Shown here: positions 1 through 64,000 of the stretch, in pieces
Position numbering within the stretch: the stretch's first letter is position 1
How the letters are laid out: each line of letters begins with the position of its first letter
NCBI GenBank assembly: GCA_013177855.1
Contig: JABLYA010000002.1
Location: 1-64,000 of the forward strand
DNA: 64,000 nucleotides
DNA from: Ignavibacteria bacterium
GTDB lineage: Bacteria; Bacteroidota; Ignavibacteria; Ch128b
Direction: 5' to 3'
Position numbers and translations under genes: made by a program
The notes under the pieces: model-generated
The model's input: the letters and a program-made list of their open reading frames with translations, nothing else
What the model was told of the DNA's origin: nothing
Database searches by the model: none

Positions 1-20
1 CTACAGACATTTTAAAAGAA

Positions 21-262
21 ATCGCATAACTGTAACCTGGTTGATGCACTAAATAATTATTTATGAAAATGTGAAGGTGCAGAGCAACGACCTATTTGTA
101 GTGAAGAATGTACTTTGGATAAAAATTTAAGTCGCATAGCGACAACCTCTTTGTAGAAAAAATGATGAACGACATCAAAAAAAGTCGCGTAGCAACGACC
201 TCTTTGTAGGAAAAATGTTGAACAGCCAAAAATAAAGTCGCGTAGCGACGACCTATTTGTAG
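21..262. repeat. Tandem repeat array, about five degenerate units, period 53-55 bp
   Basis: Five units begin near 21, 76, 131, 184 and 237. The conserved half (about 26 bp) starts with the small palindrome GTCGCGTAGCGAC (stem GTCGC, loop GTA) and ends with ACCTATTTGTAG or ACCTCTTTGTAG. The other half (about 27 bp) is A-rich and also related between units (for example ATGATGAACGACATC against ATGTTGAACAGCC), so the whole 53-bp unit is repeated. Units become more degenerate towards the left edge. No cas gene is in the window. The function is unknown; a transposase-mobilised or REP-like element is possible. Confidence 0.75.
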
Positions 263-290
263 AACGAATTAAGTGCCGAATAAAAAATCA

Positions 291-790
291 AATCCAGAAT
301 GAATGAAATTATTATAGAAAAAACAATTACACATAAAACAAAAATGAATATAAAAACCCCGAAGGGGTTTAATGTGAATAACCCCCAATCACATTGGGGG
401 TAAATGAGAACAAAAAACAAAGAACCCTGAAGGGGTTCAATTACAAGAGAATTTGTTTTAATTGATCTAAAAAATTCCATTTCCGATAAGACATTAAAAA
501 AATTTTGAAATTCACATTCAACCCCTTCAGGGTTGGAAACATCTTTTGACATTATTTCCCCGAGTGCAACTCGGGGCTAATCATATTCAACTCCTTCGGA
601 GTTGAGAAAATTCTTCCAAAAAAACTTGATTTAATTTCCGCGAATTAAAAATAAAATCCAGAATGGATGAAATTATTATAGAAAAAAACAAGCGTCCACA
701 AAAAAACAAAATCCCAAAGGGATGAAATTATTATAGATAAAAATTGCACGTCCCGCCAAAGAACAAAATCCTGAAGGGATGACATTATCT
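291..790. repeat. Cluster of short palindromic REP-like elements
   Basis: This stretch is built from short inverted repeats. Four copies of a unit of the type ATCC(n)GGATGAAATTATTATAGA start near 292, 656, 711 and 769. Other hairpins have different arm sequences: AAACCCC/GGGGTTT at 354-370, CCCCCAAT/ATTGGGGG at 382-400, GAACCC/GGGTTC-type at 422-438, AACCC/GGGTT at 520-534, CCCCGAG/CTCGGGG at 558-576 and CAACTCC/GGAGTTG at 588-604. The arms differ while architecture and flanks are kept, as in repetitive extragenic palindromes. An open reading frame of 99 codons on the minus strand (253-552) is a by-product of the repeats. Confidence 0.7.
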
Positions 791-799
791 GAAAACAAA

Positions 800-1385
800 C
801 GAACGATTGTAATTTTTGATTAATCTATTTTTATCATTAATCCCCCAATATCACTCCTTAGGATTTTTACTTAATCTTATTTAATTTTTTTGTTATAAAA
901 ATTTCACCACTTCCTGGTTATGGGTTGCTAATCTTTTAATTGAATTGAATTGAATTATTAATGAATTACTCGAAAAGAAAAAATCAATCCAACATAAAAT
1001 CAAAATTCTAGAGGAACTTCCAACTTTTTATCATATCTCTATTACAATTAATATTTGGTTTTAAAATCACGATAAATTCAAAAAAATTCTTCCCCCACAT
1101 TAAATTCATTAAACCCTGGAAAATAACTTTTTGAATTTTTGATTATTTTCATCACACTTTATCCAATGAACTGAACGAAATCATTTTGTTAATTCAGCAC
1201 TAAAGACCATAATTTTTTTAATTGATACATTCTATAACGATTCAGAATTTGCATAAAACAAACTCCCATTATTAAAAGCAGTTTGAATTCCATATACTAA
1301 TTTCAAATCATTCATAATTCGTAAATAATCACTTCCTTTGATTTAATTAATTTTGTAAAAGTTTTTTCAACAATAGAGGTGATCA
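800..1385. other. AT-rich intergenic region with no recognisable gene
   Basis: No plausible coding sequence, tRNA or convincing hairpin was seen. The only candidate signal is TAATTTTG at 1348-1355, which fits the Bacteroidota -7 element TAnnTTTG and lies 30 bp before the start of the DUF3078 gene. No TTTG at the expected -33 distance was found, so the promoter call is weak. Confidence 0.5.
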
Positions 1386-2216
1386 ATGAAAAAATTCTTT
1401 TTATTTTTTTTAATAACAGGATTTTGCTTTGCACAGGACACATCAAAAGTCATCATTACGACAAAAGCCAATGCAGGAATCAATATCAGTCAGATTGCAT
1501 TTACCAATTGGGCACAAGGTGGTGAAAATTCTTTTACCTGGACACTGCTCGGTAATCTGATCGTTTCAACTAAATCGGAAAAATGGACAACTAAAAACAC
1601 ATTCAAATTTGCATTCGGAAGAACTAAACTCGGAACACAAGATTTTAGAACAAACGACAACGAATTCTTCATCGAAACTGTGATTTCAAAAAATATCGGC
1701 TGGGCTGTCGATCCATTTATCAGTAATTCAATCAGAAGTCCAATCACAACAGGTTATTCATATAAAACAAAAACTCCAGAACGAATTGCAGATTTCTTTG
1801 ATCCAGGTTATGTTACTCAAACTTTAGGCTTCACTTACGATAAAGTAAAGGGAATCAAAACCCGATTAGGAATTGCTCTTCAGGAAGTTTTTACGAATCG
1901 TCAAAGAAAATTTTCTGATAATCCAGCAACAAAGGATAAGGTAGAGGCTTTCAAACTGGAAACAGGAATTGAGAGTGTAACTTCAAGTGAATTTAAATTG
2001 ATGGAAAATATTAATTACAAAGGTTCACTTCGCCTCTTTTCAAGATTTGAAAATATGAAGTATTGGGATGTTCGTTGGGATAATCTAATCGTCGCGAAAG
2101 TAAATGATTATATAAATGTTAATCTTAACGTTCTTGTAGTTTACGAGAGAAAACAAACTCTCAGAACACAAGTTAAAGAAGCTATTCAACTCGGATTAAT
2201 TTACAATTTACTCTGA
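1386..2216 (+). CDS. DUF3078 family outer-membrane protein
   Basis: The 276-residue product has a signal peptide of about 16 residues ending FCFA-QDTS. The mature part begins with the family hallmark ISQIAFTNWAQGGENS (about residues 34-49), recognised as DUF3078, a Bacteroidota/Chlorobi-type family predicted to form an outer-membrane beta-barrel. The rest shows alternating hydrophobic/polar strands rich in aromatic residues and ends with a strand (IQLGLIYNLL) typical of barrel proteins. The start is supported by GAGGTGAT just upstream. It is followed after 8 bp by the M48 protease gene, so the two may be co-transcribed. The biochemical role of the family is not known to me. Confidence 0.88.
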   Translation: MKKFFLFFLITGFCFAQDTSKVIITTKANAGINISQIAFTNWAQGGENSFTWTLLGNLIVSTKSEKWTTKNTFKFAFGRTKLGTQDFRTNDNEFFIETVISKNIGWAVDPFISNSIRSPITTGYSYKTKTPERIADFFDPGYVTQTLGFTYDKVKGIKTRLGIALQEVFTNRQRKFSDNPATKDKVEAFKLETGIESVTSSEFKLMENINYKGSLRLFSRFENMKYWDVRWDNLIVAKVNDYINVNLNVLVVYERKQTLRTQVKEAIQLGLIYNLL

Positions 2217-2224
2217 GTAGATAA

Positions 2225-3313
2225 ATGGATAAATCAAAAGTTTATAATAAAATTAAAATTACAATTGAAATCATAAGTTTAATACTAAATTTACTTCTAA
2301 TCATTGTTTTGATATTTACACCGCTTTCAAAATTTCTCGAAACAAAAATTTATGAGTACACCTCAAACGATTACATTGCGTTCATTCTTTTTTCACTGAG
2401 CATTGGAATATTAAACTCTATCTACTCAATTCCTTTAAGTTTCTATTCAGGTTATATTATTGAACACAAATTCAAATTATCAAATCAGCGATTCTGGGAT
2501 TGGGTTATAGAAAAACTAAAATCCACTGCTGTTTCGTTTTTAATTTCTTTGCCTCTTATTCTTCTTTTTTACTATCTATTAAAAAATTACGAACTCTGGT
2601 GGTTGTTTATCGCAATCGCTGTATTTTTCTTTTCAATTTTACTTGCCCGAATTGCTCCGACTTTAATCTTTCCAATCTTTTACAAATTCAATCCGCTAAA
2701 TGATGAAAACCTAAAAAACAAATTGACCGAACTTTGCAAAAAATTCGGAATTAACTTCGAAGGTATTTATACATTTAACCTGAGCAAAACAACAAAAAAA
2801 GCTAATGCGGGTTTTACAGGAATTTTTAAATCCAAAAGAATTATACTGAGCGATACTTTAATTGAAAATTTCACAGACGATGAAATTCTAACAGTATTTG
2901 CTCATGAACTGGGTCATTATAAAAAGAGACATATCATAAAAAATGTTTTAATTGGCTTTATAGTTACAACAATTACTTTTTATTTAGTTAATCAACTTTA
3001 CATTTCCTTAATCTTCGGGTTGGGTTTCAAATCTGTTGATCAGATATCAGCACTGCCCATTCTTTTCTTGATTATGAGTATCTTTTCTTTAATAATGATG
3101 CCCGTAACAAATTCCGTATCGAGAAAATTTGAGTATGAAGCTGATGAGTTCGCTGTAAAATCAACAGGTGATAAAAATTCATTTATCTCATCTCTTCAAA
3201 AACTTTCCAGAATAAACTTAGCTGATGAAAATCCAAACCCAATAATAGAATTCATTTTCTACAGCCATCCTTCCATTCAAAAAAGAATTAAACGAATAAA
3301 ACAAATTTCTTGA
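2225..3313 (+). CDS. M48 family zinc metallopeptidase, Ste24/CAAX prenyl protease 1-like
   Basis: The 362-residue integral membrane protease carries the zinc motif HELGH at residues 227-231 and the third-ligand motif EYEAD at 303-307 within NSVSRKFEYEAD, which is the Ste24 form of the family. Hydrophobic segments at about 14-34, 50-75, 100-120, 125-145, 238-258 and 275-295 fit the multi-spanning Ste24 fold. In bacteria lacking prenylation such enzymes probably act in membrane-protein quality control; that is inference. It lies 8 bp behind the DUF3078 gene on the same strand. Length is close to the usual for bacterial Ste24-like proteins (about 400 aa). Confidence 0.9.
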   Translation: MDKSKVYNKIKITIEIISLILNLLLIIVLIFTPLSKFLETKIYEYTSNDYIAFILFSLSIGILNSIYSIPLSFYSGYIIEHKFKLSNQRFWDWVIEKLKSTAVSFLISLPLILLFYYLLKNYELWWLFIAIAVFFFSILLARIAPTLIFPIFYKFNPLNDENLKNKLTELCKKFGINFEGIYTFNLSKTTKKANAGFTGIFKSKRIILSDTLIENFTDDEILTVFAHELGHYKKRHIIKNVLIGFIVTTITFYLVNQLYISLIFGLGFKSVDQISALPILFLIMSIFSLIMMPVTNSVSRKFEYEADEFAVKSTGDKNSFISSLQKLSRINLADENPNPIIEFIFYSHPSIQKRIKRIKQIS

Positions 3314-3395
3314 AAAACTTTCGTATTCCTTTTTCGTATCAAGGTCAGTAATTATTAAATTGCAACAAATAAAAAACAAAAGTGGAGTCATTCAG

Positions 3396-6077
3396 ATGAA
3401 GAGAATTTTAACTCTAATTATTTTAGTATTAGTTATGTTAAATAATTCATATTCACAGCAGCCACCGATAATAGATCGAGAACTTTTCTTTGGCGATCCT
3501 GAAATATCAGGTGCCCAACTTTCTCCCGATGGGAAATATCTCACCTTTCTGAAACAGTATAATAAAATCAGAAATATTTGGATTAAAAAAGTTGATGAAC
3601 CTTTCGAAAACGCAAGACCAATAACTGCTGACACCAAAAGAGCGGTTACAAATTATTTCTGGTCGGAAGATTCAAAATTTATTTTGTATGTTCAGGATAA
3701 AGATGGTGATGAGAATTTCCGCATTTATGCAGTAAATCCATTTGAACCTGGTGATCCTGTCCCGCCTGCCAAAAATTTAACTCCCTACGAAAATGTTCGA
3801 GCAATGATAATTGATGTACCTAAGAAGACACCCAAAGAAATTATTGTTGCATTAAACGATCGAGACCCATCTCTACACGATGTTTATAGACTAAATATCC
3901 TAACAGGAGAACGAAAACTTCTCTATGAAAACAAAGAAAACATCGCAGGCTGGGAAACTGATCTGGATGGAAATTTAAGACTGGCAATTCGTCAAACTGA
4001 AGATGGCGGAACAGAAATTCTAAAACTTGAAAATGGAAAACTCATTAAAATTTATGAAGTAAATTTCGAAGAGACTGCCTACCCTGTCCGTTTTTCAAAG
4101 GATGGAAAATCATTTTACTTAGCCACAAACAAAGGTTCGAAAAGAGATAAAATCCAGCTTGAACTTTTTGATTTGAAGACAGGCAAAACAAAGTTAATTG
4201 ATAAAGACCCGCTTGATGAAGTTGATTTTGCCGGTGCGCTCTTCTCTGACATAACTAATGAACTTTTGATGACTTACTATGTTGGCGAGAAAGTCCGTTA
4301 TTATCCAAAAGAAAAGAAATTCAAAAAAGATTTTGAAACATTATTAACTCAAGTCCCTGATGGCAATATTGGTTTTATGTCAATCACAAACGATGAAAAT
4401 TTGTGGTTAGTTTCTGTTTCAAGTGATATTGATCCTGGATCAGTTTATTTATTTGATAGAAGAACAGGTAAAGCACAATTTGTTTATAAGTCAAGACCAA
4501 ATCTTCCAAGTGAATGGCTCTCTGAAATGAAGCCAGTTAAATACACAGCAAGAGATGGAATGACAATTTATGGTTATTTAACTATTCCAAAAGGACTTGA
4601 ACCAAAGAACTTACCAGTAGTAATGTTAATTCATGGTGGTCCATGGGCAAGAGACAACTGGGGTTACAACCCAATTGCTCAATTTTTAGCGAATAGAGGT
4701 TATGCTGTATTTCAACCCAACTTTAGAGGCTCAACTGGTTACGGCAAAAAATACTTAAATGCCGGAAATAAACAATGGGGTCGTGGTTCGATGCAGCACG
4801 ATATTACCGACGCCGTGAATTTTTTAATTAAAGAAGGAATTGCTGATCCGAAGCGAGTTGCAATTGCTGGTGGTTCTTACGGAGGATATGCAACTCTCGC
4901 AGGACTTGCATTCACACCAGATTTGTATGCATGCGGTTTTGATATTGTTGGACCATCAAACATCATTACACTTTTGAATTCAATTCCGCCATATTGGAAA
5001 CCCGTACAAAAAACTTTCGCAATCCGAGTTGGTGCTAAAGATAATCCTGAAGAACGAAAGATGTTAGAAGAACAATCACCGCTTAATTATGCAACTGAAA
5101 TTAAAGCTCCATTATATGTCGTTCAAGGTGCAAATGACCCGAGAGTTAAAAAGGCAGAGTCTGATCAGATTGTTGCAGCATTGAGAGACCTGGGAAGAGA
5201 TGTTGAGTATATGCTCGCTCCTGACGAAGGACACGGTTACTTAAACGAACTAAATCGACTTGCTATGTTCACTGCAATGGAAAAATTCTTTGCCAAACAT
5301 TTAAAGGGAAGAGTGCAGGAAGATGTTCGAGAAGAAATTCAGAAAAAACTTGACGAACTAATAGTTGATATTTCAAAAGTTGAAGCACCCAAGAAAGTTG
5401 ATTTTGATAAGTCAGAAATTTCAAAACTTGAATTCAATCCTGATAAAATGTTTATCGGAGAATTAAATTATCAATCTGATTTTGAATTGATGGGACAGAA
5501 ATATCATCTGGAAATTAACAGGAAAATTGAAAAAGCAATTTTTGAAGGGAAAGATGTAATTAGAATTATTGAACAGACTGAAGGAATTATGAGCGCCTAC
5601 GATACTCTTGATCTCGATGCAAAAACATTATTCCCAATAAGAAGATACCTTGTTCAGGGACAGGGCTCTATTTCATTGAAATTTGAAAAAGACAAAGTGA
5701 CAGGCTTGATAAAATTCGGTCCTCAAGAAATGCCGATTAATGCAAATGTTGAGAAACCTGTTCTATCTGGAGGTGCTGGAACTGAGCTTGCGATTTCAAC
5801 TCTGCCTTTGAGCGTTGGTTATAAAACTGAATTGCAACAATTTGATTTTATGTCAGGTCAAGCTGAAAAGTATCTATTGGAAGTTGCAGATAAAGAAAAA
5901 GTAAAAATTGGCGAAAAAGAATTTGAAGCTTATAAAGTAAACTTGATATCTCAGAGTGATAACGAGATTAAACAATCTCTCTGGTATGATGTAAAAGATC
6001 AAACGCTTGTCAAAGTTCAAACAAAATTACCTCCACAGGCTGGTGGTGGTTATTTAATTTATGAACTGACGGATTAA
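3396..6077 (+). CDS. S9 family prolyl oligopeptidase with C-terminal extension
   Basis: This secreted serine peptidase has a signal peptide (MKRILTLIILVLVMLNNSYSQ). The start at 3396 is preferred over an in-frame ATG at 3360 because it gives a clean signal peptide and follows a GGAG-like site. Residues about 40-390 form the PD40/WD40-like propeller (for example AQLSPDGKYLTFL). The alpha/beta hydrolase domain follows, with Ser494 in GGSYGG, Asp581 in GANDPRV and His613 in DEGHGY. After about residue 640 there is a beta-rich extension of about 250 residues that ordinary S9 enzymes lack; it faintly resembles DUF3108-type domains. It probably degrades peptides in the periplasm. A terminator follows at 6100-6137. 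Confidence 0.92.
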   Translation: MKRILTLIILVLVMLNNSYSQQPPIIDRELFFGDPEISGAQLSPDGKYLTFLKQYNKIRNIWIKKVDEPFENARPITADTKRAVTNYFWSEDSKFILYVQDKDGDENFRIYAVNPFEPGDPVPPAKNLTPYENVRAMIIDVPKKTPKEIIVALNDRDPSLHDVYRLNILTGERKLLYENKENIAGWETDLDGNLRLAIRQTEDGGTEILKLENGKLIKIYEVNFEETAYPVRFSKDGKSFYLATNKGSKRDKIQLELFDLKTGKTKLIDKDPLDEVDFAGALFSDITNELLMTYYVGEKVRYYPKEKKFKKDFETLLTQVPDGNIGFMSITNDENLWLVSVSSDIDPGSVYLFDRRTGKAQFVYKSRPNLPSEWLSEMKPVKYTARDGMTIYGYLTIPKGLEPKNLPVVMLIHGGPWARDNWGYNPIAQFLANRGYAVFQPNFRGSTGYGKKYLNAGNKQWGRGSMQHDITDAVNFLIKEGIADPKRVAIAGGSYGGYATLAGLAFTPDLYACGFDIVGPSNIITLLNSIPPYWKPVQKTFAIRVGAKDNPEERKMLEEQSPLNYATEIKAPLYVVQGANDPRVKKAESDQIVAALRDLGRDVEYMLAPDEGHGYLNELNRLAMFTAMEKFFAKHLKGRVQEDVREEIQKKLDELIVDISKVEAPKKVDFDKSEISKLEFNPDKMFIGELNYQSDFELMGQKYHLEINRKIEKAIFEGKDVIRIIEQTEGIMSAYDTLDLDAKTLFPIRRYLVQGQGSISLKFEKDKVTGLIKFGPQEMPINANVEKPVLSGGAGTELAISTLPLSVGYKTELQQFDFMSGQAEKYLLEVADKEKVKIGEKEFEAYKVNLISQSDNEIKQSLWYDVKDQTLVKVQTKLPPQAGGGYLIYELTD

Positions 6078-6099
6078 AAATTTGATTTTTAGATGCAGC

Positions 6100-6137
6100 A
6101 AAACGGTGACTGAATTTTGGTCACCGTTTTTTATTTT
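6100..6137 (+). terminator. Rho-independent terminator after the S9 peptidase gene
   Basis: Perfect 11-bp arms AAAACGGTGAC / GTCACCGTTTT are separated by a 9-base loop and followed by a T-rich tract on the plus strand. Confidence 0.85.
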
Positions 6138-6181
6138 AAATTAGTTATAACCAATTATCTACAACAATTCAATGATAAAAA

Positions 6182-6784
6182 ATGAACTCAATCTTTAATC
6201 CCGAAAATCAAAACAAAACTATTGATGGAAAAATTGTTGCCGCATTGGAGAGAATTTCTGAATCTTTCCGAGTTCTATTATGGGAAAAAGCGAAGATTGT
6301 AAAACTAAGTCCAATTCAAATTCAAATTTTAATTTTCATAAAATATCACAAGCCTGAGTTTTGTACTGTAAATTATCTCGCTGAAGAATTTAATATGTCT
6401 CCTCCAACAATCAGTGATGCCGTTAAGATACTAATCCAAAAAAATTTGATTAAAAAGATTACGAATTCAACTGACAAAAGAATTAGTCATTTATACTTAA
6501 CCCGCAAAGGTGAAAAAGTTTTTTCAGAAGCAGCATCATTTGTTCAACCTTTGCTTAAAACAGTCACAAAATTAAATTCGGCTGAGAAAGAAACCTTATT
6601 GTCATCTCTTTTACAAATAATAAATGAATTAAACTCTCAGGAAATTGTAATCACACAAAGGATGTGCTTTACCTGTGTTTATCTAAAGAAAGAGGATGGA
6701 GAATTTTATTGTAATCTTCTTGAGATGAAATTAAAACTAAAAGATTTAAGGATAGACTGCCCGGAACATCAAGCCATCAGTTGA
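6182..6784 (+). CDS. MarR family transcriptional regulator with cysteine-rich C-terminal tail
   Basis: The 200-residue protein has a winged-helix MarR domain (about residues 20-145): helix-turn-helix around YLAEEFNMSPPTISDAVKIL and a wing ending in KRISHLYLTRKGE. The C-terminal 40 residues are unusual: C162-x2-C165-x11-C177-x15-C193-PEH196 could bind zinc or an iron-sulfur cluster, which would make it a metal or redox sensor (inference). It stands alone between the S9 peptidase terminator and the convergent priA gene, so its target is not obvious. Start taken at the first ATG; no strong ribosome site is visible. Confidence 0.85.
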   Translation: MNSIFNPENQNKTIDGKIVAALERISESFRVLLWEKAKIVKLSPIQIQILIFIKYHKPEFCTVNYLAEEFNMSPPTISDAVKILIQKNLIKKITNSTDKRISHLYLTRKGEKVFSEAASFVQPLLKTVTKLNSAEKETLLSSLLQIINELNSQEIVITQRMCFTCVYLKKEDGEFYCNLLEMKLKLKDLRIDCPEHQAIS

Positions 6785-6821
6785 GCAAAATTATATTTAA
6801 CTACCACTAGCTCCGCAGTAA

Positions 6822-9353
6822 TCAAATAGTAGAGACAGGATCAATATCAACAATTAATCGGACATTAGAAATTTTTTTTACTTTCAGATGAAATTCATTT
6901 AAAGCTTTTTTTAGCACACTGTGAAGATAAGCGCCATTTGGATCATAAGCTCGATTACTCTTAATAATTATATGCCAGCGATATCTTCCAGAAATTTTGG
7001 AAATATAAGCAGGAGCTGGTCCAAGTACCTGAATGATTTTTTTATCATAATTCAAAAATTTGTGAAATTCAGTGGCTGCTCTTTTCACCTGATTGATATT
7101 TGGACTCTTAAATTCAATTAAAGCTAATTTATAAAACGGCGGATATTTTGCCTGTTCTCGTTCGATAATTTCTCTTTGATAAAAACCGTAATAATCATTT
7201 TGCTGCACATACTGAAGAGTGTAACTCTCTGGCCTGTATGTTTGAATTGCAACTTCACCTTGCAATTGACTTCTGCCGGCGCGACCCGCCACTTGAGATA
7301 AAAGTTGAAAAGTTTTTTCCGACGAACGAAAGTCAGGAATTAGCATCGTCGATTCCGCTGAAATTACGCCGACAAAAGTTACATCAGGGAAATCAAGTCC
7401 TTTAGCGACCATCTGTGTACCGAGCAGAATATTATACTTACCCTCTCCGAAGTCATTTAATATTCGACTGAAAGAATATTTTTTCTGAGTTGTATCCAAA
7501 TCCATTCGGGCGATTTTTGAACCTGGAATAATTTGTTCAAGCTCATCTTCTACACGTTGAGTGCCGATACCTTTATATTTAATTTCAAGACTTCCACAAA
7601 CAGGACAAGCTGATAATTCTTTCTTTGAATAATTGCAGTAATGACAAACATATTCCTTTTTCACAAGATGATAGGTTAAAGTCACTGAACAATTTTTACA
7701 CAACTCAGTGTATCCGCAATCTGGACAAATTACATAAGTTGCAAATCCTCTTCTGTTCTGGAGAATAATAACCTTTTCATTTTTCGCCAGCGTCCACTTG
7801 ATTTTATCTATCATTGTTTGAGAAAAAGATCCAACCATTCGGTTTTCTTCTTTCTCTTTCCTTAAATCAATTAAATTAATCACTGGCATTAATGCATTAT
7901 CAATTCTCTTTTTAAGTTCGATTAGTTTATACTTCCCGCTCAAAGCATTAAAATAAGACTCAAGTGATGGAGTAGCAGAACCTAAAACCACGACTGCGTT
8001 CTCGACTTTACCTCGCATTATTGCCGTATCTCTGCCATGATAATATGGTGAACTTTCTGACTGTTTGTAAGATGAATCATGTTCCTCGTCTACGATAATT
8101 AATCCAATATTCTTAAGCGGAGCAAAAACTGCGGAACGTGGTCCGAGAACAATTTTATATTCTTGCTTAATTACCGAACGCCATTCATCAAATCTTTCCC
8201 CTGGTGAAAGTCTGCTGTGAAGTACTCCAACCAGATTTCCAAATCTATTTTTAATTCTTCGTATGATTTGCGGTGTCAGTGCAATTTCAGGTACAAGATA
8301 GAGAGCTGTTTTTCCCAATTGAATTATTTTATCAATCAATTCAAGATAAATCTGAGTCTTGCCGCTTGCTGTAACGCCATGAATAAGGAAAATTTCAAAT
8401 TTATTTTCATCGATTGATTTCGAAATTATGTCAATTGCTTTGGTTTGATCTTCAGTCAATTTGAAATCTCTTTTCTCTTCCTGATACAACTCAACATATT
8501 CTCTCTTAACTTCGACTTCAGAGATTTTCACAAATTTCTTTTTTGCAAGAGCTTTGATCACTTGAGCACTTGCCTTTGTTTTTTCAATTAACTCAGCTTG
8601 ACGCATCTTTTTATCCTTTGAAGCAAAAAGCGTAACCAGAACATTAACTTGTTTAATAGATCTTTTTTCAAGTTTGCTTACAAGCTCAGAAAATTCTTCA
8701 ATGCTTAAATCACCTAATTCAACTACTTTTTCTTTTTTTACTTTAACAATTGGTTTTCGCTTTTCAAGAAAAATTGAGGCAAGACCTTTTTTCTCAAGTT
8801 TACTGAGGTAATAATTTATGTTTGATTGAATTCCTTCTTTCTTCAATTTCTTCTTAAGCTCAGAAAAAGAATGTTCTTCTTTTTCAGAAAGCAATCTGAG
8901 TAGTTTGAGATAATTGGTACGTTTTGGATCTGTGTTTTTAATCTCTTCGAAAATATAATTTGGATCAACAACAATGACTTTTTTTGATTCAATATCTGTC
9001 CCTGCTGGTACAGCTGCTTCCAGTACTTCACCCAGTGAGGCAAAGTAATAATCTGCCACCCATCGTGCAAAATTCAAAAACTTTTCATCGAAAAAAGGAA
9101 TTGGATCTAAGATGTCTTCAATCTCTTTTAATTCTTTAAATGAAATTTTTTCCAGTTCTTTTTGATACTCTTTTTCATCAATTACATTAACAATAAATCC
9201 TGTTAAAATTCTTTTGCCTATGGGAGCAACAGCTCTAACACCAACTTGAGCAAGATCGATTAGTTCATCTGGAACTGAATAGTAAAATGTCCTCTCTGTT
9301 GGTATAGCAAAAACAAGTTCGACTAATTTTTTCGGAGATCGAGATTCTTTCAT
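6822..9353 (-). CDS. priA: Primosomal protein N' (replication restart helicase PriA)
   Basis: The 843-residue SF2 3'-5' DNA helicase restarts stalled replication forks. It shows the N-terminal DNA-binding domain (residues about 10-110), Walker A HGVTASGKTQ, Walker B DEEH, a motif III-type GSATPS, and the PriA zinc region with four CxxC pairs (CPDC, CKNC, CHYC, CPVC). The late helicase motif QVAGRAGR is also present. Length is slightly above E. coli PriA because of an insert between the 3'-binding domain and the helicase core (about residues 130-290), a common feature in this phylum. It is the last gene of a three-gene minus-strand unit, 14 bp behind the dehydrogenase gene. Confidence 0.96.
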   Translation of the reverse strand: MKESRSPKKLVELVFAIPTERTFYYSVPDELIDLAQVGVRAVAPIGKRILTGFIVNVIDEKEYQKELEKISFKELKEIEDILDPIPFFDEKFLNFARWVADYYFASLGEVLEAAVPAGTDIESKKVIVVDPNYIFEEIKNTDPKRTNYLKLLRLLSEKEEHSFSELKKKLKKEGIQSNINYYLSKLEKKGLASIFLEKRKPIVKVKKEKVVELGDLSIEEFSELVSKLEKRSIKQVNVLVTLFASKDKKMRQAELIEKTKASAQVIKALAKKKFVKISEVEVKREYVELYQEEKRDFKLTEDQTKAIDIISKSIDENKFEIFLIHGVTASGKTQIYLELIDKIIQLGKTALYLVPEIALTPQIIRRIKNRFGNLVGVLHSRLSPGERFDEWRSVIKQEYKIVLGPRSAVFAPLKNIGLIIVDEEHDSSYKQSESSPYYHGRDTAIMRGKVENAVVVLGSATPSLESYFNALSGKYKLIELKKRIDNALMPVINLIDLRKEKEENRMVGSFSQTMIDKIKWTLAKNEKVIILQNRRGFATYVICPDCGYTELCKNCSVTLTYHLVKKEYVCHYCNYSKKELSACPVCGSLEIKYKGIGTQRVEDELEQIIPGSKIARMDLDTTQKKYSFSRILNDFGEGKYNILLGTQMVAKGLDFPDVTFVGVISAESTMLIPDFRSSEKTFQLLSQVAGRAGRSQLQGEVAIQTYRPESYTLQYVQQNDYYGFYQREIIEREQAKYPPFYKLALIEFKSPNINQVKRAATEFHKFLNYDKKIIQVLGPAPAYISKISGRYRWHIIIKSNRAYDPNGAYLHSVLKKALNEFHLKVKKISNVRLIVDIDPVSTI

Positions 9354-9367
9354 TATTTGAAATTGAT

Positions 9368-10225
9368 TTATTTCACAATTGCTTTGTATACTGATGAGTA
9401 ATCTTGCTCAGCATAACCTGATTTAACTGTTTCTTCAAGAACAGAATTCAAAGCATTTATTACTTTCGTATTCAAATTAAGTTGAGAAGCATATTGTTCA
9501 ATTAATCTTCCATCTTTCAACATATGTTTTGCTGGGAAATTGGCTTTAGAGAAATCTTCTTGCATTATCATTGGTAATTTACTGTCAAATGTCGGTGCGT
9601 AAAGTGCGCTCTTTCTCAATATTTCCATAAATATTTCAGGATTTATGTTTGTTTTCTTCACAATACCAAAACTTAATGAAAAAGCCGGGATAAGCGATGC
9701 AATTAAATTATTGAAGGCGAGCTTAATTGCGGCTGCTTTTCCAATTTCACCAATATGATAAACATCTTTACTGAAAGCAGAAAAAATTCCTCTGTGTTTT
9801 TCAAATTGTTCTTTTGTTGAACCGACTAAAACAATCAAATTTTCACTTAAAATTTGTGGAACGCTTCCAAGGACTGGAGCTTCAAAGTACTCAGCTCCTT
9901 TTTCTTCGAAAATTTTCTGGAATGTTTTGCTTTCTTCTGGCAAGATTGTTCCCATTTGAATAATAAGTTTACCGCCTACTTTATTTAAAACATCATCATT
10001 TATTAAAACCGAATTAATTGCATTGGCATCGGCTAACATTAAGATTATCACATTTGAGTTTTCTAAGGCTTCAAGAGGAGTTTCTGCAATTTTAATTACC
10101 AATGATTTTAGTTTTTCTAACTTTTCTTTTGTGCGATTGAAAACAATAACATCATTTTTATGTTCGAATAATTTTTGAGCAATGGCTCCACCCATTAAGC
10201 CAGCACCAATTACTGAAATTTTCAT
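9368..10225 (-). CDS. NAD(P)-dependent beta-hydroxyacid dehydrogenase (3-hydroxyisobutyrate dehydrogenase family)
   Basis: The 285-residue product has an N-terminal Rossmann fold with GAGLMGGAIAQ (residues 7-17) and, after the second strand, FNRTKEK; the Arg-Thr there suggests preference for NADP. The substrate-binding helix carries the family lysine in GKAAAIKLAFNN. This family covers 3-hydroxyisobutyrate, tartronate semialdehyde, glyoxylate/succinic semialdehyde reductases and related enzymes; the exact substrate cannot be read from sequence. The start is supported by AAAGGAGAT directly upstream. It is 2 bp behind a lipoprotein gene and 14 bp ahead of priA, so the three are probably one transcript without an obvious shared function. 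Confidence 0.88.
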   Translation of the reverse strand: MKISVIGAGLMGGAIAQKLFEHKNDVIVFNRTKEKLEKLKSLVIKIAETPLEALENSNVIILMLADANAINSVLINDDVLNKVGGKLIIQMGTILPEESKTFQKIFEEKGAEYFEAPVLGSVPQILSENLIVLVGSTKEQFEKHRGIFSAFSKDVYHIGEIGKAAAIKLAFNNLIASLIPAFSLSFGIVKKTNINPEIFMEILRKSALYAPTFDSKLPMIMQEDFSKANFPAKHMLKDGRLIEQYASQLNLNTKVINALNSVLEETVKSGYAEQDYSSVYKAIVK

Positions 10226-10227
10226 AT

Positions 10228-10689
10228 TTAATCTCCTTTCCTTTTAATAAACTTATCATGAACAAGTTTATAATAAATGAAAAGTTCTTCCTCTGCTTCG
10301 GGAGAACTTAGTTTAAATTCATTTACGATTGTGTCTTTTCTTGTTCGAGCAAAATTTAGATTTTTATCGATATAAATTTCAAATTTCGGATGAACTATTT
10401 CCAGCACATCTACAAAAAGTGTATCATTTGCGATATGACAGATAAAGTTAGTTGTTGCATAACTTTCAAGCATTATAGAATTGGCTATTAGATTTAATCT
10501 ATCATTTTCAAGTGTAAAATTACCTTTTAATGGACTTGTATCGCCAGGTATTCCAAATTCAAAAATTTTTCCTTTTGTGAATTTAAAGTATGGTCCTTCA
10601 TTGCTTGCATAAATTCCATCAATTTTTTTGCTTTCACAACCTGTAAAAGATAAAATGAAGAAAGCAATCAGAAGTGATAAGTTCTTCAT
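10228..10689 (-). CDS. Small hypothetical lipoprotein
   Basis: The 153-residue protein has a type II signal peptide with lipobox FTGC (Cys18), then a beta-rich region with the pattern GIYASNEGPYFKF...GNFTLENDRLNL. This resembles small lipoproteins that wrap a single beta-sandwich domain. No catalytic motif is recognised. AGGAATTTTC precedes the ATG. It is first in the unit with the dehydrogenase and priA. Confidence 0.75.
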   Translation of the reverse strand: MKNLSLLIAFFILSFTGCESKKIDGIYASNEGPYFKFTKGKIFEFGIPGDTSPLKGNFTLENDRLNLIANSIMLESYATTNFICHIANDTLFVDVLEIVHPKFEIYIDKNLNFARTRKDTIVNEFKLSSPEAEEELFIYYKLVHDKFIKRKGD

Positions 10690-11026
10690 GAAAATTCCTG
10701 TGCTTAATTGATAATTTTCTCTGCAAATTTACGAAGATGGAGTTTAGTTGATTGAAGGAAATTTTTGGATATAGAAAGGAAAATCAATTTAAGAGGAAAA
10801 ACTTATGACTTAGATTTAATGAAAACAAAAAGGTCTATAAGGAGAGAATTTCGCGCCTTAATTAGTAAAAGTCTTGCCTCAATGAGCTTATAAATCAGTT
10901 AGCGTCTATGTGAATTTGGATAATTTGATGCAAACAAAACAATTAAAACGGAATAAATGTGGTTCAAGTTATGCGATGAATTATTAAAATCACTTTGAAT
11001 AAAAAATCTTCTTTCAACTAAGATTT
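10690..11026. other. Intergenic region, nothing recognised
   Basis: The 337-bp AT-rich gap between the lipoprotein gene start and the P-type ATPase gene end shows no open frame of interest, hairpin with T-tract, tRNA or repeat shared with other parts of the window. It should hold the promoter of the lipoprotein-dehydrogenase-priA unit. Confidence 0.5.
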
Positions 11027-13357
11027 TCAAATTTCAGTTTTCAACAACCTCAAGCTGTTAAAAATTACTATCAAAGAAGTGCCCATATCAGCAAAAATGG
11101 CTCCCCACATTGAGGCATATCCTAAAAATGCAAGAATAACAAAAGCAAATTTGATTGAGATCGAGAGTGAAATGTTTTCTTTTATTGTTTTTACTGTCTT
11201 TCTGCTCAATCTGAATAGTTTTGGAAGTTTTGCGATATCATCTCCAATTAAAGTTATATCAGAGCTTTCAATAGTTGCATCTACTCCAATTTTCCCCATA
11301 GCTATTCCAATTGATGCTTTTTTCAAAGCCGGTGCATCATTTAATCCATCTCCAATCATTGCAATCATTGGATAATTTTTTCTCAAGTCATCAATTAATT
11401 CTACTTTATCAGAAGGTTTCAACTCGGCAAAATATTTTTCGATGCCAACTTCTGAAGCAACTTTTTCAACAATGCTTTTATTATCACCACTGAGAATGAA
11501 AAATTCTTTCACTCCTTCTTTTCGCAAAGATTCTACTGTTTTCTTTATGCTCTCACGCAATGAATCAATTAAACAAATCAATCCAATTGGTGTATCCTCT
11601 TCAATTAATACTATAACTGTATAACCAGTCTCTTCCAAATTATTCACAATCTGTTTTTGATCATCTTTTAATAATTTCTGAAATAACTTTGGTTGACCAA
11701 TTTTATATTTTCTATTTTTATAAATTCCCGAGACTGCACCTACCTCAACTTTAAAATCTTCAATAACCTCAGCTTCAAAATTTTTCTCTTTTGCATAATT
11801 GACAATTGCATCTGCTATCGAGTGTTCAGATCTAATCTCAAGGTTATAAGCAATCTGGATTAAATCGTCTTCACTTATATCTTTCAGAGGAATAATTTTC
11901 TCAATCTTCAAATTTCCTTCAGTTAAAGTTCCAGTTTTGTCGAATGCGACAGCATCTACACGATGTAAATTTTCGAGAAAAATTCCACCTTTGAATAATG
12001 CGCCAAATTTAGCTGCCCTTGCTAAAGAAGAAAGTATTGCAACGGGTGTTGAAATTACAAGAGCGCAAGGACATGATATGACCAACAAAATTAATCCTTT
12101 GTAAATTGAAGAGTACAATTCCTGTTGATCAATAAAATAAGAATATAAAGAAATTACGAAGGCAAGAAAGACAACCACTGGAGTGTAATATTTCGCAAAG
12201 ACATCAACAACTCGTTGAAGTTCCGATTTTGAATTTGTTGTTGCCTCTTCGAGTAAAGCAAGAATTTTTGAGAAGTGAGAATCTTTATAAGTTGAAGTTG
12301 CTTCAATTATCAGTGTGCCTTTCTGGTTTATTGTTCCTGCATAGCAGTGGTCACCTCTAACTTTTGCGATTAATTTCGATTCTCCTGTAATTGGCGATTG
12401 ATTTATCACTGATGAGCCATCAATAACAATTCCATCGACTGGAATTTTTTCACCAGGTTTAATTAAAATTAAATCGCCTATTCTAACTTCAGTTGTAGGA
12501 ATTGCAATAAAATCATTCCCTCGTTTGACCGTTGAATACTCAGGAATTAAAGCGATCAGTTTATTAATTGAGCTTTTGGCTTTGTCAATTGAAAAACTTT
12601 CAAGTTGAAGAGAAACTGCATAAAGCAACATTACAACCGCTGCTTCCGCATATTTACCGATTATTAATGCACCAAATACAGCAAGCGACATCAAAACATT
12701 TATATCTATAATTAATTTCTTCGCAGATAAAAACGCCTTATGAAAGATTTTGTATCCGCCGCTCAAAACTGAGATTGCAAATAATGCGATAGTTATTGAT
12801 GCTGGTAATTCTAAATATTCTGAAATCATTCCAGCAATTACAAACAAACTCGAAAGAGCGATAAAAAATATCTGGTAAGTTTTTTTCTTTTGATGAGCTG
12901 ATTTCAAATGAAGTTTATTATGATAAATCTCTGCATTAAATCCAATTGATCGAAGTGCCTGAATAATTTTACCTTCCGCGATTCGATGAACAACAATTAA
13001 TCGCTGATTAACCAGATCAAACTTTATATCATCAATTCCATCTATAACTTTCAAAGCTTCTCGGACCACTCGCTCTTCATTTGCACAATCCATTCCTTCA
13101 ACATAAAAAATCGAAGTTTGTCTGCTGCCCTCTTTATGAATTTGCAACCCAAGTTGGGATAGAGTTTTTTCTACATCCTCGATTGAAGTTTGATAAGATT
13201 TAATTTTAACCGAAATCTTTGAACTTTCAATATCAATATTTGCCGATATAATTCCATCGAGTTTTGAAAGTTCTTTTTGAACTTCGGTTGCACAAACGGG
13301 GCAATCAACTCCGCCAACTTGAAAGGATTTTTCAACTTCTTGCTTATCAATTCTCAT
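11027..13357 (-). CDS. Heavy-metal P1B-type ATPase, probably Zn2+/Cd2+/Pb2+ exporter
   Basis: The 776-residue inner-membrane pump has two N-terminal HMA domains. The first carries GGVDCPVCATEV (Cys19, Cys22); in the second, GMDCANEE, the second cysteine is replaced by acidic residues, a pattern seen in Zn/Cd/Pb pumps. The channel motif SCPCALV, the phosphorylation motif DKTGTLTEG, the SGD-type and the hinge motif GDGLNDAPAL are all present. The combination of CPC with the CANEE-type domain points to Zn/Cd/Pb rather than Cu, but specificity is inferred. Its start overlaps the end of the small upstream gene by 11 bp, implying translational coupling. Confidence 0.93.
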   Translation of the reverse strand: MRIDKQEVEKSFQVGGVDCPVCATEVQKELSKLDGIISANIDIESSKISVKIKSYQTSIEDVEKTLSQLGLQIHKEGSRQTSIFYVEGMDCANEERVVREALKVIDGIDDIKFDLVNQRLIVVHRIAEGKIIQALRSIGFNAEIYHNKLHLKSAHQKKKTYQIFFIALSSLFVIAGMISEYLELPASITIALFAISVLSGGYKIFHKAFLSAKKLIIDINVLMSLAVFGALIIGKYAEAAVVMLLYAVSLQLESFSIDKAKSSINKLIALIPEYSTVKRGNDFIAIPTTEVRIGDLILIKPGEKIPVDGIVIDGSSVINQSPITGESKLIAKVRGDHCYAGTINQKGTLIIEATSTYKDSHFSKILALLEEATTNSKSELQRVVDVFAKYYTPVVVFLAFVISLYSYFIDQQELYSSIYKGLILLVISCPCALVISTPVAILSSLARAAKFGALFKGGIFLENLHRVDAVAFDKTGTLTEGNLKIEKIIPLKDISEDDLIQIAYNLEIRSEHSIADAIVNYAKEKNFEAEVIEDFKVEVGAVSGIYKNRKYKIGQPKLFQKLLKDDQKQIVNNLEETGYTVIVLIEEDTPIGLICLIDSLRESIKKTVESLRKEGVKEFFILSGDNKSIVEKVASEVGIEKYFAELKPSDKVELIDDLRKNYPMIAMIGDGLNDAPALKKASIGIAMGKIGVDATIESSDITLIGDDIAKLPKLFRLSRKTVKTIKENISLSISIKFAFVILAFLGYASMWGAIFADMGTSLIVIFNSLRLLKTEI

Positions 13358-13592
13358 TTAAATTTTCACCACTATCTTTTTTCTTAAAAAGATGGTCGAA
13401 ATCGCTTTTACTTTTTTTCTTCACATATTTCGAATAAATCTCTTTCAATTTTTGAAATGATAGTCGATCTAAATCTTCATCATCTTTTGTTCTCTTTTCA
13501 TACATTTCAAAGTTGTAAAGATCTTCACGGGACATTTTGTTTTTGTAATATTTCAATTCTTCAATCATTCTTTTTTGTTCTGTAATTTGCAT
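13347..13592 (-). CDS. Small charged protein upstream of the heavy-metal ATPase
   Basis: The 81-residue, highly charged, mostly helical polypeptide (about 45% Lys/Arg/Asp/Glu) has no cysteine or histidine cluster and no membrane segment. It overlaps the ATPase start by 11 bp, so it is probably translated in the same message. I do not recognise a family. It could be an accessory or regulatory peptide of the pump. It is read divergently from the MFS gene, with 53 bp between starts. Confidence 0.6.
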   Translation of the reverse strand: MQITEQKRMIEELKYYKNKMSREDLYNFEMYEKRTKDDEDLDRLSFQKLKEIYSKYVKKKSKSDFDHLFKKKDSGENLNEN

Positions 13593-13645
13593 AATAATTT
13601 TTCACCTTTTGTTATTTAAAGTTAATAAATTTATAAGAAAAAATT

Positions 13646-14800
13646 ATGAACGAAATTAATTCACAAAAAGAAAAGAAAACTGTTCGAATTTTTTCAATTG
13701 CATCTTTTCTAAACGACCTTGGATCTGACATAATTTATCCCATCTGGCCCACCTTTCTAACAGAATATTTAAAAGCAAATATGACAATTGTTGGTTTAAT
13801 TGATGGATTAGGTGATGCAATTGTTTCAATTTCGCAAGCCCTTTCTGGTTATCTCTCTGATAAATTTAGAAAAAGAAAGATTTTCATCTGGCTTGGATAT
13901 TTATTCGGTGCAATTTCAAGAATTGGCTATGCTCTTTCGACAAGTTATCATCCAGTTTTATTTTTTAGAATTTTAGATCGCTCAGGAAAAATTCGAAGTG
14001 CCCCAAGAGATGCTCTCATTGCCGATGTTTCAAGCGATCAAACACGTGGAAAAAATTTTGGAATTCTTCGAAGTATGGATAATCTTGGTGCAGTCGTTGG
14101 AATTATACTCTGTATGATTTTATTCCCAATTTTAGGTTATAAGTATCTTTTTTTACTTGCTGCAATTCCATCTTTAATTGGAGTAATTATAATTTTAACC
14201 TTTCTTAAAGAAGAAAAATTTCAGACAAAAGTTTTCAAAGGATATTCACTTAAAAATCTTGATAAAAATTTAAAAATCTTATTCTGGATAAGTGCAATTT
14301 TTTCACTGGGCAATTTTAGTTATTCTTTTTTGCTTGTCTTTGCAAATAAAAACGGTTTCCCAATTTATTCGCTTCCCATACTATATTTGATTTTTACTTT
14401 TTTTGCATCAATGTTTTCATTTTATTTTGGAAAACTTTCAGATAAAATCGGTAGAAAAAAAGTATTGATGTCTGCATTTATTCTCTGGATAATTTCCATT
14501 ATAATTCTGATTTCATTTCCATTTGTTGCTGGATTTATTCTGAGTTTTGTTTTTTATGGACTTCACAAAGCAGCATTTGAACCTGTTCATAAAACACTGA
14601 TATCTGAATTATCACCTGTCGAATACAGAGCGAGTATACTCGGTGGATTTCAAATGATAATTGGACTTTTTGCATTTCCTGCATCTTTTTTAGCTGGAAT
14701 TCTCTGGGATAGAGTGAATATCTTCGCCCCATTTTATTTCTCAATTGTATTAACTTTGCTTTCGATTGCTTTGCTTTTAAGGTTAAAGGAAAACAGATAG
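13646..14800 (+). CDS. MFS transporter
   Basis: The 384-residue protein has about 12 hydrophobic segments and two major-facilitator signatures: GYLSDKFRKRKIFI in the loop between TM2 and TM3, and the equivalent GKLSDKIGRKKVLM in the second half. RILDRSGKIRSAPRDALIADV around residues 110-130 places it near the YfnC/YxlH-like drug or sugar efflux group, but the substrate is unknown. It is followed after 7 bp by an SRPBCC protein and heads a four-gene plus-strand run with the GT2-like and phosphatidyltransferase genes. Confidence 0.88.
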   Translation: MNEINSQKEKKTVRIFSIASFLNDLGSDIIYPIWPTFLTEYLKANMTIVGLIDGLGDAIVSISQALSGYLSDKFRKRKIFIWLGYLFGAISRIGYALSTSYHPVLFFRILDRSGKIRSAPRDALIADVSSDQTRGKNFGILRSMDNLGAVVGIILCMILFPILGYKYLFLLAAIPSLIGVIIILTFLKEEKFQTKVFKGYSLKNLDKNLKILFWISAIFSLGNFSYSFLLVFANKNGFPIYSLPILYLIFTFFASMFSFYFGKLSDKIGRKKVLMSAFILWIISIIILISFPFVAGFILSFVFYGLHKAAFEPVHKTLISELSPVEYRASILGGFQMIIGLFAFPASFLAGILWDRVNIFAPFYFSIVLTLLSIALLLRLKENR

Positions 14801-14807
14801 GAGATTT

Positions 14808-15314
14808 ATGAGAAACTTAACTTCACTTGACCAAAAAATTCTTTCATTCAAAGTTGAAGATGTATTCAAGGTCGTATCAAATTTCGAAACATATAAAGAA
14901 TGGTTCCCCGAAGATGCAAAGGTCAATTTAATTAAAATTAATCCAAAAGGAGTTGGATCCATAATTCAAGTCAAAACTGGAATTATAAGTTTTCAAATTG
15001 AGATGATGAGAATTATTCCAAATAAAGAAATAATTGTACATTACACAGGAGCTTATGAAGGTGAAGGTATCTGGTATTTCTTTGAAACCGCAAACGGCAC
15101 AAAACTGATGTATGAAATTGAATTAAAGATAAAGAATCCATTGGTAATTATGCTTAACTTCTTTGTTAATGTTGCAATGCTTCATTCAAAGGTTATGAAT
15201 AAAATTTTTAATCGGCTTGAAGAATACTTAAATAAAATTTACAATGTTAACTCCAATAGTCTCAATAATAATTCGAACACACAACCAAAAATCTTTTCTT
15301 TCACGAGCAATTGA
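14808..15314 (+). CDS. SRPBCC (START/polyketide cyclase-like) family protein
   Basis: The 168-residue protein's first 145 residues fit the helix-grip fold: VEDVFKVVSNFETYKEWFPEDAKV at the N-terminus, central strands, and a long C-terminal helix HSKVMNKIFNRLEEYLNK. Such proteins bind lipids or hydrophobic ligands. The last 23 residues (NVNSNSLNNNSN...) are read from DNA that also encodes the start of the next gene in another frame: a 71-bp overlap. The low-complexity tail suggests an ancestral stop was lost and translation now runs into the glycosyltransferase gene. GGAGATTT precedes the ATG. Confidence 0.8.
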   Translation: MRNLTSLDQKILSFKVEDVFKVVSNFETYKEWFPEDAKVNLIKINPKGVGSIIQVKTGIISFQIEMMRIIPNKEIIVHYTGAYEGEGIWYFFETANGTKLMYEIELKIKNPLVIMLNFFVNVAMLHSKVMNKIFNRLEEYLNKIYNVNSNSLNNNSNTQPKIFSFTSN

Positions 15315-15840
15315 TTCGGTCTTAAATCAATCAACAATGAGATGGGAACTCTTGATAATTGATGACGGCAGTGAAGATGGAACAGAAACATTCGTAAAAA
15401 AATATTTTTTGATAAATAAAAGAATTAGATATTTTAAGCGTGCTTATAATGGCGAAGTCCCATCGAAAAATTTTGGAATAAAGAATGCCGTTGGTGCTTA
15501 TATAACTTTTTTAAGACCTCAGGATGAATTTCAGCCAGTTCACATTGAACTGAGACTCAATTATCTTGAACAAAATCCTGAAGTTGATTTAATTACTGGC
15601 GGATTAAATCTGGAGAAATTAAGACTTGAGCAACCTGATTATTATCAGCGTCTTCAATCAAAGGAAGACAAAGAATCAATTCTGGGGAACTTAGTCCTTT
15701 TTGGTAGACGAAAGGTCTTTGAACTGCTTAGCGGATTTAATGATATCGAATATTACGAAACTGATTTTGTGGTTCGTGCACTCGATCATTTCAATATTAG
15801 AAAAGTGGATTTTCCAACATACATAATTCATCTGGATTGA
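15244..15840 (+). CDS. Glycosyltransferase family 2-like protein lacking the DxD motif
   Basis: The 198-residue GT-A fold protein begins with TPIVSIIIRTHNQKSFL and carries the nucleotide-binding DDGSEDGT, both standard for GT2. Where GT2 enzymes have the metal-binding DxD (FLDADDE type), this protein reads FLRPQDE (Arg91-Pro-Gln93-Asp94), so both metal aspartates are absent. The later acidic motif is also altered (YYETDFVVR). It ends soon after the core, without C-terminal membrane segments. It may be inactive, metal-independent or a binding protein. The start at 15244 is required by the SIIIRT strand and causes the overlap with the SRPBCC gene. The next gene follows after 3 bp. Confidence 0.82.
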   Translation: MLTPIVSIIIRTHNQKSFLSRAIDSVLNQSTMRWELLIIDDGSEDGTETFVKKYFLINKRIRYFKRAYNGEVPSKNFGIKNAVGAYITFLRPQDEFQPVHIELRLNYLEQNPEVDLITGGLNLEKLRLEQPDYYQRLQSKEDKESILGNLVLFGRRKVFELLSGFNDIEYYETDFVVRALDHFNIRKVDFPTYIIHLD

Positions 15841-15843
15841 TAG

Positions 15844-16617
15844 ATGGATAAACTTCCCCCTTCTGAAAAATTTTTTGATGTATCAGATTACAGCCGACCA
15901 TTTTCAAGACATCTGGTAAAGTTGGTTATTAACACCAGTCTTACTCCCATTTTCTTTACAACCATTTCACTAATCAGTGGAATTTTAGCAGCAATTCTTA
16001 TTTATCTTAATAAATTCAATTTTATTATTGCGATTTTAATCTTGCTCAAAAGTTTTTTTGATGCAGTTGATGGAGAACTTGCACGTGCTCGTAATCGTCC
16101 TTCTTATGTTGGAAGATTTTATGACTCGGTCGTTGATTTCTTTGTAAACGTTTTAATCTTTTTGAGTCTGGCAATTAGATTTGAAATATCAGCTGTAAAG
16201 CTGATTGTTGTAATTATTCTTTTTCATCTTCAAGGCAGTATTTACAATTATTATTATGTTTTGAAACGTCATAAAGCCGGCGGAGACAAAACAAGCAGAA
16301 TTGATGAAAGAAAAATTGATCAAATTTATCCTTACGATAATCCATTCTGGTTCAAAGTTTTTCATACTCTTTATGTTTGGATTTACAGCTGGCAGGATTT
16401 GATAATTCATAAAATTGATTCTGATGCAGAAAATTTAGCTACCATTCCAAATTCTTTTATGACATTGACCTCATTTTTAGGTTTGGGGACTCAGTTATTA
16501 TTAATTTCCATCTTTATTTTATTCAGTCTGGAAAAATACATTGTTGATTTCTTTATTTATTTTTATTCATTACTGGCGATTGGAGTGATTTTAATCAGGA
16601 AAATTTTTTACCATTAA
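15844..16617 (+). CDS. CDP-alcohol phosphatidyltransferase family protein
   Basis: The 257-residue integral membrane enzyme has the complete CDP-OH-P signature at about residues 73-98: DAVDGELAR, eight residues, GRFYDSVVD. All aspartates and the glycine are present, so it should transfer a phosphoalcohol from a CDP-alcohol, or the reverse. Around it are hydrophobic segments consistent with six transmembrane helices. The partner alcohol (inositol, glycerol phosphate or other) cannot be decided. Being 3 bp behind the GT2-like gene and near an SRPBCC lipid-binding-type protein suggests a role in synthesis or modification of a special polar lipid. Confidence 0.9.
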   Translation: MDKLPPSEKFFDVSDYSRPFSRHLVKLVINTSLTPIFFTTISLISGILAAILIYLNKFNFIIAILILLKSFFDAVDGELARARNRPSYVGRFYDSVVDFFVNVLIFLSLAIRFEISAVKLIVVIILFHLQGSIYNYYYVLKRHKAGGDKTSRIDERKIDQIYPYDNPFWFKVFHTLYVWIYSWQDLIIHKIDSDAENLATIPNSFMTLTSFLGLGTQLLLISIFILFSLEKYIVDFFIYFYSLLAIGVILIRKIFYH

Positions 16618-16720
16618 ATACGGCACTTAAGAAATAAATAAAGCATAAATTTATTGACGATTAATAATTTTCTTTCCTTCTATCATAAAGTATTTTTGAA
16701 AAACAAAAATTAAAATATTT

Positions 16721-18166
16721 ATGATGTACAATAAGAAATCTGGTCAGAAAATAATCTTTGGAACGGACGGATGGCGAGGTTTAATCGATACTGAGATTAA
16801 TGACGAAACAATTTCCGTAGTTGCTCGAGCCTTTGTTGATTACCTGAACTCAAAAGAGCTGAGCAATACCAAAGTTGCTGTTGCTTACGATGGAAGGCGA
16901 AATTCAAAATCTTTTGCGGAAAAATTCAGTCAGGTTTTATCGGCAAATAAAATACATGTTTATTTTAGCGATAAAATCATCCCAACTCCCGTTCTTTCAT
17001 TCTTTGTTAAAAAGAAATCTTTAAATGCTGGTGTGATGATTACAGCAAGTCACAATCCTCCACAATACAATGGAGTGAAATTCAAAGCACACTATGGCGG
17101 ACCATTTCTCACGGAAGAAACAAAATCGGTCGAAGAGTTTCTATATCTTAGAAGTTATTCTTACGATCAGTCTAATATTGAAATTGTTGATATGTTTGAG
17201 CCTTATTTTCATCACATTTCCCGGCTGATTGATTTCGATAAAATTAGAGAGGCTCGATTATTCCCATTAATTGATTCGATGAGCGGAGCTGGACAGAATC
17301 TTATCCAAAAAATTTTAAATGAAAACGGAATTTCAGCTGAAACTATTTTTTCTACTCCAGATGAAAATTTTAATGGCCGACAACCTGAACCAATTGCAAA
17401 AAATTTAATTCCCCTCTCTGAGCAGCTAAAATCAACTACCAAATACTCTGTCGGTCTTGCAACAGACGGAGATGCGGATCGTTGTGGAGTTATGCTTGAA
17501 AACGGCGAATGGTTAAGCACGCAGGAGACAATTCTTTATTTAATCGATTATATCGTCAACGAACGAAAATTTGATGGACACATAGTAAAAACTTCTTCTG
17601 TTACTGATAAAGTATATAGATTTCAAACAGACGAAAGAAAAGTTTTTGATGTTCAGGTAGGTTTCAAATATATCTGTGAAAAAATGATCAATGAGGATAT
17701 TGCGATTGGATGCGAAGAAAGCGGCGGATTTGGTTTTAAGTTTCATATTCCAGAAAGAGATGGAATTCTATCATCTCTTTTTATTCTTGAAATGCTGGCA
17801 AATTCTGGTTTGAGAAAAATGTCGGAGTTTGTAGCTATAAAGAGAAGAGAATTCGGCAAGATTTTTTACGACCGTATTGATCTTGATTTTGAAAGACCTG
17901 ACAGACTGAAAAAACTTCCAGCAATATTTAAAAATCCTCCTGAAAGAATTGGAAACTTTGAAGTCAAAAAAATTGAATCTTTTAATAGCAGTCACGATGA
18001 AATTAATGGATTAAAATTTTATCTCTCAGGCGAAAATCATTGGCTTCTAATTCGTGCATCGGAAACTGAACCCATAATCAGATTTTACGCTGAAGCAAAT
18101 TCTGATGAAGAAGTCAAAGAAATTCTAAACTCAGGAATTGACTTAATTGAAAAAACACAGACATAA
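16721..18166 (+). CDS. Phosphohexomutase (phosphoglucomutase/phosphomannomutase family)
   Basis: The 481-residue enzyme interconverts hexose 1- and 6-phosphates. It shows GTDGWRG at the N-terminus, the phosphoserine loop TASHNPP (Ser near residue 109), the magnesium loop DGDADRCG (about 249), the sugar loop EESGGFGF and the phosphate loop RASETEPIIRFYAE. Two adjacent ATG codons (16721 and 16724) are possible starts; neither has a clear ribosome site. It lies 12 bp ahead of the HAD gene and in the same run as GH38 and GH94. GH94 phosphorolysis releases a sugar 1-phosphate that this enzyme could convert. Confidence 0.92.
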   Translation: MMYNKKSGQKIIFGTDGWRGLIDTEINDETISVVARAFVDYLNSKELSNTKVAVAYDGRRNSKSFAEKFSQVLSANKIHVYFSDKIIPTPVLSFFVKKKSLNAGVMITASHNPPQYNGVKFKAHYGGPFLTEETKSVEEFLYLRSYSYDQSNIEIVDMFEPYFHHISRLIDFDKIREARLFPLIDSMSGAGQNLIQKILNENGISAETIFSTPDENFNGRQPEPIAKNLIPLSEQLKSTTKYSVGLATDGDADRCGVMLENGEWLSTQETILYLIDYIVNERKFDGHIVKTSSVTDKVYRFQTDERKVFDVQVGFKYICEKMINEDIAIGCEESGGFGFKFHIPERDGILSSLFILEMLANSGLRKMSEFVAIKRREFGKIFYDRIDLDFERPDRLKKLPAIFKNPPERIGNFEVKKIESFNSSHDEINGLKFYLSGENHWLLIRASETEPIIRFYAEANSDEEVKEILNSGIDLIEKTQT

Positions 18167-18178
18167 TTCGGAGAACCT

Positions 18179-19501
18179 GTGAACATAAAAATTATAAATT
18201 CACAAGAAGCATCTGAGAATTTGCTTTCTCTCTCAGACGAATTTGTAATAATTAAAAATCCTGATTTTATTTTCCCCGGTTATGAAGTCGTTCCACTGGC
18301 AAAAAAAATTTTTAATCCTGAGAATTTCATTGCTGCGGTTATGGATATGGATGGAACGACAACTACAACAGAAGAACTCTGTGTTGAATCTCTTGAATTT
18401 ATGATCAGGAAAATGTCAGGATTATTAACCAGAGATCAATGGATTGGACTAAATGAAAAAGATTATCCAAATGTTATTGGAAACAGCACAACAAAACATG
18501 TTGAGTATTTAATTAACACTTACAGAAGTTTGATCAAATTTGAAGAGACGATTAATTCATTTGTTAGTTCGATTATCTGGACTTTAAGAAAAGGAAGATC
18601 TGAACAACGAAAAAACGAAGTTAAAGACCTATTGAAGAGTTTTGATATTGAAAATGCTTTTGAAAATTTCTTAATCAATTTGAATGAAGAAAAAATTTCA
18701 AATGAGAATTTCAAAAATCTTGCAAATAATATTCTCAATCGTATTAATCTGAACGATACCTCTACTCTCACAAAAATTGGAATTGAGATTTATTATCAAC
18801 ATTATCATCAATATCTCTTGAATTTATCTTCGGGTCAAAGAAGCTCAAAAAAATTAATTGAACCTTTGCCGGGAGTTGCAATTACCTTGAGTTTAATCAA
18901 AGGTCTGCTCGGCGAAGAAGCAGAAAAACTCTCTGACAAATTGATTGAAGAATATAAAAGAAAAAACCCGCAGACCAATTTGCAAATAGACTTTAATGAA
19001 GCAAAAAATAAATTGAAAAAACTCGGAACTTATTTTGAAAGTAATCCAGTTAAAACTGCCGTTGTCACATCATCTATTTTTTATGAAGCTGACATTGTCT
19101 TAACTGAAGTATTTGATCAAATAAAACAAGAAATAAAAGACTGGAATATTTCTTCTGAACGGAAGGAAAAAATCATAAATAAATTCTCTTCTTATCAAAA
19201 TTTTTACGACGCTGTTGTAACCGCAACCGATGCATACGAATTTCGATTAAAACCGCATAGAGATCTTTATAGTATTGCATTGCATAAACTCGGTATCTCA
19301 AAGAAAGATTTTTCAAAAGTTATAGGATTTGAAGATAGTCAGTGTGGAACAATTGCTATTCGAGCTGCTGGAATTGGATGTTGTATTGCTGTCCCATTTC
19401 CGCAAACGAGCGGTCACGATCTTCAAGCAGCCTCTTACATATTGTGGAATGGGTTGCCAGAATTCGTAATAAAACTTAATTGTCTTTCAAGAATTGGGTG
19501 A
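18179..19501 (+). CDS. HAD-superfamily hydrolase with a large cap insertion
   Basis: The 440-residue protein starts at GTG, with GGAG 6-9 bases before it. HAD motif I is VMDMDGTTT (about residues 58-66), motif II VTSS, motif III lysine in RLKPHRD and motif IV GFEDSQCG. The order and the DxD nucleophile pair are intact, so activity as a phosphatase or beta-phosphoglucomutase-like enzyme is likely. Between motifs I and II lie about 235 residues, much longer than usual C1 caps, mostly helical and charged. It is 3 bp from the GH38 gene and 12 bp from the phosphohexomutase gene, suggesting a sugar-phosphate substrate. Confidence 0.85.
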   Translation: MNIKIINSQEASENLLSLSDEFVIIKNPDFIFPGYEVVPLAKKIFNPENFIAAVMDMDGTTTTTEELCVESLEFMIRKMSGLLTRDQWIGLNEKDYPNVIGNSTTKHVEYLINTYRSLIKFEETINSFVSSIIWTLRKGRSEQRKNEVKDLLKSFDIENAFENFLINLNEEKISNENFKNLANNILNRINLNDTSTLTKIGIEIYYQHYHQYLLNLSSGQRSSKKLIEPLPGVAITLSLIKGLLGEEAEKLSDKLIEEYKRKNPQTNLQIDFNEAKNKLKKLGTYFESNPVKTAVVTSSIFYEADIVLTEVFDQIKQEIKDWNISSERKEKIINKFSSYQNFYDAVVTATDAYEFRLKPHRDLYSIALHKLGISKKDFSKVIGFEDSQCGTIAIRAAGIGCCIAVPFPQTSGHDLQAASYILWNGLPEFVIKLNCLSRIG

Positions 19502-19504
19502 ACT

Positions 19505-22276
19505 ATGAAAATATCAGAGAGAGTTTTTCATGTAATTTCAAACACACATTGGGATCGTGAATGGCGGTTTCCTTTTCAGATAAACCGCCAGATGCTTGTG
19601 AATATGATTGACAGAGTAATAGAAATTTTAGAAACCGAGCCGCGTTACAAAGCTTTTCATCTTGATTCGCAATCAATTGTGATTGAAGATTATCTGGAAA
19701 TTAAACCGCACAAGAGAGAAATAATTTCAAAACTTGTAAAAGAAAAAAGACTATTTATCGGTCCATGGTTTGTCTTGCCCGATGAATTTCAAGTTGGTGG
19801 AGAAAATTTAATTCGTAATCTCTTGATTGGTCACAAAATTTGTAATGAGATTGGCCGGGTAAGTAAAACTGGATATTCACCTTTTTCATGGGGACAAATT
19901 TCTCAACTGCCTCAAATTTATGCGAACTTTGGTATTGACTTCGTAATGTTTTATAGAGGTGTAAATTCACTCGATTCACCAAAAGCAGAATTTATCTGGG
20001 AAGGAGCTGACGGTACTAAATTGCTTGCATCAAGATTTTCTACAATGCCGAGATACAATTTTTATTTTTATATCTATCGTCCAGTTCTGTTTAATGAATT
20101 CCCTTCAACAATTAAATTTGATTGGAATAGAGAAAGTTTGCTCTTTCATTTTGCTGATCAAAATTTCTTTACACAAGATTACTTTAATCCCAAACCGGCT
20201 CAAACCTATTTCCCCGAAAATATCAAACCGCAAGTTGAAAAAATTATCCGTGATCAAGCCGATGACTTTACAACTCCACACATAATATGGATGGAAGGTC
20301 ACGATTCAAGCGGACCGCACATTGGAACTGTCAAAATCATTGAAGACATCAAAAAAGAATTTCCTGAACTGAATGTAATTCACAGTACATTGGAAGATTA
20401 TGCCGAAGCTGTTAAGCAATCAATTGATACAAAAAAATTAAATCTGGTTAAAGGTGAAAGACGAAGCACTCAATTTGATTTAAGAAGCGGAAATCTTTAC
20501 GGCTACACAACTTCCGCAAGAATGGATTTAAAGTTAAAAAATTTTGATTGTGAAAGGTGGTTACAGTTCTACGCTGAACCATTTTATAACTTCGCTTCAA
20601 TTCTCGGATTAGATAGTGACGATCGGTATCTTGAATTAGCATGGAAATTACTCGTCCAAAACTCATCTCACGACTCAATCGGCGGATGTAGTCTTGATCA
20701 AGTTCATGAAGATATGATCAATCGTTTCAAACAGGTGAAAGAAATTTCAACTGGATTAATCTCAAAAGCTTTACAATTCATTATCTCGAATGGCGATTTT
20801 GTAGAGAAGAAGAAGAAAGAAGAAAATTACTTGATTTGCTTTAATTCATCTTCTTACGAAAGAACTGAAATTGTACCTTTTGTAATTGATATTCCAATAG
20901 AATACGATAAAGGCAGTCTTAAAATTTTTGATTTAAATGATAAAGAAATGGAAGTTCAAATCTCAAGAATTGAAAATGCTCAACAGGTTCTCGAGCAAAT
21001 GATTGATCGTCCAATGTTTGTTGATGTAAAAAGATATTTCGGATATCTTGAACTAAAATCAATTCCACAGATTGGATTTAAAACTTTTAAAGTCATTCCT
21101 TCTGACAAAAAAATTAGTAATGAAAAAATTGCTAAGTATAATCGTGGAAAATTAGTTGTAGAGAATGAGCATTTAAAAATTTCAATCAACAAAAACGGGA
21201 CATTCAATCTTTTAGACAAAAGTTTACGATTTGAGTTCAAAAATCTTGGTTACTTTTTAGATGAAGGTGAATCAGGACACGCTTGGGTACACAAATCAGA
21301 AAAGCCCATTGTCACAACTCTTAAATCAAATCCCAAAATCAAATTAATTGAAAACGGAAACTTATTCGCAAAAGTTCTAATTCAGCACAAGTTCAAAATT
21401 CCAGAAAGGAGAATGAAAATCTTTTCTGGAAAAGAAGTCAAAACAAAAAGTTTTACTATTCCAATTGATGTGGAACTGACTTTATCTAAGTATTCAAAAA
21501 GAGTTGATTTAAAGATTGATTTAAAAAATGACGGTGAAAATCATCGATTGAGAATTTTATTCCCATCAGGAATTGAAGCTAAGTATCATTTTGGTGAAGG
21601 ACAGTTTGATGTAGTTCAAAGAGAAATCAAAAGAATTGATGCGAGCAATTGGATTGAACAACCAATGTATGATTTTCCACTACACAATTTTGTTGATGTA
21701 AATGACGGTGATAAAGGACTTGCTCTTTTAGTCGATGGATTAAAAGAATATGAAGTCTATGATGATAAAAATCGGACTATTGCTTTAACATTGCTTCGTG
21801 CTTTTAGTTATGTCATAGTTCCATCTTCAACGGAAGAATATTTAGAAATGAAAGGCTCGCAATGCCTCGGAAAACATAGTTTCAGAATTTCTGTTTATCC
21901 ACATTCAGGTAATTGGGATGATGGTAAAGTTTTTCCAGAAGCAATCAAATTCAATCAGCCATTACTATTAATTGAAACAAATAAGCTTACTGAAAATCTT
22001 TTGAATGATGTTTCTTTAATCAATATTAAACCAGATAATTTAATTTTCAGTTGTTTCAAAAAAGCAGAAGATAATAATGGATTTGTATTGCGTGTTTACA
22101 ATCCAACCGAAAAATCGATCGACGGAGAGATTTCATTTAAATGGAATTTAAAATCAGCAGAACTGGTCACTCTTGAAGAAAAGTCAATACAACCCATTAA
22201 TTTTGTAGGTAGTAAGCTAAAAATTAATGTCGTTCCGAAAAAAATAATCTCTTTAAAAGTTCAATTTGAAAAATAA
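19505..22276 (+). CDS. Glycoside hydrolase family 38 alpha-mannosidase-like protein with altered nucleophile site
   Basis: The 923-residue cytoplasmic-looking protein (no signal peptide) has the GH38 domain order: catalytic domain (about 1-310), helical bundle (310-430) and C-terminal beta-domains. The zinc motif NTHWDREW (His15, Asp17) and the late motif SSHDSIGGCSLDQVH (His389) are intact. At the place where GH38 enzymes have PD-S/T-FG-H, carrying the nucleophile aspartate that is also a zinc ligand, this protein has PFSWGQ: Phe127 instead of Asp. The neighbouring SQLPQIYANFGID matches the family, so the alignment is secure by eye. It is either catalytically changed or in a subfamily with a different mechanism. 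Operon position is directly behind the HAD gene (3 bp). Confidence 0.88.
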   Translation: MKISERVFHVISNTHWDREWRFPFQINRQMLVNMIDRVIEILETEPRYKAFHLDSQSIVIEDYLEIKPHKREIISKLVKEKRLFIGPWFVLPDEFQVGGENLIRNLLIGHKICNEIGRVSKTGYSPFSWGQISQLPQIYANFGIDFVMFYRGVNSLDSPKAEFIWEGADGTKLLASRFSTMPRYNFYFYIYRPVLFNEFPSTIKFDWNRESLLFHFADQNFFTQDYFNPKPAQTYFPENIKPQVEKIIRDQADDFTTPHIIWMEGHDSSGPHIGTVKIIEDIKKEFPELNVIHSTLEDYAEAVKQSIDTKKLNLVKGERRSTQFDLRSGNLYGYTTSARMDLKLKNFDCERWLQFYAEPFYNFASILGLDSDDRYLELAWKLLVQNSSHDSIGGCSLDQVHEDMINRFKQVKEISTGLISKALQFIISNGDFVEKKKKEENYLICFNSSSYERTEIVPFVIDIPIEYDKGSLKIFDLNDKEMEVQISRIENAQQVLEQMIDRPMFVDVKRYFGYLELKSIPQIGFKTFKVIPSDKKISNEKIAKYNRGKLVVENEHLKISINKNGTFNLLDKSLRFEFKNLGYFLDEGESGHAWVHKSEKPIVTTLKSNPKIKLIENGNLFAKVLIQHKFKIPERRMKIFSGKEVKTKSFTIPIDVELTLSKYSKRVDLKIDLKNDGENHRLRILFPSGIEAKYHFGEGQFDVVQREIKRIDASNWIEQPMYDFPLHNFVDVNDGDKGLALLVDGLKEYEVYDDKNRTIALTLLRAFSYVIVPSSTEEYLEMKGSQCLGKHSFRISVYPHSGNWDDGKVFPEAIKFNQPLLLIETNKLTENLLNDVSLINIKPDNLIFSCFKKAEDNNGFVLRVYNPTEKSIDGEISFKWNLKSAELVTLEEKSIQPINFVGSKLKINVVPKKIISLKVQFEK

Positions 22277-22427
22277 AAATTCTGTTCTTTTGAGAGTTGA
22301 GAGCACCTGAATTAAACAAACAAGTAATGACTTAAGTCTTATTATTCAGAAGGTAAATAAAAATAAACCTGTCTTTTATTTCAAAATATTTCGATAAAGA
22401 AAATTGTAAACTCAAAGGGTGAAAAAT

Positions 22428-24827
22428 ATGTTCAAAAACAAGTACGGTTATTTCACAAAGGATTTTAGAGAATTTGTAATTACAAATCCAAGAACTCCTC
22501 GTCCATGGTTTAATTACATCTGGAATGAAGAATATGGCGGATTAATTTCGCACACTGGCGGCGGATTTAGTTTCTTAATAAGTCCAAGAGATAATCGATT
22601 AACAAGAATGCGTTATAATTGTCTTCCGTGGGATAGACCTGGACGATATGTGATTATCAAAGACAAAGAAACAAATGAATACTGGTCGCTCAGTTGGGCA
22701 CCAACAATTGATAGAGATTATGACAAATATGAATGCCATCATGGTCAGGGTTATACAAAGATCATAACTGAAATTGAAGGTATCAGAGGTGAAATAACTT
22801 ATTTTGTTCCACAGGATACTAATGCTGAAATCTGGCGAGTGAAATTAACAAACCTTAAAAAGAAAGTTCGCAATCTCGAAATTTATTCCTTCGTCGAGCT
22901 TCTAATGGGCAATGCATTAAACGATCTAATTAATCAACCAAACGATAAACACTTTACTGAAATTTATTTCGACAAAAAACATTCAGCTCTTGTTGCAACT
23001 CGTCGTTACTGGGTTTTGAATAGACGAGTTTCTGTTGAACAGCCGAATTTAGATTGGAAATATCGAATCGTATTTACAACCACTTTACCTGTGTCCGGAT
23101 TTGACAGCAGTTTGGATGCATTCATTGGACGCTGGCGTTCCGAGGCAAATCCCGAGGCAATTGAAAAAAGCAAAATGAACAATACTGAAATAACCGCTGG
23201 CGATCCTGTAGCAGCACTTCAATCTAAAATAAAATTAAAAGCACTGGAAGAAATTGAATTTGCTGTAATAATGGGCGTCGCTCCTAAGTCAGAAGATCCG
23301 TTTGAACATTTGAAAATCAGTCAATTAAAAAATCTAAATGTGATCGATGAAAAATTTAATCAATTAAAAAATTACTGGGATGAATATCTATCAGCAATTA
23401 AAGTCAAAACTCCAGAAGAAAAGTTTAATTTAATGTTGAATGTATGGAATCCATATCAAGCTGCTGTTACTTTTGATATGGCAAGAAATGCTGGTTACTA
23501 TCATGGCGGACTTTTGTTTGGAACTGGTATGCGAGATCAATTTCAAGACATCTTAGGAATGGTTATTACTCATCCCGAAAGAGTACGAAAACGAATTCTT
23601 CAAGCTTTAAGATTTCAATTCAGTGATGGTTCTACTTTACACAATTTCTTCAAGCTTACCGATTGGGGAGAAAAGACCAATCACTCAGATACACCACTCT
23701 GGATTCCATTTGGAATTGTTGAATACTTAAACGAAACCGGCGATCTTTCTATTCTTGATGAAATTGTTCCTTATTACGATAAAGGTGAAGCAAATGTCTA
23801 TGAACATATGGTCAATGCAATTGATTATTGTATATCTCAAACAACGCCGAGAGGTTTGCCAAAAATAATGAATGGTGATTGGAACGATACCTTAGATAAA
23901 GTTGGACCAGAAGGAAAAGGCGAAACCATCTGGGGTGCTTTCTTCCTCGCTTACGTAATTCGCAAAACTTTTGAGTTGCTTGAATTTCGTAATGACAAAA
24001 AAACTCTCGAAAGATGGAAAAAAGTCTATAACAATATTGGAAAAGTTGTAAATGAAATAGCCTGGGATGGTGATTGGTATATCCGTGCATTTAAAGATAA
24101 TGGTGAACCAATAGGAACTCATAAAGCTGAACAGGGAAAGATCTTTATAAACTCTCAGAGCTGGTCAATTATTTCAGGATTGGCAACAAAAGAAAGAGCT
24201 AATCGTTGCATTAAATCAGTGAAAAAATATTTATTGCGGGAAAATGGCGTCCAAATTGTTGCACCCGCATATCGTAAAGTTGAAGAGGATGTTGGTCTGA
24301 TAAGCAGATGCGTTCCCGGTAAAAAAGAGAATGGAGCTATTTTTAATCATGCTTCAAGCTGGTTTGTTCTTGCCGCAATTCTTAATGGTGAAGTTGATTT
24401 GGCTTTTGATGTATATATGCGAATGAATCCTTTAAACAGTTCAAATCGAATTGATAGATATGAAGTCGAACCATATATTTATGCGGAATATGTAACAAGT
24501 CCCGAACATGAGACAGAAGGTCAGGCAAGTCATTCCTGGTTAACTGGAACTGCCGTCTGGATGTTAAGAATTGGACTTGATCACATTCTTGGTTTCAAGA
24601 CTTCATTAAAAGGAATTACAATTGATCCTCACATTCCATCTCGCTGGAAAGAATTTACTGCTGAAAGAAAATTCAGAGGTAAAATAATAAGATTGCAAGT
24701 TGTCAACCCAGACGGAAAAACAACAGGTATCCGAAAGATGATGATTAATAATGAACCTGTTAAAGATAATTTTATTGATGTAACTAAATACCCTAATCAT
24801 AAAATTGATGTCTGGGTGATGATTTAA
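22428..24827 (+). CDS. Glycoside hydrolase family 94 phosphorylase (cellobiose/chitobiose phosphorylase-like)
   Basis: The 799-residue product has an N-terminal beta-sandwich (FGYF/WNEEYGGLISHTGGGFSF-type start), a helical linker and an (alpha/alpha)6 barrel with the general acid in MNGDWNDTLD (DWND at about 484-487). The C-terminal jelly roll contains RKFRGKIIRLQV. GH94 enzymes use phosphate to split beta-glucosides into a sugar 1-phosphate. There is no signal peptide, so the substrate must be imported or cytoplasmic. The start at ATG 22428 is preferred over GTG 22419 because AAAGGGTG lies 7 bases before it. Exact substrate unknown; neighbours supply a phosphohexomutase and 4-alpha-glucanotransferase. 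Confidence 0.9.
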   Translation: MFKNKYGYFTKDFREFVITNPRTPRPWFNYIWNEEYGGLISHTGGGFSFLISPRDNRLTRMRYNCLPWDRPGRYVIIKDKETNEYWSLSWAPTIDRDYDKYECHHGQGYTKIITEIEGIRGEITYFVPQDTNAEIWRVKLTNLKKKVRNLEIYSFVELLMGNALNDLINQPNDKHFTEIYFDKKHSALVATRRYWVLNRRVSVEQPNLDWKYRIVFTTTLPVSGFDSSLDAFIGRWRSEANPEAIEKSKMNNTEITAGDPVAALQSKIKLKALEEIEFAVIMGVAPKSEDPFEHLKISQLKNLNVIDEKFNQLKNYWDEYLSAIKVKTPEEKFNLMLNVWNPYQAAVTFDMARNAGYYHGGLLFGTGMRDQFQDILGMVITHPERVRKRILQALRFQFSDGSTLHNFFKLTDWGEKTNHSDTPLWIPFGIVEYLNETGDLSILDEIVPYYDKGEANVYEHMVNAIDYCISQTTPRGLPKIMNGDWNDTLDKVGPEGKGETIWGAFFLAYVIRKTFELLEFRNDKKTLERWKKVYNNIGKVVNEIAWDGDWYIRAFKDNGEPIGTHKAEQGKIFINSQSWSIISGLATKERANRCIKSVKKYLLRENGVQIVAPAYRKVEEDVGLISRCVPGKKENGAIFNHASSWFVLAAILNGEVDLAFDVYMRMNPLNSSNRIDRYEVEPYIYAEYVTSPEHETEGQASHSWLTGTAVWMLRIGLDHILGFKTSLKGITIDPHIPSRWKEFTAERKFRGKIIRLQVVNPDGKTTGIRKMMINNEPVKDNFIDVTKYPNHKIDVWVMI

Positions 24828-24980
24828 TTCAAAAAAGATGGTTGAATAATTTGTAAACAAAAGACTAAATAAATCAGAAATAATTCAAGTATATTGAAAA
24901 GTACTTTTTAGTTATTTTTTGAAAGTTATCTCAGCTTTACTAAAATTTATTTAGAAAAACACTTAAGAGGAATATTGAAT

Positions 24981-26477
24981 ATGCAATTTGAAAGATCAGC
25001 AGGAATTTTATTACATCCCACTTCATTGCCTTCAAAATTTGGAATTGGTGATCTGGGAAAAGATGCTTATCGATTTATTGACTTCTTAGCTGAAACTAAA
25101 CAGAAGTTATGGCAAATCCTTCCACTCGGTCCAACGAGTTTTGGAGACTCTCCGTATCAATGTCTTTCTGCTTTTGCTGGTAATCCACTTTTGATAAGTT
25201 TCGAAAAACTTGTCGAAGATGGGATATGTTCAGAAAAAGTTTTGCAAGATGTTCCCGAATTTCCAGAAGATAAAGTTGTTTATGGCGATGTAATTGAATA
25301 CAAGTACGAAGTTCTTGATTTGATTTATGAAGAATTTAAGACATCCGGAAATAATTTAATTCACAAATTGTATCAGGATTTTTGTGAAAAAGAAAAAGAT
25401 TGGCTTGATGATTATTCTTTATTTATTGCATTAAAAGATCATCACGATGGAAAACCATGGAACGAATGGGAAAAAGAAATCTCCCAAAGAAACATTTCTG
25501 CCGTTAAACATTACAAAAAACTTTTAAAAGACGAAATTGAATATCACAAGTTCGTTCAGTTTTTATTTTTCAAACAATGGCTTGAATTAAAATCTTATGC
25601 AAATTCAAAGGGAATAAAAATCATTGGTGATTTGCCAATTTTCGTTGCATTTGATTCCGCAGATGTCTGGGTCAATCGACATTTATTTGAAGTCAGTGCT
25701 GATGGGAAGCCATTATTTATTGCTGGAGTTCCACCAGATTATTTTTCACCAACGGGACAACGCTGGGGAAATCCACATTACAAATGGGATGTAATGGAAA
25801 AAGATGATTATCTCTGGTGGCGCAAAAGAATTACATCTTTACTTAAAATGACTGACATCATAAGGATTGACCACTTCAGAGGTTTTTACAACTATTGGAA
25901 AATTCCAGGTGAGGCACCAACAGCAGAAAAAGGTGAATGGGTACTCGGACCTGGTGAAAAATTCTTTTCAACTCTTGAAAAATACTTTGGTAAATTACCC
26001 ATCATCGCCGAAGATCTTGGAATACTTGTTCCTGAAGTTTATCAGTTGCGAGATAAGTTTGGTTTTCCTGGAATGAAAATTCTCCAATTTGCATTTGGAA
26101 CAAATGGCGAGAAAAAATTTCTTCCTCACAATTATGTCAGAAATTGTGTTGTCTATACAGGTTCCCATGATAACGATACAACTTTGGGCTGGTGGAATTC
26201 AATTCAAAATGATGGAACTGATACAAAAGAATTTTTCCTACAATATTCTGGCTCAAATGGAAACGATATTTGCAAAGATATGATCAGACTTGCTTACTCT
26301 TCAATTGCAGATATAGTTATTATTCCATTGCAAGATTTTCTGCGTCTCGGTTCAGATGCTCGGATGAATTTTCCTGGAAAACCAGATGGCAACTGGGCTT
26401 GGCGTTTTAAGTGGGATCAAATCACAAACGAACTTATTGAAGAGATAAAAACATTTGTAAAAATTTTTGAAAGATAA
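24981..26477 (+). CDS. malQ: 4-alpha-glucanotransferase (amylomaltase, GH77)
   Basis: The 498-residue disproportionating enzyme moves maltodextrin units between glucans. Catalytic motifs are the nucleophile Asp in RIDHFRGF (about 296), acid/base Glu in AEDLGIL (about 342) and the stabilising Asp in GSHDNDT (about 395). The N-terminus RSAGILLHPTSLPS is typical of GH77. ATG 24981 is chosen, with AAGAGG 10 bases upstream; a TTG at 24975 is less likely. A strong hairpin at 26532-26577 follows. Its job is probably glycogen/maltodextrin turnover, linked to the amylase gene at 54297-57113. Confidence 0.96.
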   Translation: MQFERSAGILLHPTSLPSKFGIGDLGKDAYRFIDFLAETKQKLWQILPLGPTSFGDSPYQCLSAFAGNPLLISFEKLVEDGICSEKVLQDVPEFPEDKVVYGDVIEYKYEVLDLIYEEFKTSGNNLIHKLYQDFCEKEKDWLDDYSLFIALKDHHDGKPWNEWEKEISQRNISAVKHYKKLLKDEIEYHKFVQFLFFKQWLELKSYANSKGIKIIGDLPIFVAFDSADVWVNRHLFEVSADGKPLFIAGVPPDYFSPTGQRWGNPHYKWDVMEKDDYLWWRKRITSLLKMTDIIRIDHFRGFYNYWKIPGEAPTAEKGEWVLGPGEKFFSTLEKYFGKLPIIAEDLGILVPEVYQLRDKFGFPGMKILQFAFGTNGEKKFLPHNYVRNCVVYTGSHDNDTTLGWWNSIQNDGTDTKEFFLQYSGSNGNDICKDMIRLAYSSIADIVIIPLQDFLRLGSDARMNFPGKPDGNWAWRFKWDQITNELIEEIKTFVKIFER

Positions 26478-26531
26478 TTTCCTTTTAACACTTAATTTTC
26501 TTCTTGCCCGTTAAGTTTGATCAAACAAAAA

Positions 26532-26577
26532 AGCGAAGCAATTTTATCTGCTAAATTCTAGATAAAACTGCTTCGCT
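26532..26577. terminator. Bidirectional terminator between malQ and the convergent marR-like gene
   Basis: An 18-base arm AGCGAAGCAATTTTATCT pairs with AGATAAAACTGCTTCGCT (one mismatch) across a 10-base loop. On the minus strand the stem is followed by a run of six Ts, on the plus strand by a weaker T-rich stretch. Confidence 0.85.
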
Positions 26578-26589
26578 CTAAAATTCTTT

Positions 26590-27045
26590 TTAACTCTTAC
26601 TTATCCATTTTTCCAATGCAGAAAGAAGATGAGTCATTGCTGTAATTAATGGCTCATGTTGATCACGCTCAATATTTTCCAGAATTTCCTTATGAATCTG
26701 AGTATAATCATCATTCATCTTTTTCACGAATTCAACACCTTTTGGCGAAAGATACAATCTCATATTTCTTCTATCGAGTGGATCAATCTCACGGACAACA
26801 AATCCTTTTTGAACAAGTCCATCAATAATTCTTGTCAATCTGCTCGCACTCAGTCTTAAACGATTAGCGATTTCACGGTTATTAATAATTTCACCTTCCT
26901 GCATACTCTTCAAGCATCTAAATTCTGCTTGAGTAAGATTATGTGCCTTTGCCAGCCTCTCCTCTTTTTCGTGACAGCTTGCAAGAAGTCTGAAGGTAAG
27001 ATCGGCTAAATTCCGTGCTGTCACATCGAGTTCATCTTTATTCAT
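26590..27045 (-). CDS. MarR family transcriptional regulator
   Basis: The 151-residue winged-helix protein has the recognition helix in REIANRLRLSASRLTRIIDGL, the wing in PLDRRNMRLYLSPKG and dimerisation helices at both ends. A short CHEKEE stretch near residue 20 provides one cysteine next to a histidine. It sits 24 bp behind the tetraheme cytochrome gene on the same strand, so it probably shares that transcript and may control the cytochrome cluster in response to a redox-active or phenolic compound (inference). Confidence 0.88.
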   Translation of the reverse strand: MNKDELDVTARNLADLTFRLLASCHEKEERLAKAHNLTQAEFRCLKSMQEGEIINNREIANRLRLSASRLTRIIDGLVQKGFVVREIDPLDRRNMRLYLSPKGVEFVKKMNDDYTQIHKEILENIERDQHEPLITAMTHLLSALEKWISKS

Positions 27046-27069
27046 TTTATCCTCCCTACAAAATAAAAT

Positions 27070-27621
27070 TTAGTTTTTAGGAACCGGGTGTTTTATTTTT
27101 TCCCAGGCTTCATCAAAATTTATTTCTTTGTATGTTGGGCTCTCAGGATTATGACATTTCACACATAAGTCCTTATAATTTTCATAAATTATTAATCCAT
27201 TCTTCACAGCCTCTTCACGATTCTTCATAACTTTCATATCCTTATAATCTGAACCAGGACCATGACAGGTTTCACACTGAACTCCATCTTCAATCTTAAA
27301 TTTTTTACCTAAGAGACTTGCATCTACATCATATCCGGAAGCATGGCATTTTAAGCAGGCTTCAGTTTTTGCAGCAGGAGTTTCAAAACCTTTTTCTTTT
27401 GCAATTCGATCAGCCTCTTCGGTCAATAAAGTTTGATAGGCTTTTGAATGTGCTGAATTTTTCCATATATCGAGCTGCTTACCTTGTTTATCAGTCTTAT
27501 GACACATACCGCAAGCTTCGGCACCTATGTAACCATGTTTTTTAGGTTCATCTTGTAATTTAAATCCAGCAAAGAGCAAAATTAAACTAAAGAAAAGAGT
27601 TAATATGAGGAATTTTTTCAT
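27070..27621 (-). CDS. Secreted tetraheme c-type cytochrome
   Basis: The 183-residue protein has a signal peptide (MKKFLILTLFFSLILLFAGF) and four heme motifs CGMCH, CLKCH, CETCH and CVKCH, in the order and with the flanks of the cytochrome c554-type fold (GYIGAEACGMCHKTDKQG; VQCETCHGPG). It is probably periplasmic and moves electrons between the inner membrane and the outer-membrane cytochromes encoded upstream. A terminator at 27768-27800 separates it from the rhodanese gene, so it has its own promoter in 27622-27767. The MarR gene follows after 24 bp. Confidence 0.92.
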   Translation of the reverse strand: MKKFLILTLFFSLILLFAGFKLQDEPKKHGYIGAEACGMCHKTDKQGKQLDIWKNSAHSKAYQTLLTEEADRIAKEKGFETPAAKTEACLKCHASGYDVDASLLGKKFKIEDGVQCETCHGPGSDYKDMKVMKNREEAVKNGLIIYENYKDLCVKCHNPESPTYKEINFDEAWEKIKHPVPKN

Positions 27622-27767
27622 TTTTGACCTCCGATTTTGTTAAAATTTGTTGTTAAAAAACTTTTTGTTTGGATTAACCATTCCAATTTCAAAAATCTTA
27701 CTACTCAAATTTAATCATAATTTTCAAAATTTTAGCCCATTAACAAATCAATTTTATAAAAAAATAT

Positions 27768-27800
27768 GGGAGGAGTAAAAAACACTCCTCCCTTTTTTTA
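27768..27800 (-). terminator. Terminator after the rhodanese gene
   Basis: Arms GGGAGGAGT / ACTCCTCCC with a 7-base loop. Both sides carry T-rich (or A-rich on the opposite strand) tracts, so it works for the minus-strand cytochrome-rhodanese transcript and might also stop plus-strand transcription. Confidence 0.85.
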
Positions 27801-27807
27801 AAACAAG

Positions 27808-28812
27808 TTATTGTCCAGTCACATAAGGATAATTCATTATATCTGTATTCGGATTAAATCTTGTTCCTGGCATTTGATCATAAATCATTGCATTTGTTCC
27901 ATAAATCAATGATTTAGCGTCATAACCAAGAACTCGCAAGAAAGCAACAACTTGAGCACTTGTTTGACCAGTGTAACAATAAACGACAACTGGTTTATTT
28001 GTTGGCAATGTCTTCAAATAAGTTGTGGATTTCAGATCGCTTCTTGGAGTGTATTGAACAGCACCAGGAATATGACCCTGATTATAATGATCAACTGGCC
28101 AGTAATTAACAATATAATATCCACTTAGATTTGTGAAAACACCACTGTGACTAATTTTTGCAGGATCCCAACCAGCGGTTAAAAGTTCTTTTACTCTTGC
28201 TTCTAAAATTTCTGGACCAGTTTTCTTTCCTGTATTGATTGAAGGAAGATCTCCAGGCTGATTTTTTGATGCAGCTTGAGTTGTAAATTGTGAAGCTCTT
28301 GAGTTACCTATATTTGCTAACCAATATCCCTCTGCAAATACTTGATGCCAGGAGCTCATTCCATATTTAAGAGAAAAGACATTATTATAACCCATTAATC
28401 TCAAAAGTCCTGTTACATATCCTGCTGATTGACCAGCGTAGCAGGTTATTACAATTTTATCATAATTAGAAGTATTTAAGGTTTTAATATGATCCAGAAC
28501 TTTTGGAATGTCTACTCTATGCGCCCCAGCAATATGACCTTTATTAACAAATGTTGCTGAGTCTCGCACATCGATTATATAAATTTTTGAAGGATTATTT
28601 TGTAAATAAGTATAAACATCACTTGCTGATATAATTGCTGGACAACTTGTTGAATTGATGTAATCACCGCCAGGACCTTCAAGGTATTCAAGAAGTACTT
28701 GAGCCTCGTTAATTGGAGTTTCGGGCTCAGAAGATTTTTCTTTACAACCATTTGTAAAAGAAACAAGAATTAGAACTAGTAATAATGCTAAGAGTTTTTG
28801 TAATTGCTTCAT
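27808..28812 (-). CDS. Lipoprotein with two rhodanese domains
   Basis: The 334-residue protein has a type II signal peptide with lipobox TNGC (Cys about 23). It carries two rhodanese folds, about residues 60-160 and 215-320. Both have an active-site cysteine loop, CYAGQSAGY and CYTGQTSAQ, so both could be catalytic. It stands 29 bp behind the decaheme gene, last in the cytochrome run. In Geobacter, some extracellular electron-conduit gene clusters (ext type) also contain a rhodanese-like lipoprotein next to a porin and multiheme cytochromes; the match in arrangement suggests a shared, still unclear function, perhaps handling sulfur, selenium or tellurium species. Confidence 0.92.
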   Translation of the reverse strand: MKQLQKLLALLLVLILVSFTNGCKEKSSEPETPINEAQVLLEYLEGPGGDYINSTSCPAIISASDVYTYLQNNPSKIYIIDVRDSATFVNKGHIAGAHRVDIPKVLDHIKTLNTSNYDKIVITCYAGQSAGYVTGLLRLMGYNNVFSLKYGMSSWHQVFAEGYWLANIGNSRASQFTTQAASKNQPGDLPSINTGKKTGPEILEARVKELLTAGWDPAKISHSGVFTNLSGYYIVNYWPVDHYNQGHIPGAVQYTPRSDLKSTTYLKTLPTNKPVVVYCYTGQTSAQVVAFLRVLGYDAKSLIYGTNAMIYDQMPGTRFNPNTDIMNYPYVTGQ

Positions 28813-28841
28813 AATTTTTCTCCCTATTTTTTGTTTAACAT

Positions 28842-30209
28842 TTAATTATTAACTCCCCAGCTTGCTGGAAGCTTTCCATCCACAGTTACTGATCTGCTTG
28901 CTTCCTTTTCCCAATCAAGCAAGTCTGAGTTGAATAGATACAATTCTTTGTTTCTAAATGTATTTCCTTCTTTTATTATGTGACAATTATCATAGCAAGG
29001 TTTACCAGGCGAAACTTGTGTTCTGCTGGTCCACCTCTGTATGTTATGAGGTGTTGCATATTTATAAGTAGGTCTAACAGCAAAATTTGGAAGATTCGAA
29101 ACTCCATATAAACTCCAGCTGTCTGGAGCCATAAGAGAACGTCTTAAAGTTGCATATTTATATGGTTTGGTTTCTGGAATTGGATTAATTCCAATTTTAA
29201 ATGACTGATATGATGGTATTCTCGCACCCTCACCACCAACGTGACAGCTTCCACAATTATTATAATTTTGTGAATGACAGACGTTACAATTGAAAGTATT
29301 TATATGAACTTGATGATATGCATTGCTTGTTGCAATTCCTGAATGACATTTCTCGCACTTAGGTAAGGAAGGAACTTTATATCTTTGATCATAAATCTTT
29401 CCATCCCCGTGTAATTCGTCGGTCGTATGACAACTTAAACATTTAAGTCCTTTTGTTTGATGAACATCCGGAGTGCTTCCCGGTGCCAATCCAAAATACG
29501 CATGTGCAACTCTACTCGAATGACAAGCTGTACATTGATTAAGCATATCTGGTTTAGTGAAATTATGCCCATTCAATAATCCACCACCACCAGCTTTCGG
29601 ACGGTTCACATGACAATCACCACATCCACCGTGACATTTTGCACAATTAATTTTATAACCATCTTTTAATTGTGAAGGTAATTGATCAAACTTAGCTGGT
29701 AAATCGTTTACATTAGTATATACAAAACCATATCTTAGAACAACCATACTCTTTTGACCCCAGCCATTATGGATATTATTATGAGCTTTTGAAACAATAC
29801 TCGGATGGCAAGAAGCACATTTTTCCATTGCTTCTTCTGAAGGATGTCTTATAAAATCTCCAGAATGTGCAAGTCGCTTATCGCCAGTATTATCTACACC
29901 ATTATGACAACTTGTGCAAGGAATTTTTCCATGTGTTGAAGCTTTAAAAGCCCTATATCCATCTCCACCCATAAAGACACGATCATAAGGTTCAATGTGG
30001 GGAATTTCGCCACCACAACCACCACCTGCAGAAACTGTATCTGGTGAATAAACCTTCTTCAAGTATTCATAGTTGGTGTGACAACCTTCACAGGAATTGA
30101 CAGAAAGTTCTTGTTGAACACTTGTTGGAGTTTTTGGTTCTTCACCGCAACCAAAAATTAATACACTAAAAAAGATAATAATCAGCAATGAAATAAAATT
30201 TTGTTTCAT
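28842..30209 (-). CDS. Decaheme lipoprotein cytochrome c with an extra CX3CH motif
   Basis: The product of 455 residues begins at ATG 30209, preceded by GGAGG. A longer in-frame start at 30332 would add a leader overlapping the terminator hairpin and is rejected. Lipobox FGC follows a hydrophobic stretch. Ten CXXCH motifs are present (CEGCH, CTSCH, CASCH, CAKCH, CGDCH, CTACH, CLSCH, CEKCH, CNVCH, CGSCH), the fourth and fifth almost touching (CAKCHGGCGDCH). Near the C-terminus, CYDNCH (28980-28997) is a possible non-canonical eleventh site. It is probably anchored to the outer membrane, receiving electrons through the barrel-cytochrome conduit. Confidence 0.92.
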   Translation of the reverse strand: MKQNFISLLIIIFFSVLIFGCGEEPKTPTSVQQELSVNSCEGCHTNYEYLKKVYSPDTVSAGGGCGGEIPHIEPYDRVFMGGDGYRAFKASTHGKIPCTSCHNGVDNTGDKRLAHSGDFIRHPSEEAMEKCASCHPSIVSKAHNNIHNGWGQKSMVVLRYGFVYTNVNDLPAKFDQLPSQLKDGYKINCAKCHGGCGDCHVNRPKAGGGGLLNGHNFTKPDMLNQCTACHSSRVAHAYFGLAPGSTPDVHQTKGLKCLSCHTTDELHGDGKIYDQRYKVPSLPKCEKCHSGIATSNAYHQVHINTFNCNVCHSQNYNNCGSCHVGGEGARIPSYQSFKIGINPIPETKPYKYATLRRSLMAPDSWSLYGVSNLPNFAVRPTYKYATPHNIQRWTSRTQVSPGKPCYDNCHIIKEGNTFRNKELYLFNSDLLDWEKEASRSVTVDGKLPASWGVNN

Positions 30210-30308
30210 ATTATTTTCCTCCGGGGAATTTTTTAGGTGGGTTACAAAATTTCTAAAATGAATTTCCTTTCGAAACATCCTCAGCACAAAGATTATGAGA
30301 AAAATAAA

Positions 30309-30340
30309 CTGAGAGGATTGAACCTGGATCAATCCTCTCT
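30309..30340 (-). terminator. Intergenic hairpin between two cytochrome genes (terminator or processing site)
   Basis: Perfect 11-bp arms GAGAGGATTGA / TCAATCCTCTC around a 7-base loop. In the minus direction the stem is followed by AGTTTATTTTT. It lies directly after the seven-motif cytochrome gene and 100 bp before the decaheme start, so it may end or reduce transcription between them. Confidence 0.75.
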
Positions 30341-30346
30341 TAAAAA

Positions 30347-31249
30347 TTAACGTTCTATTTCAATGTTAAACACATTAATTTTTCCATTAATGTGTTTTTC
30401 TTTATCGATAATTCGACCCTGATAATCAACAACTCCTGGATGGCAATTAGCACAAGGATTATTATTTAAGTCTGTTAAAGATGAATTAATATGACCAATT
30501 GGCGATGGATCAGTTTCGGACTTACCATGACAGCTGTTACATTTCAAATATGTTCCATCAACAACATTCCAAATAGGATTCGAGTTGTTTCCAATCATTG
30601 CATCTTGAGTATAAGCAAATGGATAAGAACTTTCAGACTTTGTAAATCTAAAATTGCCGTGGCAGTAAGTATTAGAACAGGAAATTTGATTGTAATTATA
30701 AACTGGTTGATTAGTTGGACTAGTACCTTTCACAGCAAGTCCAGTAAAGATAATTTCCGCCGAGGGACTTCCATCAATATGCCCCGCATCAGAAAAACCT
30801 CGCGGAATCGTATGGCACACAGAACATTCCACAGCACTGCCTATTGATTGACCTCCCAAGTGTTTCGTGTGTGCACCAACTCCACGAGAAGTTTCAGAAA
30901 TTCCTCCGCTCAAGTCTCTCGGCGGCGCAATTTGTAATGGATTTGCAAAATCACCATGACAGGTATTGCAAGCTTCAGGTCCGCCTGGTTGTTTATGACA
31001 TTCAAGACAGGAAGCATTTGCAGTTCCGCCAGTGTAATTTACGGCATGGCATTGTTGACAATATTTCAAATCCCAGTTCATCTGAGCGACTAACTTTCCA
31101 TGAAAATTGGGCGATGAAGGATTATTCACACCCTCTTTGTGTAAAGATATTGGTGCTGGTGTTGTAATATCCGATTTTATTTCGCTGCACGAAATAAATG
31201 CTATTGAGAGAAATAACAAACTTGAATAAAGTAAAATTATCTTTTTCAT
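30347..31249 (-). CDS. Multiheme lipoprotein cytochrome with CX4CH motif
   Basis: The 300-residue lipoprotein (lipobox FISC) has six CXXCH sites (CQQCH, CLECH, CNTCH, CSVCH, CNSCH, CANCH) and one CSNTYCH (30659-30679). The pattern CX4CH followed downstream by CXXCH marks the Geobacter-type CxxxxCH...CXXCH domain found in outer-membrane electron-transfer proteins. It lies 15 bp behind the dodecaheme gene in the same transcript, with a hairpin at its 3' end. The predicted place is the outer membrane, on the periplasmic or surface side of the barrel. Confidence 0.93.
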   Translation of the reverse strand: MKKIILLYSSLLFLSIAFISCSEIKSDITTPAPISLHKEGVNNPSSPNFHGKLVAQMNWDLKYCQQCHAVNYTGGTANASCLECHKQPGGPEACNTCHGDFANPLQIAPPRDLSGGISETSRGVGAHTKHLGGQSIGSAVECSVCHTIPRGFSDAGHIDGSPSAEIIFTGLAVKGTSPTNQPVYNYNQISCSNTYCHGNFRFTKSESSYPFAYTQDAMIGNNSNPIWNVVDGTYLKCNSCHGKSETDPSPIGHINSSLTDLNNNPCANCHPGVVDYQGRIIDKEKHINGKINVFNIEIER

Positions 31250-31264
31250 AGTTCATTCACTTTT

Positions 31265-32299
31265 TTATTTCTTTGGAATATGACAGGTAATACAAACTGG
31301 ATCCTGTCCCTGCACATCATGACAAGAAATGCATCTTTCAATATCTCTTCTTGCAAGTTTTGCATGTTCTCCGCCATCAGTACCAGGAAACTTCACAAAG
31401 TTTGGTGATAAGTGAGAAGACGGTAGCGCTCCTCCTAATGAAATATCTCCACCAGTTGCACTATGACAATTCACACAAAAAGTTTCTATTTCATGGCAAG
31501 TCTGACATTGTGCGTTCTTACCTTTCAAATCCATTCCATGAGTAAAACGATAATTTAAATCATGAACTCGAGTGACTTGCTGCTGTTTTGTTCCATCAAT
31601 AAAATTATCAGGCACAAATGGTTGATAAAAATCGTTCGGTGCATTCGATTCATTTAGAACTTTTGTTCCAACATGACAGCTTTCACAGGAATTATTATCA
31701 TGACACATTACACAATTTGCATTTGGCTTGGAAGCAAGGAATTTATGAAACTTGACAAAATCTGTTTTTTGATGGTCAGCTGGAATGAGATTAGCCGTTG
31801 TAATATGACAGGCTTCGCATGCATTGGTTACATTCTTTTTATCATTATGACAGGTGTAGCAATTTTCCATCTTAGGATTAACTAGAGCCGATTCAAAGCT
31901 GTAATCAACTTCCGTCAAACCTTTATGACAATCAACGCATTTCTTTCCCTGTTCAAGATGAGATTTATGATTAAAAATTAATTCTGATTTCTTTTGAATT
32001 AAAGGCTCTTGAACATTCTCATAATGACAGGTATTGCATCCATCGGTATCATTGACATCATGGCAGCTGGCACAATCATCTTTTACTGGCAATAATCTCA
32101 TTGATAAACTTGTGGCTTCGGTTACTCCCGAATGACAGCTTTCGCAATCAACAGACTCATGAATTCGATGGGAGAATTTAATTATGTCCTTATTTGTTTT
32201 CTTCTCACCAAGTAAATTAGGCAAAGATTGCGAAGCTGTTATAAAAAGGAATAAGAGCGAGATTATTCCAAAACTAAAGTAGTAATTTTTTACTTTCAT
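31265..32299 (-). CDS. Periplasmic dodecaheme c-type cytochrome
   Basis: The 344-residue protein has a cleavable signal peptide without lipobox, so it is probably soluble in the periplasm. Twelve CXXCH motifs occur in groups, many preceded by KFSHRIH, FNHKSHL or FVKFH, histidines typical of cytochrome c3/c7-type bis-His ligation. It begins 1 bp after the end of the barrel gene, implying tight co-translation. Its likely role is loading electrons into (or taking them from) the outer-membrane barrel complex. Confidence 0.94.
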   Translation of the reverse strand: MKVKNYYFSFGIISLLFLFITASQSLPNLLGEKKTNKDIIKFSHRIHESVDCESCHSGVTEATSLSMRLLPVKDDCASCHDVNDTDGCNTCHYENVQEPLIQKKSELIFNHKSHLEQGKKCVDCHKGLTEVDYSFESALVNPKMENCYTCHNDKKNVTNACEACHITTANLIPADHQKTDFVKFHKFLASKPNANCVMCHDNNSCESCHVGTKVLNESNAPNDFYQPFVPDNFIDGTKQQQVTRVHDLNYRFTHGMDLKGKNAQCQTCHEIETFCVNCHSATGGDISLGGALPSSHLSPNFVKFPGTDGGEHAKLARRDIERCISCHDVQGQDPVCITCHIPKK

Positions 32300-32300
32300 A

Positions 32301-33572
32301 TTACAACACTTTTAAGTTTGTATTAAACCAGTAATTTATTTTGAATAAAAATCTGAAATCATTTTTGTAGATTTTATTATTCAGATATTGAGCCTGAAGG
32401 TCAAACGAGAGAATTCTCCAGGGTCGAATGTTTGTTCCAGCTAAAAAATAAAGAGTTGAATTTTTTAGACTTGATGAAGAAAGTTTATAACTCGAATAAC
32501 CTAATCCAAGTGACGGAGTCATCAAACCGTTAAACAATCTGTAATTCGAATAGAGAGAAACAGCATCCAACTCGCCGGCATAACCAAAATTCTTTGCATA
32601 AGAAACCATTCCAAAAGGAGTCACAACCCCCAGCGAAACCCTTGATGAATTATCATCACTATATTTAACAAGTCCATATTTCCCCGTAAAACTAATCGAA
32701 CTATTCAATCTATAATTCAACCCAACTTCAATCTCTTGATTATTCTGGACGACAGATTCAAAAATTGTAAAATATGAATTATATCTGATCAAAGGTTCTC
32801 GATAAGCGTAATATAAATTCAAACTAAGGTTTCTGAAAAGATTTGCATCTCCCGAAAATTCAAATCTCGAAACCTTGTCAAAATTCAAATCATAGAATAA
32901 TCTTGAGTTTAATGAAATTTTATTCAAATCATAACCAGCTTCAGCATTAACAAATTCAAATTGAGTGCTTCCTGGTTGAACAAGAACAGTTATGGGGTTT
33001 AAGTTCTCATCAAGTCTTGTTGTTAAGTAATTTTCCGAATTATAATTTTTATTGAGATATCCAATTCCTAAAAACAAATTTCCAAATTGACCCTGTAACT
33101 TACCGCCAAATAAATAATTATTTCCCCAGTCAGAAATCAGACCAAATTTTTGATAAGCAGGAACATTCCCGCCATAATAACCACTCAATTTTAATTTCCA
33201 ATATTTGAGATCCAAACTTACACCATCAAAAAGACCACTGGCAACCGAATGATATAACGGCTGTCTACCAATTTTAATTGTTGCAATATTCAAGATATCA
33301 CGAGCCTCGGCATAAAGATTAAATAAACGCACTCTTGGATCATACTTAATCTTTTTGATTAAATCCTGCTCAACTATGAGGGTAGTTCTTAATGTAAACC
33401 AATCTTTATTGAGATTAAATTGCCCGTATTGATAAGATCTTAAAAACTTATTTGAAACATCTTTTGATTCAGCTCTTTCAAAAGTATAGAAAGTTGAAGA
33501 AATTCTACCATTAAAATTCTGGGCAAAGATTGGAAGGAATAAGGCAAGTAAAAGAGTAAAGATTTTTCTCAT
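32301..33572 (-). CDS. Outer-membrane beta-barrel, probable porin of a porin-cytochrome conduit
   Basis: The 423-residue protein has a signal peptide ending IFAQ and about 16-20 amphipathic strands with aromatic girdles, ending FLFKINYWFNTNLKVL. It contains no heme motif. In its N-terminal quarter RLFNLYAEARDILNIATIKIGRQ resembles porin-like barrels that carry multiheme cytochromes. It is first of five genes in the minus-strand run and 1 bp from the dodecaheme gene. By analogy with MtrB-, Omb- and ExtI-type porins it would sheath a cytochrome; the analogy is of arrangement, no sequence match was tested. Confidence 0.85.
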   Translation of the reverse strand: MRKIFTLLLALFLPIFAQNFNGRISSTFYTFERAESKDVSNKFLRSYQYGQFNLNKDWFTLRTTLIVEQDLIKKIKYDPRVRLFNLYAEARDILNIATIKIGRQPLYHSVASGLFDGVSLDLKYWKLKLSGYYGGNVPAYQKFGLISDWGNNYLFGGKLQGQFGNLFLGIGYLNKNYNSENYLTTRLDENLNPITVLVQPGSTQFEFVNAEAGYDLNKISLNSRLFYDLNFDKVSRFEFSGDANLFRNLSLNLYYAYREPLIRYNSYFTIFESVVQNNQEIEVGLNYRLNSSISFTGKYGLVKYSDDNSSRVSLGVVTPFGMVSYAKNFGYAGELDAVSLYSNYRLFNGLMTPSLGLGYSSYKLSSSSLKNSTLYFLAGTNIRPWRILSFDLQAQYLNNKIYKNDFRFLFKINYWFNTNLKVL

Positions 33573-33871
33573 ATTCTCTCTTCTATTTTATTAGTCAATA
33601 ATTTGACAATTATAAATTTTCAAGAATTATTCCACTTTTATTCGTAGTGCATTACCTAAAATTAATCAAAAAAAGTAATTTTTGACAATGTTGATAATTC
33701 ATTTTTTATCACAATTAAGAATCTTAATTCAGATTTGAAAAACAATCATCAATTGGCAATAATTAAGTATTAAAAAACTGCATTTTCTTCTTTTTTGTTT
33801 TCAAACTTTGGACTATATTGCACTCCGAAAAAATTTTTTTAAGAACAGCAAAATTAATTTAAGAGGAAATT
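33573..33871. other. Divergent intergenic region between the electron-conduit barrel and the 56-aa gene
   Basis: No gene-like frame. TTTG (33794-33797) and TATATTG (33814-33820) upstream of the small gene look like a weak Bacteroidota promoter, with spacing 16 instead of about 19. Nothing else was recognised. Confidence 0.4.
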
Positions 33872-34042
33872 ATGGCTAAGACATCATCATTTGCTGATAA
33901 AGCTGCTAAAGCACAGAAGAAAAAAGATGAATTGATCAATGTAAAAATAGTCGAAGCTTATTTTGACGAAAAGAAAAAATCCTACAAGTTCAAAAACCGT
34001 TTCGTTAAAGTTAAAACTTTAGACGAATTAGCAAAAATCTAA
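33872..34042 (+). CDS. Small basic protein of 56 residues
   Basis: This frame of 56 codons has a good ribosome site (AAGAGG, 5 bases before ATG) and a strong terminator 24 bp after the stop, so it behaves as a complete single-gene unit. The product begins MAKTSSFADKAAKAQKKKDE and continues INVKIVEAYFDEKKKSYKFKN; it is lysine-rich with a predicted N-terminal helix and a C-terminal beta pattern, and has no signal peptide. I recognise no family; a nucleic-acid or ribosome-binding role is a guess from charge only. Confidence 0.75.
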   Translation: MAKTSSFADKAAKAQKKKDELINVKIVEAYFDEKKKSYKFKNRFVKVKTLDELAKI

Positions 34043-34065
34043 ACAATCTATCTCCCCTGATTTTT

Positions 34066-34108
34066 AGTCTCCTTCAAAAGAAATTTTTAGAAGGAGACTT
34101 TTTTATTT
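34066..34108 (+). terminator. Terminator after the 56-aa gene
   Basis: Arms AGTCTCCTT (34066-34074) and AAGGAGACT (34091-34099), then a T-rich tract on the plus strand. Confidence 0.85.
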
Positions 34109-34150
34109 TAAATCAATTTTCTTCAATTCAATTCATCAAGACCTATTTCT

Positions 34151-34158
34151 TATCTTTG
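34151..34158 (+). promoter_or_regulatory. Candidate -7 promoter element of the ornithine aminotransferase gene
   Basis: TATCTTTG matches the Bacteroidota -7 consensus TAnnTTTG and lies 20 bp before the ATG, just upstream of the ribosome site AAAGGAG. No clear TTTG at -33 was found. Confidence 0.45.
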
Positions 34159-34178
34159 TAGAAAAAAAGGAGCAATTT

Positions 34179-35384
34179 ATGACCACTCAAGAGTATATCC
34201 AGATTGAAGAAAAGTTTGGCGCTCATAATTACCATCCACTTGATGTTGTCATCACAAAAGGCGAAAGAGTATGGGTTTATGATGTTGAAGGAAAAAAATA
34301 TATGGACTTTCTTTCAGCATATTCAGCAGTAAATCAGGGACATTGTCATCCAAGAATTATCAATGCATTAAAAACTCAAGCTGAAAAAATAACTTTGACT
34401 TCAAGAGCTTTTAGAAACGATCAACTTCCACTGCTTGCAAAAGAACTTTGTGAACTGACTGGTTATGAAATGATGCTTCCAATGAATTCAGGTGCAGAGG
34501 CCGTGGAAACTGCAATTAAAATGGCTCGAAAATGGGGTTATAAACTTAAAGGTGTAGAAGAAGACAAAGCCGAAATCATTGTTTGTTCAAATAACTTTCA
34601 CGGAAGAACAACAACTATAGTCTCTTTTTCAACGGAACCACAATACAGAGATGGATTTGGTCCATTTACTCCAGGCTTTGTTATCATTCCATACAATGAT
34701 GTTGAAGCTTTGAAAAAGGCAATAAATAAGAATACAATCGCGTTCCTTGTTGAACCTATTCAAGGAGAAGCTGGAATTATCATACCTGATGATGGTTATT
34801 TGAAAGAAGCATTCGATGTATGTAAAGAAGCAAACATTTTATTTATTGCAGATGAAATACAAACAGGACTCGGAAGAACCGGAAAATTACTTGCTTACGA
34901 ATATGAAAGTATTAAACCTGATGCTGTCATAATCGGCAAAGCTTTATCAGGTGGAGCTTATCCAGTTTCAGCTGTTTTATCATCGAAAGAAATTCTTGGT
35001 GTATTTAAACCGGGAGATCATGGAAGTACATTTGGTGGTAATCCACTTGCTGCAGCAATTGCAAGAGAAGCACTAAAAGTTATTGTGGAAGAAAAATTAC
35101 CAGAAAGATCTTTTGAGCTTGGAAATTATTTCTTAGAAAAGCTCAGAACAATTCAAAGTAAACATATAAAAGAAATTCGTGGTAAAGGATTATTCATTGG
35201 AATTGAGCTTCTGCCTGAAGCAGGCGGCGCAAGAAGATTTTGCGAAGCATTAAAAGAAGAAGGATTACTTTGTAAAGAAACTCACGAAAATGTAATTCGT
35301 CTCGCTCCGCCTCTAGTTATTGAAAAGGAAGAAATTGATTGGGCGTTTGAAAAAATTAAAAAAGTCTTAGAGGAATTAAATTAA
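34179..35384 (+). CDS. rocD: Ornithine aminotransferase (ornithine--oxo-acid transaminase)
   Basis: The 401-residue PLP enzyme converts ornithine and 2-oxoglutarate to glutamate semialdehyde and glutamate. The N-terminal [20 protein letters not shown] and [18 protein letters not shown] are characteristic of ornithine aminotransferases within class III. The PLP lysine is in [15 protein letters not shown] (about residue 254), with the aspartate in [14 protein letters not shown]. Length matches the family. It is a single gene between two terminators, with AAAGGAG before the start. Confidence 0.96.
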
Positions 35385-35395
35385 GAAAGGATTTT

Positions 35396-35440
35396 AGGTG
35401 AGAGTTAACTGCTCAAAAGAGCAGTTACTCACCTTTTTAT
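35396..35440. terminator. Bidirectional terminator between rocD and the convergent zinc-ribbon gene
   Basis: AGGTGAG...AACTGCTC pairs with GAGCAGTT.ACTCACCT (one small bulge), loop AAAA, followed by TTTTTAT on the plus strand. Confidence 0.85.
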
Positions 35441-35443
35441 ATT

Positions 35444-36157
35444 TTAAAGATTTTCTATTTCAGCTGAGATGAGGATTCTACCACAAGATTCGCAGGTATA
35501 AATTTTATCATTTCTTCTAATTTCGAGCTGCTTTTGAGAAGAAATTACCGCATAGCAGCCTTCGCAGGCATTTCGCTTTATCGTAACAACTGCTTTTCCT
35601 TTTGCTTCACGAATTCTTGTATAAAGAGCTAAATCGGCTCTCGTAATTTTTGCGACAAGATTTTCTCTTTTTTGCTCGAGCTCTTTTCTCTCTTTTTCAG
35701 TAACCTTATCAATTTCAGCTAAATCTTTCTTCTTATCTTTTAATTCTTTTTCAATTTCATCGAGCTCAGGTTCAAGTTCTTCGATTTCTTGAGTAAGTTT
35801 TTTACTTAAGTCAGCGAGAGAGTTATTTTCCTGCTCGAGCTTTTGAATTAATTCTTCCGTAAAATCTATTTCTTTTGTGAGAGCATCGTATTCTCTATTT
35901 GTTTTTACCTGCAAAAGCTGAGCTTTGTATTTCTTTAAGTTAGCTTTCGACTCAGCTATTTTGTCATCGTTCTCTTCTCTCTTCTTGAGAGAATTTTCTT
36001 TTTCGCGTTTTTTCTCTTGAATTGTATCTTTAAGAGTTTTTAATCTTGACTCAAGCAATTCAATTTCTCGTGGTAATTCCCCTCTCAGCTCATCGAGCTT
36101 ATCAAGCTCGGTATCAATTTTCTGGAGTTCCCACAATAATTTTAATCTTTGTTTCAA
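35444..36157 (-). CDS. Coiled-coil protein with C4 zinc ribbon (DUF164/CT398-like)
   Basis: The 237-residue protein is almost entirely one long antiparallel coiled coil (residues about 5-175) with heptads rich in Leu, Glu and Lys, followed by a zinc ribbon with the cysteine pairs CEGC and CESC (ACEGCYAVISSQ...YTCESCGRIL). This is the CT398/DUF164 family, often found next to nif3-like genes as here (18 bp between them). A role in protein or RNA quality control has been suggested for related proteins; the function here is not known. Confidence 0.93.
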   Translation of the reverse strand: MKQRLKLLWELQKIDTELDKLDELRGELPREIELLESRLKTLKDTIQEKKREKENSLKKREENDDKIAESKANLKKYKAQLLQVKTNREYDALTKEIDFTEELIQKLEQENNSLADLSKKLTQEIEELEPELDEIEKELKDKKKDLAEIDKVTEKERKELEQKRENLVAKITRADLALYTRIREAKGKAVVTIKRNACEGCYAVISSQKQLEIRRNDKIYTCESCGRILISAEIENL

Positions 36158-36175
36158 TTTTTTATCTCCTCAATT

Positions 36176-37279
36176 TTAAATTCTTTTAATTTTTTCCTTC
36201 TGCCGATACTTTAGAACTTTAATTTTAATCCTGTTCTTACGAAGAAACTCTTGTAATCGATTTTCAAGCTCATCTAAAACAGGAAATTCAGTATGAAAAT
36301 GACCCGCATCGATAAGAGAAATTTTATCACCATAATCAAGGAAAGTATGATATTTAATATCAGCTGTAACGAAAGCATCACATCCTTCCGAAATGGCTTT
36401 GGAGATTAAATCACTTCCACTGCCACCGCAAACTGCAATTTTGAATAATATTTTTTTCTGACCCTGAGTAAACTTCACCACTGGTGCATTTAACTTCTTT
36501 TTAACTAAACTCACAAAAGACTCTAAGTTCATTTTCTCTGGAAGGAATCCAACAGCACCAAAACCAAAGTTCACATTTCGATTTTGAAGAGGATAAATAT
36601 CGTACGCAGGTTCTTCGTAAGGATGGTTATCTAAGAGAGCTTTGAGAACTTTGTTTAAGTTCCACTTCTCAAAAATCATTTCCAATCTTATTTCTTCCAC
36701 TTCTTCCAATTTTCCTTTCACACCGACTGCGGGATTTGTATTTTCAAGACCGAAAAATGTTCCTTTACCTTTTAATCGATAACTGCAATGTGTATAATTA
36801 CCTATCACACCCGCACCAGCTTCTGAAAGTTTATTGATCAAATTACTGACATAAGTTTCCGGGACAAAAGTGACAAGCTTATATTGAGTACAAGGTGCAT
36901 TCTCAAGGAATGAAATTTTTTGCAATCCAAGTTTTTTCGCAAGAACAAACGATACACCGTCTTTTGTGAAATCTAGATTAGTATGAGAAGAATAGATTGT
37001 GATTCCATTTTTGATGGCAAGTTCAATTATCTTACCTTTATCAGAAGATAAATCAACTTTATTCAAAGGATTGAAGAATAATGGATGATGGGAAATTATC
37101 AAATTACACTTTTCTTTAATTGCTTTTTCCAGAGCATCCAGACTTAAATCTAATGTTAATAAAATTCCTTTTGTCTCCTCAGCTGGATTACCTATTTGTA
37201 ATCCAATATTATCTCTTTCCCATGCAATTCCTTTCGGCGCCCAATCTTCAATGAAACCGAATATTTCTAAATTTTTCAT
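36176..37279 (-). CDS. Nif3-like dinuclear metal centre protein (GTP cyclohydrolase I type 2/NIF3 family)
   Basis: The 367-residue product shows metal-binding ISHHPLFF (about 65-72) and, at the C-terminus, DAGHFHTE (metal site). The middle insert domain contains HPYEEPAYDIYPL. The start at 37279 is chosen over 37321 because AAAGGAATT stands directly before this ATG and the longer form would read into the ispG terminator. The family forms hexameric rings with two metals per subunit; its cellular reaction is unsettled. It is paired with the zinc-ribbon coiled-coil gene. Confidence 0.93.
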   Translation of the reverse strand: MKNLEIFGFIEDWAPKGIAWERDNIGLQIGNPAEETKGILLTLDLSLDALEKAIKEKCNLIISHHPLFFNPLNKVDLSSDKGKIIELAIKNGITIYSSHTNLDFTKDGVSFVLAKKLGLQKISFLENAPCTQYKLVTFVPETYVSNLINKLSEAGAGVIGNYTHCSYRLKGKGTFFGLENTNPAVGVKGKLEEVEEIRLEMIFEKWNLNKVLKALLDNHPYEEPAYDIYPLQNRNVNFGFGAVGFLPEKMNLESFVSLVKKKLNAPVVKFTQGQKKILFKIAVCGGSGSDLISKAISEGCDAFVTADIKYHTFLDYGDKISLIDAGHFHTEFPVLDELENRLQEFLRKNRIKIKVLKYRQKEKIKRI

Positions 37280-37296
37280 AATTCCTTTTTTAAACA

Positions 37297-37328
37297 AAAA
37301 AAATGCACTTTTTAAGTGCATTTTTAAA
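37297..37328 (-). terminator. Terminator after ispG
   Basis: AAATGCACTT (37301-37310) / AAGTGCATTT (37314-37323) hairpin with a 3-base loop; in the minus direction it is followed by a run of Ts. Confidence 0.85.
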
Positions 37329-37439
37329 AACTTTAACCGATTTTTATACTAAGTTTTATTTTAGGCTTGACTTTATCCTCTATCTCAATCATAGTTCTTT
37401 CACATTCAATATATCTTAATTTTTGAAATTTATCAATCT

Positions 37440-38504
37440 TTAATTTTCAGGTTGAAAATTTCTTATTTCCTCAAGAAGAACATCAACAATCTCTTCTTCT
37501 TTGATTCTTCTCACTACTTCCCCTTTTCGATAAAGTATTGCAACGCCTTTCCCTGCAGCAATTCCAATATCTGCTTCACTTGCTTCGCCAGGCCCATTAA
37601 CAACGCATCCGAGCAGGGCAACTTTAACTGGCTTTTTAATGTCTTTTACAGCTTCTTCCAGTTTGTTTGTAATGGTAAATAGATCTACTTCAAGTCGGCC
37701 GCAAGTTGGGCAAGCAATTATTTCTACATTTCGAGTTGCAAGTCCAAGTGATCTTAAAATTTCTTTACCAACTTCAACTTCTTTAACTGGATCATCAGTT
37801 AAAGAAACTCGAATTGTATCCCCAATACCTTCGGCGAGCAAAGTTCCAATTCCAACCGCTGATTTAATTGTTCCTACTCTTGTAGTTCCTGCTTCAGTTA
37901 CACCAAGATGTAGTGGATAATCAGTCCTTTCAGCAATCATTCTATATGCTTCAATCATCAATCGAACATCGGTAGATTTAACAGATATCACAATATCTTC
38001 AAATCCATATCTCTCACAAATTTTTACATGCTTCATTGCACTTTCGTACAATGCTTCTGCTGTTGGATAACCATATTTTTCAAGAATTTCCTCTTCAAGC
38101 GACCCTGAGTTTACACCGATACGAATTGGTATTTTTCTTTCTTTTGCCTTTGTTAATACTTCTTTTATTCTTTCTTCTGAGCCAATATTACCAGGATTAA
38201 TTCTTACTTTTGCAACACCAGCTTCAATGGCTTTTAATGCAAATATGTGATTAAAATGAATATCAGCAACGATCGGTATATTAGATCTTCTAACAATTTC
38301 TTTAATTGCTTCAGCTGCTTCTTTATCATTAACCGTTACTCGAATTATATCGCATCCAGCCTCTTCAGCTTCTTTGATTTGTCGAACAGTAGCTTCAATA
38401 TCACTCGTTTTCGTTTTTGTCATAGTTTGAACAGAAATTGGTGCATCGCCACCTACAGGAACTCCACCAACATATACTTTTCTTGATTTTCGACGTTTAA
38501 TCAT
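37440..38504 (-). CDS. ispG: 4-hydroxy-3-methylbut-2-en-1-yl diphosphate synthase (IspG/GcpE)
   Basis: The 354-residue iron-sulfur enzyme of the non-mevalonate isoprenoid pathway converts MEcPP to HMBPP. It shows the TIM-barrel start VYVGGVPVGGDAPISVQTMT and the [4Fe-4S] ligands in ACPTCGRLEVDL and LGCVVNGPGEASEADIG. The short bacterial (two-domain) form is present, without the A* insert of the Chlamydia/plant type. It overlaps the DJ-1 gene by 4 bp (ATGA), so the two are translationally coupled. Confidence 0.96.
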   Translation of the reverse strand: MIKRRKSRKVYVGGVPVGGDAPISVQTMTKTKTSDIEATVRQIKEAEEAGCDIIRVTVNDKEAAEAIKEIVRRSNIPIVADIHFNHIFALKAIEAGVAKVRINPGNIGSEERIKEVLTKAKERKIPIRIGVNSGSLEEEILEKYGYPTAEALYESAMKHVKICERYGFEDIVISVKSTDVRLMIEAYRMIAERTDYPLHLGVTEAGTTRVGTIKSAVGIGTLLAEGIGDTIRVSLTDDPVKEVEVGKEILRSLGLATRNVEIIACPTCGRLEVDLFTITNKLEEAVKDIKKPVKVALLGCVVNGPGEASEADIGIAAGKGVAILYRKGEVVRRIKEEEIVDVLLEEIRNFQPEN

Positions 38505-39040
38505 ACATACCTCTTTGATTTTGTTATAATTTCAACAAGTGACTTGCCAAATAATTCGGCAGATTCTGGACCTGAACCTGTAAGAATGTTATCATCAAAT
38601 TCAATAAGATTTTCTGTTACAATTGCTCCTGTTGATTTAATTTGTTCTTTATCTGTTGGGAAACAGGTAACTTTTCGTCCTTTCAACAATTCTGCAGAAG
38701 CTAAAATTCCAACAGCGCCACAAATAGCGGCAACTATCTTCCCTTTCGAGTAAAAATTCTTAATTGTTTTAATTAATAGATTATTCTTCCAGTAATTTCT
38801 TGAACCTGAGCCACCAATTAAAACTATTGCTGAAAAATTTTCAGGATGAAGATTAAAAAGATAAGTATCCGGTTTTATTCTCAAACCAAATTGACCGATC
38901 GAGAGATTTCTATTTTCAGAAGCAATAAAGACTCGTATTCCGTTTTTTTCAAGGATGGATTTTGGAATTAAAAACTCCGTATCGTGGAAATTCTTCTCAG
39001 GGATAAAGAATACAACACTTTTAGCTGAATGTTTTATCAT
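38501..39040 (-). CDS. DJ-1/PfpI family protein
   Basis: The 179-residue protein has the class I glutamine-amidotransferase-like fold with the nucleophile elbow AAICGAVGILASAELLKG (cysteine about 107) and GGSGSRNYW earlier. DJ-1/PfpI members include glyoxalases, deglycases, chaperones and peptidases; the role here is open. It overlaps ispG by 4 bp and probably leads the two-gene unit. Confidence 0.88.
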   Translation of the reverse strand: MIKHSAKSVVFFIPEKNFHDTEFLIPKSILEKNGIRVFIASENRNLSIGQFGLRIKPDTYLFNLHPENFSAIVLIGGSGSRNYWKNNLLIKTIKNFYSKGKIVAAICGAVGILASAELLKGRKVTCFPTDKEQIKSTGAIVTENLIEFDDNILTGSGPESAELFGKSLVEIITKSKRYV

Positions 39041-39111
39041 ACAAATGCAAGTTATTAACCGAATGTTGATTTTTCAATTTATTAAACTCTCACTCACTAA
39101 AGTTTAAATCT

Positions 39112-42100
39112 TCACTTAATTACAAACCTGAGATTTTCAATTATTAGCTTGCCAATTCTTGGATTAATTTCAAAACCAATTTTTTCAGGTTCAGACTTAA
39201 ACGAGAATTTTTCTAGAAAATTTTTGTCTATTTCAATTTCATAATCTCCGGCTGTCAATCCATAAAAATAGAATGAACCATCACTAAAAGTTGACAGCAA
39301 ATATTTTTTATTTGTTTTCAAATTTCTCACAACCAACTTGACATTTGAAATTGGAATTTCTTCTTTATCAAGCGATCGAACGACAATTCCACCAATTTCG
39401 CCAGTTTCATAGTAAGGTAATTGTATGACCTTTAATCTATTTCCATCTGTCAAGATATTAAAATCCGAATGCTCAAACGAATAATTTATTGATTTGAGAT
39501 TCGTCTCATTCAATTTAATTGAATATTCTTGATAGGGATTTAAACCAAAGAAAATTCTTGCATCGTTTTTAAGTTTAGTTGAATAAACTGCAGAATTGAG
39601 TATGAAATCTACGCCTTTAATATTTTCTTCATCTTTATCTTTTAAGCCATTACCATTTTTATCTTCGAATCCTTCAATAAAAAGGCCAGCTCTGCCTATT
39701 TGCGGTTCACGGTAGAAATAGAGTTGATTAATCTCAGGGCTATAACCAACCGAACCACTCAATTGATGATTGTATAAATCTTTACCACTGGAGTTAGAAA
39801 TGTATCTGAATTGAGGTAATTCAAGGAAAAGGCTGACATTAAAGTTTGATGTTGGAATCTGGACGATATTCTCGTAATTAATCTGAAATCTTAAATCTTT
39901 TGTTAAAGTTGCAGTATAGAAAATTGAGTAACTAAAAATTTTTTTCTTGAGAATATCAAGAGTCGTTTTCGAGCTTAAAAAACTTCTATTTAAGATTGGA
40001 ATGCTTCGAGCTACATTATTAAAATTAATTGTAGAGCTTAAAACTAATTCTCTTCTTTTGAGCAATGAATTTGTCTTAAAATCTTCATAATTAAAACCAG
40101 CGCTAAAACTGACCCAATTCAGCAGAAAAAATGAATTTAAATTCCAGAAGTTTCTTTTGAAACTTTCAGCATCTATTTTTTCAAAATTTAAGAAGACACC
40201 AAGTTCACTGAATTTAAATTTTATGGGAAAGTAGAAACTTGATTTATAAGAATTTTTTAATCTTGCGAGATTATAAAATTTGTGAGGTTTATAATTAATG
40301 TATTCAAAATAAGAGGAAGCATAATCGGGAAGAACATAACTTGCAGTAATTTTTGATTGAATTTTTGGAGAATAAAACACATTAAAAAATAAGTTTGATG
40401 AAAGTCTAAGAGTGCTTTTGCCAAAAAAATTGAGAAACTTTTCGGTTGTATCGCTTAAAAATTCTGAACCAGCATTTAAAGTCAAATAATCTTTTAAGCC
40501 ATACTTAAATTCGATATTAGCTAACCTGTTTTGCGTAAAACGCAATCTTCCAAAAGCTGCATTATAATTAAAGACACCTTCAGGTAATAAATCGTAAGGT
40601 ATTTGAAAAATTTTTCTATAAGATTTTGTCTCGCCTTTTAAAGTATGAATTCTAAACTCATAATTCGACATTCCATATTTAATAGGTATCTCAAAGTAAA
40701 AATTACTTTTATCGTCTGATTGAGTTAAATCGATTAATTCATTGTTTAAATAAAGCTCAACATAACTATGCGGTTCTGCAAAATCCCGATAAATATAAGT
40801 TCCAAGTTTTTTTCTCGGTTCAACTGGTTCATTGGTTAAGTTAATTCCACGATAGGTATAGGTATTAATCCCTTCAATATAATTATCACCAATAATTACT
40901 TGAGTTAAATAGTTATTTGGGTCGGGTGTATACTTCCAGTTAAAATCTTCTATGATACTTTTTGAATTGGCGGTTTTAAAAATCTGTCTTGAATAATAAA
41001 AATCGCCGTAAAGAAATTCCCCACCAAGTGCTGTGTTTAGATTAAAATTCGATCTCTGATTTTTTAATATCGTTTGATTAACACTATAGTCAAAAATAAA
41101 TCCATTTAATAGACTTCTTTTTCTCGTGAACAACAAAGGCAATGCAGTTTCCTCTTTTGGAAATTTAAAAGAAGAAAGTTTCTGTCTGAGCATAAATTCA
41201 TTATAGACTGGCAAAGGTCGTTCGCTTTTCACATAAAGAATAAGATTTGAAAAGTCGAAGTCTAATTTCAGGTTTAGAAGTTTCTCAATGAAATTTAAAG
41301 AGAAGTATTTCTGATCATACTGAACAATATTTTCGTCCTCATTTATATCAAACTCACTGTATTGATTTTTTGCTTTGTTTTTTTGTAAGTCAACATAAAA
41401 ATAGTTTGAAGTATTATCAGTTGTTCCTTCGATAAGATTCTCGTTTTCTATTGTAAAAGGTATCTGAAGTATTTGAAGCAAATCGGTGAGAGAAATAAAA
41501 ATTTTATCTTTATAAGAAACAGCTTGAATGAAAGATTTAACAACTCCAGCATACTCAAGATTTAACAAGATTTCTTCAATTTCATCACTTGAAAAATTAT
41601 CTGCTTGAGGTAAATCGAATTTAGGTGTTTCAAAAACATTGACTGTAAAATACAATCTGCCAGAATAGATTGATCGTCCATCATTGAGGTTTGCCTTAAT
41701 ATTCCAGCGATATGATGAATTATTTTCAAGTATTCCTGCAGGTAATGTGAATACAGTGTCTTTCAGCTTAAATGATTGTTCAGTATCATAAATCAGTTTA
41801 TAGTTTCCCTTATCATCTCTTTTACTGATCGCAAGTGAATAACTCTCTGCCTCAGGAATCCTTTTCCAGATAAATGTAGGTGTGGTAGTGGCAACTATTT
41901 CTTTATTTTCTACCTTGTAACCGGGATAAATTGCTTCAGGGGCGATTATTTTTTTTGGTAAAGTAATATAAAAGATTCGTTCATCTGAAAGTGATGAATT
42001 TTTAAATTTATCGACTGCTCTGATCTGCCAGACATATTTTAAATCAGGTTTAAGAAGATTGCCTTTGAGAACAAAAAATGTATCTTTTATCAAACCAAAA

Positions 42101-42717
42101 TTTTCTTCTGAAAAGATTTTTCTTTTTTTACCACTTTTACTTTCTTCAAATATTATTAATTCATAGCCAACTGCATCTTTATGTTTTAACCATTTAAATA
42201 CTGGATTTAGATTTTTGATATTTTCTTTTTCAGGAGAAAATTTTCCTGGCGATATTGTTACAGGTTTATCTTGAAATTGTCTTTTCTTTAAATTCACCTT
42301 CAGGTAAAATTCATCACCAAAGTTGCCCCAATTTTTGCCATCAAATGCACGAACATTCCAGCTGTAAGATTTTCCGTCCTGCAAAACTAAATCCGGAACA
42401 ACAAAGAATGTATCTGTAAGCTCAAAAGTTCGAATTAATGCAATAGATTTATCGTCAATGCCGGGTTCATCTTCTTTAATAATTAACTGATATTTTGATG
42501 CATTGCTCACACTATACCAGTTGAAAGTTGGATTCAATGTGCTTACAGTATCAATGACCAATTGAGATTGGATGGGTCTATTAAGACCTGGAAATCTGGT
42601 TAATAAATCTTGAAAATTAAAAATTGGAAAAAGAACAGTAGGAATTAGAAATAGTTGAAATAAAAGCAAAATCATCAAAAACTTAATTTTCGGGGATCTC
42701 AATATGTATTTTCTCAT
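39112..42717 (-). CDS. Usher-like outer-membrane protein with FN3-type N-terminal repeats
   Basis: The 1201-residue protein appears to be a divergent fimbrial usher. After a signal segment come three FN3-like domains (about 50-150, 155-255, 260-365) with repeated FxWxxxxxAxxYxL patterns. A mixed domain (about 385-515) resembles an usher N-terminal domain (KIFISLTDLLQIL; ILYVKSERPLPV). The large barrel (about 530-1000) contains a usher-style plug segment (YVELYLNNELIDLT) and the entry RYGL-type motif (IEFKYGLKDYLTLNAGSEF). From residue 1008 two C-terminal beta domains follow, the first with EF-like DKNGNGLKDKDE. The gene overlaps the chaperone gene by 35 bp; an internal ATG at 42675 would remove the overlap. 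Confidence 0.72.
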   Translation of the reverse strand: MRKYILRSPKIKFLMILLLFQLFLIPTVLFPIFNFQDLLTRFPGLNRPIQSQLVIDTVSTLNPTFNWYSVSNASKYQLIIKEDEPGIDDKSIALIRTFELTDTFFVVPDLVLQDGKSYSWNVRAFDGKNWGNFGDEFYLKVNLKKRQFQDKPVTISPGKFSPEKENIKNLNPVFKWLKHKDAVGYELIIFEESKSGKKRKIFSEENFGLIKDTFFVLKGNLLKPDLKYVWQIRAVDKFKNSSLSDERIFYITLPKKIIAPEAIYPGYKVENKEIVATTTPTFIWKRIPEAESYSLAISKRDDKGNYKLIYDTEQSFKLKDTVFTLPAGILENNSSYRWNIKANLNDGRSIYSGRLYFTVNVFETPKFDLPQADNFSSDEIEEILLNLEYAGVVKSFIQAVSYKDKIFISLTDLLQILQIPFTIENENLIEGTTDNTSNYFYVDLQKNKAKNQYSEFDINEDENIVQYDQKYFSLNFIEKLLNLKLDFDFSNLILYVKSERPLPVYNEFMLRQKLSSFKFPKEETALPLLFTRKRSLLNGFIFDYSVNQTILKNQRSNFNLNTALGGEFLYGDFYYSRQIFKTANSKSIIEDFNWKYTPDPNNYLTQVIIGDNYIEGINTYTYRGINLTNEPVEPRKKLGTYIYRDFAEPHSYVELYLNNELIDLTQSDDKSNFYFEIPIKYGMSNYEFRIHTLKGETKSYRKIFQIPYDLLPEGVFNYNAAFGRLRFTQNRLANIEFKYGLKDYLTLNAGSEFLSDTTEKFLNFFGKSTLRLSSNLFFNVFYSPKIQSKITASYVLPDYASSYFEYINYKPHKFYNLARLKNSYKSSFYFPIKFKFSELGVFLNFEKIDAESFKRNFWNLNSFFLLNWVSFSAGFNYEDFKTNSLLKRRELVLSSTINFNNVARSIPILNRSFLSSKTTLDILKKKIFSYSIFYTATLTKDLRFQINYENIVQIPTSNFNVSLFLELPQFRYISNSSGKDLYNHQLSGSVGYSPEINQLYFYREPQIGRAGLFIEGFEDKNGNGLKDKDEENIKGVDFILNSAVYSTKLKNDARIFFGLNPYQEYSIKLNETNLKSINYSFEHSDFNILTDGNRLKVIQLPYYETGEIGGIVVRSLDKEEIPISNVKLVVRNLKTNKKYLLSTFSDGSFYFYGLTAGDYEIEIDKNFLEKFSFKSEPEKIGFEINPRIGKLIIENLRFVIK

Positions 42718-43513
42718 CTGGCACTGAGATTATTTTAATAGAACTTTCTGGAATATCTTCTTTCTCAGTATTAACGGCGGTGATATTTAGTTCATACTTC
42801 TTTCCTTTTTCAAAATCTGAGTGGTCAATCTGAATTTTCTTCAATAATTTGTAATAAAGCGGAATATATTCACTTAATGTTTTGACAATATTTCCTTTCT
42901 CGTCTTTTACTTTAACCAATAAATTCCCAATAAAAGGTGAATTACCAATTCTTTCAAGTTCAACTATCAAATTTGTTTTCCCTGAGTCAGGGACGAGTTC
43001 TAAGTTCGAAATTTTTACACCGCTTTCTCCAACACCTACTCTATAAAGACAGGTGGTGACCTGATTCAAAACAAATTTAATTCTTGCAGTAATACCTGAT
43101 TGCATTGTATCAATTTGTTCAGAATAAGGAGTTGCCGAAGTAATTATTCTTGTCCAATAGGTTCCAGGTTGTAGAGTATCAGGCGCTTTTATTGTTAAAC
43201 GTATAACCTGTCTTTTCTTTGGTGGAAGAATGAACTTTTTTGGAAATGCTCTGATGTAATTATTGATCGAAGATGCTTGAGAAGAGTCATTTTCAAAATA
43301 TTTCATTAATATTTGTCCTGTTGAGTCAGAAACAGGATATCCAAAAGTAAATGAAACCGAAATTTCATAATTGTTTTCAGATTCATTTTGAACGATGAAG
43401 TTACCAATCTTATTGTTTTGATCTGTATAAACTATATAAGGTGAAATTAAAATCTGAGAATAAATACTTAGTGATGAAAATAAAATTAGAATCACAGAAA
43501 GAAATATTTTCAT
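42683..43513 (-). CDS. PapD-like periplasmic pilus chaperone
   Basis: The 276-residue product has a signal peptide ending IYSQ and an N-terminal immunoglobulin fold. It has the chaperone G1-strand-type segment FPKKFILPPKKRQVIRLTI (about 90-108) before LQPGTYWTRI, closely matching PapD/FimC organisation. The second Ig-like domain and a C-terminal extension of about 40 residues follow. It lies 1 bp behind a pilin-like gene and overlaps the usher gene. It should cap subunits until they reach the usher by donor-strand complementation. Confidence 0.82.
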   Translation of the reverse strand: MKIFLSVILILFSSLSIYSQILISPYIVYTDQNNKIGNFIVQNESENNYEISVSFTFGYPVSDSTGQILMKYFENDSSQASSINNYIRAFPKKFILPPKKRQVIRLTIKAPDTLQPGTYWTRIITSATPYSEQIDTMQSGITARIKFVLNQVTTCLYRVGVGESGVKISNLELVPDSGKTNLIVELERIGNSPFIGNLLVKVKDEKGNIVKTLSEYIPLYYKLLKKIQIDHSDFEKGKKYELNITAVNTEKEDIPESSIKIISVPDEKIHIEIPEN

Positions 43514-43514
43514 T

Positions 43515-43976
43515 TCAAATTACCTCAATTGTTATAACTATGGTGCCTGTATATTCACCGGGAGAAATTGTGCTCGTGCTGTTAATTTGACCTCCAAGCC
43601 ACAAATAAAGTTTTTGATTATTCTTAATTTTTCTTATGCGTAATGGAGAATAAGGATTAAAATATGTCCTGCCTGTTATTGCATCCACCTTAGACCATGA
43701 AGCATAATTATTAAAGTTTATTGATACATTATCTATTCCATTTGATAAAGAATTAGGTAGAGAAAGTGTTAAAAGAAAATCCTCTCTAATTGTTGAAGTA
43801 TGGTAGAAACTTATTTTTAAAGCATTTGGATCTGTATCAGGTACATTTGCACTGTAACCAATAAAAACTTCACCAAAGTTTAAATCACTAAGCTTTTGAA
43901 CAACAACCTGCCCAAATATTATTTGGGTTTTAATCAATAAAGTTATTACAAAAATTATAAGCTTGATTTCTTTCAT
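43515..43976 (-). CDS. Pilin-like secreted subunit (spore coat U/DUF4402-like)
   Basis: The 153-residue protein has a signal peptide ending IFGQ and a single beta-sandwich domain: KLSDLNFGEVFIG near the start and SPGEYTGTIVITIEVI at the end. This first-strand/last-strand pattern is that of chaperone-usher subunits. It differs from its two neighbours in lacking VWVGGS (it has LWLGGQ) and in a central insertion. It may be a minor or tip subunit. The gene is 6 bp behind the next subunit gene and 1 bp before the chaperone gene. Confidence 0.72.
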   Translation of the reverse strand: MKEIKLIIFVITLLIKTQIIFGQVVVQKLSDLNFGEVFIGYSANVPDTDPNALKISFYHTSTIREDFLLTLSLPNSLSNGIDNVSINFNNYASWSKVDAITGRTYFNPYSPLRIRKIKNNQKLYLWLGGQINSTSTISPGEYTGTIVITIEVI

Positions 43977-43982
43977 ACTTGT

Positions 43983-44486
43983 TTAATAAGCTATTGATAT
44001 TACGAGTATTCCTGAATAATCACCTTGTAAATTTGATTGATTTACAATCAAAGAACCTCCAACCCAGACATTCAATATTCCTTCTCCGTTTTGATTTTGA
44101 GGTTGGTAATAGACTCCTGATTGTATCTCTACTGGATTAACAAAATCAGTATTTATTCCAGTATGTACGATCTTTGGTATAAAAACTGGACCACTTTGAT
44201 TTTGATTATTTATCAGATTTATAGTATTGAAATCAACTAAGACAGGTTTTTCAGGATGAGAGATAATTTTAAATTTTACTCCTTCTTCTGGTGACTTAGT
44301 AAAAAATTGTTGAGAATTGGATAAAACAATTTCTCCAAAATCAAGAACATTATTTTCGCTGCTCACGCTGATACCACGTTTTAATGAAGCCTGTACCGAA
44401 ATATTAATCTGCTCATTATTCTGACTGTATAAATTATAAGTCGCTAAGATTAAAACTAGTAAAAAGAAAAAAGTTTGTTTGTTCAT
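43983..44486 (-). CDS. DUF4402 family pilin-like subunit
   Basis: The 167-residue product has a signal peptide ending LYSQ, then the N-terminal extension EQINISVQASLKRGISVSS and the beta-sandwich of DUF4402: LDFGEIVL, VKFKIISHPEKPV, PKIVHTG, LNVWVGGSL and the final strand QGDYSGILVISIAY. It is paralogous to the gene at 44487-45059 (same motif order, similar spacing). It directly abuts that gene, with no gap. The role is a structural subunit of a surface fibre assembled by the chaperone and usher encoded downstream. Confidence 0.82.
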   Translation of the reverse strand: MNKQTFFFLLVLILATYNLYSQNNEQINISVQASLKRGISVSSENNVLDFGEIVLSNSQQFFTKSPEEGVKFKIISHPEKPVLVDFNTINLINNQNQSGPVFIPKIVHTGINTDFVNPVEIQSGVYYQPQNQNGEGILNVWVGGSLIVNQSNLQGDYSGILVISIAY

Positions 44487-45059
44487 TTAATAAGTCACTG
44501 TTATGTTGAATGTTCCTGTATAATCGCCAATTGGTTGATTTGCTTGAATGTTTAATGAACCGCCAACCCAGACATAAAGAATTCCTGTTCTATTTACTGC
44601 AGGCAATTGATATGAACCACCATTGGCTACTTGTTCTGGCAAATCATAAACAGAGCTTGAACCTGTATGGACAACATTTGGTGTAAAATTCAATGAGCCT
44701 ACAATCCCACCATTTTGAGCAACCCATTGAGCATTTGATAAAGAAGTATAGTTATAGGAGATAATCACATTTCTGTTAGGATGTCCTTCGATTCTGAAAA
44801 CGGCTCCCTGCGAAGGATGAAGGTTATAAACAAAAGCTGAGCCTGTTAAAATAATCTCTCCAAAATTTATTGAATTATTAATTGCTGTAATAGATAATGG
44901 TTTAACCATAATGACTCTTGCCAATCCTGAAATGCTTGTAGTTTGAGCAGATAATGTTGAAAGATAAAAGGCAAAAACAATAACTATTTTTCCAACATAG
45001 TTCATAATTAAAGTTATGAAATTCATTACTGAAAATAAATTAAAAGAAGGGATATTCAT
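44487..45059 (-). CDS. DUF4402 family pilin-like subunit
   Basis: The 190-residue product shows a long N-terminal region with three possible starts (residues 1, 12 and 19); the one at residue 19 (45005) gives the best signal peptide, MNYVGKIVIVFAFYLSTLSAQ. The mature domain carries NSINFGEIIL, VFRIEGHPNRNV, TPNVVHTG, LYVWVGGSL and the last strand GDYTGTFNITVTY, i.e. DUF4402. It is first in a five-gene run (two DUF4402, pilin-like, chaperone, usher). TATTTTTG on the minus strand (45098-45091) could be its -7 promoter element. Confidence 0.8.
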   Translation of the reverse strand: MNIPSFNLFSVMNFITLIMNYVGKIVIVFAFYLSTLSAQTTSISGLARVIMVKPLSITAINNSINFGEIILTGSAFVYNLHPSQGAVFRIEGHPNRNVIISYNYTSLSNAQWVAQNGGIVGSLNFTPNVVHTGSSSVYDLPEQVANGGSYQLPAVNRTGILYVWVGGSLNIQANQPIGDYTGTFNITVTY

Positions 45060-45101
45060 TTTTTGTGGGGAAGAAAAGAACTCTCAAATTCAAAAATATA
45101 A

Positions 45102-45140
45102 GATTACCGTGTCCCTCACTGAAGAGGGACACAGTAATAT
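45102..45140 (-). terminator. Terminator between the TonB-receptor unit and the chaperone-usher unit
   Basis: Arms GTGTCCCTC / GAGGGACAC with a 6-base loop, extended by partly paired TTAC / GTAA; T-rich sequence follows on the minus strand. Confidence 0.8.
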
Positions 45141-45154
45141 CAACCAAGGAAATG

Positions 45155-46783
45155 TTACTTAATCAATACCATTTTTAAAACCTTAGAATTTTTAGATTGC
45201 TTGAGCTGAGCATAATAAATTCCGCTCGGTAAACTTGAAGCATCAAAGTTCAGATTGTACAATTTGCCAGCTTCAAGCTCAGAATCAATCAATGTTTTAA
45301 TTTCTTGACCAACCGAATTGAAAACTTTTAAAGTGGTTTTTCCACTTTCTGGAAGAATGAAAGAGATATTTGTTGATGGATTAAAAGGATTTGGATAATT
45401 CTGGAAAAGCTCAAATGTTTTAGTTCCTAGATCAAATTCCTCAACTCCCGTTGTGTAATTAGTAAATTGTGGATTATAATTAGTCCATCCTTCATCCCAT
45501 CTTAGTCCGTTCGGATCAAATGCACCAACATAAGTAGTCTGTGTAAAGAAGGAAGATAATCTTGGGTTGTTAAAACTGGCTCCGCTTGCTGCAGGTGAGT
45601 TGATTGCAGGAACTGGATTTGGATTGGTTGGATTAAATGGATCAATTAAACCAACACTCGATGGCTGGACATATCTTCGATTACCATAGGTTGGATTGTC
45701 ATACCAACCTTGTGCATCAAAACCACTCTGATTTGTAATAATTCCATTACCAGCTCTTAAACCAGCCCATATTGAGTTTCTTATTTGAAGCGTATCGCCG
45801 GTTGCTGAATTACGAACTGCTGAACCATCCAACAACAAACCGGTGGGGAATCCCATCACAATTGAATTATAAATTGAAGTTTGTGCAGCTCTTCTGATAT
45901 GTGCACCTCTTCTGAAATTTGGATTGTATTGTGTGAAAGAAGTATCAGGCATTGGACCAATAATTGTAAAGTTAGAAATCACGGGCAAAGTTCTTGGTAT
46001 GTTATATGTGCCAGTTCCATCATTATCCGTTTCAAATCCATTTGAACCAGAAATATCAGCAATGTTAGGATCTCGAATTGCAAGTCCAAATTGTAGATTT
46101 CCACTAAATCCGAAATCCATATCAAAATCATCGTCAACTCCTTTATAAGAGATAAGATATTTTGCATTAACATTTCCACCAAACCATTCAAAAGAATCAT
46201 CTCCTGAATAACTTACTTGCACATATTCAATGACAGTGCCTCGACCGACACCGCCAAGTGTTAACCCATTTATTTCATTATCAGGCAGAAAAGCAATTCC
46301 CGGAAATTCAATACGTACATATCTTAAAATCCCACTATTGTCGTTATCATTTGGATTTGCCCCACCACCGTAAATCGTTCCTGTTCCTCCTTCGATTGTT
46401 GCAGTTCCACCTGGTACATTGATTCTAGCATTGCCAGCAATAATAATCCCACCCCAATCACCGGGTCCCCTTTGCCCCACGGGTTGTTGACTTGTGAAAA
46501 CTATTGGTCTTTCTTTTGTTCCGTTTGCAATAATCTTCGCCCCACGATTAATGATTAGAGTTCCTTTTGAATCTTTTTCACCATATATAATTGTTCCTGG
46601 TTCGATTGTTAATACAGCAGGAGGATTAACATTAACAAAACCACGAAACAAATATTTCTTTGTGCTCGATAAATATGCATTAGAATTAATATTACCTTCT
46701 ATTACACTATCAACTGGTGCGAGTTGAGCAAACAGATTAATAGAAAATAAAACAAGACTTAAAAGTAAAGTATTTACTTTCAT
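45155..46783 (-). CDS. T9SS-exported beta-helix-like surface protein paired with a TonB receptor
   Basis: The 542-residue protein has a signal peptide ending LFAQ. Residues about 30-430 contain repeated short-strand patterns (LTIEPGTIIYGEKDSKGTLIINRGAKIIANGT, GDWGGIIIAGNARI) suggesting a right-handed beta-helix. The C-terminus is a type A T9SS sorting domain with NYPNPFNPSTNISF...SGIYYAQLKQSKNSKVLKMVLIK. It is thus expected on the cell surface. It follows the TonB receptor gene after 14 bp, so they form one unit; the pair probably captures and imports a common ligand. AAGGAGATACTC precedes the start. Confidence 0.88.
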   Translation of the reverse strand: MKVNTLLLSLVLFSINLFAQLAPVDSVIEGNINSNAYLSSTKKYLFRGFVNVNPPAVLTIEPGTIIYGEKDSKGTLIINRGAKIIANGTKERPIVFTSQQPVGQRGPGDWGGIIIAGNARINVPGGTATIEGGTGTIYGGGANPNDNDNSGILRYVRIEFPGIAFLPDNEINGLTLGGVGRGTVIEYVQVSYSGDDSFEWFGGNVNAKYLISYKGVDDDFDMDFGFSGNLQFGLAIRDPNIADISGSNGFETDNDGTGTYNIPRTLPVISNFTIIGPMPDTSFTQYNPNFRRGAHIRRAAQTSIYNSIVMGFPTGLLLDGSAVRNSATGDTLQIRNSIWAGLRAGNGIITNQSGFDAQGWYDNPTYGNRRYVQPSSVGLIDPFNPTNPNPVPAINSPAASGASFNNPRLSSFFTQTTYVGAFDPNGLRWDEGWTNYNPQFTNYTTGVEEFDLGTKTFELFQNYPNPFNPSTNISFILPESGKTTLKVFNSVGQEIKTLIDSELEAGKLYNLNFDASSLPSGIYYAQLKQSKNSKVLKMVLIK

Positions 46784-46797
46784 AAATGAGTATCTCC

Positions 46798-49587
46798 TTA
46801 ATTTAGTTTATAACTTATTCCTAATGAGTAAGTTGAGTTTGTTTTTATAACTCTTGCCGGCAAGTTACCCTGTACAAACTCAACATCTTTAGCAAGGATA
46901 TCCTTAATACCAAAACTTAAGCTAAATCCTGAAAATAGAGGCTGTGAAATTTTCAAATCGATTATATCACGCGGTTTTTCAATTATATCGTCTTGATATG
47001 CTGTTGCAACTTCTACAATTCTTTCGCCAATGCGGTTATAAAAAACCGAGAGTGAGGTACCAAGTGTTGGTTCAACAAAGAATAAACCTAAATTGATAAC
47101 ATAAGGTGATTGTCCCTGAAGTGGTCTATTTTCTCTTGCTATTGTTGTTTCGGTTCCTTTGACATTAACGAGTGACTTTATTCTTGTATAATTTCCATTA
47201 ATAGAGAGATTTTCTAAATAATCACTAATAAATCCAAAAGAAAATCTTCCTTCAATTTCATAACCATAAACTTTTGCTTCATCGGAGTTCATAAATGTTC
47301 TTTCAGAACCGAGTGCGCTGCCTGTTACAACAACTTTTTCTATTGCATTTGAAATCTTTTTATAGAACAAGCTGGCTGAAATTAATTTCCCTAAGCCAGG
47401 AAAACTTTCAATTCTTAAATCATAATTTTTAATGAAGGACCTTTGTAAATCGGGATTACCACGCAATGATGTTTGAGTTGCAAAATCGAAATATGCAAAC
47501 GGAGCAAGTTCTCTTAGTTCAGGTCTATTTAGTGTTTGACTGTAAGATAATCTTAGATTGGTCTTATCATTTAATTTATAAAGAAGATTGATTGATGGCA
47601 GCAAGTCAATTTTCTTCAAATGATTTGATATTGGGATCTGTCCACTAAGATCCATCGAATTAATTTTTTGAAGAGCATTTTCTAACCTTACTCCGCTTAT
47701 AATATTTAAATCTCGTTCAAGTATTTTCACAGGAATTTCGGTCATTGCATAGCTGGCGAAAATCTCTTCTGATGCAGAGTAATTATTAGTTCCATTAACA
47801 TATTCGTCTATTGAAAATCCATTCTGTCTGAAATTCTCAGATTCAAAAATTTTATCTAAAGGAAGATACAATAAGCTGAAATCGGTAAACCCATTACCTG
47901 GTGCATTGATAATTACACTAATTAATCGAGATGAAAAATCTCTTTTTACTTTATCATAAGAGATACCCAATTTGAATTTTGTAGAATAAAATTTTGTTTT
48001 AAGGTCAAATGATATTCCTCGTGATTTATCATAAAGATTTGAGAAAAACCTTCCGCTATTTTTAAGATTTGGCTGAAAACCTAAAACAGCGGCAAAAGGT
48101 AAATCTTCACCAATATCTCTTGCATAATAAATTCTTCTATAATCCGGTTCATTTTTTCTTGAATTATTAAGATAAATCTTCCAGTCTATTTTTAATTCAT
48201 TCAATGAAGCGATGTAATGTTCCCCACTTAATTGAGTAGAAATCAAATCTCTTTCAATGTATCTAAGAGCGGTTTGTTTTTGCTCTTTTCCCGCGTCGGA
48301 ATATTGGTAACCGTGTAATTGTGAAACTTCATCATCTGATGTATGAGAATAAAGATTTTTCAAGCTAAACTGATGATTACCTGAAATTTTGTAACTAAGA
48401 TTAAAAAGCCCTCCAATGTTTTTTGACAGTTGAGATCTGTTTCCAGAATACTCAAACCGTTTTTCACCGCTCGACTCATATTCGTTCAGTATTGAAAAAG
48501 AATTTTTATAATCATTCTTGTAATTGAAAGCAACTAAGAAACCAAACTGCTGACCAATAAGTTTTGCCCCATCTCCAATCATAAATGAAAAGCTCTGATT
48601 TAATGGTGCCCTTGTTGTATTTGGTGACCAAACATTTTTCAAACTTCTTGCCAGTTCATTTATTTCGTTTCGAGCCAAACCTGATTTAGTCAAATCGTGA
48701 GGGAAATTAGAAGGAAGATCTCTGCTGCCGTTATCAAATCCCCAGAAATTAGTTCCATTAGGATATGTAAAGAAACTTCTTAATGTAGTATTGTCAGTAT
48801 ATGATGAAGAATAATTAAAATTAACTTTCAAATCTTCTGGAAAACTTATAGTATTTAATTGAACTACTCCGCCTGCAAAGTTAGCTGGTAGATCAGGCGT
48901 GTAAGACTTAATTACATTTGCATTTTCAATTAAACTTGCTGAAAGTAGATCAAATGAGAAAGCTTTTTTCTCTGATTCTGTACTTGTCAGATTTGTATTG
49001 TTTAATTGGGCGACATTATACCTCTCGCTCGTGCCTCGAACATTTACAAACTTATTCTCAATTAGTGTAACTCCGGTTACTCGCTTTAAAACATCACTTG
49101 TCAGCCCATCGGTTGTTTTTCTAATTTGTTCAGAGCTGATGCCATCCATTATATTTTGTGAATTCTTTCTGAGATTAAGTAAGGCACTTTCAAAAGATTT
49201 ATCAACTTTACCAGCTACAACTACCTCCTGCGTTTCAATAATATTGTTGCTTAATGTGATTTTTAATTCAGTTGTTTTGTTAGCTTCAACCTTTACATCC
49301 CTGATTATTTTTGTCTGATATGCAATGTGACTTATTTTAATATTGTATAAACCAGTTTCAATTTCTTTTATAGTAAACTTTCCATTAAGATCTGTTGCGG
49401 CACCAATGAATGTATTTTCAATCAAAACATTACCGCCGATAATTGCTTCTCCAGTCACTTCATCTACAACAATACCAGTAATCGTTCCCTTATTCTGAGA
49501 GAAAAGATCAACCTGGAAAAATATTAAGAAAACGGTTACAAGAAATATCATAAAACTTTTTAACTTTTGGTTGATTTTATTTCTCAT
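46798..49587 (-). CDS. TonB-dependent receptor with carboxypeptidase-regulatory domain
   Basis: The 929-residue protein has a signal peptide, then a CarboxypepD_reg-like domain (about 33-115: GTITGIVVDEVTGEAIIGGNVLIE), a plug (about 120-245 with LKRVTGVTLIENKFVNVRG) and the 22-strand barrel ending SYSLGISYKLN-type. It imports a large or scarce nutrient across the outer membrane using TonB energy. Start supported by CCAAGGAGATAAAA. Upstream lies the Pho-box-like array (49628-49676), so the ligand may be phosphorus-containing. The gene behind it encodes a surface beta-helix protein. Confidence 0.93.
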   Translation of the reverse strand: MRNKINQKLKSFMIFLVTVFLIFFQVDLFSQNKGTITGIVVDEVTGEAIIGGNVLIENTFIGAATDLNGKFTIKEIETGLYNIKISHIAYQTKIIRDVKVEANKTTELKITLSNNIIETQEVVVAGKVDKSFESALLNLRKNSQNIMDGISSEQIRKTTDGLTSDVLKRVTGVTLIENKFVNVRGTSERYNVAQLNNTNLTSTESEKKAFSFDLLSASLIENANVIKSYTPDLPANFAGGVVQLNTISFPEDLKVNFNYSSSYTDNTTLRSFFTYPNGTNFWGFDNGSRDLPSNFPHDLTKSGLARNEINELARSLKNVWSPNTTRAPLNQSFSFMIGDGAKLIGQQFGFLVAFNYKNDYKNSFSILNEYESSGEKRFEYSGNRSQLSKNIGGLFNLSYKISGNHQFSLKNLYSHTSDDEVSQLHGYQYSDAGKEQKQTALRYIERDLISTQLSGEHYIASLNELKIDWKIYLNNSRKNEPDYRRIYYARDIGEDLPFAAVLGFQPNLKNSGRFFSNLYDKSRGISFDLKTKFYSTKFKLGISYDKVKRDFSSRLISVIINAPGNGFTDFSLLYLPLDKIFESENFRQNGFSIDEYVNGTNNYSASEEIFASYAMTEIPVKILERDLNIISGVRLENALQKINSMDLSGQIPISNHLKKIDLLPSINLLYKLNDKTNLRLSYSQTLNRPELRELAPFAYFDFATQTSLRGNPDLQRSFIKNYDLRIESFPGLGKLISASLFYKKISNAIEKVVVTGSALGSERTFMNSDEAKVYGYEIEGRFSFGFISDYLENLSINGNYTRIKSLVNVKGTETTIARENRPLQGQSPYVINLGLFFVEPTLGTSLSVFYNRIGERIVEVATAYQDDIIEKPRDIIDLKISQPLFSGFSLSFGIKDILAKDVEFVQGNLPARVIKTNSTYSLGISYKLN

Positions 49588-49627
49588 TTTTATCTCCTTG
49601 GTTTTGCCTGCAAGCTAAAGGTGACTT

Positions 49628-49676
49628 GTTAAGAAAAGGTTAACACTAAGTAAATTTTAGATTAAGTAATTGTAAA
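49628..49676 (-). promoter_or_regulatory. Pho-box-like operator: five half-sites with 11-bp period
   Basis: Read on the minus strand, half-sites TTTAC, TTAAT, TTTAC, TTAAC and TTAAC (plus-strand positions 49672-49676, 49661-49665, 49650-49654, 49639-49643 and 49628-49632) are spaced exactly 11 bp apart. Direct 11-bp repeats are how PhoB/PhoP/OmpR-type winged-helix regulators bind. The half-site TT(A/T)A(C/T) with about 5-6 bp between resembles the Bacillus PhoP box and the cyanobacterial Pho box. It lies 41-89 bp upstream of the TonB-receptor ATG. Confidence 0.6.
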
Positions 49677-50105
49677 ATTACTCTGAACGTATTCAAAAAT
49701 GATTTATTAAAAAAATTAACTTCTTTCAATTATTTTAAGCAGAAATATCAAGGGGGGGTTGATTTCTACTTATACTAGGAAGTACCTATTAACAAGAGTT
49801 AGACGCAATAAAATTAGATAATAGAAAACCCTAAATTATTTTGATCTAAGAAAAATTCTTTTAGAGATAAGAGAATGTTCGAAATTTTAAGTTTAAATAG
49901 TAAAAACCATTTCATCAGATAACTCTCAGAAGCAATTTAGATTTTTTATAAGTCATTTAAATTTAACTGACTATTTTTTGGCCCCAAAGAACAGCTTATT
50001 TCTTTCATTGAAAAATTTTTTTTGATTTTTTAATATTTAAATGAGGTTTGTTAATTAAAGGCATCTTAAAAAACTTAAAATTCAAAATCATAACGGAGAG
50101 AAAAA
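49677..50105. other. Intergenic region between TonB receptor and T9SS surface protein
   Basis: With the operator array it makes a 518-bp divergent gap. It contains a run of seven G (49752-49758) and otherwise AT-rich sequence. No frame, hairpin with T-tract or riboswitch was recognised; it must hold promoters for both flanking genes. Confidence 0.4.
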
Positions 50106-52745
50106 ATGAAAACAAAATTATTTCTCATCGTTTATTTTATAACCTGCTCCTTTTTACTTTCACAAAACATAAATGTATTCGGAACAGGTTATGGTAATTA
50201 TCTTTCACTTGTTACAAACGATATACGCTCTAAATTTAAAAATGACTTAAACGGTAATTCCTATATTGTATCATTGGGTGTTGATAGAAGATTATATGCA
50301 ACAAAGATTACTGAAAATAAAATATACGCTCCATTACCCATTTGCCAAATCCCTTCGTGGGGGCTAATAGTATGGGATTTTGATATTGATATTAACGGTG
50401 TATTTCACATTGCTGGATTTATCGAAGAAAGTTCGTATAAGTCTTTATTCTATATAAATTCCAGTAATGGTATCCCTGTAGTAGTTTCAACAACACCTGC
50501 TGATAGTGCATTTCAAACATATGTTCGTGTATTGAGAACGACGGATAACCAACTAATTGTAAACTATGCCTATCGTCAAGGACCATTTCTTAAATGGATA
50601 CAATTAATAAATCCCACTTCATCAAATCTGAATAAATTTGAAAACAACATTGATTTATCGCCCTATAACACTTCACCGTACAGGTTAGATTATCTAGAGT
50701 ATTCAGCAAATAAAAATCTCTTTTTTTATGTTCTGTATACTAAAAACATAAATTTTTTGGATTCCGTACAAGTAACATATAATACTTTCAAAGTAAATAG
50801 TAACGGCATTGTGGATAATTTATTAACCCAAACTTTTGTGCTAACAATGTATGGGGATCCATATTATTTAACCTTACCACTTGCAAATAATAATGACCAA
50901 TATATTAATTGGTTAATCGCAGAATTTAGATTTTACAATATCTTAGATAAAAAATTATCTATAAGAGATTTATACATCGACAATTCAAATAATATTTACT
51001 TCATAAATCAATTGAATAATAATCTTTATTATTATGTCTACACTGCTCAAAATCTACCTATTAATTCGGGGTCAGCTCCGTATCGCCAAATTCAGATTAC
51101 AAGTCAAAATTTGACTTACCGACCAGATAGTTCAATTCAAATTAATATTTTACCAGTTAGTCTCGGGGTATTGAACTTAAATAAAGCGTTTATTTTATTT
51201 TCTAATACACTTACTAATGCACTTAAAAGCATTGGTTCAACATTACTGAGAATTGAAAATAATAGCATTTATCATGAGTATATAATTACAATTGGAAATT
51301 TCGAGGTTGCGGCCGGTGAAAATCAATTTTGGTTATATCGTAATAATAGACTCTACTTAGCAAAATCTATTGAATATGACTCAATTGATGTTAACCATGG
51401 TAGATTTTACTTTTTCCCCATTAAATATGATAACAGTGAACTGCTCTCTAACTATAAAGAAAGCGAAATTTTAAAATTTGAATTTCCGCAAATTAATCCA
51501 TCTAACAAACCATATAAATTTAAATTTGACGAAAATGGTTTAAGTTATATTCTTTCTATGACCATTGATACAATTAAATTTATAGCCGGAACGGAAAAGT
51601 TTGGAAGACTTTATCTTACAAGAGAAACTTCTCCAGGGATCTGGATACAACAAATTATTTCAAACGATACTCTTTCATACAATTACTCTCAACATGATTT
51701 TGATATAGACAAAAATGGTGTGGTTCATTGTGTTTACAGCTTCGATTATAAACTATTCTATACAAACAATTCTACAGGTCTATTTCAAACTCCTATAGTC
51801 GTTGACACTATCACTTATGGTTATTACTTCTTTGTTAATGTGCGAGCTTATTCAACAGATACTGTTTATATACTCGCTAAAACAGGATATGGCAATTATA
51901 GCCTGTATTCTGGTAATTATAATAATAACTTCAACAAATTTAACATATCATTTCCAAGCAGCTGGCCTCCTGTGCTCGCAGTAGATAATAATAATAATGC
52001 TTTTGTTTTTAATCCAGAACGTTACTCCTCAAGTGGAAGTTATGATTATTACTACTACAAATTTCACTATAACAATTTCATATTTAGAAAAAAGTTTCTC
52101 TCATTTCCTGCACAAGCATCATCTAGGCTTTATATTGATGCAGCTTATGATAAAAATAGAATCGTTCACTTAATAGCAGGTGATAATGTCCATCCTAAAA
52201 TATATTATGCAAATTCAATTAATGATTTTTCTAATCCAGTAGAGTATGACTTAAGTATCATATCAAATATTTTCAATTTTAGAACCAGTCATCCGTATAT
52301 AGGAACAATTAAACTTTATCCTTCCAGCAATGAAAACAGAATCTATTTTACAACTTTACTCGGTTTAGAAAATCCTGCAAATTTTCCAGCCGCCTTCGGC
52401 TGGTTACCCTACATTATGACAAATATTGAAAATCCAGAGCGGATTATAGTCGATAATTTTAGATTATACCAGAATTATCCTAATCCGTTTAATCCTTCAA
52501 CAAAATTTAAATTTTCTCTGCCTGAAAAAGCTAATGTAATAATTGAAATTTATGATATACTCGGACAAAAAATTTATGAATTCCCCGAAAGAATTTTTGA
52601 ACCTGGCATTTATGAAGAAGAGTGGAATGGTATTGATAATCAAAATTCTAAAGTCTCAAGCGGAATTTATTTCTTAAAACTCAATGCAAGATCAGGACAC
52701 AATAAAGTTTTCACTGATATTAAGAAAATGGTTTTGATGAAATGA
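50106..52745 (+). CDS. Large secreted protein with T9SS C-terminal sorting domain
   Basis: The 879-residue protein has a signal peptide ending LSQ. The body (about 25-790) is beta-rich with repeated DxxGVxHxxYS/F-like segments (for example DFDIDKNGVVHCVYSF, DIDINGVFHIAGF), which suggests a beta-propeller with Asp-box-like loops. The C-terminal 85 residues are a T9SS sorting domain with NYPNPFNPSTKFKFSLPEK and SSGIYFLKLNARSGHN...KKMVLMK. It probably sits on the cell surface. I recognise no enzyme motif. It is a single gene with GGAGAG before the start; the palindrome pair at 52825-52875 follows downstream. Confidence 0.85.
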   Translation: MKTKLFLIVYFITCSFLLSQNINVFGTGYGNYLSLVTNDIRSKFKNDLNGNSYIVSLGVDRRLYATKITENKIYAPLPICQIPSWGLIVWDFDIDINGVFHIAGFIEESSYKSLFYINSSNGIPVVVSTTPADSAFQTYVRVLRTTDNQLIVNYAYRQGPFLKWIQLINPTSSNLNKFENNIDLSPYNTSPYRLDYLEYSANKNLFFYVLYTKNINFLDSVQVTYNTFKVNSNGIVDNLLTQTFVLTMYGDPYYLTLPLANNNDQYINWLIAEFRFYNILDKKLSIRDLYIDNSNNIYFINQLNNNLYYYVYTAQNLPINSGSAPYRQIQITSQNLTYRPDSSIQINILPVSLGVLNLNKAFILFSNTLTNALKSIGSTLLRIENNSIYHEYIITIGNFEVAAGENQFWLYRNNRLYLAKSIEYDSIDVNHGRFYFFPIKYDNSELLSNYKESEILKFEFPQINPSNKPYKFKFDENGLSYILSMTIDTIKFIAGTEKFGRLYLTRETSPGIWIQQIISNDTLSYNYSQHDFDIDKNGVVHCVYSFDYKLFYTNNSTGLFQTPIVVDTITYGYYFFVNVRAYSTDTVYILAKTGYGNYSLYSGNYNNNFNKFNISFPSSWPPVLAVDNNNNAFVFNPERYSSSGSYDYYYYKFHYNNFIFRKKFLSFPAQASSRLYIDAAYDKNRIVHLIAGDNVHPKIYYANSINDFSNPVEYDLSIISNIFNFRTSHPYIGTIKLYPSSNENRIYFTTLLGLENPANFPAAFGWLPYIMTNIENPERIIVDNFRLYQNYPNPFNPSTKFKFSLPEKANVIIEIYDILGQKIYEFPERIFEPGIYEEEWNGIDNQNSKVSSGIYFLKLNARSGHNKVFTDIKKMVLMK

Positions 52746-52824
52746 ATTTTATAATTGTTAATGAATATGCTCTTTTCTGAATTATAGTCATTATAAACCT
52801 TAATTAAATATTTTAATTCCCTGC

Positions 52825-52875
52825 ATCATCATTTATGATGATTTGTTTGCACAGGATTGCCATTTATGGCAATCC
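52825..52875. repeat. Pair of short perfect palindromes (REP/BIME-like)
   Basis: ATCATCAT TT ATGATGAT (52825-52842) and GGATTGCCAT TT ATGGCAATCC (52854-52875) share the inner core CATTTATG but have different outer arms, separated by TTGTTTGCACA. Both lack a clear T-tract, so they look like repetitive palindromes rather than terminators, related in style to the elements at 291-790. Confidence 0.6.
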
Positions 52876-53031
52876 GATTTTATAGTAATCCGAAATTATA
52901 ATTAGCGTTATCACGGGAATGAGGCAGGAGTCTTTGTAACTCAATCGGCGCTCAATATGTATTTTAACAAACAGCTTGAAGATGAATATTAAAACAAAAA
53001 TTTTTCGGGGCAAAGAGATATTTGGAAAAAT

Positions 53032-54180
53032 CTAAAAAGTTGTTCTGTAATATTTCCCAAATTCCTCTGCGAGACCTTTCAGTAACTTAATATTTTCAGC
53101 TGGGACTTTTGGAGCAATTGAACATGCTGTACTGAGTATAAAACCGCCGTTAACTTTCCCCGTCAAAATTATTTCTGAAACATCTACAATAATCTTCCTC
53201 GGTTTTCCAAAAAGCAAAGTATTTACGGAATCTATATTTCCTTTGATGAAGACTTTTGTCCCTAATCTTCTTTTTGCATCGATTAAATCAACATCACCAA
53301 GTGGTTTAGGATCCAGACATTCAATTCCTGATGTGCCCGATTCAATCATCAAATCAAGTCTATCATTAATTGCGCCGCAAGTGTGAAGATAAGCAAATTT
53401 ACCTTTTGACTTAATTGCAGAAATTATTTGTGATTCATAAGGCAGAACAAACTCTTTGTAAAATTCTGGTGAAATAAATCCAGCTCCTGCAAATGGTGAA
53501 GAAATTTTTATTGCATCTATTGGCTTATCACACATCTCAAAAGCAAGTTTTGAAATTCCGTCCGTGTAATGTTGAAGAATTTGTTTGCATTTATCCGGAT
53601 TTTCTATGAGAGACATTAAAGCATTTTCATATCCCAGAAGATCAAGTAAATAATCAAACGGCGAAGTGACTTCTCCATGAATTGAAAACTCATCTCCAAC
53701 TCTCTGATAGATCAAATCAAAAATTTCAAATTTATTGTTCAGATCAATTTTAAAGTGTAATCCACCAGAGACAGGTATGTAATCAATTTCTTTTGGTAGA
53801 GATGAAACTTCTATCTCATCAATCGAGGGATATTTTCTTTCACCGTAAAATTCCGGGAATGGTAAATCTTCATTTGTAAAAATTAGCTTTCTATCATCGA
53901 GATAAACAATTTCTCTATCTTCTTTTATTTCTCTTTGATTATAAATCTCTTTCCAAGTTTTGAAGTGTCCATGCAGACTTACCAGAATTCCATCAAATTG
54001 ATAAAGCTCTCTCAAGTAAATAAGTCCATTTGCAAAAGTTTCAGCATCAAACCAGAAATCTACAGGAGAAATGTCTTTCAATTGCTGAAGCATATGCCCG
54101 ATACTCATCTGACACATTACAGGAACTCGATCGGGATATTCAAAATTCATTGCAAGAAGAACTCTTTCCCTTGAAGTCAT
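53032..54180 (-). CDS. Uroporphyrinogen decarboxylase family protein (URO-D/methyltransferase-like)
   Basis: The 382-residue TIM-barrel protein has MTSRERVLLAMNFEYPDRVPV at the start, HGEVTSPFD in the middle, FAYLHTCG and IKGNIDS near the end. This is the MtaA/MtbA-like part of the URO-D superfamily, where His and Cys (HTCG here) bind zinc for methyl transfer, rather than the heme-pathway HemE. Substrate unknown. No corrinoid protein is beside it. It is a single gene on the minus strand; a terminator at 54221-54242 separates it from the amylase unit. Confidence 0.88.
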   Translation of the reverse strand: MTSRERVLLAMNFEYPDRVPVMCQMSIGHMLQQLKDISPVDFWFDAETFANGLIYLRELYQFDGILVSLHGHFKTWKEIYNQREIKEDREIVYLDDRKLIFTNEDLPFPEFYGERKYPSIDEIEVSSLPKEIDYIPVSGGLHFKIDLNNKFEIFDLIYQRVGDEFSIHGEVTSPFDYLLDLLGYENALMSLIENPDKCKQILQHYTDGISKLAFEMCDKPIDAIKISSPFAGAGFISPEFYKEFVLPYESQIISAIKSKGKFAYLHTCGAINDRLDLMIESGTSGIECLDPKPLGDVDLIDAKRRLGTKVFIKGNIDSVNTLLFGKPRKIIVDVSEIILTGKVNGGFILSTACSIAPKVPAENIKLLKGLAEEFGKYYRTTF

Positions 54181-54220
54181 ACCATTTTAATAATGTTTAT
54201 TTTATCCTCTAAAAATTTTA

Positions 54221-54242
54221 TAGGCTGGAAAAATCCAGCCTT
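54221..54242 (-). terminator. Terminator after the amylase gene
   Basis: GGCTGG / CCAGCC arms (54223-54228, 54235-54240) with an A-rich loop; on the minus strand TATAAAATTTTT follows. Confidence 0.7.
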
Positions 54243-54296
54243 AAGAAATTTATTTGCAGAAATTGAAAGAGCTTTTTTCAAAATTTACACTTTCAA

Positions 54297-57113
54297 TCAC
54301 TTTAACAAGATCATCTTCCTTTCTTTCACAAAGTTATCAGTCACAATTCGATAAACATAAATTCCGCTCGTAAGTCCAGACGCATCAAAAGTTTTCTGGT
54401 GAACTCCTGCTTTCTGAAATTCATCAACCAGTGTTCGGACTTCTCTGCCAAGAATATCATAAACTTTTAGTTGAACTTTTGTATCAATTGGTAAATCATA
54501 AATAATGTGGGTAACTGGATTGAATGGATTCGGATAATTTTGATAAAGCTCAAATTTCTGTGGGAGAATTTCATCAGTCCATTCGACAGATGTTAAAAGT
54601 CCCGGTTCTGGTGCAGGTAATTTTTTAGTAGTATAAATTCTGAATTCACCAGGTTGAAGAGTTATGGTCATTTGAGTATTGGTTACGTTGATGCTGTCAC
54701 CATAAAAGTAATTATACCACCAGCCTGTGTTTTGAAAGTTTGGAGTAACCGATCTTTGAACAACATCAAAATTTCCAACAATTGCAACATTCATTGAATC
54801 GTGATTGAGCCACAATCTTTTAACTGCACCGCTGAAGTCAGTCGTAAAGTTTGTTGTTCTAAAAACATCATAGTTTTTCTTCAGATTAATCAAAGTTGCA
54901 AAAGTTTTGTAAAGTTTATTCCGATTTGCATCGAGAAAATAACCCCAGCGAATTGGTTTTGGACCTGTTCTTCCGTTGTATTCAATAGAATAGTCATAAC
55001 CAAGTTCACCAAACTGCCAGATCATTTTTGGGCCTGGAACAGTAAAGAAGAACGCACCAGCAAGCTTGATTCTTTCAAGTGCAGTCGGAAGACTCTTAAT
55101 GTTATAAGTCCCGCTCGAATTCCCATACATCAAATTTTTATACATTAATCTTTCTTCGTCGTGACTTTCCATATAACCGACAAGATGTGGTTTTGAAAAT
55201 CCACGAGCTTTATAAGAAACTCTTGTAAAATCCGATTTACCTCCATCGTGCCAGCCCATTGTTGCTTCGTTGTAATTATAGTTCATATTGCCCCAGCTTA
55301 GCATTCCGTAATTAGTCAAAACTTGCTCTTCTGAGTCAACAGCGAAATGTTCTAAAATTACATAAGCTGTTGAATCATACTTCCAGATTGAATCAGCATA
55401 TTGCTTTAAGATGTTAATTCTCGATTGATCATATTGTCCCCATAGACCAACATCATTCCCAGAATTTGTTTGAGTAAATCCTTTTGAAAGATCAAATCTA
55501 AATCCATCAACTTTATATTCTTGCAAATAAAATTTTAATGCACGAGTTACAAGCTCTTTTGTTGCTAGACTTTCGTGATTAAAATCATAACCTACATTGT
55601 AAGGATGCTTAGCAATAGGATTAAAGTAAGGACTATTTGCTGCTGGTCTTTGATTGGTTTCATCCCACCACATTCTAACTAAAGATGACTGACCAAAATT
55701 GTGATTGAACACAACATCAAGAATAACGGCAAATCCCATTTGATGAGCTTTATCGATAAAAGCTTTTAAGTCGTTTTTAGTGCCGTAATATTTATCCATT
55801 GCAAAATAAAATGTTGTGTTGTAACCCCAGCTTTCGTTTCCTTCAAACTCATTAATTGGCATTAATTCAATTGCATTAACACCAAGTTGTTTTAAGTAGT
55901 TTAACGTATCTGCTAAAGTTTTATAATCGTGAGAGGCAAGAAAATCTCTCAAAAGCAATTCATAAACAACAAGATCAGTCTTCTGCGGTTTTTGAATTGA
56001 TGGCATTTGCCAGCTGTATTGAGGTTGATTTATTTGAAAAACCGAAACGAGATGAGTTGTTTTTCCAAATGGATAAGGTTTTAAATTAGGATAAACCGAT
56101 GGCGGGATGTACTGATCATTCCAAGGATCTAAAACTTTTTCTGTAAACGGATCAGCTACTTTCAATTTCCCATCTATAAAATACTGATAAGCATATTCCT
56201 CATTTGGATTTAAGTTATCTATCTGGATCCAGTATCGATTTCCATCGGGAGTCCTTTTCATATAATAGTTGGGGTCAACTTCCCAGTTTGTGAAATCTCC
56301 AATCACATAAACATAATTTTTAAATGGTGCATAGAGACAAAGAATTACAGAATTACTATCAATTACATTCACTCCGTCCTGAATTCCAGGTGGAAGTGCA
56401 ACTGTTTGAACAGGAGATCTTACGATAAAGTAATTTGAATCAACTTTTGTATTTCCTAAACTGTCAATTGCAACAGCTCTCAAATTATATCTGCCATAAT
56501 TGAAGAACATCATCGTTCGACTTAAATAATTAGTATCCGTCTGAGCAATTAAAGAATCATTTAAGTAAAGTTTAAGATTTACAGAACTTGCGGAAACTGC
56601 CGTGATTGTAAAATTCTGAGCTGTATTAATTATAGTTCCCTTTTCAATCGGACTTAAGAAACGAACATTTAAACCTGGTTTATAAAGCGGAAGAAATATA
56701 TCACTTCCATCTGCATCACGACCAACTTTGCTTCCATCAGCATTTCGAAAAACAAACGCAAGTTTCAAAATATCTTCAGAATCAGGCACTCCATAATACT
56801 GCGGAATATTGATTGTGATTCTCCAGATATTATTTCCGATATATTGAATTGGTGGTTGATTTGCTGGTGAACCCCAGGTTGTCTTTACATATCTCCAATC
56901 ATTTGGATGACGACTCAGGTTGGTAATCACACCAGTATGAACATAAATTGGAAAAACACCAATTAGTGCACCATTCCCTTTTGTCACATCATAATCAATT
57001 GTGATTACATCATTTCTTGTTGCAAAGTACGGCGTCCATTGAAGCACTTGAGAAAAAGCACTGACTGTAAACGTTAATGCAAAAATCAGAACAAAAAATA
57101 ATTTTGATTTCAT
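54297..57113 (-). CDS. Secreted alpha-amylase family protein (GH13) with T9SS sorting domain
   Basis: The 938-residue protein has a signal peptide. The domain order is an N-terminal starch-binding-like beta domain (about 25-130), a bacterial Ig-like segment (about 150-235), a CBM48-type domain (about 250-360), then the GH13 barrel (about 375-780). Its motifs are VILDVVFNHNF, nucleophile in GFRFDLSK (about 538), acid in VILEHFAV (about 587) and ESHDEER (about 650). It ends with a T9SS sorting domain (NYPNPFNPVTHIIY..., from about 853). It should hydrolyse alpha-glucans at the cell surface, feeding MalQ inside. It overlaps the nuclease gene by 4 bp. Confidence 0.95.
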   Translation of the reverse strand: MKSKLFFVLIFALTFTVSAFSQVLQWTPYFATRNDVITIDYDVTKGNGALIGVFPIYVHTGVITNLSRHPNDWRYVKTTWGSPANQPPIQYIGNNIWRITINIPQYYGVPDSEDILKLAFVFRNADGSKVGRDADGSDIFLPLYKPGLNVRFLSPIEKGTIINTAQNFTITAVSASSVNLKLYLNDSLIAQTDTNYLSRTMMFFNYGRYNLRAVAIDSLGNTKVDSNYFIVRSPVQTVALPPGIQDGVNVIDSNSVILCLYAPFKNYVYVIGDFTNWEVDPNYYMKRTPDGNRYWIQIDNLNPNEEYAYQYFIDGKLKVADPFTEKVLDPWNDQYIPPSVYPNLKPYPFGKTTHLVSVFQINQPQYSWQMPSIQKPQKTDLVVYELLLRDFLASHDYKTLADTLNYLKQLGVNAIELMPINEFEGNESWGYNTTFYFAMDKYYGTKNDLKAFIDKAHQMGFAVILDVVFNHNFGQSSLVRMWWDETNQRPAANSPYFNPIAKHPYNVGYDFNHESLATKELVTRALKFYLQEYKVDGFRFDLSKGFTQTNSGNDVGLWGQYDQSRINILKQYADSIWKYDSTAYVILEHFAVDSEEQVLTNYGMLSWGNMNYNYNEATMGWHDGGKSDFTRVSYKARGFSKPHLVGYMESHDEERLMYKNLMYGNSSGTYNIKSLPTALERIKLAGAFFFTVPGPKMIWQFGELGYDYSIEYNGRTGPKPIRWGYFLDANRNKLYKTFATLINLKKNYDVFRTTNFTTDFSGAVKRLWLNHDSMNVAIVGNFDVVQRSVTPNFQNTGWWYNYFYGDSINVTNTQMTITLQPGEFRIYTTKKLPAPEPGLLTSVEWTDEILPQKFELYQNYPNPFNPVTHIIYDLPIDTKVQLKVYDILGREVRTLVDEFQKAGVHQKTFDASGLTSGIYVYRIVTDNFVKERKMILLK

Positions 57114-58246
57114 TTAATATACTCCATCTTTTTGGATTCAGAGTAATCACCAATTGTAATTGTATAAATGTAAGTGCCTGAACTCAACTTATGATAATTC
57201 CCATCAAACTCTATTTGATGATAGCCATCAGAATTAATCTGATTCTTAATCGATGTAATTTCTCTTCCGAGTGTATCAGTAACTTTAAATGTCAAAATTT
57301 TACCAACAAAATCTTTTGGAACAAAAAATCGAATTTGTGTTGAATAATTAAAGGGATTGGGATAATTCTGATACAAAGTAAATTTCGATGGTATCAAACT
57401 TAATTCTTCAACTAATGTTTGAGGAAGTTCTGGACTTCCAGCATTGATCCAGGCTGTATAAATTAATGAAGCAAGTCGGACGCTGGCTTTCTGAAAGAGA
57501 TATTTTGTAAAATCCTGTGAGTAATTCCATAAAGTTGAATAATAAGTTTCACTGTTTGTATTCCCAGCAATTGATTTTGCAATACTATCAGCTCTCAATA
57601 AATCATCGAGATATGAATATGATTCAAAAAGATAATTAAAAATAAAATCGAGTGGATCCTGAACATAAGTTATACCTTCCGTAGAGATTGTAATTTCACT
57701 CTGATATCGGTTAATCATTTGAGTTTCATATCTCGAATGTATTCCTCTCTGACCCGTGTATTGTCCATCATAATTCCGCGTGATATGAAGCGGTTGATGT
57801 CCATCTGCAACATAGTGACCTAAATCAGCGGCAATTAATTTTGCTCTGTCCCAATCTTTTCTTTGTAATGCTGCAGTTAAAGAATCAACTGTTGTTTTTG
57901 TCGCCCATGGCAAAATTCCTTGCTGCCACACATAATCCCAGCCATAACGATTAATCAAAGTATCAATTGAATAAGGGAAATTACCTGATAGAAATTCCTG
58001 ATAATTATCTATGTCGATAAAATGTTTATTTCCTTCAGTTGGGTCGGAGCTCTTACGGTAATCAGCATCAGATGCGTGTTGAGCCAAAAATTCTGACCAG
58101 CTGGCATAACCTACCATAGACGATGGAAAATGTTTGGTCGAATTTCGATTGATTATGCTGTGACCAACACTTCCCCAACCAAAAATTTCTTGAACAATTA
58201 AAAATAAAAGTACCAATGATAGAACGACTGAAATAATTTTTTTCAT
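57110..58246 (-). CDS. Secreted zinc-dependent S1/P1-type nuclease or phospholipase C-like protein with T9SS domain
   Basis: The 378-residue protein has a signal peptide before GWGSVGHSIINRN; in this family the mature protein begins with the zinc-binding Trp, which fits cleavage before WGSVGH. Further zinc ligands appear in SDADYRKSSD, NKHFIDID, DLGHYVADGHQPLH and GIHSRYE. The last motif ends in Glu, as in zinc phospholipases C, where S1/P1 nucleases usually have Asp, so the substrate (nucleic acid or phospholipid) is open. Residues about 285-378 form a T9SS sorting domain (NYPNPFNYSTQIRF). It overlaps the amylase gene by 4 bp and follows the YjbQ gene by 2 bp. Confidence 0.87.
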   Translation of the reverse strand: MKKIISVVLSLVLLFLIVQEIFGWGSVGHSIINRNSTKHFPSSMVGYASWSEFLAQHASDADYRKSSDPTEGNKHFIDIDNYQEFLSGNFPYSIDTLINRYGWDYVWQQGILPWATKTTVDSLTAALQRKDWDRAKLIAADLGHYVADGHQPLHITRNYDGQYTGQRGIHSRYETQMINRYQSEITISTEGITYVQDPLDFIFNYLFESYSYLDDLLRADSIAKSIAGNTNSETYYSTLWNYSQDFTKYLFQKASVRLASLIYTAWINAGSPELPQTLVEELSLIPSKFTLYQNYPNPFNYSTQIRFFVPKDFVGKILTFKVTDTLGREITSIKNQINSDGYHQIEFDGNYHKLSSGTYIYTITIGDYSESKKMEYIK

Positions 58247-58248
58247 TT

Positions 58249-58668
58249 TTATTCTCCAATAATTTGAACGATTATTCTTCTCTGTCTTGCACGATTATCA
58301 AAGTCAACAAAAATTATTTGCTGCCAGGTTCCAAGTAATAAATGTCCCTTTGAAAACGGAATTTGAATTGAAGCACCAAGCATAGAGGCTCTTAAATGAG
58401 CATAGCCATTCCCATCTCCCCATGTTTTATCGTGATGATAAGGACGATTGGAAGGAATTAGTTTTTCAAAAAGTTCGGGTAAGTCTTTTAATAATCCAGG
58501 TTCGTATTCAATTGTTGTAATTCCTGCTGTTGAACCGACAGCGAAAACGAGAACATTCCCTTCTTTTAGTCCGCTTTTCGTAATTACTTCTTGAACTTTT
58601 GTAGTTATGTCTATTATGTCAGTATTTCCACGAGTGTTGATTTCAATTTTATCAGTCAAAATTTTCAT
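58249..58668 (-). CDS. YjbQ/UPF0047 family protein (secondary thiamine-phosphate synthase type)
   Basis: The 139-residue protein shows VFAVGSTAGITTIEYEPGL, the metal-like motif HHDKTWGDGNGYAHLRASMLGAS, and LLLGTWQQIIFVDFDNRARQRRI. These are the signature of UPF0047. The family has a weak thiamine phosphate synthase activity in E. coli; the natural role is unsettled. It heads a tightly packed three-gene run with the nuclease and amylase. Confidence 0.95.
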   Translation of the reverse strand: MKILTDKIEINTRGNTDIIDITTKVQEVITKSGLKEGNVLVFAVGSTAGITTIEYEPGLLKDLPELFEKLIPSNRPYHHDKTWGDGNGYAHLRASMLGASIQIPFSKGHLLLGTWQQIIFVDFDNRARQRRIIVQIIGE

Positions 58669-58928
58669 ATATGATCATTCCTGAATTGTTATACATAATT
58701 TTCTAAATATAAGATAAATAGATTGGAAAATATTTAGAAACGAGTAATACTAATCGAATATCTCAAATTAGTGGGATATTATCTTGATTATGTTTATTCT
58801 CAATCTTTCTTATAAAATGCATTAGATGTCTCTCTGATTTAGTATTCTTTTCAAAATTTGTTGACAAGTTGCTTCCTTCTATAGTATTGTAGTTTTAAAA
58901 ATAATTTCCTTCATTTATCTTGAAATTG

Positions 58929-59663
58929 ATGAAAGCATTTTTAATCCTTTTGATTACATTCATCTCGATCAAAAATACATCCGGTCAAGAAGCTGATTAT
59001 TTTGTCTATCATCAAAACCTATTTGATGTTAGCTTTAATTTAAATTACATCACTGGAGCAAAGGTCTATTTGACCCCACGCGCTTCTGATCCAGATTTAA
59101 GAAATCTTTATTATACCTTCGATGGATTTTTAAGTTATTCATTTGAATTAAAGGCAAATGTCTGGAATAATTATGTTTATGCAGGTTTAAGCGGTGAATA
59201 TTTGAAAGCATCAGAATTATTGTATTCTGTACGAGCGTTGGTAGATAATTTACCAAGAACACTTCAGGTTGAGGAAAGTTTTTACTTGTATCCAATTGAG
59301 ATAATTGCTTATTATATTTTCCCGTTCAGTCGAGATTGGTATAAAGCTTATATGGGCGCAGGTTTCGGAGTCTATTACGGTAAGTATGAAAGAAAAATCT
59401 TCAATCTTAAATCTGAAAGCAGAATTTCCAGACTTGATTATGGAATTCTTGTTAATGTTGGGGCGGATATAAATTTAATTCATGACTTAAGTTTAAAAAT
59501 TGAAATGAAGTTTCGTGACCCTGAACTTGAATTCAAAAACACTTTTCCCGAGACACAAACTACAATCAATGGCAGCAATGTTCAGCTCTTCGAGAAAACT
59601 TTTTATACAAAAATTAATGTAGATGGAATAAACCTCATTTTAGGTTTGAATTACAGATTTTGA
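58929..59663 (+). CDS. Small outer-membrane beta-barrel protein
   Basis: The 244-residue protein starts at ATG 58929; the in-frame TTG at 58920 would add three residues and has no better ribosome site. The signal peptide is MKAFLILLITFISIKNTSGQ. Eight to ten amphipathic strands follow (FDGFLSYSFELKANVWNNYVYAGLSGEY; YKAYMGAGFGVYYGKYERK), ending KINVDGINLILGLNYRF, the C-terminal Phe typical of barrel proteins. I do not recognise a specific family; it resembles the OmpA/OmpW-like porin-family fold. No partner gene is evident. Confidence 0.75.
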   Translation: MKAFLILLITFISIKNTSGQEADYFVYHQNLFDVSFNLNYITGAKVYLTPRASDPDLRNLYYTFDGFLSYSFELKANVWNNYVYAGLSGEYLKASELLYSVRALVDNLPRTLQVEESFYLYPIEIIAYYIFPFSRDWYKAYMGAGFGVYYGKYERKIFNLKSESRISRLDYGILVNVGADINLIHDLSLKIEMKFRDPELEFKNTFPETQTTINGSNVQLFEKTFYTKINVDGINLILGLNYRF

Positions 59664-59756
59664 GATATTTGTCTCGGTAAAAATTTTTTTAACCCGTATA
59701 AAATTTTATCAATTTCTCATTAAATCAAACAAGATCTGAAATAAGTGGAGGAATAA

Positions 59757-60389
59757 ATGCAGGATAAATGGAACGAAAGATTTTCGAGCGAAGAATATGT
59801 ATATGGTAAAGAGCCAAATATTTTTTTGAAAGAGTTTTATGAACTTAATCCATCTTTATTTAAGAATCCTGTTTTAATGTTGGGCGATGGTGAGGGAAGA
59901 AATGGAGTCTATTTAGCCACCAGAGGTCTCGATGTCTCTTCTCTTGATTATGCTGAAATGGGACTTCGAAAAGCAAAAAAATTAGCAGAAGAAAAAAACG
60001 TGGATTTAAAAACCATTTTATCCGATGTAAACGAATTTGATTTCGGTAAAGAAAAGTGGGGAACGATCGTTTTAATTTTTTTACACTTGACTAAGGATGA
60101 AAGAAAAAATCTGTACTCAAAAATCAAAGATGCTTTAATCCCGGATGGATTATTTTTTATGGAAGTATTTTCAGTCGATCAATTGAATTATAATTCCGGC
60201 GGACCAAGTTTGCCTGAATTACTTTATACAAAAGAAGAACTAGAGAAAGAATTTAAGAAACCATTTGATGGTTATCGATTTGAAATAATTATTTCAGAGC
60301 AAAAAGTAGTCTTACTCCATGAGGGAAAACTTCATGAAGGTGAAGGTTCAGTTGTAAGATTTGTTTGTAGAAAAGTAAAAGAGGAATAA
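59757..60389 (+). CDS. Class I SAM-dependent methyltransferase
   Basis: The 210-residue protein resembles TehB/thiopurine-type methyltransferases: WNERFSSEEYVYGKEPN start, motif I VLMLGDGEGRNGVYLA (usually LDLGCGEGRNA), then LDYAEMGLRKAKKLA and the motif IV-like IFLHLTKDER. The substrate cannot be named. GTGGAGG stands upstream of ATG, and thyX follows 3 bp after the stop, so they are in one unit. Confidence 0.88.
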   Translation: MQDKWNERFSSEEYVYGKEPNIFLKEFYELNPSLFKNPVLMLGDGEGRNGVYLATRGLDVSSLDYAEMGLRKAKKLAEEKNVDLKTILSDVNEFDFGKEKWGTIVLIFLHLTKDERKNLYSKIKDALIPDGLFFMEVFSVDQLNYNSGGPSLPELLYTKEELEKEFKKPFDGYRFEIIISEQKVVLLHEGKLHEGEGSVVRFVCRKVKEE

Positions 60390-60392
60390 AAA

Positions 60393-61253
60393 ATGGCTCG
60401 AGTGATTAATCCAAAAGCTGAAGAATTGCTTGATAAAGAATTTAAAGTTTTAAATCATGGCTTTGTTCGTCTTGTTGATTATATGGGTGGAGATGAATCA
60501 ATTGTTCAAGCAGCAAGAGTAAGCTACGGTAAAGGTACCAAAACAGTCAGTGAAGATCGAACTTTAATTCGTTATTTGATGAGACATCAACATACAACAC
60601 CTTTTGAAATGGTTGAATTAAAATTTCACATCAAACTTCCAATTTTTGTTGCAAGACAATGGATCAGACACCGAACTGCAAATGTGAATGAATACTCTGG
60701 AAGATATTCCATAATGCCAGAAGAATTTTATGTCCCTGAAGAGTCAGTTATTAAATATCAAAGTACATTAAATAAACAGGGAAGAGATAGCGAAGAAGTT
60801 CCTCCTGAAATTCGAAAGAGAGTTCTGGAAATTTTGCTTCAAGAACAGAGATCAGCTTTTAATGGCTATCAAGAAATGCTTGAATATAACATTGCTCGTG
60901 AACTTGCAAGGATAAATCTTCCTTTGTCTCTTTACACTCAATGGTATTGGAAAATAGATTTACACAATCTGTTTCACTTCCTGAAACTTAGAATGGATAA
61001 ACACGCACAATATGAAATTAGAGTTTATGCTGAGAAAATGGCTGAAATTGTAAAAGCTGTAGTTCCGATAGCTTATGAAGCATTTGAAGATTATGTTCTT
61101 AATTCAGTGACTTTTTCAAAAAATGAACTGCTTCTTCTGAAAAAATATTTACCTGAAAAAATCGATGAAGAAGAAATTGAAAAACTTGATTTCTCCAAAT
61201 ATGAAAAATCTGAGTTCTTCGATAAATTGAAAAAAGTTTCTGAACTGAAATAA
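60393..61253 (+). CDS. thyX: FAD-dependent thymidylate synthase
   Basis: The 286-residue flavoenzyme makes dTMP from dUMP using methylene-tetrahydrofolate and NADPH. The ThyX signature [15 protein letters not shown] occurs at about residues 92-106, with substrate-binding motifs [16 protein letters not shown] before it and [18 protein letters not shown] after. Length is larger than many ThyX (about 220-250) owing to the C-terminal helical tail. No thyA is in the window. It lies 3 bp after the methyltransferase gene. Confidence 0.96.
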
Positions 61254-61522
61254 CGATTTAGTTTTCTTTTCCTAGCGAGTTATTTCTTTTTAAGAAAATT
61301 AATTTTTATAATTTCATTGCTTCCGATACGAATTTGATAAGTAGTAATGTTGTGGGAAGAAACCGAAAGCAATTAAAGGAGTAAACGCAATAAATTTAGA
61401 TTGAATATTTGTGAATTGATTGTGATTTGCTTTTTCAATTAGCTAAAAATTTTTCTCACAAACATTAACTTGAATTAATTCATTTGTTTAATTAGTTTCA
61501 CAAAAGAAAAAAACAAGAAGAT

Positions 61523-62962
61523 ATGAAAGATAATTTTGACGACAATTTTTTTGATGATTTCGACGGTGACTCTGAAGAATTTGATGATAGTGAATATCAA
61601 GAGGATTTAGCGTCCCTGAACGAGTTCTACAGGTCTGTTAAATCCAATCCTGTCGTATATGATTTAGATTCACTGGAAGATTATATCGGTCTTGCCCTTG
61701 AACTCGGTGAATTTGAGATTGGGCTTGAACTTACCGAAGCCTATTTGAAATTTTCAAATTATGATGCAGAAATCTGGCAAAAAAAAGGAATATTCCATTC
61801 TTATCTTGGTGATTTTGAAGAAGCTGAAGAATCACTTAAAAAAGCATATTCATTAAATCCGACCGACATCGAAACAATTTTGAATTTAGCTTCTATTTAC
61901 GAAAAACTTTCTATTCCAGACCAAGAATTATATTATCTTGAACAGGCTGTTCAACTTGCTCCCGATAATTCAGATGTAAAAATGCAATTAGTTTATTTTT
62001 ATGAGGATAATGATTTCGATAAAGCTGTTCAGGTTTTGAACGAAATGATTGAAAACGATCCTGAAAATATTGAGTTATTAAGCGAGCTCGCTTACTGCTA
62101 TGAACTTTACGAGTACTATGACGATGCAATTAAAACTTATCAGAGAATTTTAGAAATTGAACCATACAATCATTTAATTTATTACAACCTTGGAGTTGCT
62201 TATTCAGAGAAGAAAGAATGGAACAATGCGATTGAAAGTTTCAAATTCGCAATCGCTATTAATGAAGAATTTTCTTCAGCTCACTTTAATTTAGGATACA
62301 CTTATGCTTCATTGGGCAATCACAAAGAAGCAATTGAATGTTATAGAAGAACACTTGAACTTGATCCTGATGATTATTCAGCCTGGTATAATCTGGGAGT
62401 TAGTTATGAGGAGTTGGGTGATCTTTATAAAGCTCTGAATGCATATACAAAATCAATCGATATAAATCCTCAAAACACAAATTCGTACATCGCAAGAGGT
62501 TATTGTTACAACGAACTTGGGAAAACTCAACTGGCTATTAATGATTTCGATAAAGCGATTGAAATTAGCCCTGATGATAAAGCTGGATGGATTGCAAAAG
62601 GTGATCTCGAATATTCTCTCGGTAATTTAAGCGAAGCAATTATAAATTATCTAAAAGCAATTGAACTTGATCCATACGATCCCGAACCTTATTTGAATGT
62701 GGCCAGTACTTATTACGAACTCGGCAATATTCAATTTGCATTAAAATATTATGATGACTGTATATCTTATTGTCCCTACGTCACTGAGCCATATTACCAA
62801 AAAGCGAAGATATTAATTTTGCTGAATCAGACTAACGATGCATTTAGATATTTAGAAGAAAGTTTCAGACTCGATAAAGAAAAGCAATCACAATTTGAGA
62901 AAGAATTTCCTGATATCGCCTCAACAAAGGATTATCAAAAAAGATTTAATAAAAGAAGTTAG
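61523..62962 (+). CDS. Tetratricopeptide repeat protein
   Basis: The 479-residue protein has an acidic N-terminus (about 30 residues of Asp/Glu-Phe), then 10-11 TPR units from about residue 80 to 465, with the pattern W/AxxLGxxYxxxGxxxxAixxYxxAixixP. No signal peptide or catalytic domain. It probably acts as a protein-protein scaffold. It is a single gene with 269 bp of unexplained AT-rich sequence upstream. Confidence 0.9.
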   Translation: MKDNFDDNFFDDFDGDSEEFDDSEYQEDLASLNEFYRSVKSNPVVYDLDSLEDYIGLALELGEFEIGLELTEAYLKFSNYDAEIWQKKGIFHSYLGDFEEAEESLKKAYSLNPTDIETILNLASIYEKLSIPDQELYYLEQAVQLAPDNSDVKMQLVYFYEDNDFDKAVQVLNEMIENDPENIELLSELAYCYELYEYYDDAIKTYQRILEIEPYNHLIYYNLGVAYSEKKEWNNAIESFKFAIAINEEFSSAHFNLGYTYASLGNHKEAIECYRRTLELDPDDYSAWYNLGVSYEELGDLYKALNAYTKSIDINPQNTNSYIARGYCYNELGKTQLAINDFDKAIEISPDDKAGWIAKGDLEYSLGNLSEAIINYLKAIELDPYDPEPYLNVASTYYELGNIQFALKYYDDCISYCPYVTEPYYQKAKILILLNQTNDAFRYLEESFRLDKEKQSQFEKEFPDIASTKDYQKRFNKRS

Positions 62963-63092
62963 ATCTAAAATCATTCTTCCATCTATCAACTTTATTTTAA
63001 ATCCAATAAAAATCTCATTAATCCTTTAAGTCCTCACTTAGTAAAAAAAGCCTCTTATAATTAAATTTGAAAAATTAAATAAGGAGATTAAA

Positions 63093-64000
63093 GTGATTAT
63101 AGGCATTCCAAAAGAAATTTATCCCGGCGAAAATCGCGTAGCGATGGTTCCAGATGTTGCCGGTAAATTGATTAAAAAAGGATTTGATGTCTTAATCGAA
63201 ACCAATGCAGGACTTAACGCTGGCTTCACGAATGAAGAATATGAAAAAGTCGGTGTTAAAGTCTTAGATGATTTAAAAGAACTTTATTCTAAATCGGACA
63301 TCGTTTTAAAAGTCCAGAGACCCGTAGAACATCCGCAGTATGGTAAGAATGAATTAGAATTGATGAAACCAGGTTCACTACTGATTACATTTATGTATTC
63401 GCTTCATTATCCCGAACTTGCAAAGAAGGCAGCAGAGCTTGGTATTAATGTCATCTCGATGGATGCAATTCCACGAACAACTCTTGCCCAACCAATGGAT
63501 GCTTTAAGTTCTCAGGCTAATTTAGCTGGTTACAAAGCTGTTATTCTTGCTGCAAATCATCTTCACAAAATTTTCCCATTACTCATGACAGCTGCTGGAA
63601 CAATTTCACCTGCTAAAGTTGTGATTATGGGAGCCGGAGTTGCTGGTCTTCAAGCACTCGGTACAGCAAAAAGATTGGGCGCTAATGTATGGGTTTCTGA
63701 TATCAGACCAGCTGTCAAAGAAGAAGTTCAAAGTCTTGGCGGGAAGTTCATTGAAGTTGAAACTGATGAATCAATGCAAGATGAAGGTGGATATGCAAAA
63801 GAGGCTTCACCAGAATTTTTAAGAAGACAGCAGGAATTAATTGCAAAACATGTTTCTGAAGCTGATATAGTTATCACAACAGCCCTTGTTCCTGGAAAAA
63901 GAGCTCCGTTATTAATTACAGAACAAATGATCAAAAATATGAAGCCTGGTTCGGTTGTACTTGATATGGCAGTTGGATTTGGAGGTAATGTTGAAATAAG
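63093..64000 (+). CDS. pntA: NAD(P) transhydrogenase alpha subunit, N-terminal part (cut by window end)
   Basis: The frame starts at GTG 63093, with AAGGAG 6 bases upstream, and is open to the window end (302 codons seen). It translates as MIIGIPKEIYPGENRVAMVP..., followed by SMDAIPRTTLAQPMDALSSQANLAGYKAV, typical of the PntA/PntAA subunit rather than alanine dehydrogenase. The Rossmann motif GAGVAGLQALGTAKRLGA with IRPAVKEEVQSLGGKF follows. It moves hydride between NAD(H) and NADP(H) with proton translocation when combined with the beta subunit, expected just beyond the edge. TAAATTTG at 63062-63069 is a candidate -7 element. Confidence 0.93.
   Translation, partial: MIIGIPKEIYPGENRVAMVPDVAGKLIKKGFDVLIETNAGLNAGFTNEEYEKVGVKVLDDLKELYSKSDIVLKVQRPVEHPQYGKNELELMKPGSLLITFMYSLHYPELAKKAAELGINVISMDAIPRTTLAQPMDALSSQANLAGYKAVILAANHLHKIFPLLMTAAGTISPAKVVIMGAGVAGLQALGTAKRLGANVWVSDIRPAVKEEVQSLGGKFIEVETDESMQDEGGYAKEASPEFLRRQQELIAKHVSEADIVITTALVPGKRAPLLITEQMIKNMKPGSVVLDMAVGFGGNVEI

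Follow-up and report, generated by a model that had tools for sequence, protein, structure and literature searches.

A probable non-classical chaperone-usher pilus operon with DUF4402 pilins in an Ignavibacteria bacterium

Gene organisation and pilin subunits

The window analysed here comprises 64,000 nucleotides of contig JABLYA010000002.1 from an Ignavibacteria bacterium and harbours five adjacent minus-strand open reading frames (39112-45059), with gaps of 0-6 nt between the ORFs and an overlap of 35 nt between the usher and chaperone genes. A sequence-only reading of this DNA had described five tightly packed minus-strand genes and quoted motifs from their products; all ORFs lie at that place and on that strand, and the motifs are present in the sequences. 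An upstream 542-aa type IX protein was also considered as an operon member; since a TonB-dependent-receptor-like gene adjoins it both here and in the related loci L071/L072, the two may instead belong together as a pair.

Pilin 1 (44487..45059, minus strand; 190 aa) is a DUF4402 subunit (PF14352, E 1e-9) and pilin 2 (43983..44486, minus strand; 167 aa) is DUF4402-like (PF14352, E 7.8e-5), so that the claim of two DUF4402 subunits holds at the curated cut-off for the former and falls just short of it for the latter (23.8 vs 25.2 bits). Pilin 3 (43515..43976, minus strand; 153 aa) is assigned by family match, its own match to PF14352 being weak (E 2.5e-3). Signal peptides can be read directly on the pilins and the chaperone. 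Pilin 1 carries a ~25-residue N-terminal extension before strand A (INFGEI), which is a donor-strand candidate, and its C-terminal sequence is GDYTGTFNITVTY; the extension of pilin 2 measures 26 residues. Pilin 3, read directly after its signal peptide, is QVVVQKLSDLNFGEV; in L071-L074, strand A of its orthologues is preceded by 5-10 residues. Since it is devoid of a donor-strand extension, pilin 3 would accept a strand and could not donate one, making it the probable tip subunit. A further, orphan DUF4402 pilin with an extension is encoded elsewhere in the genome.

An incomplete Ig fold is predicted for the pilins from their family membership. Compared with other ORFs (values in parentheses), 199 distinct pilin C-termini show Gly at -14 in 60% (6%), Tyr/Phe at -2 in 61% (9%) and large hydrophobics at -4/-6/-8 in 84-89% (29-49%), which is the pattern known for PapD substrates. 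At the opposite end, the alternation of hydrophobicity averages 1.22, vs 0.60 in shuffles, for the 126 pilins with a cleavage site found. The mature parts of the three window pilins, read directly, contain no cysteine, and 161 of 201 pilin relatives have none beyond residue 45. No lipobox was found in the three window pilins.

Predicted folds of the usher and the chaperone

In single-protein searches, the usher and PapD models of Pfam or NCBIfam gave no match to the window's own proteins, nor did the PDB return an usher or PapD match, and PF00577 (Pfam Usher) found none in the genome itself. The Pfam comparisons proposed in the sequence-only reading, of the 1201-aa protein with the usher models and of the 276-aa protein with PapD_N, were thus negative for both proteins. 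As searches of the PDB with alignment profiles gave only WxL-interacting proteins for the chaperone and SdrD/Bap-like domains for the usher, comparison of folds was needed, and both folds were settled by AF2 modelling instead.

The outer-membrane usher (39112..42717, minus strand; 1201 aa) was modelled in its core at pLDDT 87. The model contains a beta-barrel of ~24 strands (39739..41109, minus strand; residues ~537-993; our own strand count, with DSSP), which a beta-sandwich plug (40600..40809, minus strand; residues ~637-706) interrupts after strand 6; this plug contains YVELYLNNEL and aligns to the FimD plug region in hhalign. In the Foldseek comparison of this core with the PDB, ranks 1-19 are all FimD or PapC (E 9.6e-30 to 8.4e-10) and unrelated proteins appear only below rank 19; TM-scores over whole chains are moderate, at 0.44-0.60 with the larger usher structures, owing partly to domain orientation. 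Furthermore, hhalign with E. coli FimD (E 3.2e-4) spans the barrel, plug and post-plug strands. The usher-like barrel had been proposed with its fold as a test set beforehand, and the model bears it out: by predicted fold, the 1201-aa protein is an usher.

The barrel is preceded by an N-terminal domain predicted to dock the chaperone (41227..41577, minus strand; residues ~381-497, from AF2 secondary structure) and followed by the C-terminal domains CTD1/CTD2 (39118..39690, minus strand), which are SdrD_B-like and CarboxypepD_reg-like beta-sandwiches (PF17210, E 8e-7; PF13620, E 9e-4). For the N-terminal domain, PF07833 matches 9 of 38 relatives, lying at residues 55-143 in L105. An N-terminal extension of about three FN3/Ig-like domains (41638..42600, minus strand; residues ~40-360; PF25788 in two stretches, PF06051) is missing in most relatives, with PF25788 also found in the Melioribacteraceae usher L073.

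The periplasmic chaperone (42683..43513, minus strand; 276 aa) was modelled with two Ig domains at pLDDT 91. Foldseek ranks CsuC first (3.3e-9) and EcpB second (3.4e-9), with SafB, CfaA and Caf1M among the further top matches, and the PapD-like assignment, likewise tied in advance to fold prediction, was upheld. Alignment with EcpB by hhalign (E 2.4e-5) places P91 on the EcpB proline, that with FimC being not informative. Of 38 family members, 12 match PapD_N with E <= 0.1, the lowest value being 1.2e-6. P91, which is the invariant Pro of the superfamily, is conserved in 64 of 64 chaperones, as are Q102, Y119, G190 and G196. An arginine is located at Y119+3 in 52 and at Y119+1 in 12 of the 64, never at both and never at neither; the motif reads YRSH in proteobacterial members and part of Bacteroidia and YWxR in others, the window form having the shifted register (Y119+3, i.e. 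R122). For archaic and alternative chaperones, an F1-strand arginine has been singled out as their most characteristic trait (PMC4654587); the arginine of all 64 lies in that strand, and its shifted form would be the equivalent. R122 (F1 strand), along with Y220 and R188 of domain 2, is a candidate carboxylate anchor, while residues ~141-149, with their I-A-I-F-L alternation, are the candidate G1 donor strand.

Distribution and synteny

The usher core profile matched 66 of 296 genomes of the phylum; this is a recount, as many genomes in the first count had matched solely via the FN3-like N-terminus. PF00577 was over its cut-off in none of the 296. Of 62 named loci whose upstream sequence was long enough, 56 have chaperone and pilin adjoining the usher; the usher directly follows the chaperone in 43 of them, and 37 have a gap of <=50 nt. 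The gene content is also shown by most of the 40 loci that the first phylum search had given, and because of this recurrence it is not due to chance. In six Chitinophagaceae loci the chaperone is absent next to usher and pilin. Relatives of the cluster encode one to six pilins, and many ushers of the family bear accessory FN3, SPOR, TPR or OmpA domains. The pilin-chaperone-usher order is kept in Ignavibacteria, Balneolota, Bacteroidia, Zixibacteria and proteobacterial plasmids, so that synteny, which had also been named beforehand as a test, extends across several phyla. Common in Bacteroidota and relatives, the family is not restricted to Bacteroidota or Ignavibacteria, since Zixibacteria and Proteobacteria carry it too.

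The plasmid clusters of Polaromonas, Novosphingobium and Sphingopyxis (DUF4402 - 'fimbria/pilus periplasmic chaperone' - 'carboxypeptidase regulatory-like'), with a related form in Pseudoalteromonas, share both gene order and family with the operon. They differ in the register of the chaperone arginine (GEYRSHL/GEYRAHM) and in their ushers, which are without FN3 domains and bear the public label 'carboxypeptidase regulatory-like' instead of usher. In Polaromonas, the plasmid-encoded chaperone is found by our profile (E 4.8e-32) and passes the PapD_N cut-off (25.3 vs 23 bits); the adjoining usher matches ours over its full length (E 3.1e-48), with no match to Pfam Usher.

Relation to known systems and proposed assembly

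Chaperone-usher systems have been placed in Proteobacteria, Cyanobacteria, Deinococcus-Thermus and Spirochaetes (PMC4654587, PMC4827864). In the open-access literature on DUF4402, Ignavibacterium ushers and Bacteroidota chaperone-usher systems, no description of a DUF4402 chaperone-usher system was found. The operon very probably encodes a non-classical chaperone-usher pilus and belongs to a divergent lineage of which DUF4402 pilins are typical. With classical FimD/PapC, the usher shares the fold and the NTD - barrel with plug - CTD1 - CTD2 order, but only ~10-15% identity, and it has extra N-terminal domains; unlike in classical type 1/P pilus systems, the F1 arginine of the chaperone is of the non-classical kind. 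The alternative (alpha) E. coli common pilus offers the second-best chaperone match (EcpB), and EcpC also possesses a C-terminal carboxypeptidase-regulatory-like domain; nevertheless, EcpC matches TcfC and CooC_C, neither of which is matched by our usher, and the hhalign match between the ushers is limited to the C-terminal part (E 8e-3). The archaic Csu system of Acinetobacter baumannii (CsuC-CsuD) has a similar two-Ig-domain chaperone with the domain 1 F1-strand arginine, the invariant Pro and, in domain 2, a conserved Tyr; its pilins likewise begin with an extension and end in a hydrophobic strand. It differs in that our usher has no sequence-level match over cut-off and accessory domains occur on many ushers of the family, in that 52 of our 64 chaperones show a two-residue shift of the arginine, and in that our cluster is without a two-domain tip adhesin.

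These likenesses bear on whether the operon is an ordinary archaic (sigma) system that has drifted past Pfam's reach, which we regard as possible but rather doubtful. CsuC as best structural match of the chaperone, the retained F1-strand arginine (as in archaic/alternative chaperones) and the YRSH register of proteobacterial members and part of Bacteroidia are consistent with such an origin, and the usher tree, which includes one usher of an archaic-type cluster, gives the deep branch between family and known ushers an SH-aLRT of 15%. The same tree, however, groups the five sampled known ushers, albeit weakly (74%), and the only sampled usher from a spore-coat-U cluster (Palleronia L157) matches our profile over ~150 columns (E 5.7e-4), whereas a family member from another phylum does so over its full length (E 3e-48). 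Moreover, the anchor arginine is shifted in most members, and the DUF4402 pilins are mostly cysteine-free, as opposed to CsuA/B with its conserved disulphide (PMC4654587); the archaic trait of a spore-coat-U pilin with that disulphide is absent from the three window pilins. The suggestion of a separate lineage draws its support from sequence, with full-length profile matches within the family and partial ones to known ushers, but the deepest branch of the tree has weak support.

A non-fibrous surface coat or thin, Caf1-capsule-like polyadhesin, also of the chaperone-usher kind, would suit a cluster that has just three small single-domain subunits and lacks a large tip adhesin, and relatives with one to six pilins; we consider it unlikely compared with a rod-like pilus, as subunits with and without the N-terminal extension, and the orphan pilin with one, suggest an ordered fibre. 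A WxLIP-like surface scaffold as the identity of the chaperone-like protein, beside a barrel exporting something else, is very improbable: by sequence alone, WxL-interacting proteins provide its nearest Pfam family and PDB chain (PF06030, E 3.2e-3; PDB 9i25, E 5.7e-3), and they recur in the fold search (E 2e-8), but CsuC and EcpB rank above them there, PapD_N recognises family members including the Polaromonas homologue, and the fold of the adjoining barrel is that of an usher. The type V (FimA/Mfa1-like) pili known from Bacteroidia share the broad taxonomic group; with an usher and a chaperone present and DUF4402-like pilins devoid of a lipobox, the probability of such a pilus is negligible, the usher fold refuting it.

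From the computed usher and chaperone folds, domain order, synteny and conserved recognition motifs, we infer the following course of assembly for the chaperone-usher pilus. Sec would carry pilins and chaperone across the inner membrane, where the G1 strand of the chaperone would complete each incomplete Ig-fold pilin and R122, Y220 and possibly R188 would anchor the pilin's C-terminal carboxylate. The complex would be handed to the usher N-terminal domain, and the usher, with its barrel, plug and two C-terminal domains, would swap the chaperone strand for the N-terminal extension of the next pilin, the growing fibre leaving through the usher pore. Pilin 3 would sit at the tip of a shaft made of pilins 1 and 2, perhaps with the orphan pilin, and the fibre would probably serve adhesion or biofilm growth.

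We tentatively propose, at somewhat below an even chance, that DUF4402-pilin systems constitute a fourth major division beside the classical, alternative and archaic ones, with a register-shifted anchor in most and with peptidoglycan-binding domains as frequent fusion partners of the usher. In this reading, loci of the FCB group would also be linked to surface proteins secreted by the type IX route and, within Balneolaceae, to a MotA/MotB/FliG-domain gene set, which might drive or anchor the fibre. As the usher family occurs in about a fifth of the sampled phylum genomes, in none of which the standard usher model passes its cut-off, surveys based on that model miss it. Cultured carriers in which pilus building by Bacteroidota can be tested include Flavobacterium, Algoriphagus, Balneola and Gracilimonas. 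The chaperone provides a natural experiment on substrate anchoring, with the arginine at either of two positions and the other position changed in step.

Cluster architecture and predicted folds

The cluster at 39112-45059, as read from the ORFs of the window, consists of five minus-strand genes, ordered along the transcript as pilins 1 to 3, chaperone and usher (190, 167, 153, 276 and 1201 aa), with intergenic gaps of 0-6 nt and a 35-nt overlap between the last two. The DUF4402 cut-off is passed by pilin 1 only, pilin 2 lying slightly under it, while the usher is matched only by SdrD_B and carboxypeptidase-regulatory-like models (C-terminal) and FN3-like ones (N-terminal), and no Pfam or NCBIfam model exceeds its cut-off over the chaperone. 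The HMM search left usher and chaperone unmatched by Usher or PapD models; PF00577 (Usher) had no match anywhere in the whole genome (10 contigs, 3.66 Mb).

The structural claims of the sequence-only reading, a plugged usher barrel and a PapD-like chaperone, were both upheld by prediction. The usher core (residues 370-1201; AF2, alignment of 65 sequences) was predicted at pLDDT 87, and a manual count of its DSSP strands gives six barrel strands, a six-stranded sandwich (the plug) and about 18 more barrel strands. An N-terminal domain precedes the barrel and two C-terminal sandwiches follow it in the model, which is the domain order of FimD. Foldseek ranks 1-19 against the PDB are all FimD and PapC (E 9.6e-30 downward), and the chaperone model (pLDDT 91) matches CsuC, EcpB, SafB, CfaA and Caf1M. 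Single pairwise hhalign comparisons by sequence relate the usher to FimD (E 3.2e-4, spanning barrel, plug and post-plug strands) and the chaperone to EcpB (E 2.4e-5). Since fold, gene order and motifs agree, the cluster very likely encodes a chaperone-usher assembly operon.

Conservation, spread and placement of the family

Conserved synteny, which the earlier reading named as a check, was found in relatives: of the 62 named loci whose upstream sequence was long enough, 56 have chaperone and pilin genes as neighbours of the usher, and in 43 the usher lies immediately 3' of the chaperone (median gap 1 nt). Among the named loci are Ignavibacteria, Melioribacteraceae, Balneolaceae, Flavobacterium, Algoriphagus, Chitinophaga, Porphyromonas-labelled MAGs and Zixibacteria. 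The window usher has its closest named relatives in Ignavibacteria MAGs (52% and 50% identity), both of which share a neighbourhood that runs from a ~900-aa ORF and a type IX protein of 546-548 aa through three pilins, chaperone and usher to a DJ-1 family protein and the next two genes. Variant arrangements include a ~2430-2456-aa protein followed by usher and pilin, the chaperone not adjoining, in Chitinophagaceae (L128, L130, L136, L145, L149, L150), and a second pilin and chaperone just 3' of the usher in L139. Single ORFs at L062:8173-9498 and L064:10489-11499 (G167) match both chaperone and pilin profiles and are perhaps natural fusions of the two, both incomplete at the stretch edge. Pilin-like ORFs also lie on the opposite strand by the cluster at L113:10634-11158 (matched by the pilin profile) and L078:15737-16141 (by eye only; C-terminus KGELTTTIEYF).

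The usher profile (E <= 1e-10) identified the protein in 66 of 296 genomes across the phylum, where PF00577 gave none over cut-off and three sub-threshold matches, all within loci of this DUF4402-usher family. Only 37 of 149 genomes of the class carry the usher, and its distribution there is therefore patchy. The system also occurs on proteobacterial plasmids, annotated as 'DUF4402 - chaperone - carboxypeptidase regulatory-like'; the usher is labelled SdrD B-like in Pseudoalteromonas Bsw20308 and hypothetical in Novosphingobium ES2-1. FCB sequences mostly cluster by phylum or family in the usher tree; two genomes of one family (f21) group with proteobacterial sequences (98%), a placement which suggests transfer. 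Three loci titled Thioalkalivibrio, Nitriliruptoraceae and Methanofastidiosia (L119, L121, L122) resemble Balneolaceae of the same sediment metagenomes, and their titles are probably binning errors.

Chaperone-usher systems are reported in Proteobacteria, Cyanobacteria, Deinococcus-Thermus and Spirochaetes (reviews and structural papers: PMC4654587, PMC4827864). No paper on the DUF4402-usher family was found among the open-access papers searched, absence there not being proof of absence elsewhere. The family may be a division of its own, the fourth, or else a distant offshoot of the archaic division. The assembly principle is already known; the lineage, its wide FCB-group spread and the failure of the standard usher model to recognise it are new.

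Subunit and chaperone signatures

The 199 distinct pilin C-termini carry Gly at -14, Tyr/Phe at -2 and large hydrophobics at -4, -6 and -8, far more than other ORFs of the same loci; in pilins 1 and 2 of the window, Tyr is the final residue, one shorter than the pattern. Strand F of archaic CsuA/B is reported to be one residue shorter (PMC4654587). Hydrophobic alternation in pilin N-terminal regions is stronger than in shuffles (126 of 199 with a cleavage site by a crude rule). In the pilin adjoining the chaperone in Ignavibacteria and Melioribacteraceae, strand A starts 5-10 residues after the signal peptide, compared with about 25 in the other pilins; the automatic cleavage/strand A rule was wrong in a few rows, including window pilin 3, which was read directly. 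The tip subunit of chaperone-usher systems is the one without a donor strand, and pilin 3, lacking one, would by analogy be the tip. An orphan DUF4402 pilin of 177 aa, whose N-terminal extension is 26 residues long, lies near dnaA in the same genome (L155:8021-8554; C1, about 1.877 Mb), without adjoining chaperone or usher, and is a possible additional shaft subunit.

Chaperone positions 120 and 122 (R122 being the candidate carboxylate anchor of the F1 strand) covary by row: W120-R122 in 46, F120-R122 in 6, R120-H122 in 11 and R120-Y122 in 1. The R122 form occurs in Ignavibacteria (window), Balneolota, Cyclobacteriaceae and Zixibacteria, and the R120 form in Flavobacteriaceae, Chitinophaga, Porphyromonas-labelled and other Bacteroidia loci and most proteobacterial members (GEYRSHL, GEYRAHM). 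As the chaperone rows are related, the switch may represent one or few events. Position 220 is Y in 60 and F in 4, and R188 occurs in 44 of 64; Y220 and R188 are candidate partners of the 120/122 arginine.

Accessory domains and neighbouring genes

In the window usher, the N-terminal domain is preceded by about three FN3/Ig-like domains. SPOR domains end several Balneolaceae ushers, one Porphyromonas-labelled usher has OmpA and SPOR, and a mixed set of 38 ushers gave SPOR matches in 14 and TPR matches in 12. Since SPOR and OmpA domains bind peptidoglycan, ushers bearing them may be tethered to the wall. A stator-like gene set adjoins the pilus genes in Balneolaceae, where the usher is followed 3' by a ~617-aa FliG-domain ORF (signal-peptide-like start), a TPR protein, a MotA/ExbB channel and a MotB/OmpA/SPOR protein (L078, L088, L089, L091, L094, L096, L099, L101, L105, L110, L133, L140; domains from L094, sizes agreeing elsewhere); fliG is matched by 11 downstream genes.

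Directly upstream of the window cluster, on the same strand (45155-49587), lie a 542-aa type IX substrate and a 929-aa TonB-dependent-receptor-like ORF, with a similar-sized pair in L071 and L072. Across loci L071-L150, which are not phylogenetically independent, 25 of 52 genes directly upstream of the pilin cluster have a C-terminal type IX secretion type A sorting domain, and downstream neighbours carry one in at most 2 of 60 (absent among the 25 families listed). The window's own genome holds 126 such domains in its 3.66 Mb.
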